A stretch of 48,349 nt of DNA from Bacteroidota bacterium (GTDB lineage Bacteria > Bacteroidota > Bacteroidia > B-17B0 > Aurantibacillaceae), in the NCBI GenBank assembly GCA_900299295.1, contig OMJH01000081.1, positions 1 through 48,349 of the forward strand, in the 5' to 3' direction. The position numbers were made by a program, and so were the translations under genes. Of the stretch, positions 1 to 48,349 are shown piece after piece; position 1 is the stretch's first letter; each line of letters opens with the position of its first letter. The notes beneath the pieces are model-generated. The model saw only the letters and a list, made by a program, of their open reading frames with translations. It did no database searches and was not told where the DNA came from.

Positions 1-26
1 ATTGCCACAGTTAAGTTTAATTTCAT
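1..26 (-). CDS. Possible 5' end of an unidentified gene running off the left edge
   Basis: An ATG at 26..24 on the minus strand opens a frame reading MKLNLTVA before the window ends. It lies about 70 bases downstream of the outer-membrane receptor gene on the same strand, so it could be the next gene of that unit and might begin a signal peptide. Eight codons are too few to judge, and the stretch 27-95 between it and the receptor shows nothing else recognisable. Confidence 0.25.
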
Positions 27-95
27 AGGTTTAAATTTATAGTTTATTATTCAAAGTAAGATCAAAAATCTTAAGCAATTCTAAAGTTAATAAAT

Positions 96-2528
96 TTAGA
101 ATTTATAATTATATCCGATTCGGACTACCTGAGTTTCATAATAATCGGTGCTTAAGTAATAAAAGCCAGCGCCTTGTATTTCTTTGTGTATTTGCATTGT
201 ATTAAATAGATCTGTTGCATTTAAAAACAATTCGCCTTTCCCTTTTTGTATTTGTTTTTTTACGCCGATATCTAAAGAAAAGCGTGTTCCGATTTTTCCT
301 TGTGGTATAAGATCAGGGGCAAGATAAATGACTGTCAGTTGAATGTCTGTTTTGTTCTTTAAGTGAAATACTCCGTTAAATTTTGAGTTCCACGAGATTA
401 GTTCTTGTCTTGAAGAACTATATGTATTTATTACGGGATATTTATTCTCTACAGTAAATGCCTCAATGATGCTTTGATAACCATTAAAGTTTACGTTGAA
501 CGAAAACCAATTTTTTATATCCTGTGTGAGTAACAACTCAACACCGGTATTGTAGCTCTTCCCTGCATTTTGCATGATAGAATAAATTAAAGCGCTGCCG
601 GGTACTGTGCTCGCTATTCTTGTGATTGTTCCGTTTGCTGATTTGTGATAGACCGACCCAAACAAATACCCCTTTTTCCATGATGATTTATAGCCCAATT
701 CAAATAAATTAGTAAACTGCGGACTAAGCGCAGGATTACCTACTTTAATGATTTCAGCATCATCATATTTTGGAAAGATCCGTATATCCACTTCATTCGG
801 TCTGTCCACTCTTCTATTGTAGAATACTGAGATTTTATTTTTATCATTGAACTTGTAAGCCATGCGAACGTTGGGGAACGGCTGCGTGTAATTGTATCCG
901 TTGCTTTTGTAAGTTGGATGATTAGGATTTACCAAATAGTTAACACCAACGTATTCTGCTCTTATACCAGCTTCAATTTCATATTTTGCTTTCTCTAAAA
1001 CATAATTAGCATATAATGCAGGGACTGTTTCTTTGTAAGTTGCCCAACCGCCCGCACTTGAATCTATAGGAGAATTGATACCGGGAAAGAATTGCATATT
1101 GGTTGGAATATTTCTATATCTGAATTTTATTCCAGTTTCTAATCTTCCGTACTTCAATGGCTTGATGTAATCAAAATTAAAATCCGCCACATGCTCATCC
1201 GAGAGCAACTTAAAAGCATCATTACCTGTAAATGTTGGCATTACATTGGTGAAATAGTATTTTTCATCCTCTCTATGAAACGTATAGTTAAGACCAATAT
1301 TTAAAGAGTGACCTGCTTGTTTAAATTTATGTTGATAGTTAGAACTAGCCGTAACTGTTGTTTTCAATTCATCTTCTAAAAATTGCCATAGTCTTTTTCT
1401 ATCTGTTAAATCAGAATTAAAAAATGGCTCGTCACCATGATCTAAGATTTGTTCAGAACTGAAAAGAGCAGATAGGCTGAATTGATTGTTATCCTTCGGA
1501 TTGAAATCAAAACCTGCTTTTGCTGTACCGATAGTTGTGTTTCTGTTACGCTTTGTTTGCTGTCTTATTATTTCTCCTGTATTGTAATACCTGTCTACAA
1601 ATTCGTTTTTATTTAAAGTATTCGTTAACAAATAATCCCCTTGAAAAAACAGATTTACTTTCTTTTTTCGATAGTTAAGTGAAAGAGATGGATTTATTTT
1701 AGGTGTATATTGGAACTGTGGTCTTATAGTTGGCAAGTTATCTTTCTTAATCCACAGCGCACCCAATCCTCCTGAAAGACCTACTTTTCCATTGAATCCT
1801 TCTTGTTTATTCTTTTTGTAAATGATGTTGATGATTCCGGCATTGCCATTGGCATCGTATTTTGCTGAAGGATTGTTAATGATCTCAATTTTTTCAATTG
1901 CTGATGCCGGAATATTATCTAAACTCGACTGATTTCCAAAACCTGTTAATGCTGTTTGTTTTCCATCAATCAATACAACCACTTTGTCGCTTCCCCTGAT
2001 ATGAACCTTGCCATCTTGAACAGTGACACCCGGTAAATTTTGCATCGCTTGTAAAACCGTTCCTCCGCTTTGAGTAGTATTATTTTCTAATGTAAAACTC
2101 TTCTTATCCATTTTACCCGATACTTCCTCTTGCATTGCGGTGACTTCAACCTCATTTAAAACCTTAGCATCTTCTTCAAGTTCTATTGTACCTAAATCTA
2201 AATACTGACTTAATGTGCCAACATAAACATTTTGTTTAAATGGCTTGTAACCAATAAATGTTACTTCGGTATAGTAGTTTCCCGATTTGATATTGCTGAG
2301 TGTAAATCGTCCTTCTTCATTAGTTATTGTTCCCTGAACCAATGTACTATCCTTTGAATTTTTAAGTGTAACAGTAACAAATGGCAATACTGCTTTTGTT
2401 TTACGATCTTTTACTGAGCCTGAAATTGAAACTACGGTTTGTGCAAAAGAAGAAGTAATTCCACTTAATATAAATAAAAGGATCAGTATGCTGATTTTTA
2501 TAGGAAATATTCTATTGACATTATTCAT
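96..2528 (-). CDS. Outer membrane beta-barrel receptor (TonB-dependent receptor-like, OMP_b-brl_3 family)
   Basis: The 810-residue protein starts with a signal peptide (residues 1-30, ending SSFAQ), followed by a CarboxypepD_reg-like domain (about 33-115; SGSVKDRKTKAVLPF, GYKPF) and a plug-like domain (about 120-240; LPGVTVQDGKVHIRGSDKVV and VVLIDGKQTAL). The remainder is rich in alternating aromatic/polar strands and ends in a strand-like VVRIGYNYKF. That order is typical of Bacteroidota outer-membrane receptors of the OMP_b-brl_3 group, whose substrates are often unknown. There is no SusD partner beside it, so it is not a polysaccharide utilisation locus. It follows the histidine kinase by 35 bases on the same strand, so kinase, regulator and receptor are probably cotranscribed. 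The ligand cannot be read from the sequence. Confidence 0.9.
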   Translation of the reverse strand: MNNVNRIFPIKISILILLFILSGITSSFAQTVVSISGSVKDRKTKAVLPFVTVTLKNSKDSTLVQGTITNEEGRFTLSNIKSGNYYTEVTFIGYKPFKQNVYVGTLSQYLDLGTIELEEDAKVLNEVEVTAMQEEVSGKMDKKSFTLENNTTQSGGTVLQAMQNLPGVTVQDGKVHIRGSDKVVVLIDGKQTALTGFGNQSSLDNIPASAIEKIEIINNPSAKYDANGNAGIINIIYKKNKQEGFNGKVGLSGGLGALWIKKDNLPTIRPQFQYTPKINPSLSLNYRKKKVNLFFQGDYLLTNTLNKNEFVDRYYNTGEIIRQQTKRNRNTTIGTAKAGFDFNPKDNNQFSLSALFSSEQILDHGDEPFFNSDLTDRKRLWQFLEDELKTTVTASSNYQHKFKQAGHSLNIGLNYTFHREDEKYYFTNVMPTFTGNDAFKLLSDEHVADFNFDYIKPLKYGRLETGIKFRYRNIPTNMQFFPGINSPIDSSAGGWATYKETVPALYANYVLEKAKYEIEAGIRAEYVGVNYLVNPNHPTYKSNGYNYTQPFPNVRMAYKFNDKNKISVFYNRRVDRPNEVDIRIFPKYDDAEIIKVGNPALSPQFTNLFELGYKSSWKKGYLFGSVYHKSANGTITRIASTVPGSALIYSIMQNAGKSYNTGVELLLTQDIKNWFSFNVNFNGYQSIIEAFTVENKYPVINTYSSSRQELISWNSKFNGVFHLKNKTDIQLTVIYLAPDLIPQGKIGTRFSLDIGVKKQIQKGKGELFLNATDLFNTMQIHKEIQGAGFYYLSTDYYETQVVRIGYNYKF

Positions 2529-2563
2529 ACACCGAAATTAAAATCAGAGTTTTAAGAAAATCT

Positions 2564-3823
2564 TTAGTTGAATTTCAGTTCAAAATGGTGCATGGAATTA
2601 TTAAAACTATAACGAATGTTAAACTTGTAGAGGTCTGCTATGCCTTTTACAATAGCAAGGCCAAGCCCTATGGATTCTTTTGATGAATCATTCTTTGTAA
2701 AACAAACAAACAAATCTTCCGGCTTAATGCTTAATGGCTCTCCTGAATTGGAAACAATTAATCCGACAGTAGATAGTTTTATTTGAATTTCACCTCCTTC
2801 TATATTGTGGCGCATTGCATTCTGAAGTAAGTTAGAAACTATAACCTCACATAAAGTCGTGTTCATTTTAAGATTCACATTCGGTTCGATCACTGATGTA
2901 ATCTTTAAGCCTTTCGCCTGTGCAACTTCCTCAACATTATCGATTGTCTTTGTTATGACTTCTGAAAAATTGATTTGCTCAACCTCCTTGAACTGATTAT
3001 TTTCAATTTTAGCCAAAAGCAAAAGAGCTTTATTTAAAGAGCTTATTTTCTTTAATGTATTATCCATAGATTGCAGCTGTCCCATCTCTTGCTCTTTTAA
3101 GTGAGGCGACTGCATTAATAAATTCACATTAGCCTTTAATACAGCAATTGGAGTTTGAAGTTCATGTGATGCGTTTTCTGTGAACTCTTTTTGGAGAATA
3201 TAATCTTGATGTATTTTTACAATGAGTTTGTTTAAGGTTTCGTTCAGCTGATTAAACTCAAGAGTTTCTGATTTAGGGAAATTATGCTCTTCGTGATTCT
3301 TGATCTCGTATCGATTTAATGCATTTAGTGTTTCATAAAAAGGCTTCCACATGGATTTTGACAACAACCAGTTTGAGACAAAAAACGCAACTGCAAGAAA
3401 CCCAACAACAATGAAGAAGGTTGACAAAATACCTTCCAATAATTCGTCTTCCTCAATGGTAGTTTTTAATACAGTGATATAGTAAGGCTTTCCATTGAAT
3501 GAATATTGATTAACAAATTTTCTGAATGAAATATATTCCTTTTCAATCTTATCGTAAATTAATGTATCTGTATATCCCGGAACAAATCTTTGATTTGTTA
3601 GAGGTTCAATGTAAGAAAAGCTATCAGGGCTGAGATAGTAGGTTTGACCAATAGTATTGCTTTGAACCAATCCCTTTGCCTTAGTATACTCACGTTCTAA
3701 CGATTCATCTGTTCCATCTCTTAATTCATCTTTAATCAGCATATAAGAAATTAATCCTGCCAATATCAATAGCGGAAGACTTATTAAAGCATAGTACCTA
3801 ATGGTTTTATTTAAAAGTTTCAT
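2564..3823 (-). CDS. Two-component sensor histidine kinase
   Basis: The 419-residue membrane kinase has TM1 at about 9-30, a periplasmic sensor loop of about 100 residues, TM2 at about 131-155, a short HAMP-like linker, and a HisKA box with the phosphoacceptor His220 in ASHELQTPIAVLK. The ATPase domain follows, with the N box LLQNAMRHN and the glycine box GLGLAIVKGI near the C-terminus. The sensor loop matches no domain I recognise. Its start overlaps the stop of the response regulator by one base (TAATG), which indicates translational coupling and a cognate pair. The adjacent outer-membrane receptor is the likeliest target or signal source; that is inference. Confidence 0.95.
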   Translation of the reverse strand: MKLLNKTIRYYALISLPLLILAGLISYMLIKDELRDGTDESLEREYTKAKGLVQSNTIGQTYYLSPDSFSYIEPLTNQRFVPGYTDTLIYDKIEKEYISFRKFVNQYSFNGKPYYITVLKTTIEEDELLEGILSTFFIVVGFLAVAFFVSNWLLSKSMWKPFYETLNALNRYEIKNHEEHNFPKSETLEFNQLNETLNKLIVKIHQDYILQKEFTENASHELQTPIAVLKANVNLLMQSPHLKEQEMGQLQSMDNTLKKISSLNKALLLLAKIENNQFKEVEQINFSEVITKTIDNVEEVAQAKGLKITSVIEPNVNLKMNTTLCEVIVSNLLQNAMRHNIEGGEIQIKLSTVGLIVSNSGEPLSIKPEDLFVCFTKNDSSKESIGLGLAIVKGIADLYKFNIRYSFNNSMHHFELKFN

Positions 3824-4500
3824 TAATTGGTTTTAAAATTATATCCAATGCCATAGATGGTTTGCACATAGTCTGTGCAGCCTTTGTTCATTAATTTTTT
3901 TCTTAAATTTCTTAAATGCACATAAATAAAGTCGTGACTATCCATTTGATCTGAATCATCGCCCCATAAGTGTTCAGCAATTGCATTTTTAGACACAACA
4001 CGATTTTTATTTATAATAAAAAATAGTAAAAGGTCGTATTCTTTAGCAGTAAGATTAACCGTATCCCCATTTACCTTTACATGTCTCTCATCCAGTATAA
4101 TCGTGATCTCATTCACAACAATTGACTTACTGCCATCAAAACTTCTCCTGCGGATAAGAGCTTTTATTCGTGAGTTTAACTCCGCTAAATCAAATGGTTT
4201 AGCTAAGTAATCATCCGCACCTAAGTCCAAACCTTTTATTTTGTCGCTTGATGAATTCTTAGCAGAAATAATTATTACTCCGGCTTTAGAATTATTCTCC
4301 TTTAGTTGTTTGATGATGTCGAGTCCACTACCCTTTGGTAAGGTAATATCAACCAATATACAATCATAGTCATAAACCCCCGCCTTTTCTGATGCTTTAA
4401 CAAAGTCCGCAGCAGATTCTACCAAATATCCCTCTTGATGAAGATATTGTTTGATGGATTTTCGAAGTTCAGCTTCGTCTTCTATAAGAAGAATTTTCAT
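3823..4500 (-). CDS. OmpR/PhoB-family response regulator
   Basis: This 225-residue protein has a receiver domain (1-115) with the acidic pair E7/D8 and phosphoacceptor Asp51 in ILVDITLP, then a winged-helix DNA-binding domain (about 130-224; NLTAKEYDLLLFF and the C-terminal TIYGIGYNF). Length and order are normal for the family. It is the first gene of a kinase-receptor unit. Upstream lies a tandem TTAAGA repeat with 11-bp period, the spacing expected for head-to-tail OmpR-type dimers, so autoregulation is likely. Confidence 0.95.
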   Translation of the reverse strand: MKILLIEDEAELRKSIKQYLHQEGYLVESAADFVKASEKAGVYDYDCILVDITLPKGSGLDIIKQLKENNSKAGVIIISAKNSSSDKIKGLDLGADDYLAKPFDLAELNSRIKALIRRRSFDGSKSIVVNEITIILDERHVKVNGDTVNLTAKEYDLLLFFIINKNRVVSKNAIAEHLWGDDSDQMDSHDFIYVHLRNLRKKLMNKGCTDYVQTIYGIGYNFKTN

Positions 4501-4512
4501 ACAGTAAATTTA

Positions 4513-4541
4513 CAATGATAATTCTTAAGAGATTATTAAGA
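4513..4541 (-). promoter_or_regulatory. Response-regulator promoter with tandem TTAAGA repeat
   Basis: On the minus strand a -7-like box TATCATTG (4520..4513, one mismatch to TAnnTTTG) lies 12 bases from the ATG. Two TTAAGA copies (plus-strand 4525-4530 and 4536-4541) are 11 bp apart and sit where the -33 element should be; no TTG is present there. This layout suggests an activator-dependent promoter bound by the encoded regulator, but TTAAGA is AT-rich and binding is inferred. Confidence 0.5.
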
Positions 4542-4587
4542 CAACTTCGATTACAGAAAGATTTAAAATAAATAATTGAACGCGAAA

Positions 4588-4603
4588 CCGCTGAAATCAG
4601 CGG
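4588..4603. repeat. Perfect 7-bp inverted repeat, function unknown
   Basis: CCGCTGA-AA-TCAGCGG is a perfect palindromic hairpin in the 218-base gap between the response-regulator gene and tRNA-Leu. On the plus strand a T9 run follows only 28 bases later, so it is not a standard terminator. The rest of the gap holds the promoter at 4513-4541 and the terminator at 4669-4713; I see no ORF. Confidence 0.4.
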
Positions 4604-4668
4604 CATTAGCTTCAGTATCGCTCAGGAATAGTTTTTTTTTGAAAGGCCAGTATCAACTTTTCAATAAG

Positions 4669-4713
4669 AAAAAAAGAAATCCATATATCGTTATGATATA
4701 GGGATTTCTTTTT
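4669..4713 (-). terminator. Strong intrinsic terminator after tRNA-Leu
   Basis: AAAAAGAAATCC (4671-4682) pairs perfectly with GGATTTCTTTTT (4702-4713); after one A-G mismatch, TATATC (4684-4689) pairs with GATATA (4695-4700) around a 5-base loop. On the minus strand the stem ends in a run of T from the A tract at 4669-4675. It lies 6 bases beyond the tRNA 3' end and could also act in the other direction. Confidence 0.85.
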
Positions 4714-4718
4714 AAATG

Positions 4719-4800
4719 TACCCAGAACGAGACTCGAACTCGTAAGCCTTACGGCATACGCCCCTCAAACGTACGTGTATACCAATTCCACCACCTGGGC
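4719..4800 (-). tRNA. tRNA-Leu (anticodon GAG)
   Basis: Read on the minus strand, an 82-nt cloverleaf is visible: acceptor GCCCAGG pairing with the 3' TCTGGGT (G-U at the first and last pair), D arm containing GTGGAATTGGTA, anticodon stem TACGT/GCGTA around loop TTGAGGG with anticodon GAG, a long class II variable arm (TGCCGTAAGGC), T stem ACGAG/CTCGT with loop TTCGAGT, and discriminator A. It decodes CUC and CUU. The CCA end is not encoded. It lies 49 bases downstream of the glutamine synthetase gene, with its own -7 box and a terminator. Confidence 0.95.
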
Positions 4801-4818
4801 ATTCAAAAGAACGGCCGA

Positions 4819-4826
4819 CAAAAATA
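4819..4826 (-). promoter_or_regulatory. -7 box for tRNA-Leu
   Basis: TATTTTTG on the minus strand fits the Bacteroidota -7 consensus TAnnTTTG and ends 18 bases before the tRNA 5' end. No TTG is found at the usual distance upstream. Confidence 0.5.
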
Positions 4827-4849
4827 AATAAAATCGGTGAAAGAAAATT

Positions 4850-7036
4850 CTATTTCAGAAACAACATTTCCCTGTATTTAGGCAATGGCCATACTTCGTC
4901 ATCTATCATTGCCTCCAGTTTATCACTGTGGTAACGGATTTCATCAAAATAAGGCTTCACCTTTTCACAATATGCAATTGCCTGCTTTTTCGGAGAATCA
5001 AGGTTGTTTGCCTTTTTTCGCTCTTCCGTCATTTTATCGGCGGAAGTTTTGATAACAGCAATATGTTCCGAAATTTCTTTGATCATCTGCAACTGCAGAT
5101 TGGCGGCCGCTTTATAATCTGTTCCTAAAATATTTTTCATCCCGTTCACGTTTTCTACAAGCGTGTGCTGATAACGAATTGCTGCCGGAATGATCTGGTT
5201 CGCTACAACATCTGCCATTATCCGACCTTCAATTTGAATTTTCTTTGTATACGTTTCCAACGCAATATCATACCTCGCCTCTTGTTCACGGTGATTTAAA
5301 ATATTCAGGTTCTCAAATAACTGAAATGTTTTTTTGCTCACGTATGCCTCCAGCGCCTGTGGTGTTGTAGGAATATTATTCAAACCCCTTCGCTTTGCCT
5401 CTTTCTTCCACTCCTCACCATAACCATTACCTTCAAAACGAATCCACTTAGATTCAACAATATATTTTTTAAGCACCTGAAGTATTGCGACATCCTTTTC
5501 CACCTTTTTATCAAGCAAGGCATTTACTTCTGCCTGAAATTTATTTAATTGTTCGGCAACGATTGCATTCATTACCGTCATTGGCCCGGCACAATTTGCA
5601 GATGACCCAACAGCACGGAATTCAAACTTATTTCCGGTAAATGCAAAAGGAGAAGTTCTGTTTCTATCGGTGTTATCTTTAAGTATATCCGGAATTTTTC
5701 CGATGTCGAGTTTAATGTTAGTTTTTTCTTCGGGAGATAATTTTCCTCCATGAACATTTTTCTCAATTTCATCCAGAACCTTCGTTAACTGTTCGCCTAA
5801 AAACACGCTCATGATGGCAGGAGGTGCTTCGTTGGCTCCAAGACGATGGTCGTTATTTGCACTTGCTATTGAGGCACGCATCAAATCAGCATGTTCATAT
5901 ACCGCACGAATTGTATTCACAAAAAAAGTAAGGAACATCAAATTTGTCTTTGGCGTTTTACCGGGACTCAATAAATTCTTTCCGGTATTTGTGGCCATGC
6001 TCCAATTGTTATGTTTACCGCTACCGTTAACACCGGCGTACGGCTTTTCATGCAACAACACTCGTAAATTATGACGCAATGCAACCTTTTCCATTACATC
6101 CATTAACAACTGATTATGATCAACAGCTACACTCACCTCTTCAAAAACGGGTGCGCATTCAAATTGCGCAGGCGCCACTTCGTTATGGCGTGTTTTCACC
6201 GGAATACCCAATAAATGGCATTCATGCTCAAAGTCATGCATAAAGGCCGCCGCACGGTCTGGTATCGATCCCCAATAATGATCCTCCAGCTGCTGGCCTT
6301 TTGCAGGTGAGGCACCGAATAAGGTACGGCCCGTTTGCTGCAAATCAAAACGAACATTAAACAATGCCGCATCAATCAAAAAATATTCTTGTTCCCAGCC
6401 AAGCGTGGTAAAAACCTTCGTAACATTTTTATCAAAATACTGACATACGTTCGTAGCGGCTTTGTCAAGCGCGTGGATGGATTTTAATAAAGGAGTTTTA
6501 AAATCTAGCGCCTCGCCGGTGTAGGAAACAAATATGGTTGGAATACAAAGTGTTTTGCCCCAAATGAAAGCAGGAGAAGTGGGATCCCAGGCCGTGTAGC
6601 CACGTGCCTCGAATGTATTTCGGATGCCTCCACTTGGAAAACTTGAAGCATCAGGCTCTTGCTGTACCAACTGTCCACCATCAAATTTTTCTACGACTCT
6701 ACCATTTTCAATCGGATCAAAAAATCCATCATGTTTCTCCGCGGTTGTACCTGTAAGCGGTTGGAACCAATGCGTATAGTGTGTTACCCCTTTTGAAATT
6801 GCCCAGGCTTTCATACCGGAAGCTACCTGGTCTGCCATTTTTCTTTCAATAGAAGTTCCTTTTTCCATTGCATCTCTTACGCTGTTAAAAGCTTCATCGG
6901 AAAGGAAAGCTTTCATGGCATCGTATCCAAAAACATTACTTCCGAAAAAGGTCGAAATTTGACCTTCAGGATAATCAATTTCGATAGGTTTACGGTTTAG
7001 TGAACGCTCAAGAGCAGCAAAACGACGAGTAGACAT
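4850..7036 (-). CDS. glnN: Type III glutamine synthetase (GSIII)
   Basis: Glutamine synthetase makes glutamine from glutamate, ammonia and ATP in the cytoplasm and is the main entry point for ammonia. The 728-residue length is that of the GSIII class, not the roughly 450-residue GSI. The N-terminus shows FGSNVFGYDAMKAFL and TAEKHDGFF; the middle holds GSGKHNNWS and the class signature ANNDHRLGANEAPPAI (about 392-408), then FRAVGSSANCAGP. The ATG start is supported by a -7 box TAATTTTG 15 bases upstream. No GlnB or ammonium transporter gene is adjacent. Expression may be affected by the A8G6 tracts in its leader. Confidence in function is very high. Confidence 0.97.
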   Translation of the reverse strand: MSTRRFAALERSLNRKPIEIDYPEGQISTFFGSNVFGYDAMKAFLSDEAFNSVRDAMEKGTSIERKMADQVASGMKAWAISKGVTHYTHWFQPLTGTTAEKHDGFFDPIENGRVVEKFDGGQLVQQEPDASSFPSGGIRNTFEARGYTAWDPTSPAFIWGKTLCIPTIFVSYTGEALDFKTPLLKSIHALDKAATNVCQYFDKNVTKVFTTLGWEQEYFLIDAALFNVRFDLQQTGRTLFGASPAKGQQLEDHYWGSIPDRAAAFMHDFEHECHLLGIPVKTRHNEVAPAQFECAPVFEEVSVAVDHNQLLMDVMEKVALRHNLRVLLHEKPYAGVNGSGKHNNWSMATNTGKNLLSPGKTPKTNLMFLTFFVNTIRAVYEHADLMRASIASANNDHRLGANEAPPAIMSVFLGEQLTKVLDEIEKNVHGGKLSPEEKTNIKLDIGKIPDILKDNTDRNRTSPFAFTGNKFEFRAVGSSANCAGPMTVMNAIVAEQLNKFQAEVNALLDKKVEKDVAILQVLKKYIVESKWIRFEGNGYGEEWKKEAKRRGLNNIPTTPQALEAYVSKKTFQLFENLNILNHREQEARYDIALETYTKKIQIEGRIMADVVANQIIPAAIRYQHTLVENVNGMKNILGTDYKAAANLQLQMIKEISEHIAVIKTSADKMTEERKKANNLDSPKKQAIAYCEKVKPYFDEIRYHSDKLEAMIDDEVWPLPKYREMLFLK

Positions 7037-7051
7037 AAATTAATTTTTTCG

Positions 7052-7059
7052 CAAAATTA
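7052..7059 (-). promoter_or_regulatory. -7 box of the glnN promoter
   Basis: TAATTTTG on the minus strand fits TAnnTTTG exactly and lies 15 bases before the glnN ATG. The T8C6 run (plus-strand A8G6, 7064-7077) lies directly upstream and fills most of the spacer toward the -33 position, where no TTG is evident. Confidence 0.6.
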
Positions 7060-7063
7060 GGCG

Positions 7064-7128
7064 AAAAAAAAGGGGGGTGACTTAAAAAATATTAACTTTT
7101 TGGTAACAATCACTAAAAAAAAGGGGGG
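7064..7128. repeat. Two identical A8G6 homopolymer tracts in the glnN leader
   Basis: Plus-strand A8G6 occurs at 7064-7077 and again at 7115-7128, 51 bases apart, in the 104-base gap between glnN and the PAS gene. No other paired A/G tract of this length was seen in the window. Such mononucleotide runs are prone to slippage; the proximal one abuts the promoter. Confidence 0.8.
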
Positions 7129-7140
7129 CTTTATAAGAAA

Positions 7141-7989
7141 TTATTGAATTTCATCCTTTGAGCCTCTACCATAGCCGATTAATTTCCGGTATTTTTCCTC
7201 CATTTCCTTCTGATGCGTAATGTCTTTAATTGTTGCAACTGCAGCTATAATATCATTTTTTTCATCGGTAATAAAGCGTCCGTTCACTTTTATAAGTTTT
7301 TTAGTACGACTAACCTTATTTATTATCACAAGCTCCAACTCATCGGTTTCCTTTCCTGACAGTGAATAAACAATAGGCAGTTGCTGCGCAGGAAAAACTG
7401 TTGTGCCATCGGAATGGTAAACAAAAAACAACTTGGTCCAGTCAGCAAAATACCCATCCTCGTTAGTTTCAAAAATATCCTGAGCCATCTGGTTAACTAA
7501 AACAATTTCTTGCCTATTATTTGTAACAATTACCCCTTCACCAATGTTATCTAATATCAAGGACAGTTGATGTTCATTGGCGCGAAGCTGCTTTTCAATT
7601 TTCGTTCGCTCCTCTTCCTTCAATTTTAATTGTGTTATATCTTCCGAAATACCTAAACAATATAATGGTGCGTCAGCCGAATTTTTGAGCGCAATTTTTT
7701 TTGTGTGTAACCAACGCTTTCCGGTCGGTGAATCAATTTGTTCTTCAGCGATATCAACTATAGCAGGGCTTTTCAAAGCCTCTCGGTCTTTCATTGCAAA
7801 AAAATCTGCCTGTTGCTGAGGAAAAAAATCATAGTCGCTTTTCCCTATCAAAGTTTTACGATCCAGTCCCAACAAAACTTCTGCCGCCTTGTTTACGCGA
7901 ACAAAACGAAGGTGGACGGGATCTTTAACAAAAATCATATCAGGAATATTCTTAATTACAGAATTCAAGAAAATTGTCGACTCAGTCAA
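7141..7989 (-). CDS. PAS-domain sensor segment, probably the 3' part of a frameshifted gene
   Basis: The 282-residue frame carries two PAS-type domains. The first (about 8-120) contains NIPDMIFVKDP, GKSDYDFFPQQ and LGISEDITQLK; the second (about 135-270) begins LILDNIGEGVIVTNN and ends TIKDITHQKEMEEKYRKL. The protein then stops, with no kinase, GGDEF or other output domain. Its only start is TTG at 7989, inside the end of the upstream membrane ORF. In families with this PAS type the words before it are usually an unbroken ERELTEST helix; here L-E-R-E precedes the TTG in frame up to a TGA at 8007. One missing base would join both ORFs into a 384-residue protein. Alternatively it is translated by coupling through the TTGACTGA overlap. 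Confidence 0.75.
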   Translation of the reverse strand: MTESTIFLNSVIKNIPDMIFVKDPVHLRFVRVNKAAEVLLGLDRKTLIGKSDYDFFPQQQADFFAMKDREALKSPAIVDIAEEQIDSPTGKRWLHTKKIALKNSADAPLYCLGISEDITQLKLKEEERTKIEKQLRANEHQLSLILDNIGEGVIVTNNRQEIVLVNQMAQDIFETNEDGYFADWTKLFFVYHSDGTTVFPAQQLPIVYSLSGKETDELELVIINKVSRTKKLIKVNGRFITDEKNDIIAAVATIKDITHQKEMEEKYRKLIGYGRGSKDEIQ

Positions 7990-8296
7990 CTCGCGCTCCA
8001 GCTTTCACTCTTTCCAAGTCATACGTTTCACGATTAAGCAGATCTAAAATAGAATTGTCTTTGGTTTCTTTGCCATTTACATCTTTATCATTTAAACTAT
8101 CCATGTAGGCCTCATGCTGATTTTGCAGCAACTGAATTTTCAAAAGATGTTTCTCGATAGATAGAGTACGATTTTCAACATCGACCAATCGATTTAAACT
8201 ATCTTCTTTAAAATAATCAAAAAGAAATAGTGCAGAAAGTACAATCAAATTTGATAACATACCCGGCATAATCCATTTTGAAAGCTGAAACTTCAT
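7982..8296 (-). CDS. Small membrane-anchored coiled-coil protein, probably the 5' part of the PAS gene
   Basis: The 104-residue ORF has one transmembrane segment (about 12-30, MLSNLIVLSALFLFDYF) and then a charged helical stretch (31-98). It ends in AGARVD, unlike the helical heptads that precede it. A shift by one base after codon 98 (GTG AAA, 8008-8003) changes the reading from AGARVD-stop to LERELTEST, which runs into the PAS frame. This would give a membrane anchor, short coiled coil and two PAS domains. It follows the DUF2007 gene by 9 bases. If the stop is genuine, the two ORFs overlap by 8 bases. Confidence 0.7.
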   Translation of the reverse strand: MKFQLSKWIMPGMLSNLIVLSALFLFDYFKEDSLNRLVDVENRTLSIEKHLLKIQLLQNQHEAYMDSLNDKDVNGKETKDNSILDLLNRETYDLERVKAGARVD

Positions 8297-8305
8297 CTGA
8301 AGAAA

Positions 8306-8524
8306 TCAATGCAAGGTTGTGCTCAATAATTCTTTTGCCTTAAGAAAATCCTTTGGCCTAACCTTTAACTCAACCCCAACTGCGGGGTTCAATCCAAGAA
8401 TATTTTCCTCTTCCAGGAATGATCTAATGTTATTTTTACTCAAAATATCTTGGGCAATAACCGCCTGAAATGCATCACGATATATTTCTATAACAACCAG
8501 TTCTTTTGCTAAAAGTTTTTCCAT
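8306..8524 (-). CDS. DUF2007 domain protein (putative signal-transducing protein)
   Basis: A 72-residue protein with a compact alpha/beta fold typical of DUF2007: VVIEIYRDAFQAVIAQDIL, then an acidic FLEEENI and a C-terminal KVRPKDFLKAKELL. The domain resembles the small GlnB-like DUF2007 group, whose biochemical role is not established. It is the first gene of the unit with the membrane and PAS ORFs, 9 bases from the next start. Location next to glnN is suggestive, because of the GlnB-like description, but gives no proof of nitrogen signalling. Confidence 0.75.
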   Translation of the reverse strand: MEKLLAKELVVIEIYRDAFQAVIAQDILSKNNIRSFLEEENILGLNPAVGVELKVRPKDFLKAKELLSTTLH

Positions 8525-8587
8525 GACATTTATATTTCATCATATTGTCACAAAAAACATTCTAGGCTATTTGGGTATTTTTTTACC

Positions 8588-8620
8588 AAAAAAAAATCCG
8601 ATCAAATGTTTGACCGGATT
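8588..8620 (-). terminator. Intrinsic terminator of the peroxiredoxin gene
   Basis: The plus-strand segment 8595-8620 is an inverted repeat (AATCCG-A-TCAAA, loop TG, TTTGA-C-CGGATT). On the minus strand it is followed by nine T (A run 8588-8596). It begins 19 bases after the peroxiredoxin stop. Confidence 0.85.
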
Positions 8621-8639
8621 ATCAATTCACTTTTTTTTT

Positions 8640-9275
8640 CTAGTGTTTCGAGAGATATTCAGCTACACCGGCATGCGATTCCTTCAAACCATCCTTTCCT
8701 TTTGTCCAGTTGGCAGGACAAACCTCTCCGTGTTCTTCATTGAATTGCAAAGCATCCAAAACACGTAAAGCTTCATCCACATTTCTTCCTAGAGGTAAAT
8801 CATTGATCAACTGATGGCGAACCTTGCCATTTTTGTCAATCAGATACAATGCGCGAAAAGCAATCATTGGACCATCTGCAACCAAATTACCTGCATCATC
8901 TACATCATATTCACCGAACAAACAACCGTAATTAATTGAAATTGTTTTGGTAGTATCTGCCACTACAGGATAAGTTATTCCCTTTATTCCGCCTTGAGCC
9001 TTTTCCATTTGCAGCCAGCCCCAGTGCGATTGCTCGGTATCGGTGGAGCATGCCACCACCTGACAATTGCGTTTTTCAAATTCAGCTAATTTTTCCTGAA
9101 AGGCATGAAGTTCTGTAGGGCACACAAACGTAAAATCTTTTGGGTAAAAGAAAAAGATTACATATTTATTTCCCACAAATTGATCCAAAGAGAACTCAGA
9201 CACAATTTCTGCCCCATTAATCACAGCCTTCGCATTGAATGAGGGTGCTTTTTTTCCGACTAAAGATGTTGCCAT
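8640..9275 (-). CDS. 2-Cys peroxiredoxin, AhpC/Prx1 type
   Basis: Thiol peroxidase that reduces hydrogen peroxide and organic peroxides in the cytoplasm. The 211-residue protein has the peroxidatic Cys52 in the motif DFTFVCPTEL and the resolving Cys186 in EVCPANW, as in typical dimeric 2-Cys enzymes. GGIKGITYPVVAD and the C-terminal helix ending AEYLSKH are also family-like. No ahpF or thioredoxin gene is next to it, so its reductant is not shown here. It is a single-gene unit with its own -7 box 20 bases upstream and its own terminator. The gene name ahpC is used loosely for this group, so I leave the symbol empty. Confidence 0.95.
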   Translation of the reverse strand: MATSLVGKKAPSFNAKAVINGAEIVSEFSLDQFVGNKYVIFFFYPKDFTFVCPTELHAFQEKLAEFEKRNCQVVACSTDTEQSHWGWLQMEKAQGGIKGITYPVVADTTKTISINYGCLFGEYDVDDAGNLVADGPMIAFRALYLIDKNGKVRHQLINDLPLGRNVDEALRVLDALQFNEEHGEVCPANWTKGKDGLKESHAGVAEYLSKH

Positions 9276-9294
9276 ATTAATTTTTTTTGAGCTG

Positions 9295-9302
9295 CAAAAT
9301 TA
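9295..9302 (-). promoter_or_regulatory. -7 box of the peroxiredoxin promoter
   Basis: TAATTTTG on the minus strand matches TAnnTTTG and ends 19 bases before the ATG. It falls in the 38-base gap after phaB, so the peroxiredoxin gene is probably transcribed apart from the PHA genes. No -33 TTG at standard spacing. Confidence 0.5.
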
Positions 9303-9313
9303 AAAAAGTAAAA

Positions 9314-10060
9314 CTAATAAACGTGCTGACCGCCATTAATCGAATAATTTGCTCCGGTTATAAAGGATGTTTCTTCGGAAGCAAGAAAACAAACCAAATG
9401 GGCCACCTCCCAAGTTCCACCTAAGCGACCCATAGGCACCTGTGCCACGATTTGGTCAAGTACCTTTGCAGGGACTGCCATAACCATATCGGTAGCGATG
9501 TATCCCGGTGAAATTGTGTTAACGGTAATGCCTGATTTCGCTACCTCCATAGCAAGTGATTTGGTGAATCCATGCATTCCGGCCTTCGCAGCAGAATAAT
9601 TTGTCTGCCCGAATTGCCCACGCTGTCCATTCACGGAAGAAATATTGATTATCCGACCAAATTTTCGCTCAATCATTCCGGGCAAAACATGTTTGGTGCA
9701 ATTAAAAACACTGTTAAGATTCGTATTGATTACTTCGTACCAGTCTTCCCTTTTCATATTTATCAGCCTTGAGTCACGAGTGATTCCTGCATTGTTAACC
9801 AATGTATCAACAGGCCCCACTGTCGATTCAATTTCTTTGATCATTTGTCCGGCCGAATCAAAATCAGAAACATCACCCTTAAATAGTTCAATTTCATATC
9901 CGCCATTTTTCATTTCATTTTTCCATTCTTCCGCTTTTGAAGAACTGCGGAAATTCCCCACCACAAGAAATCCATCATCGTACAACTTTTTACACATAGC
10001 AGTACCTAGGCCACCGGTTGCACCCGTAACTAGCACAATTCGCTTTTTGTTATTATCCAT
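9314..10060 (-). CDS. phaB: Acetoacetyl-CoA reductase (short-chain dehydrogenase)
   Basis: PhaB reduces acetoacetyl-CoA to (R)-3-hydroxybutyryl-CoA with NADPH, supplying the PHA synthase. The 248-residue SDR has the nucleotide motif TGATGGLG (12-19), NNAG (89-92), catalytic Ser142 in NISS, and Tyr155/Lys159 in YSAAK. The fragments FNCTKHVLPGM and VNGQRGQFGQTNYSAAKAG are typical of acetoacetyl-CoA reductases rather than FabG, and the neighbouring PHA genes support this. FabG activity is the main alternative. It overlaps the end of phaJ by 8 bases. No phaA thiolase is present in the window, so that step must be encoded elsewhere. Confidence 0.9.
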   Translation of the reverse strand: MDNNKKRIVLVTGATGGLGTAMCKKLYDDGFLVVGNFRSSSKAEEWKNEMKNGGYEIELFKGDVSDFDSAGQMIKEIESTVGPVDTLVNNAGITRDSRLINMKREDWYEVINTNLNSVFNCTKHVLPGMIERKFGRIINISSVNGQRGQFGQTNYSAAKAGMHGFTKSLAMEVAKSGITVNTISPGYIATDMVMAVPAKVLDQIVAQVPMGRLGGTWEVAHLVCFLASEETSFITGANYSINGGQHVY

Positions 10061-10475
10061 TGAAATTATTTTTTATTTTATCAACATTCATTACTACAGC
10101 TTCCCCGCTGGTACACACTAAACCACTAAGCTTATCTTTAATCAGCGTCTCAACAATTGCTCGGTTTTTATCGGCAATAACTTCTTTCACTGTAAAAACG
10201 GCTTCATAATCAGTATCAACATACATCGGTTTCATAAATGAAAGCGATTGCTTCAGATAAATAGTCCCTTCGCCGGGAAACAATGTGCCAAATACTTTTG
10301 AAAATAAAGAGGCACCCAGCATCCCATGCATAATCGGACGCTTAAACATTGTTTTCGCGGCATAAGCAGGATCGGAATGAACCGGATTTTTATCTCCGGT
10401 TACCTCAGCGAAACGATTCACATCGTCTTGTGTAAAGCTGAATTGATGAATAAAAATTGCACCTGTTTCAATCAT
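10053..10475 (-). CDS. phaJ: (R)-specific enoyl-CoA hydratase, MaoC-like
   Basis: PhaJ hydrates trans-2-enoyl-CoA to (R)-3-hydroxyacyl-CoA, linking beta-oxidation to PHA synthesis. From the ATG at 10475 the product is 140 residues, the usual size for single hot-dog PhaJ. The catalytic pair is Asp28 and His33 in GDKNPVHSDP, followed by the hydratase helix RPIMHGML. A longer frame from 10538 would add 21 residues (MKVLKLAICC...) that have no family counterpart, so I prefer the internal start. The end overlaps the start of phaB by 8 bases. It is divergent from phaE. A related MaoC domain protein with other specificity is possible. Confidence 0.85.
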   Translation of the reverse strand: MIETGAIFIHQFSFTQDDVNRFAEVTGDKNPVHSDPAYAAKTMFKRPIMHGMLGASLFSKVFGTLFPGEGTIYLKQSLSFMKPMYVDTDYEAVFTVKEVIADKNRAIVETLIKDKLSGLVCTSGEAVVMNVDKIKNNFNG

Positions 10476-10583
10476 AAAACTTTTTAAGTGACAAATTTCC
10501 GCAATAAAACAACAAATTGCTAATTTTAACACTTTCATATTGTTTTTTTAACGTTTTTATTTTTATTTTCCTTAAAAAAAAAC

Positions 10584-10591
10584 GATCTTTG
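10584..10591 (+). promoter_or_regulatory. Possible -7 box of the phaE promoter
   Basis: GATCTTTG differs from TAnnTTTG at its first base and lies 33 bases before the phaE ATG, within the 149-base divergent phaJ-phaE region. The match is imperfect. Confidence 0.35.
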
Positions 10592-10624
10592 CGGCCGATT
10601 TAATATTTAACTATTTCTATAATA

Positions 10625-11965
10625 ATGAGCACTCAAAATCCTTTCATCGATACTATAATCGATGCACAAAAAAAAGTTGTTACCAATTGGGTTGACACAA
10701 CAAAAAAATTTCAGGAAGCTTTTTCCGGAGGAAACATTCAATCTGAAAGTCAAAGCATTTACAACGAATGGCTGGAAAAACAAATGAGTATTTTCAGCGG
10801 TACACATGCTGAATTTGGAAAGAATCTTAACGGATCCGAAAATCATTCGAAACCTGAAGAATTTTTCCAGAAGTGGTATAACCAGCAAGCAGCCAATCTG
10901 AAACAAATGACAGATTTCAATCAAAGCATATATAACAGTTTTGTTAACTACGGAAAAAATCCGCAGGAATATGCATCAAACTTTGCAACCATGAACAGTG
11001 CATGGACGAGTGTTTACAATACCTGGATGAACGCGTTGAACTCTTCTTTTGAAACCATGAAGAAAAACATTCCCGATGCAATGAATCAGGAAATGTTCAA
11101 AAAGCTATTCGAAGGGAATAAAGCATATGTACAGTTGCAGGAATTGTGGTCTCCGGTTTTCAAAGCCATGCAAAATAATGAATTCAGCATGGAGAAATTA
11201 AAAGGATTAATGAACATGGAGTCCTATAAAAAAATCTCCGAGCAGATGTTTGCACCGTTCATGTCTAACGCCGGAATGACTGAGGTTTTTGATATGGCGA
11301 CAAAAAATATGCAGTCTTTTTTTCAAAATAACAATCAGCTTTGGAAGGAATACACCAATGCCATTCAATTGCTTTCACAAAAATATCCTCAATTAATTTC
11401 GGGTGATTTTGCAAAGTTAAGTGACCTTTTTAACCAAATGAATGATGTTTTTGGAAAAACATTTTCGCCGGTTATTAACCTCATGACTTCAGCCAAAGAA
11501 AAAGAACAAGTTGAAGCGATGGTTAACCTGATGGATAAGGTAGCCGAATTCTCGGTACGTCAGACACAATTGCAGCATCATTTTTATACCACTTCTCAAA
11601 AAGCAATGGAACAAGCGGCAAAAACCGTTGCTTCAAAGTGGAACAACACACTTTCAGAAAATCAGAGTTTTAATGAATTCTATAATGAATGGATAAAAGT
11701 AAATGAAGCGGCGTTTACCGAGCTTTATAAATCTGAAGAATTTTCAAAATTAAAATCAGATGTTTTGTCGGCTGGAGCTGATGTAAAACTTTCGTTTGAA
11801 AAACAATTTGAATACTATTTCAATGTTTATCCTGTTGTTTTCAGAAGCGAACTGGAAGAACTTCATAAAACAATCTACGATTTAAAAAAACAAATTAAAT
11901 CGCTTGAATCTCGCCTTAATGATGGTGCTGAGAACAAAGAAGAAAAAACTTCCAAACGTAAATAA
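10625..11965 (+). CDS. phaE: Class III PHA synthase subunit PhaE
   Basis: PhaE is the non-catalytic partner of class III PHA synthase. The 446-residue protein has no signal peptide or membrane segment and is nearly all amphipathic helix, rich in Asn, Gln, Phe and Trp (YNEWLEKQM, FQKWYNQQAANLKQM). The C-terminal PVVFRSELEELHKTIYDLKK plus QIKSLESRL coiled coil is the conserved PhaE signature that contacts PhaC. It is longer than the roughly 350-residue proteobacterial PhaE, with extra helical repeat in the middle. A lysine-rich tail ends it. It lies upstream of phaC, the reverse of the usual phaC-phaE order in purple bacteria. Confidence 0.88.
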   Translation: MSTQNPFIDTIIDAQKKVVTNWVDTTKKFQEAFSGGNIQSESQSIYNEWLEKQMSIFSGTHAEFGKNLNGSENHSKPEEFFQKWYNQQAANLKQMTDFNQSIYNSFVNYGKNPQEYASNFATMNSAWTSVYNTWMNALNSSFETMKKNIPDAMNQEMFKKLFEGNKAYVQLQELWSPVFKAMQNNEFSMEKLKGLMNMESYKKISEQMFAPFMSNAGMTEVFDMATKNMQSFFQNNNQLWKEYTNAIQLLSQKYPQLISGDFAKLSDLFNQMNDVFGKTFSPVINLMTSAKEKEQVEAMVNLMDKVAEFSVRQTQLQHHFYTTSQKAMEQAAKTVASKWNNTLSENQSFNEFYNEWIKVNEAAFTELYKSEEFSKLKSDVLSAGADVKLSFEKQFEYYFNVYPVVFRSELEELHKTIYDLKKQIKSLESRLNDGAENKEEKTSKRK

Positions 11966-11997
11966 TACGAGAAATAATTCTTATTGTTCAATCATTT

Positions 11998-12030
11998 AAA
12001 AAGGCTTACAAAAACTTGGTAAGCCTTTTT
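11998..12030 (+). terminator. Perfect 12-bp hairpin between phaE and phaC (attenuator-like)
   Basis: AAAAAGGCTTAC (11998-12009) pairs with GTAAGCCTTTTT (12019-12030) around the 9-base loop AAAAACTTG. The stem ends in five T, giving an intrinsic-terminator form. It ends 14 bases before the phaC ATG and begins 32 bases after phaE, so it should reduce phaC transcription from the phaE promoter or protect the upstream message. Confidence 0.85.
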
Positions 12031-12044
12031 CATTAAAAATTCAT

Positions 12045-13088
12045 ATGGAAAAAATGCTTAAAGAAATATCCGAAATGAACCAGAAAATGGTGAATGGATA
12101 TGAAACTCTTCGTGAAATTGAAAATGTTGAAATTGCCCAGACACCAAAATCCGAAGTTTATCGTGAAGATAAACTCACACTTTATCATTTTGAACGTTCT
12201 TCAAAATCAGAAGTTAAAACTCCGGTGCTGATTGTATATGCGTTGGTGAACACGTGGAAAATGATGGATCTCCAACCCGACCGCAGCTATATTAAAAATT
12301 TAATAGACGGAGGTTGTGACGTTTTTCTTATTGACTGGGGATTTCCGACCAAGGCAGATCGTTACATCAACATTGATGATTATGTTAACACATACATCAA
12401 CAATTGCGTAGATTACATTCGACGCTCGCAAAAAGTTGATAAAATAAATATCATGAGCATTTGTCAGGGCGGTACACTTAGTCTGATATACACAGCCCTG
12501 CATCAGGAAAAAATAAAAAATCTGATTACATTGGTTACTCCGGTTGATTTCAGTACCAATGACGGTCTTTTATTTCGTTGGAGCAAAGACATGGATTTTG
12601 ACAAGTTAGTGGATAGCAATAACGGATTAATTCCCGGTGAATTTTTAAATCAGGGGTTTGAGATGCTCAAACCGATGATGAAATTACAAAAACAGCAAAG
12701 TATGATGAGCATAATTGATGATAAGGACAAGCTTATGAATTTTATGCGCATGGAAAAATGGATAAATGAAAGTCCGGCTCAAACCGGAGAATGTTTTCGT
12801 CAATTCATGAAAGAATGTTACCAACAAAACAAATTGGTAAAGGGTGAAATGGAAGTTGGCGGGAAAAATGTAAATCTTAAAAATATTACCTGCCCATTAC
12901 TTAATATTTACGCCACAGAGGATCATTTAGTTCCCCCTGCAGCAACTATTCCGCTGAATGAACATGTAGGTTCAATGGATAAAGAGCTTTACAGTTTTAA
13001 AGGTGGACATATAGGTGTGTTTGTGGGTGGAAAAAGTCAGAAAGAACTTGCGCCTGCAGTTGTGAAGTGGCTAAAGAAACATGACTGA
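12045..13088 (+). CDS. phaC: Class III polyhydroxyalkanoate synthase, catalytic subunit PhaC
   Basis: PhaC polymerises (R)-3-hydroxyacyl-CoA at the granule surface. At 347 residues it is the class III size. The alpha/beta hydrolase triad is Cys140 (SICQGG), Asp293 (ATEDHLVPP) and His322 (KGGHIGVFVGG). FLIDWGFP and RWSKDMDFDKLVD match the family. The lipase-like box usually reads GxCxGG; here its first position is Ser138, a conservative oddity. The start ATG at 12045 lies 14 bases after the terminator-like hairpin; no Shine-Dalgarno is visible, which is normal for Bacteroidota. No depolymerase gene or phasin other than PhaE is nearby. Confidence 0.95.
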   Translation: MEKMLKEISEMNQKMVNGYETLREIENVEIAQTPKSEVYREDKLTLYHFERSSKSEVKTPVLIVYALVNTWKMMDLQPDRSYIKNLIDGGCDVFLIDWGFPTKADRYINIDDYVNTYINNCVDYIRRSQKVDKINIMSICQGGTLSLIYTALHQEKIKNLITLVTPVDFSTNDGLLFRWSKDMDFDKLVDSNNGLIPGEFLNQGFEMLKPMMKLQKQQSMMSIIDDKDKLMNFMRMEKWINESPAQTGECFRQFMKECYQQNKLVKGEMEVGGKNVNLKNITCPLLNIYATEDHLVPPAATIPLNEHVGSMDKELYSFKGGHIGVFVGGKSQKELAPAVVKWLKKHD

Positions 13089-13102
13089 AATAAAATAAAA
13101 AA

Positions 13103-13197
13103 GGGTAAGCTACTTTCATCGCACCGCTCAACCACTTGCCCTTGCTTTGTTCCCAACCTGGGGGATTCAGCAGGAGCTGGTCGTGAAAGACTTACCC
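13103..13197 (-). ncRNA. ffs: Signal recognition particle RNA (small bacterial 4.5S type)
   Basis: On the minus strand the 95-nt transcript opens GGGTAAG and closes CTTACCC, which pair, and it then runs into T6 as a built-in terminator. The apical part has the SRP signature: CCCAGGTT, GGGAAC (a GGAA tetraloop closed by G-C) and AAAGCAAGGG, corresponding to the AGGU...GGAA...AGCA core bound by the Ffh M domain. The segment GTGGTTGAGCGGTGCGATG is also usual in Bacteroidota forms. It is convergent with phaC, 14 bases away. Confidence 0.9.
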
Positions 13198-13201
13198 AAT
13201 G

Positions 13202-13209
13202 CAAAAGTA
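13202..13209 (-). promoter_or_regulatory. -7 box of the SRP RNA promoter
   Basis: TACTTTTG on the minus strand fits TAnnTTTG and ends 4 bases before the paired GGGTAAG start of the RNA. A CTG (minus strand 13231..13229) sits at the -33 position with a 19-bp spacer, one mismatch from TTG. This fixes the RNA strand. Confidence 0.65.
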
Positions 13210-13294
13210 AAAACAAATTTTCATGTTTCAGTTTATTTACGGAAATTTATATCCTAAACAAAGGGTAAACATTTCCCCTGTTTCAGCATAAAGA

Positions 13295-14260
13295 ATGCAC
13301 AGTTTACAAGTATCTATTGTAATACCACTTCTTAACGAAGAAGAATCACTTCCGGAGTTACATGACTGGATTGTACGCGTAATGAACGAAAATAATTACA
13401 CTTATGAAATTATTTTCATTGATGACGGTTCAAAAGATAAATCTTGGAATATCATTCAACAGCTTTCTGAAAAAAATTCCTGCGTTAAAGGAATAAAATT
13501 CAGGAGGAATTACGGTAAAAGTGCGGCTCTTCACCTTGGATTTGAGGCTATTTGTGGTGAGGTAGTGATTACCATGGACGCCGATTTGCAGGATAGTCCG
13601 GATGAAATTCCACAACTCGTACAAATGATTACAATTGAAGGTTATGACCTGGTGAGCGGATGGAAAAAGAAACGATATGATCCAATAAGTAAAACCATTC
13701 CAACTAAATTATTTAATTGGGCAACCCGAAAAATGAGTGGAATTGAGTTACATGATTTTAATTGCGGGTTAAAAGCTTATAAAATTGAATTGGTAAAAAG
13801 CATTGAAGTTTACGGTGAAATGCACAGATATATTCCGGTAATTGCGAAATGGGCAGGGTTTGGAAATATTGGCGAGAAAGAAGTTATACACCGCGAACGT
13901 AAATACGGATATTCAAAATTTGGTTTGGAACGTTTTGTAAACGGATTTCTGGATTTACTTACTATAACCTTTGTTTCTAAATTCGGAAAACGACCCATGC
14001 ATTTTTTTGGATTTTGGGGAACAATTATGTTTTTTATTGGTTTATGCTCAGTTGCAGGAATCGGAGTATCAAAATTAATTGCTATCAGCAACAACCAGCG
14101 AGCTCCATTAATAACAAGTAACCCATGGTTTTACATTGCCCTAACTACTATGGTTTTGGGAACACTGCTGTTTCTTTCCGGATTTATTGCTGAACTCATT
14201 TTAAGAAACTCGATGGTAAGAAATCAATACCTCCTCGAAAAGAAAATTAATCTTCATTGA
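13295..14260 (+). CDS. Family 2 glycosyltransferase, DPM1/GtrB-like, membrane-bound
   Basis: The 321-residue protein transfers a sugar from a nucleotide donor, most likely to polyprenyl phosphate. The GT-A domain (1-225) has VSIVIPLLNEEESLPEL, IDDGSKDKSW and the metal-binding DADLQDSPDEI (95-105). GLKAYK and RERKYGYSKFG are typical of the polyprenyl-phosphate transferase group. Two membrane segments follow (about 232-256 and 275-300). It overlaps the next ORF by TTGA. Sugar and acceptor cannot be determined; lipopolysaccharide or glycoprotein modification are both possible. It has no flippase neighbour. Confidence 0.9.
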   Translation: MHSLQVSIVIPLLNEEESLPELHDWIVRVMNENNYTYEIIFIDDGSKDKSWNIIQQLSEKNSCVKGIKFRRNYGKSAALHLGFEAICGEVVITMDADLQDSPDEIPQLVQMITIEGYDLVSGWKKKRYDPISKTIPTKLFNWATRKMSGIELHDFNCGLKAYKIELVKSIEVYGEMHRYIPVIAKWAGFGNIGEKEVIHRERKYGYSKFGLERFVNGFLDLLTITFVSKFGKRPMHFFGFWGTIMFFIGLCSVAGIGVSKLIAISNNQRAPLITSNPWFYIALTTMVLGTLLFLSGFIAELILRNSMVRNQYLLEKKINLH

Positions 14261-17022
14261 ATAGGTTTCTCAACTCAATAATCAGAAGCTTTTTCGTTTT
14301 CATTTTCACCATTGGTGTTTTAAGATGCAGTTTTGCCCAGATTTACAATCACTTTCCAATTGAAAATTATACCCCGAAACAATATGGTCCTACCCAAAGT
14401 GCACAAAACTGGTGCGTAACACAATCGAAGGAAGGATTGATGTATTTTGGTAATTCCAATGGAATAGTGGAATATGATGGACGAAATTGGAATTTCATTC
14501 AGGTATTAAATGGCCGTTATGTTTTTTCTTTGGCCACAGACAACACAAATATCCTGTATGCCGGAACACAGGGTAATTTTGGATATTTCGCAAAAAGCCG
14601 AACTGGAAAATTAAAGTATATATCCTTATCCGATTCACTTTTACCACCAGAAAAAAGGTTGTTCACCGCCGTGTGGAGAATTTTTGTGAAAGAAGATGAG
14701 ATTTATTTTCAAACGGAAGAAGCTATTTTTATTTACAACAAAAAAACTATTTCTGTTATAAAACCTGAAAAAAGTTTTCATCTTGCAATGCAGGTTAACG
14801 GAGACATCTATGCAAGAGAAAGAGGAGTCGGTTTGATTAAAATTGAAAGGAATCAAAAAAAAATAATCAACGCATCACCAATCGCTTCCTCATATGGATT
14901 ATTCGGTTTATTGAATGATAATCAAGACAAGGAAAGGCAGATATTGATAACCCAGGAACTTGGTTTATTTTGGTTATACAAAAACGGTACAATTGAAGAA
15001 ATTCCTGGGCAAGACAAAAAAATTCTAATTGATTCAAAAATATTGGGAGGCGTTAAGCTACCCGGAAATCGTTTTGCGTTAAACACGGAGTTGAATGGAA
15101 CAATTATAATAGATCACCATGGTAAAATAATTCACTTTCTTAACTCTGAGATAAATATCCAAAACAATACCGTCATAGCGCAATACCTTGACAAAATAGG
15201 AAATCTATGGCTTTGTCTTAATAAAGGAATTACCAAAGTAGCATTACATTCACCACTACAGTTTTTTGGCCCTTCAGATGGGTTAAGCGGTAATATATAC
15301 GGTTCAACAATTTATGGAAATTCCATCTATGTAGCTTCATCCGATGGACTTTTCAGTAAAAAAAATGCAAAAGCGAAGTTTTCCGCAGTTAAGGAAATTC
15401 CTTTTTCTAGAAGGCAAGTAATGAATTACGAAAACCAGCTACTGATTGCAAGCGAAGGTGGATTGTTTCTTTTGGACGGACAAAAAGTAAAAAAAATAAT
15501 TGATGGAAGTTTTAATGCCCTCCGATATTCGGAATCTGACCGAAAAATTATTGCAGCAACGAAACATGATATTTTCATATTAAATCAAAACACGAAAGAG
15601 GACTACCATTTAAAAGTAACAAGCGATGAAATTTTTCAAATTGCAGAGGGAAAAACAAAAACGGATAGTAAAAATTATATTTGGTTAACCACTCTGAGTG
15701 GCGGAGTTTATGTAATTGACCTAAATACTATTCCTGTCCGCTTAAACGACTTAAGTTTTTCAGGAGGTCTTCCGGCAGAATGGTTATATCCTTTCTCATT
15801 CAATCAAACTATTTTTCTCGGATGCAATTACGGAATTCTTTCCCCTAAGGGAAAAAGTTTTGACTCTACCTTAATCTTTGAAGACGCAGGTATTTTAAAT
15901 ACCGAAATCAATGAAAGTTTTTCTTTCTATACACAAACTATAAATGATAAAAAATATTTTATCAAAGAAAACCATATTCATTATCTTCCTGCAATTACCA
16001 AGGCAAACTCAATCCCTGTTCCGTTTAATCCAATTGAACTAGGTAAAATACATCACCTGTATTCCAGTTCAAACCAACTGCTGATTTCTGGTGATGACGG
16101 GCTCGTTGCTTACAATGAAAACGATTCGTTTAACTACAAGGCAGGATTCAATTTAATTTTAAGAAATATCAGCATTAAAAATGATTCAACGGAATACATT
16201 TCAGATAATTCGAATGAGTTAAAAATCAACTCGCCATTTAAATACAGCCAGAACAGTATACAGGTTGTTTTTGCTGCTGATTACTATTATAAAGAGGATA
16301 AACTGGAATTTTTTGCCCGGCTTGCAGGACCATTAACCGATTCCGTTAACTGGAATTCAATACCTGAATTTGAATTCAACAATTTAGCGGAAGGAACCTA
16401 TACACTGACCGCAACCGCAAAAAACATTTTTGAAAAAACATGTGCTGATTGTACTGGTCACGGTGTGCCCGGAGGTTTTATGAGTATGGTATGTTCCGAT
16501 AAACTCAATGAGGCGGTGATGCATCACCAACATCCCGGCGAAATATTGAAATTTACCAACCGTGCGTTAAAAAAATCGCTCCGTCAAGAAGGCAGTACCG
16601 ACGCAACAAAAGACGGAAAGGAAATTGCCCTGGTCAAAATCAATACTCAAACAAAAAAATTATACTACTCCGGTGCCAACCGTTTTTTATGGATCATCAG
16701 AAAAAATACAAATGAGGTTACCGACATAAAACCCACAAAAACAGGAATCGGCGGAACAACCGAAGATAGTCAAGAATTCTTTTGTCATGAATTCAGCATG
16801 GAATCCGGAGACTGGATCTTTCTTTCTAGTGACGGATTCGGAGATCAGTTTGGGGGAGAAAAATTAAAAAAACTTACCACCAAACGTTTCAAAGAAATTT
16901 TAATCAAATCATCGCATTTATCTATAGAAGAACAACGTAGTTTTCTAAAAGATTTTTTTGAAAAATGGAAAGGAGCTCAGGAACAAGTTGATGATATTTT
17001 AGTAATCGGAACAAAATTTTAG
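14257..17022 (+). CDS. Two-component-propeller / SpoIIE-type protein with an apparent internal deletion
   Basis: The 921-residue protein has a signal peptide (1-27), a long beta-propeller of the Reg_prop type (about 45-570), and a Y_Y_Y-like beta-sandwich (about 655-725). At residues 728/729 (16440/16441) the sandwich text LAEGTYTLTATAKNIFEKT runs straight into ADCTGHGVPGGFMSMV, the middle of a SpoIIE/PP2C domain. Family members I know have between these points the rest of the sandwich, a transmembrane helix, a coiled coil and the first half of the phosphatase with its SGDFYW metal motif. The C-terminal half keeps DGFGDQFGG and QVDDILVIG. Without a membrane segment, the signal peptide would export the phosphatase fragment. 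It starts with TTG overlapping the glycosyltransferase stop. Likely a non-functional or repurposed remnant. Confidence 0.85.
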   Translation: MNRFLNSIIRSFFVFIFTIGVLRCSFAQIYNHFPIENYTPKQYGPTQSAQNWCVTQSKEGLMYFGNSNGIVEYDGRNWNFIQVLNGRYVFSLATDNTNILYAGTQGNFGYFAKSRTGKLKYISLSDSLLPPEKRLFTAVWRIFVKEDEIYFQTEEAIFIYNKKTISVIKPEKSFHLAMQVNGDIYARERGVGLIKIERNQKKIINASPIASSYGLFGLLNDNQDKERQILITQELGLFWLYKNGTIEEIPGQDKKILIDSKILGGVKLPGNRFALNTELNGTIIIDHHGKIIHFLNSEINIQNNTVIAQYLDKIGNLWLCLNKGITKVALHSPLQFFGPSDGLSGNIYGSTIYGNSIYVASSDGLFSKKNAKAKFSAVKEIPFSRRQVMNYENQLLIASEGGLFLLDGQKVKKIIDGSFNALRYSESDRKIIAATKHDIFILNQNTKEDYHLKVTSDEIFQIAEGKTKTDSKNYIWLTTLSGGVYVIDLNTIPVRLNDLSFSGGLPAEWLYPFSFNQTIFLGCNYGILSPKGKSFDSTLIFEDAGILNTEINESFSFYTQTINDKKYFIKENHIHYLPAITKANSIPVPFNPIELGKIHHLYSSSNQLLISGDDGLVAYNENDSFNYKAGFNLILRNISIKNDSTEYISDNSNELKINSPFKYSQNSIQVVFAADYYYKEDKLEFFARLAGPLTDSVNWNSIPEFEFNNLAEGTYTLTATAKNIFEKTCADCTGHGVPGGFMSMVCSDKLNEAVMHHQHPGEILKFTNRALKKSLRQEGSTDATKDGKEIALVKINTQTKKLYYSGANRFLWIIRKNTNEVTDIKPTKTGIGGTTEDSQEFFCHEFSMESGDWIFLSSDGFGDQFGGEKLKKLTTKRFKEILIKSSHLSIEEQRSFLKDFFEKWKGAQEQVDDILVIGTKF

Positions 17023-17026
17023 AATT

Positions 17027-18121
17027 ATGAAATTAGCTGAAATTATAAATACAATTGAAGAATTTGCTAGTTTGCAATGGCAGGAGCCGTACGATAACGC
17101 CGGATTACTTACAGGACATTCCGAAATGGAAATCAATTCCGCGCTCATTTGCCTTGACTGTACTGAGGCTGTCGTTGAAGAAGCCATTAAATTTAATTGC
17201 AACCTGATTATTGCTCATCATCCAATTATTTTCAGTGGGCTTAAAAAAATAAATGGAAAAAATTATGTGGAACGTACCCTAATTAAGGCAATTAAAAATG
17301 ACATTGCCATTTACGCGGCTCATACCAACCTTGATAATATAAAACATGGCGTCAACAAAAAAATTGCTGAAAAAATCGGATTAATGAATCTTGAAGTTTT
17401 ATTGCCTAAAAAAAATATTCTACGAAAACTAATTACCTTTTGCCCGCATTCACATGCAGAAAATGTTCGCACTGCCTTATTCGCTGCCGGAGCAGGAAAT
17501 ATCAGTAACTACGATTCTTGTAGCTTCAGCGTTGACGGAGTCGGAACCTTCCGTGGTAATCAGCATACCTCTCCTTTTGCCGGAAAAAAAGGGGAATTGC
17601 ATCGGGAACCGGAAACCCGAATTGAGGTAATTTTTTCTCAGGAAATTCAAAGTAAAGTAATAAACGCATTATTTTTATCCCATCCATATGAAGAGGTTGC
17701 TTACGACATTCTTCAACTGGAAAATGTGGCCAATTCAATCGGTTCTGGCATTACCGGAACCTTGCCACAATCGGTGACAGAAACTGACTTTCTAAACCAA
17801 ATAAAAAAAATTTTTGGATGTAAAACTATTCGGCATACTGAATTGTTAGGGAAAAAAATTGAACGTGTTTCTGTCTGTGGCGGAGCCGGAAGTTTTTTAC
17901 TAAAAAATGCAATAATCTCAAAATCAGATATTTATATTAGCTCAGATTTTAAATATCATGAATTTTTTGACGCAGAAAAGAAAATTGTGATTGCAGATAT
18001 TGGGCACTATGAAAGTGAACAATTTACAGGCGAAATTTTTTATGAATTAATAAAGAAAAAATTTACTACATTTGCAATCCGTTTTTCGGAAATCAATACG
18101 AATCCCGTAAATTACTTTTAA
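17027..18121 (+). CDS. Nif3-like dinuclear metal center protein (GTP cyclohydrolase I type 2 family)
   Basis: The 364-residue protein belongs to the NIF3/YbgI/DUF34 family. Likely metal ligands are His64 and His65 in AHHPIIF, the AAHTNLDN motif (His99, Asp103) and the C-terminal DIGHYESEQF. An inserted domain (about 130-230) like that of long Gram-positive and Bacteroidota members accounts for the length over 250 residues. The family is conserved but its biochemical role is unsettled, and the GTP cyclohydrolase name is a database label. It begins 4 bases after the propeller protein and ends 1 base before the zinc-ribbon gene; the Nif3 plus zinc-ribbon coiled-coil pair recurs in many bacteria. 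Confidence 0.92.
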   Translation: MKLAEIINTIEEFASLQWQEPYDNAGLLTGHSEMEINSALICLDCTEAVVEEAIKFNCNLIIAHHPIIFSGLKKINGKNYVERTLIKAIKNDIAIYAAHTNLDNIKHGVNKKIAEKIGLMNLEVLLPKKNILRKLITFCPHSHAENVRTALFAAGAGNISNYDSCSFSVDGVGTFRGNQHTSPFAGKKGELHREPETRIEVIFSQEIQSKVINALFLSHPYEEVAYDILQLENVANSIGSGITGTLPQSVTETDFLNQIKKIFGCKTIRHTELLGKKIERVSVCGGAGSFLLKNAIISKSDIYISSDFKYHEFFDAEKKIVIADIGHYESEQFTGEIFYELIKKKFTTFAIRFSEINTNPVNYF

Positions 18122-18122
18122 C

Positions 18123-18908
18123 ATGGCCAAAGCAACCATTAAAGAAAAGATTGAAGCGTCGATCGAGGAAAAATTAAAAGCATTGTATGTAGTTCAGTTA
18201 ATCGACTCAAAGGTTGACCGAATCCGAACAGTGCGTGGTGAACTGCCTTTAGAGGTTCAGGATTTGGAAGACTTGGTTGCAGGCCTTCAAACCCGTTTGG
18301 TTAATTACACAGAGGAAGTTGATGAACTTGAAAAACAGATTAGCGATAAGAAAAATGCCATAAAAGATCATCAGAATAACATTAAAAAATACGAGGCCCA
18401 ACAAAATAAGGTTCGGAATAATCGTGAATACGATGCTATAACAAAAGAAATTGAGTTCCAAAATTTAGAAATTCAACTTTGCGAAAAACGTATCAAAGAA
18501 TTTAAAGCAATTATCGCCGGTAAAAAAGATTTTTTGGACAATGCGGAAAATGAACTAAATGACAAGAAAAAAGATTTAAAGATAAAGAAAGACGAGTTAG
18601 ATGAAATTATTTCTGAAACACAGAAAGAAGAAGAAGAATTATTATCAAAAAGTCAGAAACAATTCAAATTAATTGAGACACGCCTTCAAAAAGCTTATTC
18701 TCGTATTCGTAGCAATAGCCACAATGGCCTGGCTGTTGTTCCTGTTGAGCGTAATGCCTGCGGCGGTTGCTTCAATAAAATTCCTCCTCAGCGTCAACTT
18801 GATATCAACATGCATAAAAAAATCATCGTTTGCGAGCATTGCGGACGTATATTGGTAGCAGGAAATATTATCAGTGACGAGAATAGAAATAAAATCCTAA
18901 ACGATTAA
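18123..18908 (+). CDS. Coiled-coil protein with C4 zinc ribbon (PF02591 family)
   Basis: The 261-residue protein is a long charged coiled coil (about 10-190) ending in a zinc ribbon with two CxxC pairs: ACGGCFNKIPP and VCEHCGRIL. This is the zf-RING_7/DUF164 layout; the family may bind RNA or act at the ribosome, but I know no proven role. It follows the Nif3-like gene by one base and is almost surely cotranscribed with it. After it comes a 202-base AT-rich gap before rho in which I see no ORF or clear hairpin. Confidence 0.9.
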   Translation: MAKATIKEKIEASIEEKLKALYVVQLIDSKVDRIRTVRGELPLEVQDLEDLVAGLQTRLVNYTEEVDELEKQISDKKNAIKDHQNNIKKYEAQQNKVRNNREYDAITKEIEFQNLEIQLCEKRIKEFKAIIAGKKDFLDNAENELNDKKKDLKIKKDELDEIISETQKEEEELLSKSQKQFKLIETRLQKAYSRIRSNSHNGLAVVPVERNACGGCFNKIPPQRQLDINMHKKIIVCEHCGRILVAGNIISDENRNKILND

Positions 18909-19110
18909 TTTCATTTCAAAAAAAACGTTCTTTAATCTTTCTTTCCCCAATTTTGAATGTTTGGAAAATATTTCCTAATTGTTTGTTTATTGCAAATTTT
19001 TATGGATATTCGTAAAGTTTCTTAACGAAGCATTCAAAATCCTCTCCCTAAATTCCCTGATTCATTTTCGATTTAAATAAAAACAATATTCATTTAATAT
19101 CAATTTAAAA

Positions 19111-20769
19111 ATGTACGAAGCGAAAGATTTGTCGGGCCGATTATTGCCTGAACTTAAAGAAATTGCTAAAAGCCTTGGCGTTTCAAAAACCGAAGGAGTA
19201 AAAAAACAAGATTTAATTCAGTCTATTCTGGAACGTCAGGATAAAAAAGAAAATAACGCTGTTAGCAGTGAAAAAAAATCCACAAAAAAAGTAAAACAGG
19301 ATGCAACGGAAAACAGTACCGAAGGTTCTACTTCCATCGCCAAGGAATCATCGGTAAACATTTCCGCCTCCAAACCGGAAACACTTCAAAAAGCTTTTGA
19401 TAATATTCTCGATATCCCGCCAGATAATTTTCCGATATCATCTAAACCGGAACAAACCACTGTTTCTACAATAAGCCCATCTCCTTCCAACCAGACTCCG
19501 ATTAATTCTGGTTCGACAACCCATGTTTCAAATCAGGAACATAAACGACCCGATCAAACCGTTCAATCCACGCATCCGCAAAGCCATACTCATCAACATC
19601 AACACCAACAACACCAACAACCACGCAAGCCGCAAGAACCTGCTTACAACTGGGATAATATTGTATCGGCAGAAGGTGTTCTTGAAATCATGCCAGACGG
19701 CTACGGTTTTTTACGATCTGCAGACTATAATTATCTGAATTCTCCGGATGATATTTATGTTTCTCAGGCTCAAATAAAATTGTTTGGTTTGAAAACAGGT
19801 GATACAGTAAATTGTTCTGTTCGACCGCCCCGCGAAGGAGAAAAATATTTTCCTCTAATTAAAGTAAACTCAATTAACGGGCGTGAACCTGCCTGGGTTC
19901 GTGACCGCGTCCCTTTTGATTACCTAACGCCTCTTTTTCCTGAAGAAAAATTTAAACTTACAGGACACAAAGACCAAACGCTTTCCACACGTGTGATGGA
20001 TATGTTTTGCCCTATTGGTAAGGGACAACGCGGACTTATTGTTGCTCAACCTAAAACCGGTAAAACAGTTTTACTAAAAGAGGTTGCCAATGCTATTGCT
20101 GCCAATCATCCTGAAGTTTATCTGATCATTCTCCTGATTGATGAGCGTCCGGAAGAGGTAACTGACATGGCCCGCAGTGTAAAAGCTGAGGTTGTTTCTT
20201 CCACTTTTGACGAACCTGCTGAAAAACATGTAAAGATTGCCAATATTGTATTGGAAAAAGCTAAACGTCTGGTTGAATGCGGCCATGATGTGGTTATCCT
20301 ATTAGATTCCATTACTCGTTTGGCGCGTGCCTACAATACCGTTGCTCCGGCATCAGGTAAAGTGCTCACCGGAGGCGTTGACGCCAACGCCTTACATAAA
20401 CCAAAACGTTTTTTCGGAAGTGCTCGAAAAATTGAAGACGGAGGCTCACTTACCATTCTTGCCACCGCGCTAATTGACACCGGGTCAAAAATGGATGAAG
20501 TAATATTCGAAGAATTTAAAGGTACCGGAAACATGGAAATGCAACTGGACCGCAAACTTTCAAATAAACGTATTTATCCGGCGATTGACCTCGTAGCTTC
20601 TTCAACCAGAAGAGATGACCTATTGGTTGACGCTGCAATGTTGCAACGTGTTTGGATTCTGCGGAATCATTTAGCTGATATGACCACCGTGGAGGCCATG
20701 GAATTCATACGTGACAGAATTCGAAACACGAAAACCAATGAGGAATTTTTAATCAGCATGAACGGTTAA
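19111..20769 (+). CDS. rho: Transcription termination factor Rho
   Basis: Rho is the RNA-dependent helicase that ends transcription of many genes. The 552-residue protein is longer than E. coli Rho (419). Domains: N-terminal Rho_N/SAP-like helix (1-45; [14 protein letters not shown]), a disordered Ser/Thr/Pro/Gln/His linker (about 46-180; [13 protein letters not shown]), RNA-binding OB fold (about 187-260; [15 protein letters not shown]), and the ATPase with P-loop QPKTGKT (313-319), [10 protein letters not shown] and [13 protein letters not shown]. The C-terminal [14 protein letters not shown] is intact. N-terminal extensions are common in Bacteroidota Rho. The CAA/CAC-rich repeat within the linker (about 19589-19620) may vary in length. 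Confidence 0.98.
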
Positions 20770-20780
20770 CCTGAATTGCT

Positions 20781-21302
20781 ATGAAAAAATATCCACTGAT
20801 CTTGTCGATTATTTTTTCCGGTCTCTACATTTCGTTCACTTTATTTTTCTATTTCACCGAACGTTACGGTGCATTTAATTTTATTTATCTGATGGCGATT
20901 GGCGCATTGATTCCGCTTGTTGTTCTCACCATAAAATTGCAGCGCGACACAGTTTACGGCGGAATTATATCAGGGAGAAATGCCGCACGAGAAGGAATGC
21001 GTTTCGTTGTATACTCAATCTTTTTTCTGTTGTTGTTTCAAACTGTGTTTTATTTCAATGGATGGAGAGAATTTAAATCAGAGGCGCTTCCGCAAGATAT
21101 TCGTGAACAGGCAATGCGCCTTGATCAAATGAACAAACGTAAATTCAATGAAACAGAGCTACAAAAAAAGATTCAGGAAGAGTTAAAAAACATTACCCTT
21201 TTCAAAGAATTATCTTTCGTTTTTTACCGCTACATTTTCGTTGGAATATTTGCATCGTTCATTTCCGCAACATTCATGAAAACCACAAAATACGTAAGTT
21301 GA
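20781..21302 (+). CDS. DUF4199 family membrane protein
   Basis: A 173-residue protein with four predicted membrane segments (about 5-27, 35-54, 75-94 and 147-165) and a charged loop containing LDQMNKRKFNETELQKKIQEE. That size and layout match the DUF4199 family of Bacteroidota, of unknown function. It starts 11 bases after rho and its TGA overlaps the TTG start of the ACP phosphodiesterase gene, so the two are coupled. Confidence 0.8.
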   Translation: MKKYPLILSIIFSGLYISFTLFFYFTERYGAFNFIYLMAIGALIPLVVLTIKLQRDTVYGGIISGRNAAREGMRFVVYSIFFLLLFQTVFYFNGWREFKSEALPQDIREQAMRLDQMNKRKFNETELQKKIQEELKNITLFKELSFVFYRYIFVGIFASFISATFMKTTKYVS

Positions 21303-21886
21303 ATTATCTCGCGCATTTTTGTCTTTCAGGACAGGACGAAGAAATTATTATCGGAAATTATATCGGAGATTCATTGAAAGGGATTTCCATGCATTCTTTC
21401 CCGAAAAAAATTCAAAACGGAATTCAGCTTCATCGATTTATTGACGACTTCACGGATCATCACCAGGAATTCATTTCATCAAAAAAAATTTTCAGTAAAA
21501 CATTTGATAAATATAGTGGCGCCTTAACCGATATTTTTTTCGATCATTTCCTGGCAAAACACTTCAATAATTTTTACGCAGGAGACCTACAGAATTTTGC
21601 AAACGCCTGCTACAAAATAGTTAAAAATCATTTCGAAATACTTCCGCAACGAGCAAAAGATTTTTTTGGGTATATGCAGGAAAACAATATTTTGTTCAAT
21701 TACTCAAATACAAAAACGATTGAAAAAGTATTAGTGGGTATGACATACCGAATTCAGCATGTCGTAAATTTGCAAGACGCATTCCCATCCTTTATGTCAA
21801 ATTATAATTGTATTGAAAACCATTTCCTTGCTTTTTACCCAAACATTCAAAATGCTTGTAATGATTTTTTAACGAATAAAAAATAA
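21299..21886 (+). CDS. Acyl carrier protein phosphodiesterase (AcpH / DUF479 family)
   Basis: The 195-residue protein resembles AcpH, which removes 4'-phosphopantetheine from holo-ACP. The N-terminal NYLAHFCLSGQDEEIIIGNYIGD is the family start, and HRFIDDFTDHH with its Asp and His residues is the HD-like metal site. ALTDIFFDHFLAKHF is a second conserved block. The start is TTG at 21299, overlapping the upstream stop as TTGA; no ATG is available nearby and the family N-terminus begins precisely there. Some members may act as other phosphohydrolases. Confidence 0.88.
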   Translation: MNYLAHFCLSGQDEEIIIGNYIGDSLKGISMHSFPKKIQNGIQLHRFIDDFTDHHQEFISSKKIFSKTFDKYSGALTDIFFDHFLAKHFNNFYAGDLQNFANACYKIVKNHFEILPQRAKDFFGYMQENNILFNYSNTKTIEKVLVGMTYRIQHVVNLQDAFPSFMSNYNCIENHFLAFYPNIQNACNDFLTNKK

Positions 21887-21910
21887 ACAGTACAAAGGAT
21901 TGTGTAATTT

Positions 21911-21918
21911 TATTTTTG
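21911..21918 (+). promoter_or_regulatory. -7 box of the glycine-rich gene promoter
   Basis: TATTTTTG fits TAnnTTTG and lies 11 bases before the ATG at 21930. No TTG is found at -33. Confidence 0.45.
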
Positions 21919-21929
21919 GTTTTAACTAA

Positions 21930-23000
21930 ATGCGAAAAGAATTTTTATTCATATTTCTGTTTTTCACGCTCCAATTCCCGAAAGTATTCCTGGCAGATGG
22001 TAACAGGGATATGAGAAGTTTTCGTATTGTGTGTGAAAAAAGAAAAGTAAAACCGGGAGAATCCCTTCAGGTAGAATTTGAAGTAAAACGAAAAAACGGT
22101 AGAAGTTATACAGCCGGACACGCTGATACTGAAAGCAAATATTTATGGCAAAAACAACAATGGGCCGATTTTGACATTGAAATAAAAGGTGGCAAAATGG
22201 AAAAAGGAATAGTATTGGTGAGTAAAGACATACGTGATCTATCATCAAAAAAAACTGTTGAGATTACCGTTACCCATAAGCAAATTAAAAAACAACAACA
22301 TAATTTAAGCCTGACAGTAGATTTTAATGGAGAAAATTTTTATCACTTTGATGGTGCAAAAGGAAAAGACGGTAAAAAAGGATTGGCAGGTGTACGAATG
22401 TTAATGGCCGATGCTGTTAACGGACAGAATGGACAACCAGGCGAAAACGGAACATCAGCGCAGGATGTTATCATCCATATAAAAAGAGATACCTCCTTTA
22501 AAAATGACACTATGCTGCGGGTTTATATCAAGTACCCTAAAAATGATACTTCGCTTGTTTTTGTACATAATATTCAACGATATAAGCTAACATTTACTTC
22601 AAACGGTGGAGATGGAGGAAACGGCGGCAACGGCGGAAGAGGTTCAGGAGGTAAAATGGCAAAAGCTCCCACTTCCTATTTCTCAGGGCAGGCCGCCGGT
22701 AATGGTGGGAATGGCGGTGCTGGCGGCGCTGCAGGAAATGGCGGTGATGCAGGAAGTATTACAATTTATATTGAAAATGAGGTTTTACACTATAAATCAA
22801 AACTGATTTTGGAAAATAATCCCGGCACCGCAGGAAAATCCGGCAAAGGCGGTGAAGGTGGGTTGGGTGGAATGGGGAATGTTTTTTTCCCTTCCGGACA
22901 AAAAGGAAATAACGGGGCAGAAGGAATTCAGGGCACAGATGGAAAAAAGGCTGAAGGCCCAAAAATCCTATCTCTTGATCAATTTCCATTTCAATTTTAA
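21930..23000 (+). CDS. Exported Gly-X-Y-rich (collagen-like) protein of unknown function
   Basis: The 356-residue protein has a signal peptide (1-22) and three beta-rich stretches separated by glycine-rich segments. These lie at about 141-176 (GAKGKDGKKGLAG, GQNGQPGENG), 225-241 and 256-275 (GNGGNGGAGG), and 299-343 (GQKGNNGAEGIQGTDGKK). The outer two hold true Gly-X-Y triplets; the middle ones are Gly-Gly-Asn repeats. Between them are short strands such as VIIHIKRDT and SITIYIENEV. No T9SS sorting domain or lipoprotein Cys is seen. It has its own -7 box and is followed by a T9SS cargo gene, so a surface or matrix role is plausible. I do not recognise the family. Confidence 0.7.
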   Translation: MRKEFLFIFLFFTLQFPKVFLADGNRDMRSFRIVCEKRKVKPGESLQVEFEVKRKNGRSYTAGHADTESKYLWQKQQWADFDIEIKGGKMEKGIVLVSKDIRDLSSKKTVEITVTHKQIKKQQHNLSLTVDFNGENFYHFDGAKGKDGKKGLAGVRMLMADAVNGQNGQPGENGTSAQDVIIHIKRDTSFKNDTMLRVYIKYPKNDTSLVFVHNIQRYKLTFTSNGGDGGNGGNGGRGSGGKMAKAPTSYFSGQAAGNGGNGGAGGAAGNGGDAGSITIYIENEVLHYKSKLILENNPGTAGKSGKGGEGGLGGMGNVFFPSGQKGNNGAEGIQGTDGKKAEGPKILSLDQFPFQF

Positions 23001-23038
23001 TTAAACCTTTTCCGGTTTTAGTTTTTAGTTTTCTTTTG

Positions 23039-23046
23039 TAAATTTG
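23039..23046 (+). promoter_or_regulatory. -7 box of the PKD protein gene
   Basis: TAAATTTG fits TAnnTTTG and ends 19 bases before the ATG. TTT at 23017-23019 lies at the -33 position with a 19-bp spacer, one mismatch from TTG. Confidence 0.5.
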
Positions 23047-23065
23047 GTAAAGGATTTTTTTACAA

Positions 23066-25459
23066 ATGAAAAAAATACTTTACTTCCCTTTAATGATTTT
23101 ATTGCTGGAAATTTCTATCAATTTTTCAGCTATGGGTCAAGATAATCTTAAAAGGTTCACCGGCCTCAACGCATCTGTTTCTTCTCCTAAGGAAGAAACA
23201 GTTAAGGAGAAGAAAAAAATCTGGCAAGAAGTTATTGAAAAAAGAAGTATTTACTCTTCAGAATGGCAAAGCCCAAACGGAAATGTTATTTCTGAATTTA
23301 GTGAACTACCCGTTAATTACTATCATGGAGGAACTTTAATTCCTGTTGTGACAGAACCCTCCCTCAATAACAATCGCCTTGAGGCATTTCAGCAACCCAT
23401 ACAAGTTGCGGTTGAAAACAACGGAAACATTTGTATCAACCACGGAAATGAGAATGAATTTCAGATTGGTAAAAACACTTGTATTAATGGAAAACCTGTA
23501 CGAACAAGCCATTTTCAACTGAATGGTGAAAACGCAGAACTTCCAAACATTATTTCCGGTTTTAACAAAACATTTCATTTTAGTTACGCAGGTGTAAAAT
23601 ACAATTACGAGATAATTAATAGTTCATCCCTTTCAAACGGAAATCTGGTAATTGAAGAGGAAATTTCATTACCCGCAGGAGCAAAATTGATTCATGATGA
23701 ATTACATGGTGAAAATTCGGTTTCCGGCTGGAAGGGGGCATTGCTGATTGTGAACAAAAACGGGCTAGAAATAGGAAAAATTCGTGCAGCCATATGTTTC
23801 GACCAACAAAAAAAGTTTATTGTTGGAACCTATGCCTACGCTACAAAAAACGGAAAAATCAAACTTTCAATAACTGTACCTTCAACATGGATTAAAGATC
23901 CTTCCCGCAGTTTTCCGGTGGTTGTTGACCCACTTGTAACTGGACCAACCACAACCTACACCGGAGCAAATATCCAGTCTTGTCTGGCACCTGCCAATAA
24001 ATCTGACAGCATCTTGGTCACCATTCCGGCGCAGGTAACTGTTACTGATTTATTTGTAAGTGGAAGTTATTATGCTGATCCTTTTACTACTTGTGTGATG
24101 GCAGATGGCAGGATGTGGTTTTCTACCAATTGTGATTCGTCACAAGTTTTTACCATCACCGGTTCATTAGGAAATTCACCGGGCACTGCTTACCTTACTA
24201 ATTACGATCTTCGCTATCCCTTGTTATGCTGTTATCCTCAGTCTTGTAACAGCCAAACTTTTTACCTCAGTATGCATCTTCAACGCATGCAACCCGGCAC
24301 CGGATGCAATGCAATTTATCTTTATCATGATCCACTCGGAGGATATCCTTTCAAAGCATATGCCGAAGGCCATACGGTTGAATATACCGGAGTTGCATGG
24401 ACCATTAATCCAAATACACTTTGCTCCAATGTTTGCAATTTCAACGGAACCGTTTCGATAAAGTACGGTGTACCTCCTTACACAGTTACCCATCCATGGA
24501 TGAACGGATCTTTGACATGGCAAACGCCTGCAGGATGCAGTTACGGAACCTCATCTAAAGTTCTAAATCTTATCTTACCCAATTGTCCGTGGTATTGTGA
24601 CACCATAACTCAAGTTGCGGTTCCATCGCCCACAGTTACCGACGCCTGCGGTAACACTGTTACTGTTTTTCCTGCTAAAACCTTATCAATTAAAAAAGCT
24701 CCTGAAGCAACAGGAAGCCCAACAACACTGTCCATATGTTCAGGCGACACATTTAACATTGCATTAAGTTCTTGTGTCGGCGGATCGAATTTGAGCTGGA
24801 GTGGCAATGGCCAAAACGGAAGCGGAAGTTCTGTTGTTCAATCAATCATAAATAACGGTACGGCACCTACACAAACAAATTTCATTATCAGTGCCACAGC
24901 AAACGGCTGTACAGGTTTAAATGATACTGTTAATGTCATCACCTATGCGTATCCGAATGCTGATTATAATTATTCTCCACAGATTATTATTGTAAACGAA
25001 CCGGTAATTTTCTCGAACAACACTACTACCTATGGAGATACCATTAGTAATTGGTTCTGGTCATTTGGTGATAATACTTTTTCTGGTTCGCCAAATCCAA
25101 CGCACACGTATACTACTCCGGGTACATACACCGTTTGTATGCTGGTAGCAAGTTCTTTAGGTTGCCCCGATACCCTTTGTAAATTAATTGAAGTCATTCC
25201 TGCAGAAATAATTCCTCCAAATATTATTACCCCCAACAACGATTCGCTGAATGATTTTCTCGTATTCAAGTATCTGGAATTTTTCCCTACCAATAACTTG
25301 AAAATTTTTAACCGCTGGGGTAATTTAATTTACGAAAAAAACGGATATCAGAATGACTGGAATGGTAGCGGACAAATTGATGGTACATACTATTACATTC
25401 TTACCATTAATGAAGACAAGCGCTTCACCAGTTCCCTGCAGTTGATTAGGGGAAAATAA
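23066..25459 (+). CDS. T9SS-secreted protein with PKD and gliding-motility-associated C-terminal domain
   Basis: The 797-residue protein has a signal peptide (1-24, ending SAMGQ), a large N-terminal region of unknown fold (25-300), a Cys-rich middle (about 300-540; repeated short Cys motifs such as CCYPQSCNSQ and NVCNFNG), a PKD domain (about 630-712; NWFWSFGDNTFSGSPNPTHTY), and the CHU_C sorting domain (about 717-797; PPNIITPNNDSLNDF, LKIFNRWGNLIYEKNGYQND). CHU_C is the type B T9SS signal, so the protein should cross the outer membrane and be released or anchored at the surface. The Cys-rich part suggests disulfides. Function of the N-terminal region is unknown; no enzymatic motif is seen. 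Confidence 0.92.
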   Translation: MKKILYFPLMILLLEISINFSAMGQDNLKRFTGLNASVSSPKEETVKEKKKIWQEVIEKRSIYSSEWQSPNGNVISEFSELPVNYYHGGTLIPVVTEPSLNNNRLEAFQQPIQVAVENNGNICINHGNENEFQIGKNTCINGKPVRTSHFQLNGENAELPNIISGFNKTFHFSYAGVKYNYEIINSSSLSNGNLVIEEEISLPAGAKLIHDELHGENSVSGWKGALLIVNKNGLEIGKIRAAICFDQQKKFIVGTYAYATKNGKIKLSITVPSTWIKDPSRSFPVVVDPLVTGPTTTYTGANIQSCLAPANKSDSILVTIPAQVTVTDLFVSGSYYADPFTTCVMADGRMWFSTNCDSSQVFTITGSLGNSPGTAYLTNYDLRYPLLCCYPQSCNSQTFYLSMHLQRMQPGTGCNAIYLYHDPLGGYPFKAYAEGHTVEYTGVAWTINPNTLCSNVCNFNGTVSIKYGVPPYTVTHPWMNGSLTWQTPAGCSYGTSSKVLNLILPNCPWYCDTITQVAVPSPTVTDACGNTVTVFPAKTLSIKKAPEATGSPTTLSICSGDTFNIALSSCVGGSNLSWSGNGQNGSGSSVVQSIINNGTAPTQTNFIISATANGCTGLNDTVNVITYAYPNADYNYSPQIIIVNEPVIFSNNTTTYGDTISNWFWSFGDNTFSGSPNPTHTYTTPGTYTVCMLVASSLGCPDTLCKLIEVIPAEIIPPNIITPNNDSLNDFLVFKYLEFFPTNNLKIFNRWGNLIYEKNGYQNDWNGSGQIDGTYYYILTINEDKRFTSSLQLIRGK

Positions 25460-25487
25460 AAATCCCCAGTAAAACTTCCGGGGATTA
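25456..25487 (-). terminator. Intrinsic terminator after atpC
   Basis: AATCCCC (25461-25467) pairs with GGGGATT (25480-25486). On the minus strand the stem is followed by TTTTTATTTT. It lies 19 bases beyond the atpC stop and just after the stop of the convergent PKD gene, so it may serve both. Confidence 0.75.
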
Positions 25488-25505
25488 TAATTACAATAAA
25501 AAAAA

Positions 25506-25742
25506 TTACTCAGCCAGAATAATTACTTTATTCTTCAGCACTTCTACAACTCCTCCGTTAATGTCAAACAATTGGACTTTACCGTTGGTTTCAGTTACTT
25601 TAATAGTTCCTTTTTTTAGAGCAGCGATTAAAGGGGCATGTCGATTTAAAATACCCAGTTGGCCCATCGCATCAGGAACAACAACTGATTTCGCTTCACC
25701 TTCAAAAAGTTTTTTTTCCGGTTTGATTATTTCTAATTTCAT
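25506..25742 (-). CDS. atpC: F1-ATPase epsilon subunit, short form
   Basis: The 78-residue subunit contains only the N-terminal beta-sandwich of F1 epsilon (KLEIIKPEKKLFEGEAKSV, GQLGILNRHAPLI, FDINGGVVEVLKNKVIIL). The C-terminal helical hairpin found in E. coli epsilon (139 residues) is absent, as is common for Bacteroidota epsilon subunits. That hairpin acts as an ATP-hydrolysis brake in other species, so regulation must differ. It follows atpD by 14 bases on the minus strand. Confidence 0.95.
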   Translation of the reverse strand: MKLEIIKPEKKLFEGEAKSVVVPDAMGQLGILNRHAPLIAALKKGTIKVTETNGKVQLFDINGGVVEVLKNKVIILAE

Positions 25743-25756
25743 GGATATGCGTGAGA

Positions 25757-27321
<1,565 letters not shown>

Positions 27322-27349
27322 GCAAAATTTAAAATTGTGAAAAGTTTGT

Positions 27350-27366
27350 TTGAAAATTATTTTCAA
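27350..27366. repeat. Perfect 7-bp inverted repeat between a T9SS gene and atpD
   Basis: TTGAAAA-TTA-TTTTCAA. On the minus strand it lies 16 bases after the stop of the T9SS gene and before the atpD promoter, so it may be a weak terminator, but no T run follows. Confidence 0.4.
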
Positions 27367-27382
27367 CACCATTTTTATACGC

Positions 27383-28381
27383 CTACTTCACACTTACCCT
27401 GATGCAGGAAGAACCCTTTGTGGTGGTTACCCGAACCTGGTATGTACCGGAGGCCAGACCTCGGAGGTCAATGGTATGCAGTGATTTTCCTTCATGAAAA
27501 TGAATTTCAGAAATAGCTCCTGTTGACCGACCCATTACATCAAATATTGAAATCTGAGCGCTTGAAGCGTTGTCTGAACGGATCTCGATGTTTAATTCGT
27601 TTTCTGCAGGAATCGGGAAAGCAGAAATGCCTACTCCGGCTGAATTTTCAGCAATACCTACTGTGTTTGTTCCGGTTAACAAAATATCATCAATAGCGAG
27701 TAAATTATCATCAACTGAGTGATGTTTAAAAGCGATGTAAACACTTTTACCGGTATAGGCACTCAGCGAAACTGTAAACGGATGAAGTAACCCTAACAAA
27801 CGAGAGGAATCGCCAGTGTCGAAGGTATATTGCCCGTCTGCCCCATGTACAAAACCTGGAGTAAACGTATAACTTGCAAAGTCATTAGGTGCAGAGGGGT
27901 CGTTTAGCGAAACATATTCAGCGGCGCGAAACAAGGTATCTGTAAAAGAAGTAATGTCATTATCAGTTGTAGATAATAATACGTAATACCCATCTAAATA
28001 ACGAGGGGTCTGGTAAGGTGCACTTTTCCAGGATAAAGACGCATTAGTATCTGAAATATAAATGCTTCGCATAACAAACCAGTTCTCTGTTGGAACAGAA
28101 GTGTTCGTCCAGGAGGAACTAACATACGCACTGTTGATAGTATCTTCAAAATCATAATCCCAGAACCATTCCAACGGACGACCATTTCCGCTGCCGTCGT
28201 TTAGTCCATCAGCATCAAAATTATACCACATTGTATCATTAACATATCCCGGAGGAGGTGTAGAATTTTGAACAAAAGTAGAAGGATCTGTTTCAAAATC
28301 AATCCATATTAATGTGTCGGTTTGTGAATTAGCGCTTGATATAGCAACCAAAGCAAAAATTGAAAGTAGAAATTTATTCAT
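27383..28381 (-). CDS. T9SS type A cargo protein with choice-of-anchor J-like domain
   Basis: From the ATG at 28381 the product is 332 residues with a signal peptide (MNKFLLSIFALVAISSANSQ). A MAM/choice-of-anchor J-like domain follows (about 25-235; IDFETDPSTF, PLEWFWDYDF, NWFVMRSIYISDTN, YIAFKHHSVDDNLLAIDDI), then the type A sorting domain (about 250-332; SAFPIPAENELNIEI, ASGTYQVRVT). The frame is open 19 codons further upstream to 28438, but that extension precedes the signal peptide and is rejected. The protein is expected on the cell surface; binding function is unknown. Confidence 0.9.
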   Translation of the reverse strand: MNKFLLSIFALVAISSANSQTDTLIWIDFETDPSTFVQNSTPPPGYVNDTMWYNFDADGLNDGSGNGRPLEWFWDYDFEDTINSAYVSSSWTNTSVPTENWFVMRSIYISDTNASLSWKSAPYQTPRYLDGYYVLLSTTDNDITSFTDTLFRAAEYVSLNDPSAPNDFASYTFTPGFVHGADGQYTFDTGDSSRLLGLLHPFTVSLSAYTGKSVYIAFKHHSVDDNLLAIDDILLTGTNTVGIAENSAGVGISAFPIPAENELNIEIRSDNASSAQISIFDVMGRSTGAISEIHFHEGKSLHTIDLRGLASGTYQVRVTTTKGSSCIRVSVK

Positions 28382-28477
28382 AATTTTTTTTAAAGTTAGC
28401 AAAATATTCAAATCGTTATTTTCCGATTTCAGAGACAAACAATATGAATTATAAATTAATCACATTTTTCATATTTG

Positions 28478-28485
28478 TATCTTTG
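28478..28485 (+). promoter_or_regulatory. -7 box of ribF
   Basis: TATCTTTG fits TAnnTTTG exactly and ends 9 bases before the ATG at 28495. It rules against the in-frame ATG at 28444, which lies upstream of it, and implies a leader of only a few bases. Confidence 0.6.
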
Positions 28486-28494
28486 ACAATCCAA

Positions 28495-29430
28495 ATGAAA
28501 TTTTTCCGCAGAAGCAATGAGGCTCAAATTTCCGGTGGTTCAATAATTACCATCGGAACCTTTGATGGTGTTCATATAGGGCATAGAACATTGGTAAAAA
28601 AATTGATAGAAGATGGAAATCGTCTTGAACTTGAAACACTTGTTATTACGTTTCACCCGCATCCACGCCTGGTTTTATTTCCCGAACAACACGATTTACG
28701 TTTGCTGAATACATCGCAAGAACGAGCGGAGCTTTTAAATTTGATTGGCATTTCTCAACTTGTTGAATTTCCTTTTACAAAAGAATTTGCTGAAATAGAT
28801 CCTACTCAATTTGTGACAGAAATTTTACTGCAACAAATGCGAATGAAAAAAATTGTGCTGGGATACGACCATAGGTTTGGTAAAAACAGAGAAGGGTCAT
28901 TGGAACTCATGAAACAACTTTCAAACCGGTTTAATTTTGAGGTAGAGGAAATACCGGCCATGGAAATTAATTCGATGAATGTAAGCTCAACACGAATCCG
29001 AAAAGCATTGCAATCAGGTGAAATTGAATTAGCGAATCAATTACTGGGATACACTTACTTTTTTTCCGGGACAATCATAAAAGGAAAAAAATTGGGACGA
29101 ACACTGGGTTATCCAACCGCAAATATCGCAGGAATAAACCCCTACAAACTCATTCCCGCTTCAGGAGTTTATGCCGTTGAAGTGAAAGTAAACAATTTTA
29201 TCAAAAAAGGAATGATGAATATTGGAACAAATCCAACAACTGACATGGATGCTTCAATTAAAATAGAAGTAAATATTTTTGATTTTGAGGAAGACATTTA
29301 CAATAAAGAAATCACCGTTTATTTAAAAAGTTTTATTCGAAAAGAAGAAAAGTTTGCGGGGTTAACCGAACTAAAACTGGCACTTGATTTGGATAAACAA
29401 AAAACCCTGAAAATTTTCGGAAATGTATAG
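28495..29430 (+). CDS. ribF: Bifunctional riboflavin kinase / FAD synthetase
   Basis: RibF phosphorylates riboflavin to FMN and adenylates it to FAD. The 311-residue product from 28495 has the adenylyltransferase motif TIGTFDGVHIGHR, FHPHPRLVLFP, and the ISSTRIR-like NVSSTRIRKAL; the C-terminal kinase half has LGRTLGYPTANI and MNIGTNPT. A longer frame from 28444 adds 17 residues (MNYKLITFFIFVS...) that resemble a signal peptide, unexpected for this cytoplasmic enzyme, and the promoter box lies inside it. The stop overlaps the start of the LRR gene by 8 bases. Confidence 0.96.
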   Translation: MKFFRRSNEAQISGGSIITIGTFDGVHIGHRTLVKKLIEDGNRLELETLVITFHPHPRLVLFPEQHDLRLLNTSQERAELLNLIGISQLVEFPFTKEFAEIDPTQFVTEILLQQMRMKKIVLGYDHRFGKNREGSLELMKQLSNRFNFEVEEIPAMEINSMNVSSTRIRKALQSGEIELANQLLGYTYFFSGTIIKGKKLGRTLGYPTANIAGINPYKLIPASGVYAVEVKVNNFIKKGMMNIGTNPTTDMDASIKIEVNIFDFEEDIYNKEITVYLKSFIRKEEKFAGLTELKLALDLDKQKTLKIFGNV

Positions 29431-30031
29431 CAGTTTCATAAAAATAGTTGGATTAATTTGTTTCTTAATGTTGTTGCCGCTATTTCACCACGCTCAACTT
29501 CTGGATTCGACAGAACTCGCAAAAACATTTTCCTTCACTTCAATTGAAGAGGCCTTAAAACAACCGGATAAGGTTATTCGCCTCGAATTAAGAAAAATGA
29601 AGCTTAAGGAATTTCCATTAGAAATTTTTCAATTCAAAAACCTGCAATACCTTGACATCAGCAAAAATTCAATCCGGTACATTCCCGACAGCCTCTACTT
29701 ACTTCCTGATTTGCAGTTTTTCATTGGTGCTAAAAACAAAATCGAACAATTGCCCCTTACAATTGGAAAACTAACACGTTTAAAAACACTTAATTTCAAC
29801 AATAACGAACTCATTTCGCTACCCTACCAGATTGGTAACCTTTCCGAATTGCAATACCTCGATTTATGGAGCAACAACTTAACTTACTTCCCTGAATCAC
29901 TTAGCAAATTGACTCAATTACGTGTAATGGATTTAAGAAGTATTATGATTAACGCAAATCAACAAGAACGATTGCACCATCTTTTACCGAATGCGGAAAT
30001 TGAAATGGACAGACCTTGCAATTGCAATTAA
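29423..30031 (+). CDS. Exported leucine-rich repeat protein
   Basis: The 202-residue protein has a signal peptide (1-24, ending HHAQ), a short linker, and about five LRR units of 22-23 residues (51-172) such as LQYLDISKNSIRYIPDSLY, LKTLNFNNNELISLPYQIG and LQYLDLWSNNLTYFPESL. It ends in DRPCNCN, with two Cys close to the terminus. It is coupled to ribF by overlap, perhaps only a matter of compaction. Likely a periplasmic or surface binding protein; partner unknown. Confidence 0.85.
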   Translation: MYSSFIKIVGLICFLMLLPLFHHAQLLDSTELAKTFSFTSIEEALKQPDKVIRLELRKMKLKEFPLEIFQFKNLQYLDISKNSIRYIPDSLYLLPDLQFFIGAKNKIEQLPLTIGKLTRLKTLNFNNNELISLPYQIGNLSELQYLDLWSNNLTYFPESLSKLTQLRVMDLRSIMINANQQERLHHLLPNAEIEMDRPCNCN

Positions 30032-30037
30032 AATAAA

Positions 30038-30493
30038 TTAACGAAGACGGTCTGCAGAACGAACCAGGTTTTCATCCTTGCGAATAAAATATGAAGCAAG
30101 AAAAGAAAAAATGATAGAAAATATTGGAAAAAAAGCTCCCAAAAGATATTTTTTCTGAAGTAATTCAGTTGTTACCGGTAATTCAACAAAATCAAATAAC
30201 AATAAAACACCCAAAAGAATCGTATTGAGCGCCATCAATAAGTTGGCGAGCTTCATCTGAAATACCCTTTTTTTGTAATTTAAAATAACATAAACGGTGA
30301 ACAGAATAGAAACAATATTAAGAAAAACCGGAAGTAGATAAATACCGCTTAATGGATGCAAAGTTGCACCGGGCATTAAATCAACGTTAATCGGACCACC
30401 CGGTAAATCATACCGTACAAAGGGTACAAAAAGAGAGGCAATTCCCAAGGTGAGTACCATTGCCAAGAAAAAAGACTGAATGCGCTGTATCAT
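30038..30493 (-). CDS. DUF4293 family membrane protein
   Basis: A 151-residue protein starting MIQRIQSFFLAMV, the typical DUF4293 opening, with four membrane segments (about 5-25, 48-70, 80-105 and 118-141). The function of this Bacteroidota family is unknown. Its start overlaps the end of the NUDIX gene by 4 bases (ATGA), and its stop lies 6 bases from the convergent LRR gene with no terminator between. Confidence 0.85.
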   Translation of the reverse strand: MIQRIQSFFLAMVLTLGIASLFVPFVRYDLPGGPINVDLMPGATLHPLSGIYLLPVFLNIVSILFTVYVILNYKKRVFQMKLANLLMALNTILLGVLLLFDFVELPVTTELLQKKYLLGAFFPIFSIIFSFLASYFIRKDENLVRSADRLR

Positions 30494-30981
30494 ATTTTTG
30501 AATTAAGTTGCTTTAAATTTGAATTTTCAAAATCATACCGTAATAATTGCGCAACTTTTTTATCGATGGAAAATGTAAAATCATCCTCATTAATTTCACT
30601 GAGTTGCCTCCAACGGAAACTTTGTGCGCCTTCCTTTTTAAACGAAAAATCAAATTTTCTGTGGGTTGTTACTATTCTTGCACAACTATCGGATTTAACT
30701 TCGTAATAAATGCTGATCACCTGGGCATTTGAATTGAATGAACTCACAACATAAAAATCGGTTGTGTAAAAATGATCGCAAACCTCAACATTCATTTTTA
30801 ATTCTTCACGGAATTCACGCATTAGACATTCGCGTGTACCCTCACCGAATTCAAGTCCACCACCCGGAAATTTTGTTATCTCACGGCCATTTATAAATTC
30901 GTCACTTAATAAAACAGCACCTTCATGCATTAATAAACCGTATACACGAACATTGAAATATTTTCTTCCTGAAATTTTCAT
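30490..30981 (-). CDS. NUDIX hydrolase
   Basis: A 163-residue NUDIX protein that would hydrolyse a nucleoside diphosphate linked to another group. The box runs from Gly41: GGLEFGEGTRECLMREFREE, with Glu47, Arg55, Glu56, Glu59 and Glu60 present. The usual Gly two residues after the last Glu is replaced by Lys62. The substrate cannot be inferred. It lies between ispH and DUF4293 in the same direction, 9 bases after ispH. Confidence 0.9.
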   Translation of the reverse strand: MKISGRKYFNVRVYGLLMHEGAVLLSDEFINGREITKFPGGGLEFGEGTRECLMREFREELKMNVEVCDHFYTTDFYVVSSFNSNAQVISIYYEVKSDSCARIVTTHRKFDFSFKKEGAQSFRWRQLSEINEDDFTFSIDKKVAQLLRYDFENSNLKQLNSKI

Positions 30982-30990
30982 CTAACATTA

Positions 30991-32214
30991 TTAACTTAGT
31001 TCTGCCAACGCCTCCTCATCGGTTTTTACATTCGGGAAAAATGAAATTATTTTACGCATTACATTTTCAACGACCGAATCCGGGCAGCTGGCCCCACTTG
31101 TGAGAACAATCTTCAACTTTTTATTCGTTTCCGGTAAAAACTGTTCTTTAGTTTTAACTTGATGTTCATTTAAATCAAAAAAACGTATTTTATTTTTCGA
31201 ACTAATTTCATCTGAACCGGAAACAAAAAAAGTGGGGAAATTAGGTTCAAGCAGCTCGGCGAGATGGGAGGTGTTTGAGCTATTATAACCGCCTACAACA
31301 ATTGCCAAATCGGCATCTGTTTTTCCTAAAGCGATGGTCGCATCCTGATTCTCGTTGGTAGCATAACACAAAGTATCGCGCGTGTCCGCAAAATGTTCTG
31401 ATAATTTTTCCTCACCGAATTTTTGCTTTATCACTCCACGAAAAAATTCGGCAATTTCGGCCGTCTCGGTTGCCAGCATTGTAGTCTGATTAATTACACC
31501 CAAACGCACAAAATCCTTTTCAATGGTAAATCCTTTTGAGTATTTACCTTCAAATTCTGACTCAAATTCTTGCTGCGATTTTTCCTTTAAAATAAATTCA
31601 GATAATTTTTTTGCTTCCGCTAAGTCTTTAACCACTACCGACGGTCCGTGTACATAACTTCGTGAAAAAGTGGCACGTGTTTCTTCATGTCTGACTTTTC
31701 CGTGAATGATTATGGTATAATTGCCGGACCCCAGTTGTTCTGACTTTTTCCATACACGTTCAACAAAGGGACACGTTGTGTTGTATTTTTTTATTTCTGC
31801 TCCCTGTTTATTCAATTGTTCTTCCATTGCAAGCGTTGCGCCAAATGCAGGTATTATTACAATATCCCCACACTGCACCTCGCTTAAGGGTAGCAAAGAA
31901 TTTCCCTCAGTATCCTGTAAAAAACGTACTCCCCGCAAAAGTAAATCCTTATTCACCTCCGGGTTATGAATCATTTGAGACAAAAGAAAAATCTTTTTAT
32001 CCGGATTTTCCTCAAGCGCACGAAATGAAATTTCTATTGCATTTTCAACCCCGTAACAAAACCCAAAATGGCGAGCGATATAAAATCCAACCGGACCGAA
32101 ATCAAGAAATATAGGAGTTAAATCTTTTTTTCGTGGGTCCTGAACTTTCCTGAATTGCTTTATTCTTGAAATTATCGGACTGCGATAAAAACCAGGTATT
32201 TGAAAGTTTTTCAT
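30991..32214 (-). CDS. ispH: 4-hydroxy-3-methylbut-2-enyl diphosphate reductase
   Basis: IspH is the final enzyme of the MEP isoprenoid pathway and carries a 4Fe-4S cluster. The 407-residue Bacteroidota-type protein has an N-terminal extension (1-44) before the family core. Cluster cysteines are Cys53 (HFGFCYGVENAIE), the Cys in NTTCPFVERVW and the Cys in GASCPDSVVENV. HGKVRHEE and YNSSNTSHLAEL are family motifs. The ATG at 32214 lies only 7 bases after a perfect -7 box, so the transcript is probably almost leaderless. Confidence 0.97.
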   Translation of the reverse strand: MKNFQIPGFYRSPIISRIKQFRKVQDPRKKDLTPIFLDFGPVGFYIARHFGFCYGVENAIEISFRALEENPDKKIFLLSQMIHNPEVNKDLLLRGVRFLQDTEGNSLLPLSEVQCGDIVIIPAFGATLAMEEQLNKQGAEIKKYNTTCPFVERVWKKSEQLGSGNYTIIIHGKVRHEETRATFSRSYVHGPSVVVKDLAEAKKLSEFILKEKSQQEFESEFEGKYSKGFTIEKDFVRLGVINQTTMLATETAEIAEFFRGVIKQKFGEEKLSEHFADTRDTLCYATNENQDATIALGKTDADLAIVVGGYNSSNTSHLAELLEPNFPTFFVSGSDEISSKNKIRFFDLNEHQVKTKEQFLPETNKKLKIVLTSGASCPDSVVENVMRKIISFFPNVKTDEEALAELS

Positions 32215-32221
32215 TCCGCCG

Positions 32222-32229
32222 CAAAGTTA
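32222..32229 (-). promoter_or_regulatory. -7 box of ispH
   Basis: TAACTTTG on the minus strand matches TAnnTTTG and ends 7 bases before the ATG. No TTG at -33. Confidence 0.5.
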
Positions 32230-32249
32230 AGTAATTGCAGTGGCCTAAA

Positions 32250-32924
32250 TTAATTTGCGAATAAAAACTGATTGGGTTCAAGCAATTTGTTACGAATTGC
32301 GTACATCACCAATCCTGCTGTATTACTCACACGCAACTTTGCCATAATATTTTTGCGGTGCGTATTAACTGTATGCGTACTAAGGAATAATTTATCGGCT
32401 ATTTGCTTATTGGAATAACCTGCCGCAATAAACTGAATGATTTCTGCTTCACGGTCAGTAATGCCAAATCCCTCGCAGGAAACTGTTTCTGAAGCGGATC
32501 TTTCATTTTCAATGAAATCGTTCGCCAGTATGCCGGCAATTTTTCCGCACAAAAAACGCTCACCGCGGGATGAACTTAAAATTGCATCTGTAACCTCCTG
32601 ATAATCGCACTCGTTAAGTAAACAAGCCGTTACACCGGCTTCAAGCAACAAGGAAAATGCTTCCTTGGAAGATCTATCCGAAATTGAAAGCAATTTTGTA
32701 TGCGATGAAATTTTTTTTATGTCTGAAATTAATATTCGATTAAGCGTTTGCTGGATTCCGTCAACTATTAAAATATGAGGTTTATTCCTTTCCAAATGTT
32801 TTTTGAGTTCAGCAGGTGCTGAAACTTCTCCACACCAAAAAAAAGTCGGATTTTCTTTGACAAAGGACTCTAATCCTTTTTGAATAATAAAACTGGGATG
32901 ATATGATAATATACTGATTTTCAT
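32250..32924 (-). CDS. NarL/FixJ-type response regulator with an atypical receiver
   Basis: The 224-residue protein has a receiver-like domain (1-120) and a LuxR-type helix-turn-helix (about 150-215; ITDREAEIIQFIAAGYSNKQ and LFLSTHTVNTHRKNIMAKL). The probable phosphoacceptor Asp55 is kept (ILIVDGI), but the acidic pair that binds Mg at the N-terminus is replaced by SYH (residues 7-9), so normal phosphorylation is doubtful. No sensor kinase lies beside it. It is 35 bases upstream of ispH on the same strand and has its own -7 box. Confidence 0.92.
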   Translation of the reverse strand: MKISILSYHPSFIIQKGLESFVKENPTFFWCGEVSAPAELKKHLERNKPHILIVDGIQQTLNRILISDIKKISSHTKLLSISDRSSKEAFSLLLEAGVTACLLNECDYQEVTDAILSSSRGERFLCGKIAGILANDFIENERSASETVSCEGFGITDREAEIIQFIAAGYSNKQIADKLFLSTHTVNTHRKNIMAKLRVSNTAGLVMYAIRNKLLEPNQFLFAN

Positions 32925-32956
32925 TACACTATATTTATATTTAGGTTAATTAAATA

Positions 32957-32964
32957 CAAAAATA
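32957..32964 (-). promoter_or_regulatory. -7 box of the NarL-type regulator
   Basis: TATTTTTG on the minus strand fits TAnnTTTG, 32 bases before the ATG, between this gene and rnz. Confidence 0.45.
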
Positions 32965-32977
32965 GCTTTTTAAAATG

Positions 32978-33904
32978 TTATTTGGAAACTGTAATTTGAA
33001 AAAGTTTACCATCATTTGCTAACATACAGTTGCTGAACAAAGTTGCAGCCTCATCCAGAAAAAGATCCGGATTTTCATACCGCGAAGAAAAGTGACCCAA
33101 AATTAATTGCCCTGCATTAGCTTGCGCAGCAATTTTTGCAGCATCTTTTGCTGTACTGTGCATCGTTTTATTGGCTCGTTCGCGCATATCCTCTAAGAAT
33201 GTACTTTCATGATAAAGTACAGAAACATTGTTAAGCAGAGGAATTAATTCCTCATGATACATTGTATCGGAACAATAGGCATATGAGCGCGGTTTAGGTC
33301 CGGGGCGCGTAAGTACATCCGCATGTATTAGTTCACCGTTTTCGGAAATTACATCAAGGCCCTGCTTTAGACGATGTATTTCTGAGTGGCAAACCCCAAA
33401 TTCTTTTAATTTTTCGGGGAGTATGTTGCGTGGAAAAGGCTTTTCGCGAAATAAAAAACCGGTACAATCCAGTTTATGTTTTAAAGGAAATGTGTAAACT
33501 TCGACTTTGTCATCTTCAAAAATAAGTTCTACGGTTTTTGCCTGAGTTGAATGAAATTCCAATGGATATTGTAACCGAGTATCACTGACTTTGTTCAGTA
33601 CATCGATCACTTCTTTAAGCGGTGGTGGGCCATAAAGTCGCAATGGATTTTTTCGTCCTAGCAAGTGAAATGATTGCAGCAAACCAATCAAGCCAAAAAA
33701 ATGATCTCCATGAAGGTGGGAGATAAATATTGCATTGATTCGACCAAAGCTTGTTTTAAATTTTCTTAACTGTAATTGAGTTCCTTCACCGCAATCAATT
33801 AAAAAAAAACGCTCAGCTACACAAAGTAACTGAGCGCTTGGATTTCTTGAATTTGTGGGAAGAGCTGATCCGCTTCCTAAAATCAATAATTCAAATCGCT
33901 GCAT
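32978..33904 (-). CDS. rnz: Ribonuclease Z
   Basis: RNase Z trims tRNA 3' ends, which matters here because the tRNA-Leu gene in the window lacks an encoded CCA. The 308-residue metallo-beta-lactamase protein has the zinc motif SHLHGDHFFGL (His63, His65, Asp67, His68), YCSDT with its Asp ligand, HESTF, and the C-terminal LGHFSSRYE. Length and motifs are normal. Its ATG overlaps the stop of the upstream T9SS gene by one base (TAATG). Confidence 0.96.
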   Translation of the reverse strand: MQRFELLILGSGSALPTNSRNPSAQLLCVAERFFLIDCGEGTQLQLRKFKTSFGRINAIFISHLHGDHFFGLIGLLQSFHLLGRKNPLRLYGPPPLKEVIDVLNKVSDTRLQYPLEFHSTQAKTVELIFEDDKVEVYTFPLKHKLDCTGFLFREKPFPRNILPEKLKEFGVCHSEIHRLKQGLDVISENGELIHADVLTRPGPKPRSYAYCSDTMYHEELIPLLNNVSVLYHESTFLEDMRERANKTMHSTAKDAAKIAAQANAGQLILGHFSSRYENPDLFLDEAATLFSNCMLANDGKLFQITVSK

Positions 33905-34668
33905 TAATTGTTGGTCACCATCATGCGGCGGGTAAAGGCTTTACCTTTGTATTCCAAGGAATAAAAGTACATGCCTCCGGAGAAATTCTTACCATCAATT
34001 TCTAATTCATTCTCACCTTTAACACCATCAATTTTCTTTTCCATAACCATTTTACCTAACATGTTATAAACTGTCAATTTCACTTTATCTTCTGTAGGCA
34101 GGGTAAAACGGATATTGGTTTTGTTAGAAAACGGGTTCGGTGCATTTTGCTTTACATCAAAGTTTGCATTTGAATTTTCGCTGATACCAACTGCAGGATT
34201 AATAGTAATCTTGTAATAGGTTACAGTGAATGAATTCGCTACGCTTGAACCACCCACAAAAGCATCAACAGAAATTACCAATGAATAGGTACCTGCAGTA
34301 GTTGGTGTTCCATAAATTGAAGCGCAACCTGTAGTATTTCCCAACCAGGTACACAAACTTGAAGGATTTGATGTACCCGCACACATGTAAGTTAAGCCCG
34401 GAGGAAGGTTGGAAATTCCGGTCATGCGAATTGAATCAAATGGAATAGCAGGCAATGGCGGAGGTAAAACCTGAGTATCTTGAGGCACAACAACCGTAAT
34501 ATTTTGGTTGTATGGCTGTCCTACTGTTCCGCTAACGAAATTAGTAGCGCTGTCAGGATGAATTCCCGGGATGTTCGCTACAGCCGGATCAGGTGTACAA
34601 GTCTGCGCATTTATCTGAACACTGAATAACGCAGCTGTAATTGTTAAAAATAGGTAGGTTTTTTTCAT
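33904..34668 (-). CDS. Small T9SS type A sorting-domain protein
   Basis: The 254-residue protein has a signal peptide (1-21, ending INAQ), a middle region (22-165) rich in Pro, Thr and Cys with a putative Ig/cadherin-like repeat (GTPTTAGTYSLVISVDAF), and a type A sorting domain (about 175-254; NAPNPFSNKTNIRFTLP, GGMYFYSLEYKG, AFTRRMMV). It is expected to be exported and surface-attached. Its translation is linked to rnz by the one-base overlap, an odd pair of surface and tRNA-processing genes. No enzymatic motif. Confidence 0.85.
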   Translation of the reverse strand: MKKTYLFLTITAALFSVQINAQTCTPDPAVANIPGIHPDSATNFVSGTVGQPYNQNITVVVPQDTQVLPPPLPAIPFDSIRMTGISNLPPGLTYMCAGTSNPSSLCTWLGNTTGCASIYGTPTTAGTYSLVISVDAFVGGSSVANSFTVTYYKITINPAVGISENSNANFDVKQNAPNPFSNKTNIRFTLPTEDKVKLTVYNMLGKMVMEKKIDGVKGENELEIDGKNFSGGMYFYSLEYKGKAFTRRMMVTNN

Positions 34669-34696
34669 GTTACTTTTTTATGTTTATTTTAAATTT

Positions 34697-35035
34697 TCAA
34701 TTAACCATCGTTTTTGCATCTTCTACTCCATTTGCAATAAAAAGAACGTTTTCCAACCGAGAAGGTGCAATCAGCTTTTGAACATTATCCTGCAAATTAC
34801 ACAACACTAGTTTACCTGATTCGCTTTTGCACAACCTGTTTCCAATTAAAATGGAACTAAGTCCGGACGAATCACAAAAACGAATGCGGTATAAATTTAC
34901 GATAATATTTTTGAACCCTTCTGTATTTAACAATAAAAATTCAGCTTTTAGTGATGGTGCAAGATTAGAATCTAGCCGTTCTGCCTGAACCTCAATAAAT
35001 GCGAAAGTAGAGTTACGCTCAATTGAATACGCCAT
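34697..35035 (-). CDS. STAS-domain anti-sigma-factor-antagonist-like protein
   Basis: A 112-residue SpoIIAA-like STAS domain. The site that is phosphorylated in this family corresponds to Asp55-Ser56-Ser57-Gly58-Leu59 in RFCDSSGLSSIL. It would be controlled by an anti-sigma kinase and a PP2C phosphatase, or in Bacteroidota by a related partner switch. No kinase gene is adjacent. It lies 40 bases after pyrB and has its own -7 box, so it is probably not part of that unit. It may work with the SpoIIE-type proteins of this window; that is inference only. Confidence 0.9.
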   Translation of the reverse strand: MAYSIERNSTFAFIEVQAERLDSNLAPSLKAEFLLLNTEGFKNIIVNLYRIRFCDSSGLSSILIGNRLCKSESGKLVLCNLQDNVQKLIAPSRLENVLFIANGVEDAKTMVN

Positions 35036-35049
35036 TTTACTTTATCAAA

Positions 35050-35057
35050 CAAAGCTA
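35050..35057 (-). promoter_or_regulatory. -7 box of the STAS gene
   Basis: TAGCTTTG on the minus strand fits TAnnTTTG and ends 14 bases before the ATG. CTG (35079..35077) lies at the -33 position with a 19-bp spacer, overlapping the pyrB stop region. Confidence 0.55.
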
Positions 35058-35075
35058 ATGAATTTTTTGAAACTT

Positions 35076-35999
35076 TCAGTTTCTACCTGCAAGTAAAAAC
35101 ATTACCGCCATTCGAACGGCAACTCCGTTTTCAACCTGTTCTAGAATTATGCTTTGTTTATGATCAGCTACATCCGAACTGATTTCTACTCCCCTGTTTA
35201 TTGGTCCGGGATGCATAATTACTATTTTATTTCGCAAAGATTCCAGTAATTCTAAGTTTAAACCGTACAACATGGTATATTCTCTTAGCGAAGGGAAAAA
35301 TTTAATGTCTTGCCTTTCCAATTGTATACGCAATAGATTTGCCACTTCACACCATTCTAATGCTTTACGCAAATCAGTTTCGACACCAACGCCGAGAGAA
35401 TTTATATATCGAGGAATAAGTGTTGTTGGGCCACAAACTTTCACCTCTGCACCCATTTTTTGCAGCAAAAATATATTTGATAAAGCAACCCGGCTGTGAA
35501 GGATGTCGCCAACAATCGTAATTTTTTTTCCTTTTAAAGACCCGAGGCTTTCCAAAATTGAAAAAGCATCCAACAAGGCCTGTGTTGGGTGCTCATGTGC
35601 ACCATCACCAGCATTAATAATTTTAGATTTTATACGCTTAGATAAAAATACGGAAGCGCCGGGGCTGCTATGCCGCATTACCACCATGTCAACTTTCATC
35701 GCCAGAATATTATTTACCGTGTCAACAAGGGTTTCTCCTTTTTTTACCGAGGATGATGAAGCTGAGAAATTCACAACATCTGCTGATAAACGCTTTTGCG
35801 CGAGCTCAAATGACAATTTAGTTCGTGTAGAATTTTCAAAAAACAAATTTGCAATCGTAATATCCCTGAGTGAAGGAACTTTTTTGATAGGTCTATTAAT
35901 GACTTCTTTAAAACTTTTGGCAGTGTGTAAAATTAAATCGATGTCTGCCTTAGTGAGATACTTGATTCCGAGTAGATGTGAAGTGCTTAAATGGCTCAT
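35076..35999 (-). CDS. pyrB: Aspartate carbamoyltransferase catalytic subunit
   Basis: PyrB joins carbamoyl phosphate and aspartate in pyrimidine synthesis. The 307-residue protein from 35999 begins MSHLSTSHLLGIKYL, a family-like N-terminus. It shows the carbamoyl-phosphate motif FENSTRTKLSFE, the loop SSSVKKGETL, HPTQALLD and the C-terminal MHPGPINRG. A TTG start at 36011 would add four residues but lies inside the -7 box, so the ATG is preferred. No pyrI regulatory subunit is adjacent. Confidence 0.97.
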   Translation of the reverse strand: MSHLSTSHLLGIKYLTKADIDLILHTAKSFKEVINRPIKKVPSLRDITIANLFFENSTRTKLSFELAQKRLSADVVNFSASSSSVKKGETLVDTVNNILAMKVDMVVMRHSSPGASVFLSKRIKSKIINAGDGAHEHPTQALLDAFSILESLGSLKGKKITIVGDILHSRVALSNIFLLQKMGAEVKVCGPTTLIPRYINSLGVGVETDLRKALEWCEVANLLRIQLERQDIKFFPSLREYTMLYGLNLELLESLRNKIVIMHPGPINRGVEISSDVADHKQSIILEQVENGVAVRMAVMFLLAGRN

Positions 36000-36008
36000 C
36001 CCGGGTAA

Positions 36009-36016
36009 CAAAGATA
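36009..36016 (-). promoter_or_regulatory. -7 box of pyrB
   Basis: TATCTTTG on the minus strand fits TAnnTTTG and ends 9 bases before the ATG at 35999. The implied leader is only a few bases long, so a pyrimidine attenuator upstream of the gene is unlikely. Confidence 0.6.
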
Positions 36017-36066
36017 CATTTTTTTACGTTCAAGATTTCATAACTGAAAAGTTGTTGAAAGAAACT

Positions 36067-37266
36067 CTATTCGAAATCCGGATATAGCAGGTATTTGGAA
36101 CGGACCAATTTAAACTGTTGAATGGAGGGCTTCCAGCTTTTAGCAATTTCAGATTCCTTTACCCCTTTCTTGATTTGTTCCTGCAAAATATAATTTCCGG
36201 AATGGTAGTTAAAATTAGCATCAAAGAATGTAGTTTCATCCTTTAACTCACGAAACATACCTGAAAGCCATAATAAATTAATTTCTTTTAAATTTTTCAT
36301 ATAATCTTCCCCAAATCTGCGTAAATCATAACCAAAACATTTTTCGTTTAAATATTTTGGGTTTTTTGCTCCGGTAAATGCTTGAGGTGTAAATGAAAAT
36401 TCACTCCCCTTTAATTTTGGATGACCAAGTACCTGAAATGGGAATTCTGTACCTCTTCCCATACTTACTATTGTACCTTCAAATAAGCCAAGTGAAGGAT
36501 AAAGATAAACCGAAATCATATTTGGTAAATTTGGTGAAGGCTTAACAGGTAGCTGGTACAAATCACTGTGGGTATAATTTTTTACCGGAACAACTGTTAA
36601 ATCACAAACAACCTTTTTTGTTAACCAGCCTTCTCCGTTGACCATTTTGGCATATTCACCGCAGGTCATACCGTAAACAATCGGAACGGGATGTAATCCT
36701 AAAAAAGATTTCAATGATAAATCTAAAATAGGCCCATCTACATAAAATCCGTTTGGATTTGGCCTGTCTAGTATAATGCACTTTTTTTTATTCTCTGCGC
36801 AGGCTTCCATTACATAAGTCATCGTGGAGATATAGGTATAAAACCGAACACCCACGTCCTGAATATCGTAAATCAACACATCAAGATCTTTGACATCGTC
36901 ACGAGTTGGTTTGTTGTGCTTTCCAAATAACGAGATCACCGTAATACCGGTTGATGGATCCTTACCGTTAACTACTTTTTCTCCGGCATCAGCTTCACCG
37001 CGAAAACCATGTTCCGGACTAAAAATCTTGTTAACCTTCACCTTCAAGGCAATTAATGTATCAACTAAATGTCGGTTTCCAACGCGACTGGTAAGGTTGG
37101 CTACGACACCCACACGCTTGCCTTTCAAAAGAGTCAAATAATCATCAAAACGAGCCGCACCTATTATAACGTCTTTATCCGTAAGAACACGAGCTTCTCG
37201 GATAGATTGAGCATTGAAAAATGAAAAAGAAAAAAAGAAAAAAAACAAAACTGAAATGACCTTCAT
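36067..37266 (-). CDS. DUF1343 / NamZ-like exo-beta-N-acetylmuramidase domain protein
   Basis: The 399-residue exported protein has a signal peptide (1-19, ending FFNAQ) and the DUF1343 core: VGVVANLTSRV, FSPEHGFRGEADAGEKV, DVLIYDIQDVGVRFYTYI, ILDRPNPNGFYVDGP and SMGRGTEFPFQVLGHP. NamZ of Bacillus, from this family, releases N-acetylmuramic acid from peptidoglycan ends, so cell-wall recycling is the likeliest role. EHGFRG carries the conserved acidic residue of the active site in the family. It has its own promoter box and the pyrB promoter lies immediately after it. Confidence 0.92.
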   Translation of the reverse strand: MKVISVLFFFFFSFSFFNAQSIREARVLTDKDVIIGAARFDDYLTLLKGKRVGVVANLTSRVGNRHLVDTLIALKVKVNKIFSPEHGFRGEADAGEKVVNGKDPSTGITVISLFGKHNKPTRDDVKDLDVLIYDIQDVGVRFYTYISTMTYVMEACAENKKKCIILDRPNPNGFYVDGPILDLSLKSFLGLHPVPIVYGMTCGEYAKMVNGEGWLTKKVVCDLTVVPVKNYTHSDLYQLPVKPSPNLPNMISVYLYPSLGLFEGTIVSMGRGTEFPFQVLGHPKLKGSEFSFTPQAFTGAKNPKYLNEKCFGYDLRRFGEDYMKNLKEINLLWLSGMFRELKDETTFFDANFNYHSGNYILQEQIKKGVKESEIAKSWKPSIQQFKLVRSKYLLYPDFE

Positions 37267-37289
37267 TCGGAATGATTATTTTTGAGAAA

Positions 37290-37297
37290 CAAATGTA
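37290..37297 (-). promoter_or_regulatory. -7 box of the DUF1343 gene
   Basis: TACATTTG on the minus strand fits TAnnTTTG and ends 23 bases before the ATG, in the 94-base divergent gap with the permease gene. Confidence 0.5.
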
Positions 37298-37360
37298 TCA
37301 AAGATTAGTGAACACTTTACAATTTCCGCTTAATCGAAATTAACAAGAATCATTCCTTTC

Positions 37361-38716
37361 ATGAACATCAGCTGGTTTATTGCAAATCGAATTTCCGGAG
37401 GCGAACAAAAAAACTCGAATTTAAGTCGGCCGGTAATACGGATTGCGACCGGAGGAATTATTCTTGGAGTAATGGTAATGATACTTACGGTTTTTATTGT
37501 TAAGGGATTTCAAAAAGAAGTTAAAGAAAGAGCAATCGCTTTCAGCGCCCACGTTCAGATAATAAACAAAAATGAAGAGAATTCCGGGGAATCCCTGCCT
37601 ATATTACTGCATCAAAAAATTACAGACGAATTATTGAAGAACAATGAGATCCGAACAATTCAGCATTTTATTCTAAAAAACGGTATAATTAAAACCAAGA
37701 CTGAAAACGAAGGTGTGGTCGTAAAGGGAATCGGTGAAAATTATTCATGGGGTTATATCGGTGAAAATATAATTAGCGGTTCAACTTTTCAGGAAAAAAA
37801 ACATGAAACAAATGAACATCCTGTATTGATTTCATCCATTATTGCAAACCGTTTACAGGTTAAAGTTGATGATAAACTCATTATTTATTTTATTGTACCC
37901 GACACGATGTTACATATTAAGTATTCGGCTATTGATACTTTAATTCAGCAAAAAGATCCTTTCATACTTCGTTTAAAAAATTCTTTTGACAACGAAACAC
38001 CTGAAACTGAATTAAAAGTAATGCACCACCCTCGCTCAAGCGTATTCCGTATCAGCGGTATTTATGAAACGGGATTGGAAGAATATGATAAAAAAATGGT
38101 TTTCACCACATCGGAAGCACTGAAAAAAATATATCGATGGCCCGAATACGTAACAGGTGGATTTGAAATTTACCTGAATGATTTCAATAATGTGGAACAG
38201 TTCACCAATGACCTTTATTTTAACTTAACCAAAGAAGAACTCACCGTTGTAAACGTTGAAGAAAAAAATCAGGGAATTTTTGAATGGCTTAAAATGCACG
38301 ACACAACTGGAATAATAGTGCTAGTATTAATGACTTCTGTTGCAATTATTAATATGACATCTGCCTTGATTATCCTGATAATTGAAAAAGTCAACATGAT
38401 TGGTATTTTAAAATCACTTGGAATGAATAACCGAAATGTTAGTCGCGTATTTTTAATTCAGGCAGTCAAAATAATTTCAACCGGAATGTTTTGGGGAAAC
38501 ATTTTTGGCCTTTCTCTTGCATTCATTCAATACAAATTTCATGTTTTTAAACTTGATCAGGTAGTTTATTACATGTCCTACGTTCCTATCCGTTTTGAAT
38601 GGGACTTATGGGTACTGCTAAATATATTTACCTTTATTGCATGCTTTTTATTTATGCTACTTCCTACCATCATCGTAACCAAAACATCACCATTAAAATC
38701 AATTAAATTTTCGTAA
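37361..38716 (+). CDS. FtsX-type ABC permease (LolC/E-like lipoprotein-releasing protein)
   Basis: The 451-residue protein has TM1 (about 22-48), a large periplasmic MacB-like domain (50-305), and three C-terminal membrane segments (about 318-342, 370-398 and 412-440). The sequence between TM2 and TM3, IIEKVNMIGILKSLGMNN, is the FtsX-domain coupling region. Size and layout match LolC/LolE. No ATPase gene (LolD) is adjacent, so the partner is encoded elsewhere. It could serve another substrate of the same superfamily. Confidence 0.88.
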   Translation: MNISWFIANRISGGEQKNSNLSRPVIRIATGGIILGVMVMILTVFIVKGFQKEVKERAIAFSAHVQIINKNEENSGESLPILLHQKITDELLKNNEIRTIQHFILKNGIIKTKTENEGVVVKGIGENYSWGYIGENIISGSTFQEKKHETNEHPVLISSIIANRLQVKVDDKLIIYFIVPDTMLHIKYSAIDTLIQQKDPFILRLKNSFDNETPETELKVMHHPRSSVFRISGIYETGLEEYDKKMVFTTSEALKKIYRWPEYVTGGFEIYLNDFNNVEQFTNDLYFNLTKEELTVVNVEEKNQGIFEWLKMHDTTGIIVLVLMTSVAIINMTSALIILIIEKVNMIGILKSLGMNNRNVSRVFLIQAVKIISTGMFWGNIFGLSLAFIQYKFHVFKLDQVVYYMSYVPIRFEWDLWVLLNIFTFIACFLFMLLPTIIVTKTSPLKSIKFS

Positions 38717-38773
38717 GTAATTTAATAGTTGTTTGGGATTTAGCTTCCGGAATTCTTAACTTCACCATGAGCA

Positions 38774-40984
38774 ATGGAAAAAATTGATTTAAACACTGAA
38801 AAAAAAGAAATTCTGAATCGCTACAAGGCCTTACTGAAAGCCATCCGAAGGAGAATGGAAAAAGGTGATAAGGAAATGATTCGTAAGGCTTTTGATGTAG
38901 CGCTTGAGTCTCACAAAAATATGAGGCGCAAGTCGGGCGAACCTTATATTTTTCATCCAATTGCAGTGGCGTTAATATGCGCCGATGAAATAGGACTTGG
39001 AACAACCTCAATCGTTTGCGCCCTTTTGCACGACACGGTAGAAGACACAGATATCACCATTGATGATATCACCGGAATGTTTGGTCAAAAGGTTGCAAAA
39101 ATCATAGATGGATTAACAAAAATTTCTGGAGTTTTTGACCATAAATCTTCCTTGCAGGCAGAAAACTTCAAGAAAATGATGTTAACTCTTAGCGATGATA
39201 TTAGAGTGATTCTTATTAAGATTGCCGACCGGCTACACAACATGCGTACACTAGACAGTATGGCTCGCGAAAAGCAAATTAAAATCGCGAGTGAAACTCA
39301 ATACCTATACGCACCGCTTGCACACCGGCTTGGACTTAACTCAATAAAAACAGAGCTGGAAGATCTTGCATTAAAATACACGGATCCTGACGGATACAAT
39401 GAACTCTTACAACGTTTAATTGATACTGAACCTGAAAGAAAAAAATTCATTCAGAAATTTATTGAACCCATTAAGGAAATACTTTCAGAATTGGGATTCA
39501 AATTCAAAATTTACGGACGTCCGAAATCAATTTTTTCCATCTACAATAAGATTAAACACAAGGGGGTGGTTTTTGAAGATATTTATGATTTATTTGCAAT
39601 TCGGATTATCATTGAAAGTTTACCTGAAAATGAAAAATCCGATTGCTGGAAAATATATTCTGTCATAACCGATTTCTATCATCCTAATCCCGACCGCTTA
39701 CGTGACTGGATTTCTACACCTAAAGCGAATGGATACGAATCGCTCCACACTACCGTAATGGGTCCGGAAGGAAAATGGGTTGAAGTTCAGATTCGAACAA
39801 CACGAATGGACGAGATTGCAGAAATGGGATTTGCTGCCCACTGGAAATATAAAGATGACGCTGTCGAGCGTGAAAATCAACTAGAAGAATGGATTCGAAA
39901 AATCCGGGAAATGCTCGAAAGTCCGGAAGAAAATGCGCTGGATTTCATCGATGATTTTAAATTGAATTTATTTGCTGATGAGATATTTGTGTTTACCCCA
40001 AAAGGGGACATGAAAACGCTGCCCTCAAATGCCACGACGCTTGATTTTGCCTTCGAAATACATAGTAAAATAGGAGCAAAATGTATTGGAGCAAAAGTAA
40101 ATCATAAACTTGTTCCTTTAAGTTATAAACTTAAAAGTGGGGATCAGGTAGAAATTCTGACAAGCAACAAACAAAGTCCAAAGGAAGACTGGATTAACTT
40201 TGTAGTCACTGCAAAAGCAAAATCAAAAATAAAACATGCTCTAAAGGATCAACGCCGAATTTTAATTGAAGAAGGAAAAGCTGTATTGAAAAAGAAGTTT
40301 TTTAAACTCAAACTGGAATTCAATCAGCGAACAATTTCCGATTTCACCACCTGGTTGAAGCTATCCTCATCGCAGGAATTATTTTTCAGAGTAGCAAAAA
40401 ATGCAATTGACGTCAGTGAAATTAAAAATTTTATTGAGTATAAAAATAATCCTGAAAAATCTCCGCGCAAAGAAACCACACCTACCTTAGAGCAAATTGT
40501 AAGTCAGGCAAGAGGGAAAACCGATATGCTTGTAATTGGAGACGATATGCAGAAACTTGACTACAAATTATCCAGTTGCTGCAAGCCAATTCCGGGTGAT
40601 GATGTATTTGGTTTCATTACAGTGGGAGAAGGCATAAAAATTCACCGCGTAAATTGCCCAAATGCCATACAATTACTTTCTAATTATGCATACCGGGTAG
40701 TAAAAGCAAAATGGAACTCTCAGCAATTAATATCATTCCTGGCCGGATTAAAAATTACCGGTTCCGATGAATTGGGGTTAGTAAATAACATCACAAAAAT
40801 TATTTCCACTCAATACAACGTAAACATGCGGAGTATTAACTTTGATACAGACGATGGAATTTTTGAAGGAACAATTATGGTTTATGTTCACGACACCGAC
40901 CACCTCACGCAGTTGATTACCAAATTAAAAAAAGTGAAGGGTGTGATGACCGTGGAACGCATCGACGAAGAAAATGTGCAATAA
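38774..40984 (+). CDS. rsh: Bifunctional (p)ppGpp synthetase/hydrolase (RelA/SpoT, Rsh)
   Basis: Rsh makes and degrades (p)ppGpp, the stringent-response alarmone. The 736-residue protein has an HD hydrolase domain (about 45-200; His86-Asp87 in LLHDTVEDTD, so hydrolase active-site residues are intact), a synthetase domain (about 245-370; GRPKSIFSIYNKIK, YDLFAIRII, ANGYESLHTTV), a TGS domain (about 400-460; FVFTPKGDMKTLPSNAT), a ribosome-proximal helical part with SSCCKPIPGDDVFGF, and an ACT domain (about 660-736). It is the only RelA/SpoT gene in the window and is 15 bases upstream of a Fur-family gene. Confidence 0.97.
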   Translation: MEKIDLNTEKKEILNRYKALLKAIRRRMEKGDKEMIRKAFDVALESHKNMRRKSGEPYIFHPIAVALICADEIGLGTTSIVCALLHDTVEDTDITIDDITGMFGQKVAKIIDGLTKISGVFDHKSSLQAENFKKMMLTLSDDIRVILIKIADRLHNMRTLDSMAREKQIKIASETQYLYAPLAHRLGLNSIKTELEDLALKYTDPDGYNELLQRLIDTEPERKKFIQKFIEPIKEILSELGFKFKIYGRPKSIFSIYNKIKHKGVVFEDIYDLFAIRIIIESLPENEKSDCWKIYSVITDFYHPNPDRLRDWISTPKANGYESLHTTVMGPEGKWVEVQIRTTRMDEIAEMGFAAHWKYKDDAVERENQLEEWIRKIREMLESPEENALDFIDDFKLNLFADEIFVFTPKGDMKTLPSNATTLDFAFEIHSKIGAKCIGAKVNHKLVPLSYKLKSGDQVEILTSNKQSPKEDWINFVVTAKAKSKIKHALKDQRRILIEEGKAVLKKKFFKLKLEFNQRTISDFTTWLKLSSSQELFFRVAKNAIDVSEIKNFIEYKNNPEKSPRKETTPTLEQIVSQARGKTDMLVIGDDMQKLDYKLSSCCKPIPGDDVFGFITVGEGIKIHRVNCPNAIQLLSNYAYRVVKAKWNSQQLISFLAGLKITGSDELGLVNNITKIISTQYNVNMRSINFDTDDGIFEGTIMVYVHDTDHLTQLITKLKKVKGVMTVERIDEENVQ

Positions 40985-40999
40985 ATTTAACCACATGGC

Positions 41000-41485
41000 A
41001 TGCTAAACGAAGAAACCAAAAAAGCAGTTAATCAGGTGTTCACCAATTTTCTGATCGATAAAGGACACCGCAGAACAGAAGAGCGTTATGCGATATTGAA
41101 TGAAATTTATGCTCAGGATGGACATTTTGACATTGAGTCACTGTATTTGATGATGAAGAACAAAAAATACCGCGTTAGCCGCGCAACACTGTATAACACC
41201 ATTGAATTACTTCTGGATTGCCACCTCGTTATTAAACACCAATTCGGAAAAAACCTTGCACAATTCGAAAAGGCATACAAATACCGACAACACGACCATT
41301 TAATTTGCCAGGATTGTGAACATGTGTTTGAATTTTGCGACCCGCGTATTCAGCAGATTCAAAAAATGGCTGAAGAAATAATGAATTTCAAAATCGTTTC
41401 ACATTCATTAAATTTTTACGGAAAATGCAATACACTGCTCCAAAACGGGAAATGTATCCATAAAACTGCTGCCTCAAAAAAATAA
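41000..41485 (+). CDS. Fur-family transcriptional regulator
   Basis: A 161-residue Fur-type repressor with winged helix (about 15-85; [29 protein letters not shown]) and dimer domain. Structural zinc ligands are visible as Cys103/Cys106 (LICQDC) and Cys143/Cys152 ([11 protein letters not shown]); HDH (98-100) belongs to the regulatory metal site. Metal specificity (Fe, Zn, or peroxide sensing) cannot be decided. It lies between rsh and purA, 15 bases after rsh, an arrangement I recall from other Bacteroidota. Confidence 0.93.
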
Positions 41486-41555
41486 TTCGTTTTCCCTCTA
41501 TTCTTCCTTTTTTCAACAAGTTATTAAATTAAATCTACCCCCTTTATTTTGTTCT

Positions 41556-41563
41556 TACTTTTG
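41556..41563 (+). promoter_or_regulatory. -7 box of purA
   Basis: TACTTTTG fits TAnnTTTG and lies 32 bases before the purA ATG, in the 110-base gap after the Fur gene. No TTG at -33. Confidence 0.5.
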
Positions 41564-41595
41564 GATTTCTCAATTTAATACCAGTAATACATTTC

Positions 41596-42867
41596 ATGAA
41601 AACAGACGTTTTGTTAGGCCTTCAATGGGGTGATGAAGGAAAAGGAAAAATTGTGGATGTGCTGACTCCAAACTATGATATTATTGCAAGATTTCAAGGC
41701 GGGCCCAACGCAGGTCATACGCTGGAGTTCAACGGAAAAAAACATGTACTCCACACAATTCCCAGCGGTATATTTCGTGACAACAACATAAACATCATCG
41801 GAAATGGTGTTGTTATCGATCCGATAATTTTTAAAAAAGAAACAGACGCCCTGCGCGAAAAATTCGGCTTATCAAATGAGCTGCTTCGAAAAAAACTGCT
41901 TATTTCAACCCGTGCTCATCTTATCCTCCCAACTCATATTTTTTTGGATAAGGCTTCTGAAGCCTCCAAAGGAGAAAGTAAAATCGGAAGTACTCAAAAA
42001 GGAATCGGCCCAACCTACATGGATAAAACAGGAAGGAACGGATTGCGCATTGGCGATATTTTGGCTCCAGATTTTAAAGCACGTTATGATTTTCTTGTCA
42101 ACAAACATAAACAAATGCTGGCCTGGCATCAGTTTGATTACGACTTAAGCGAAATTGAAAAAATGTGGTTCGAAGGAATTGAAAACCTTAAGCAACTCGA
42201 ATTTATTGAAAGTGAGCATTACCTGAATGAGGCAATGGCCGGCGGAAAAAAAATTCTTGCTGAAGGTGCTCAAGGTTCATTATTGGATATTGATTTTGGA
42301 ACCTACCCGTTCGTAACCTCATCAAATACAGTTACTGCAGGCGCATGCACAGGTTTAGGCGTGGCTCCCGGAAAAATCGGTAAAGTAATTGGGATTTTCA
42401 AGGCATATTGTACGCGTGTTGGAAGCGGTCCTTTTCCTAGCGAACTCAATAACGAAACCGGCGAGCAAATGCGTAAAATTGGAAACGAATTTGGTTCTAC
42501 AACCGGTCGCGCAAGACGCTGCGGATGGCTTGATCTTCCTGCGTTGAAATATGCAATCATGATCAACGGCGTTACCGAATTAATGATGATGAAAGCCGAT
42601 GTTTTGAATTCGTTTTCTGAAATTCAGGTTTGCACTTCATACACTTACAAAGGAAAAAAAATCGATCATCTTCCCTACTCCATCGACCCAAAAGAACTCA
42701 GTGCGAATTATGAAACATTGAAGGGATGGAACACAGAATTATATAATACTAAACAATTACCCTCCGATTTACTAAACTATATTTCATATATTGAAAAAAA
42801 TACCGGAGTTCCTATAAGTATTGTTTCTGTTGGTCCTGACAGAGAACAAACTATTCTTCGGAATTGA
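41596..42867 (+). CDS. purA: Adenylosuccinate synthetase
   Basis: PurA uses GTP to join IMP and aspartate on the way to AMP. The 423-residue protein has the P-loop-like GDEGKGK (12-18, catalytic Asp13), His41 in GPNAGHTL, GAQGSLLDIDFGTYPFVTSS and TGRARRCGWLD. In E. coli ppGpp inhibits PurA; that its gene is next to rsh is consistent with linked control but does not show it. It is convergent with pyrG, 60 bases away, where no clear terminator is visible. Confidence 0.98.
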   Translation: MKTDVLLGLQWGDEGKGKIVDVLTPNYDIIARFQGGPNAGHTLEFNGKKHVLHTIPSGIFRDNNINIIGNGVVIDPIIFKKETDALREKFGLSNELLRKKLLISTRAHLILPTHIFLDKASEASKGESKIGSTQKGIGPTYMDKTGRNGLRIGDILAPDFKARYDFLVNKHKQMLAWHQFDYDLSEIEKMWFEGIENLKQLEFIESEHYLNEAMAGGKKILAEGAQGSLLDIDFGTYPFVTSSNTVTAGACTGLGVAPGKIGKVIGIFKAYCTRVGSGPFPSELNNETGEQMRKIGNEFGSTTGRARRCGWLDLPALKYAIMINGVTELMMMKADVLNSFSEIQVCTSYTYKGKKIDHLPYSIDPKELSANYETLKGWNTELYNTKQLPSDLLNYISYIEKNTGVPISIVSVGPDREQTILRN

Positions 42868-42927
42868 TTGACAGCCAACTTTGATATTCCTCTTGCAAAG
42901 AAACAGTAATTATTTATTATCTTATTT

Positions 42928-44532
42928 CTACCGCTTCATCGCCGCCTCAACAAATCCTAAAAATAATGGATGAGGTTTAGTAACCGTACTTTTATATTCC
43001 GGATGAAACTGAACGCCCACAAACCACGGATGATTGGGTAATTCAATAATCTCTACCAAGTCAGCGACAGGATTCATACCCGACAATATCATTCCTGCAT
43101 TGGTGAACTTTGACTTGTATTCGTTGTTGAACTCATAACGATGCCGATGCCTTTCCATAATTTCAGACTTACCATAAACAGTTCTTGCAATAGTTCCCTC
43201 TTCCAGTCTGCAAGCATAGGCACCCAGACGCATAGTTCCTCCCATGTTCACAATGCTCTTTTGGGTTTCAAGTATATCAATTACAGGGTTTGAAGTAGCC
43301 GGATTCATTTCCCGACTATGTGCGTCTGATAAGCCAATTACATTACGCGCAAATTCAATAACGGCACATTGCATACCGAGACAAATTCCTAAAAACGGAA
43401 TCTGATTTTCACGGGCATATTTTATTGCCAGTATTTTGCCTTCAATTCCACGGTTACCAAAACCGGGAGCAACTAAAATTCCTTTCAGTCCTTTAAATTT
43501 TTCTCCAATTACCTCCTCGGTTAAACTTTCTGAATGAATCCACTCCAGTTTAACCTTACACTCTTTCTGAGCACCGGCATGAATAAACGCCTCTGAAATT
43601 GATTTGTAAGAATCCTTCAATTCGACATATTTTCCCACCAGACCAATTTTGATTTCATTTTTAGGATGATTGAGCCGGTTAATAAATTCACGCCATGCAT
43701 CCAAATTATGCGAGGTAGTTTCATTTACACCCAGCTTCTTTAAAACAACTTCATCCAGTTTTTCCTTGTCCATCAACAAAGGGACTTCATATATTGAACT
43801 CGCATCACGTGCTTCAATTACGGCTTCCGGTGCGACATTACAAAACAATGCAATCTTTCGCTTCAATTCCTTCGCTATTTTATGTTCAGCCCTACAAACC
43901 AGAATATCGGGCTGTACACCACTTTCCAATAACATTTTAACTGAATGCTGTGTAGGCTTCGTTTTCAATTCACCGGTAGTAGACAAATAAGGTAAGAGCG
44001 TTAAATGAACCACAACACAATCATGTCCCAACTCCCATTTTAACTGCCGCACTGCCTCAATATAAGGTAGGGATTCAATATCACCGACAGTTCCTCCTAT
44101 TTCTGTAATAACGAACTGGTATTTACCTGTTTTTCCGAGAACTTTGATGCGATTTTTTATTTCATCAGTAATATGTGGAATTACCTGCACTGTCTTACCC
44201 AGAAATTCACCCTTGCGTTCCTTCTCAATTACGCTTTGGTAAATTCTTCCTGTAGTAACGTTATTCGCCTGTGAAGTTGGAACTCCTAAAAACCTTTCGT
44301 AATGACCCAAATCAAGATCTGTTTCCGCACCATCATCCGTCACATAACATTCCCCGTGCTCATAAGGATTAAGTGTTCCCGGATCCACGTTTATGTATGG
44401 ATCAAGTTTCTGTATGGTAACAGAGTATCCACGACTTTGTAAAAGTTTAGCCAAACTGGCTGAAATGATCCCTTTTCCCAACGAAGATGTGACTCCGCCG
44501 GTAACAAAGATGTATTTGGTTTTGGAAGGCAT
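42928..44532 (-). CDS. pyrG: CTP synthase
   Basis: PyrG aminates UTP to CTP with glutamine. The 534-residue protein has the synthetase domain (1-265; [36 protein letters not shown]) and a C-terminal class I glutaminase domain with catalytic Cys384 (GICLGMQC), and the His/Glu pair in [15 protein letters not shown] is the lid motif. Length is normal. The ATG at 44532 begins [13 protein letters not shown], the normal N-terminus. Confidence 0.98.
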
Positions 44533-44603
44533 ACAGCTTGAAAAAACTGTTTGCTAAGATAATTATTTCGCCAATCTTTCTCGAAGAATGTTATTGACAA
44601 AAT

Positions 44604-44626
44604 AAAAAAACTGAAATTAATCTTCA
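44604..44626 (-). terminator. Weak intrinsic terminator of the rRNA methyltransferase gene
   Basis: CTGAA (44611-44615) and TTCAG (44622-44626) pair on either side of 6 bases, overlapping the stop codon of the methyltransferase gene. On the minus strand seven T follow (A run 44604-44610). Confidence 0.55.
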
Positions 44627-45972
44627 GCTTTCAGAATACGAAAATTGCGGGGGTAATAGTTATTTATCCGGTTTCCAACCCCTTTTATCCAGCCAAGGTT
44701 AAAATTTTTGTAACTAACCAAATTCCATCCACTCACGTTAAAATCAATTTTCATATCCATTTTCCGAAGAAACCGAATCGCTTGTTCATGACTAACATGA
44801 ACCGATTTATAGGAACTGCAAAGCGATGGAATCATTGCCAACGCATGATCCGGGATAAACTCATCATGAATCAGTTTTCCGGCTTTACAACCGGCATGCA
44901 AAACAAATAATCTTTCACTCAATGAAGCAATGGCATTTTTAAATGCTCGCGGCAGTATCAGAATTTCGTCTCTGAAAACAGTAGCCTCTTGCCAATCGCC
45001 CAAACTGACTTTTGAATAAAAATCGCTGTTTTTTTTAACTGGCTGAAATAAACTTTTCTTTTCAGGTCTGTCACGATGCCTTATTTCGCCGTTAGGCTTT
45101 CGTAAAACGCAAAGAAAAAAACCTTCCCCTCTTGCTTTTCCCGGGTAAAAGCGATAGCCTTCAGCACCATACTTTTCACCGACAGAAACAACTATTCCCC
45201 AATCGGGTTGAACCGGCACTTTTACTGTTTCTAATCCGAATTCAGCAATCATCCAATCCACATTCGTTTCATTTTCTTCTTCACTATAGGAGCAAGTTGA
45301 ATAAATGAAATAACCTCCGGGATTTAATGCATCCATACAATCTGCCACAATACGACGCTGGCGAAGTGCACAATGCGCAACCTGTTCCTGGCTCCATTCA
45401 TTCATCGCCTGCGGATCTTTACGAAAAAGGCCGGACCCTGAGCAAGGAACATCAGCAAGAATAAGATCAAAAAAATTTGGCAGTTGTGAAAAGCGTGAAG
45501 GATCAGCATTCGTTACCAACGTATTTTGCGGATTCCATTTAATTATGTTCTCTGATAATATGGCTGCACGCTGTTTCACCACTTCGTTAGAAACCAGAAT
45601 CCCATTTTCACCTATAAACGAGGAAAGGATTGTGGATTTACCTCCCGGGGCACCGCATAGATCAAGGGCAAATACGTTTTCAGGTAATTCATTCAGAAAA
45701 TTCAAAGCATGTTCAAGAAACATAGAAGAGGGTTCCTGAACGTAATAAGCACCGGCATGCCAAAAAGGATCGAATACAAAGTCAGGACGGGAAGCAAGAT
45801 AAAAAGCATGGGAGGCCCATGGAATTTTTTGTTCGTTATTAAATTTCTCGATCGGCTTAAACGGATTAATTCGCAGCGCGGACTCAGGGCTAAATTCATG
45901 CGCTTGCTTAAAAGATGCCTTATCAAATCCGTTGGCTTTTGAAATACAAGAAAGAAATCCTTTTGGAAACAC
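44617..45972 (-). CDS. rRNA 5-methylcytosine methyltransferase, RsmF/NOP2 type
   Basis: An S-adenosylmethionine-dependent RNA m5C methyltransferase of 451 residues. Motifs: AdoMet site ALDLCGAPGGKSTIL, Cys177 in ADVPCSGSGLF, and catalytic Cys227 in YSTCSYSEEENE, the pair used by m5C enzymes. The C-terminal part (about 290-451) is like the RsmF PUA-type extension. The start is GTG at 45972, 2 bases after the SiaC stop, and MFPKGFLSCI fits the family N-terminus. The target is probably 16S rRNA; that is family inference. Confidence 0.9.
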   Translation of the reverse strand: MFPKGFLSCISKANGFDKASFKQAHEFSPESALRINPFKPIEKFNNEQKIPWASHAFYLASRPDFVFDPFWHAGAYYVQEPSSMFLEHALNFLNELPENVFALDLCGAPGGKSTILSSFIGENGILVSNEVVKQRAAILSENIIKWNPQNTLVTNADPSRFSQLPNFFDLILADVPCSGSGLFRKDPQAMNEWSQEQVAHCALRQRRIVADCMDALNPGGYFIYSTCSYSEEENETNVDWMIAEFGLETVKVPVQPDWGIVVSVGEKYGAEGYRFYPGKARGEGFFLCVLRKPNGEIRHRDRPEKKSLFQPVKKNSDFYSKVSLGDWQEATVFRDEILILPRAFKNAIASLSERLFVLHAGCKAGKLIHDEFIPDHALAMIPSLCSSYKSVHVSHEQAIRFLRKMDMKIDFNVSGWNLVSYKNFNLGWIKGVGNRINNYYPRNFRILKAED

Positions 45973-45974
45973 GC

Positions 45975-46373
45975 CTAGGATAAAACAAACGAAAATTCCT
46001 TTACGGAATGCAAAGACATCGGAACACCTGATATTTCCTGAAAAAGCTCACCTTGATTTTGCAAATCAGGATCATCCTCCTCATAAAACCAATTTACATG
46101 AATAGAATTTCCCGATTCGTGTATTTCATGAAATTTTTTAAAAATATCCAAAATCAACTTTGACGAACTCGTGTTAAAATACTCCAGACTTACATTAACA
46201 ATCGTGTTTTTAGCCGGAGATGATTTGTATTCATCAATCCATTCCAAAACCGGTGAATAAAAATCGATCGTATTCTCCGGTAATGAGCGTCCAAAAATTT
46301 CAAATACTCCTGAATCAGGATTAAAATCAATTGTTGGGAATTTTAAATTTCCCTTTACAAGCATTTTTTCCAT
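45975..46373 (-). CDS. SiaC-family regulatory phosphoprotein (DUF1987)
   Basis: The 132-residue protein matches SiaC (DUF1987): TIDFNPDSGVFEIFGRSLPE, SPVLEWIDEYK, and YFNTSSSKLILDIF. Thr68 in the NTSSS motif falls at the same residue number as the threonine phosphorylated in Pseudomonas SiaC, which controls a diguanylate cyclase through the kinase SiaB and the PP2C phosphatase SiaA. Here it sits 46 bases after a membrane protein with a degenerate SpoIIE/PP2C domain and 2 bases before the rRNA methyltransferase gene. No SiaB kinase or diguanylate cyclase is present. Confidence 0.9.
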   Translation of the reverse strand: MEKMLVKGNLKFPTIDFNPDSGVFEIFGRSLPENTIDFYSPVLEWIDEYKSSPAKNTIVNVSLEYFNTSSSKLILDIFKKFHEIHESGNSIHVNWFYEEDDPDLQNQGELFQEISGVPMSLHSVKEFSFVLS

Positions 46374-46419
46374 AAATGAAAATTGAATTACTAAAATACA
46401 ATATAATTTAATAATACAA

Positions 46420-48261
46420 TTAAATTACCGGGATTTTAACCCATACCCCAGTTATATCTTTGATACTCTGAAGCTGCTCATCTATATCCGTATTTGGGTC
46501 TGTTACTATTTCAGTCAAAATTCGCGCAGCGGTTTCATTGCCATTAGTAGAAATTCCGATACGGGAAGTTGCCGATAAAATAGATGAACTTATTGATTGA
46601 GTTATTTGACTTCCTTTTTTACCGTCGAAAATAAATAACGGATTGCCATGAAACGAAAATTCGATAGTGCGATTTTCGCGATTCAATTTTAATATTGAAA
46701 AATTAACCTCCGGAAAATTAGCCATTTTAATTTGAAGCAAAAAACCATCTCGTATTCTTTCTATCGACCGATTTTTCTTATCTGACATCACAGTTATAGC
46801 TATTTGTTGCAGCCAAAGATTATCAAGCGCCGATTCTAAGTAATTATTTGTTACAGCCCCAAACAAAATGAAAATTTCCGAAGACTCACCCACTCCGCTT
46901 AATTCAGCGTCCCCTTTCGCAGCAAACATTTTTCCTGGTTTGAGCAAACGTAATTCCGAACATGCAAAAAAATGATAATATAACCCATTAAGGGCTAAAG
47001 CCTGAAAAGTTGCCTCAGGATACAATCGCTTAAACATACCTTCAGAATCGTGATATACCGTCTGCAAGTCGTTCAGTCGTTTCAATAAACCTGATACATC
47101 TTGTTTTGATTGTTCGATTAATTCGTTTAATGCCTTTATTTTACTCTTTAAAACTGCACCTTCCTTTTCATTTTGCAGATTATACTTAATTAATTCATCC
47201 GAACTTGTAACAAACTCCGTAATTTGTTCTTGCAGTTCCTCAATTTCCAACATTAATTTTTTCTCCGAATCAGCTTTCACGCCTAACCTTTTACGAAAAC
47301 GCATGGAACGGAAAAAATAAAACGCAAAAAAGAAAATGAAAATAAAAACTAGTAGCAATAAAAATAACCTTCGCGTAAATCCCGCCTGCTCAATTTTGCT
47401 TATCTCTGATTTATTTTGATTTAATAATTCATTCAAACTTTTCTGTTGGGCCAAATCAGCAGATTTCCGTATAATTTCAATAGCTTTTAAACGTGCACTC
47501 TTCAATTCATTTTCTGATTTTAATTCTAAGGAATCCAAATCCGCTTTTAACCAAGAAACCATTCGTGCGTCATGAACCGATTCACATAGAGCCATAAAAA
47601 TACCCCTCGATTTCACCTGAATTTCTAAATCACCAATTGAATCCGCAAGATGAACGGCATCTCTCAAATAACCATAACTGATTGAATTAAAGCCTAAGCG
47701 ATGTGCTGTTTCAGCAAGAGCCAGGCTGGTCTCAAATTGAAGTTGAACAAAGCCGTTTTGTTTTGCCGTTAAGAATATTTTCTCAAATTCTTTAAAAACA
47801 ATTAATGATGGCTTTTCTAATTTTTTTTGCCAAAAAACAGAATAGAAATACCACAAACTTGAAGTATCTGTCAAATCAACATGAATAAATATTTCAATTG
47901 TTTTCCTGATTGAAATAGTATCCGATTTCAGATCGTTCAGTTCAAGAACCTTTTGAAACGATTGAAAAAAAAGTTCCGTGCTTTTTGTTTTATAAGTATT
48001 TAAAAAAACTGAATTGAAATTCGATAGGGCAGAATCGACTTGACCTGTTTTCATGTAGATTATACCTTTCTGAAACAGTAATGAATTCATCGTTTCCGGT
48101 GAATTCGTTTGATCTTTAATTTTAAAATTCAAAATCTGCTTAGCAGAAGCTTCATCCTCAAGAATAAGATATGCGTTAATTAATGAATCGTTTAAAATTT
48201 GGGATTTCAGGAAATTTCCTGTAAACAAATTAAAAGTGAGGATTAAAAATAAATATCGCAT
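46420..48261 (-). CDS. TPR-TM-coiled-coil protein with a degenerate SpoIIE/PP2C-like C-terminus
   Basis: The 613-residue protein has a signal peptide (1-20), TPR-like helical repeats (about 25-250; FQKGIIYMKTGQVDSALSNF, ETSLALAETAHRLGF), a helix, one membrane segment (about 297-318), a coiled coil (about 325-415), and a C-terminal domain (about 420-613). The C-terminus resembles SpoIIE in VNFSILKLNRENRTIEFSFHGNP and the final IKDITGVWVKI, but the metal motifs are lost: no SGDFYW block, FGAVTNNYLESALD where DCTGHG is expected, and only one Asp where active members have two. It looks like a pseudophosphatase. The sensing N-terminus with TPR inside the periplasm and the neighbour SiaC suggest a regulatory partner. 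Confidence 0.8.
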   Translation of the reverse strand: MRYLFLILTFNLFTGNFLKSQILNDSLINAYLILEDEASAKQILNFKIKDQTNSPETMNSLLFQKGIIYMKTGQVDSALSNFNSVFLNTYKTKSTELFFQSFQKVLELNDLKSDTISIRKTIEIFIHVDLTDTSSLWYFYSVFWQKKLEKPSLIVFKEFEKIFLTAKQNGFVQLQFETSLALAETAHRLGFNSISYGYLRDAVHLADSIGDLEIQVKSRGIFMALCESVHDARMVSWLKADLDSLELKSENELKSARLKAIEIIRKSADLAQQKSLNELLNQNKSEISKIEQAGFTRRLFLLLLVFIFIFFFAFYFFRSMRFRKRLGVKADSEKKLMLEIEELQEQITEFVTSSDELIKYNLQNEKEGAVLKSKIKALNELIEQSKQDVSGLLKRLNDLQTVYHDSEGMFKRLYPEATFQALALNGLYYHFFACSELRLLKPGKMFAAKGDAELSGVGESSEIFILFGAVTNNYLESALDNLWLQQIAITVMSDKKNRSIERIRDGFLLQIKMANFPEVNFSILKLNRENRTIEFSFHGNPLFIFDGKKGSQITQSISSSILSATSRIGISTNGNETAARILTEIVTDPNTDIDEQLQSIKDITGVWVKIPVI

Positions 48262-48281
48262 TCAAAATGACGTTAAGAAAA

Positions 48282-48349
48282 TTACCCCTCGCTTCTCTTT
48301 GACTTTAGTTTTACAAGTTGTGAACGCAACGCGTCAGTACTTAAATCTA
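48282..48349 (-). CDS. Possible 3' end of a gene entering from the right edge
   Basis: On the minus strand a frame with no stop reads DLSTDALRSQLVKLKSKRSEG and ends at TAA (48284..48282), 21 bases before the ATG of the SpoIIE-like gene. The charged C-terminus looks protein-like, but 22 codons give little evidence. If real, it is upstream in the same direction and could be cotranscribed with the SiaC unit. Product not recognised. Confidence 0.35.
   Translation of the reverse strand, partial: DLSTDALRSQLVKLKSKRSEG

Follow-up and report, generated by a model that had tools for sequence, protein, structure and literature searches.

A SiaC gene paired with a degenerate, membrane-bound SpoIIE/PP2C-type protein in a Bacteroidota genome: a possible variant of the Sia switch

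In Pseudomonas aeruginosa, SiaC is phosphorylated at Thr68 by SiaB and dephosphorylated at the same residue by SiaA, and the phosphorylated form is blocked from binding SiaD (PMC7647112, PMC8457831). Thr68 is also the residue through which SiaC contacts the parallel stalk helices of SiaD (PMC8457831). The active site of SiaA includes D457, D474, G477, D600, G601 and D653, and in a docking model the alpha5-alpha6 loop, containing F612, was placed on a hydrophobic pocket of SiaC (PMC7647112). A related domain has lost its activity in E. coli RssB, which has a PPM domain truncated at the C-terminus and serves as an adaptor for sigma-S; the RssB of P. aeruginosa, in contrast, has remained enzymatically active. 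Signals in RsbU and RssB travel through the linker and the first PPM helices (PMC12143880, PMC7226468). The open literature on SiaC outside Pseudomonas is almost nil, with DUF1987 mentioned in one paper and DUF6272 in none, nor did it yield a pseudophosphatase belonging to any Sia or DUF1987 system.

The DNA analysed here (the window) is a stretch of 48,349 nucleotides, contig OMJH01000081.1 of a Bacteroidota genome. Near the contig end, a sequence-only reading of the window had placed a SiaC gene beside a gene for a membrane protein of 613 amino acids. Both open reading frames were recovered, the SiaC gene lying downstream after a gap of 46 bp, and their features are collected in Table 1.

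Table 1. Features of the SiaC gene and its neighbour (window positions).
Feature	Position	Strand	Evidence
SiaC (DUF1987), 132 aa	45975..46373	(-)	PF09345; match to 6kko/6k4f; 69% identity to congener SiaC
SiaC Thr68 codon	46170..46172	(-)	NTSSS, conserved column; phospho-site in P. aeruginosa SiaC (PMC7647112, PMC8457831)
Membrane pseudophosphatase of 613 aa, orthologous to the TPR-TM-SpoIIE phosphatase of the congener	46420..48261	(-)	
N-terminal region, residues 1-290: start resembling a signal peptide and a helical, presumably TPR-like periplasmic part	47392..48261	(-)	Sequence; weak TPR matches in congener orthologue only
Transmembrane segment, about residues 299-318	47308..47367	(-)	Hydropathy >1.6 in windows starting at 292-304
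Coiled-coil linker, residues 330-413	47023..47274	(-)	Weak coiled-coil Pfam matches; aligned linker in congener
Degenerate SpoIIE/PP2C-derived domain, residues 414-613	46423..47022	(-)	Score 122 against congener domain; AF2 and Foldseek point to 6k4e
H430, at the position of SiaA metal ligand D457 (GDFYW motif)	46972..46974	(-)	Alignments including 6k4e
Insert ELRLLKPGKMF..KG.., 33-34 residues, residues 435-468	46858..46959	(-)	Common only to congener phosphatase
A469, at the position of SiaA metal ligand D474 (DCTGHG, here AVTNNY)	46855..46857	(-)	Alignment
Retained SpoIIE strand motif VNFSILKLNRENRTIEFSFHGNPLFIFDG, residues 519-547	46621..46707	(-)	HMM alignment
Shortened C-terminus: TDGYxDQFGG loop missing, QIDDV pair lost	46423..46620	(-)	Alignment

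The assignment of the smaller gene was straightforward. PF09345 matches it with 128 bits (cut-off 24.5) and an E-value of 1.5e-37, the NCBIfam SiaC model scores under its cut-off, and the only solved structures that match by sequence are the P. aeruginosa SiaC entries 6kko and 6k4f (E 3e-13). The threonine of NTSSS is residue 68, as the sequence-only reading had it, and it is conserved in 84% of approximately 180 SiaC sequences; 28 of the 34 strongly conserved columns are retained in all. SiaC is carried by nearly all sampled genomes of the family and by more than half of the genomes in the class sample.

The locus was compared with that of a congener, the metagenome-assembled genome (MAG) ES-bin-35 (public contig JACMLS010000436.1), which was the sole other genome of the genus compared. 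Its SiaC is 69% identical, the next best within the family being 54%, and between the two SiaC genes pN is 0.20 and pS 0.81, ie the protein is under strong constraint, with T68 kept. The congener gene lies directly downstream (93 bp) of a SpoIIE-family phosphatase of the same layout (L063:3-1538), in which the motifs SGDFYW, GDCTGHG, DGMD, TDGYADQFGG and QIDDV are complete, and whose only solved match by sequence is the PP2C domain of SiaA, 6k4e (E 1.8e-22). Alignment of the C-terminal domain of the 613-aa protein with this enzyme gave a score of 122 (P about 3e-11); the next best among the 47 SpoIIE domains of both genomes scored 57, and none of 2000 shuffles exceeded 58. A tblastn comparison of window and congener joined transmembrane segment, linker and domain in one match with an E-value of 4e-14. 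Because the score is far above those of the other SpoIIE domains, and because both proteins contain the same 33-residue insert, these alignments identify the 613-aa protein as an orthologue of a SpoIIE/SiaA-type phosphatase in which catalysis has been lost. Its descent from the SpoIIE/PP2C family (PF07228) follows from orthology to the congener enzyme. The earlier suspicion that the domain was a true pseudophosphatase derivative is thereby upheld, since the orthologue, beside an orthologous SiaC, is an intact SpoIIE/SiaA-like protein. The linkage with SiaC holds in the two genus members known, and the genes flanking the dyad differ between the two genomes, so that the dyad itself appears as the conserved unit.

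The 613-aa protein has a single strong hydrophobic segment, at approximately residues 292-322. Of the layout first described, the transmembrane segment and the coiled coil were confirmed, but TPRs were not detected in this protein; even in the congener orthologue the TPR matches are weak (E 0.006). No receiver domain was found by Pfam profile search.

The C-terminal domain is recognised as SpoIIE by none of the Pfam and NCBIfam models, and PF07228 in Pfam does not match even at E<=10. A local SpoIIE HMM and hhalign, run from the single sequence, gave weak results, the HMM matching one strand motif at residues 519-557, in which N520 occupies the position of an Asp in SiaA-type enzymes (SiaA D534). 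The loss of metal-binding motifs proposed previously proved real on alignment. In addition to the two substitutions in Table 1, the DG stretch that includes SiaA D600, D604 and the F612 loop is absent, the last Asp pair is gone, and the C-terminal end falls short of that of the congener's enzyme by about 37 residues. A frameshift or sequencing error masking the DG motif was ruled out, since the lost piece is absent from every frame. With three to four metal ligands gone, phosphatase activity of the 613-aa protein is, on the alignment, not credible. The F612 loop lies within the deleted stretch, which makes docking in the manner of SiaA doubtful; that mode of holding SiaC is probably gone, and the simplest form of the earlier idea, that the degenerate domain binds SiaC without dephosphorylating it and so acts as a sensor or scaffold, is weakened. 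AF2 prediction of the domain from the single sequence gave a meaningless model (pLDDT 33). With ten aligned relatives it gave a mixed alpha/beta model (pLDDT 55, pTM 0.59), towards which the alignment of active relatives is itself a bias. Foldseek placed the PP2C domain of SiaA, 6k4e, at the top for this model (probability 0.91, E 0.024), followed by other PP2C domains and RssB amid many weak proteasome matches. A PP2C fold for the remnant domain is thus weakly predicted.

The best-kept part of the domain, ahead of any catalytic motif, is the insert (consensus ELRxLxPGKMFxxKG), which sits between the first two metal-ligand strands. It is identical to the congener's at 17 of 33 positions, compared with 5 of 39 and 19 of 143 in the flanking stretches, and occurs as a single copy in each of the two genomes; none of the 30 best relatives of the congener enzyme across the class has it. 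Between window and congener, pN and pS are 0.30 and 0.80 in the insert and 0.61 and 0.75 in the rest of the domain; these counts take in both branches, and a recent loss would look milder. Synonymous sites are saturated between the two species (pS 0.75-0.81), and despite this the insert is, by these counts, under constraint at the protein level. That it is the best-kept part favours a role without catalysis for which the insert is important. Outside it divergence is near neutral, and much of the domain may be unconstrained or misaligned. The possibility that the insert is a dispersed palindromic repeat was ruled out by its single-copy occurrence in both genomes. In several active Bacteroidota SpoIIE proteins (L239, L252) the same loop, from GDFYW to DxTGHG, contains peptides like SLTPSLSPNGEGSR or PLPQTPSPPLLDKERGAGGEV, which resemble translated palindromic repeats, so this loop evidently tolerates insertions.

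The gene itself is intact and coding-like. Its 613 codons are free of stops, for which the chance is about 1.5e-19 in random sequence of the same composition; for the last 194 codons the corresponding chance is about 1e-6. Codon usage is coding-like in all 40-codon windows, including those in the degenerate part. With a domain derived from a phosphatase, no catalytic residues and a gene that has been kept, the protein is, by sequence, a pseudophosphatase. Complete motif loss together with the deletion speaks against a recent loss of catalysis. Since all metal sites are lost and the gene is still intact, the 613-aa protein probably signals without enzyme activity.

The window was said to lack siaB, which is correct for the window, but two DUF6272 (SiaB-like) genes are present elsewhere in the genome, one of them paired with another of its four SiaC genes. 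The genome also contains 17 SpoIIE domains. SiaC thus has a kinase and further phosphatases available in trans. Neither the window genome nor the congener yielded a GGDEF domain, so that a cyclase like SiaD would not be the output.

Among approximately 190 SiaC open reading frames the usual layout is DUF6272-SiaC. These Bacteroidota pairs contain the same SiaC family, and a SiaB-like kinase adjoins it instead of a phosphatase or pseudophosphatase. Outside the genus, SiaC in the neighbourhood survey adjoins DUF6272 and/or active phosphatases, which makes the SiaC-pseudophosphatase pair a lineage-specific variant. No PP2C remnant was found beside other SiaC genes at the 17 loci whose neighbours were read by eye. 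Every marker residue is present in 97 of 110 SpoIIE domain sequences (a partly redundant set from SiaC loci and the two genomes). Setting aside fragments truncated at contig ends, a few sequences in which a single marker differs and one with an internal deletion, the only other clearly degenerate SpoIIE in the survey is L130:729-1994, on the minus strand, with E, E, K, K and N in the catalytic columns in place of D, D, H, D and D. It is separated from a SiaB-SiaC pair by about 2.3 kb and has the order receiver, coiled coil, SpoIIE; because of this different layout it presumably represents a separate event, and the sequences suggest that pseudophosphatases near Sia genes probably arose at least twice. 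The record is labelled Rickettsiales bacterium NP5, and its genes look like those of Bacteroidota. The degenerate form described here is known from one sequence, in a MAG of 230 contigs; a second species with it was found neither in a pattern-limited scan of 85,000 genomes nor in the family sample or the class sample (345 genomes).

Our preferred reading, to which we give a probability of about one half, is that the 613-aa protein is a non-catalytic, signal-gated partner of SiaC, phosphorylation and dephosphorylation taking place in trans. The N-terminal region would receive a periplasmic signal, which would reach the remnant domain across the transmembrane segment and along the coiled-coil linker. 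This domain would hold or release SiaC at the membrane by way of the insert and/or the coiled coil, without itself dephosphorylating T68. SiaC would be phosphorylated by DUF6272 and dephosphorylated by one of the 17 other SpoIIE-domain proteins, both in trans, and the output would be something other than a SiaD-type diguanylate cyclase. The narrower formulation, a Sia-type switch in which a membrane pseudophosphatase gates SiaC by insert-mediated binding after a conversion like that of RssB, with no diguanylate cyclase output, is put forward more tentatively.

The gene could instead be a decaying relic whose phosphatase function has been lost and whose reading frame is drifting, SiaC being served in trans by other SpoIIE phosphatases. 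This would fit a genome of 2.8 Mb, smaller than the congener's 4.9 Mb, together with the disappearance of all catalytic motifs, the shortened C-terminal lobe and the fast divergence outside the insert. The 17 other SpoIIE domains could take over, and a second SpoIIE gene in the window, at 14257-17022, is also without part of its domain. A drifting frame sits badly, however, with the stop-free run of codons and the coding-like usage through the degenerate part, and with an insert that is conserved in protein sequence at saturated synonymous distance; transmembrane segment and coiled coil have been retained as well. We regard decay as unlikely, while taking it seriously. Less likely again is a repurposed remnant, which would keep a signalling role that no longer concerns SiaC, the gene order being a leftover. 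Deletion of the loop modelled as contacting SiaC and the loss of every catalytic feature would be consistent with this, as would the DUF6272 and SpoIIE proteins elsewhere that can serve SiaC; against it, the two genes have persisted as an operon-like pair on one strand, with 46 bp between them, while their flanks changed between the genomes, and SiaC itself is constrained.

Two further explanations deny the loss of catalysis or the phosphatase ancestry. A C-terminal domain without kinship to PP2C, in which a chance motif has been over-read, would agree with the missing Pfam SpoIIE match and the meaningless single-sequence AF2 model, but is very improbable: the syntenic phosphatase is matched specifically, at a score well beyond those of all other SpoIIE domains and of the shuffles, and the private insert is common to both proteins. 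Acidic residues left near the C-terminus (588, 592, 594 and 602) could be taken to mean that the protein is still a phosphatase using other ligands. The Asp pair that provides ligands in the N-terminal half is now His and Ala, however, and the DG loop is absent; we know of no PP2C that works with such replacements, and consider this the least credible of the explanations.

In terms of our preferred reading, that of a non-catalytic SiaC partner, the locus resembles SiaABCD in that a PP2C/SpoIIE-family protein is encoded with SiaC. It departs from SiaA (6k4e) in the absence of the metal ligands and of the DG/F612 loop and in the presence of the 33-residue insert, and from the SiaABCD gene set, with its diguanylate cyclase target, in having no siaB in the operon and no GGDEF protein detected in the genome. 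The congener phosphatase shares the SiaC neighbour, the layout and the private insert, and differs in its intact catalytic motifs. By analogy, the best precedent would be E. coli RssB as a pseudo-PPM adaptor: in both, activity and part of the C-terminal lobe are lost, a helical linker is kept, and a relative has an active homologue. RssB is nevertheless soluble, has a receiver domain and delivers sigma-S to ClpXP, whereas the 613-aa protein is membrane-bound and linked to SiaC; without a receiver domain it is not an adaptor of the strict RssB type (receiver plus pseudo-PPM, with ClpXP delivery). L130:729-1994 is similar in being a degenerate SpoIIE close to Sia genes, but it still matches Pfam SpoIIE (E 7.6e-9), lies on the opposite strand and, with its receiver domain, has an RssB-like layout. 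The parts of the present system are of known kinds; their combination is new. Two congeners with an active and a dead SiaC-linked phosphatase amount to a natural experiment on what survives the loss of catalysis, namely the membrane anchor, the coiled coil, the private insert and SiaC itself, and the pair marks the insert as a candidate site of contact with SiaC. If the preferred reading is correct, no pseudophosphatase of a DUF1987 switch would have been described before, as far as our search of the open literature reached, and the protein would represent a second route, besides RssB, from a PP2C enzyme to an adaptor.

Some minor observations were made along the way. In the propeller-type SpoIIE gene at 14257-17022 (plus strand) the sensor part runs straight into DCTGHG; compared to L113, about 132 amino acids are missing in frame, comprising the transmembrane segment, the linker and the first metal motif, GDFYW. 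The gap is either a real deletion, which would make this a second catalytically impaired SpoIIE in the window, or a collapsed assembly. At L108, L129, L141 and L216, SiaC occurs as a tandem of two or three genes. In the window genome an orphan DUF6272 gene (G000:C106:4489-4860, locus L032), with no adjoining SiaC, lies beside a deoxynucleoside-kinase-like gene. The window also contains, at 13099-13204 on the minus strand, a Bacteroidales small SRP RNA (RF04183, 99.8 bits).
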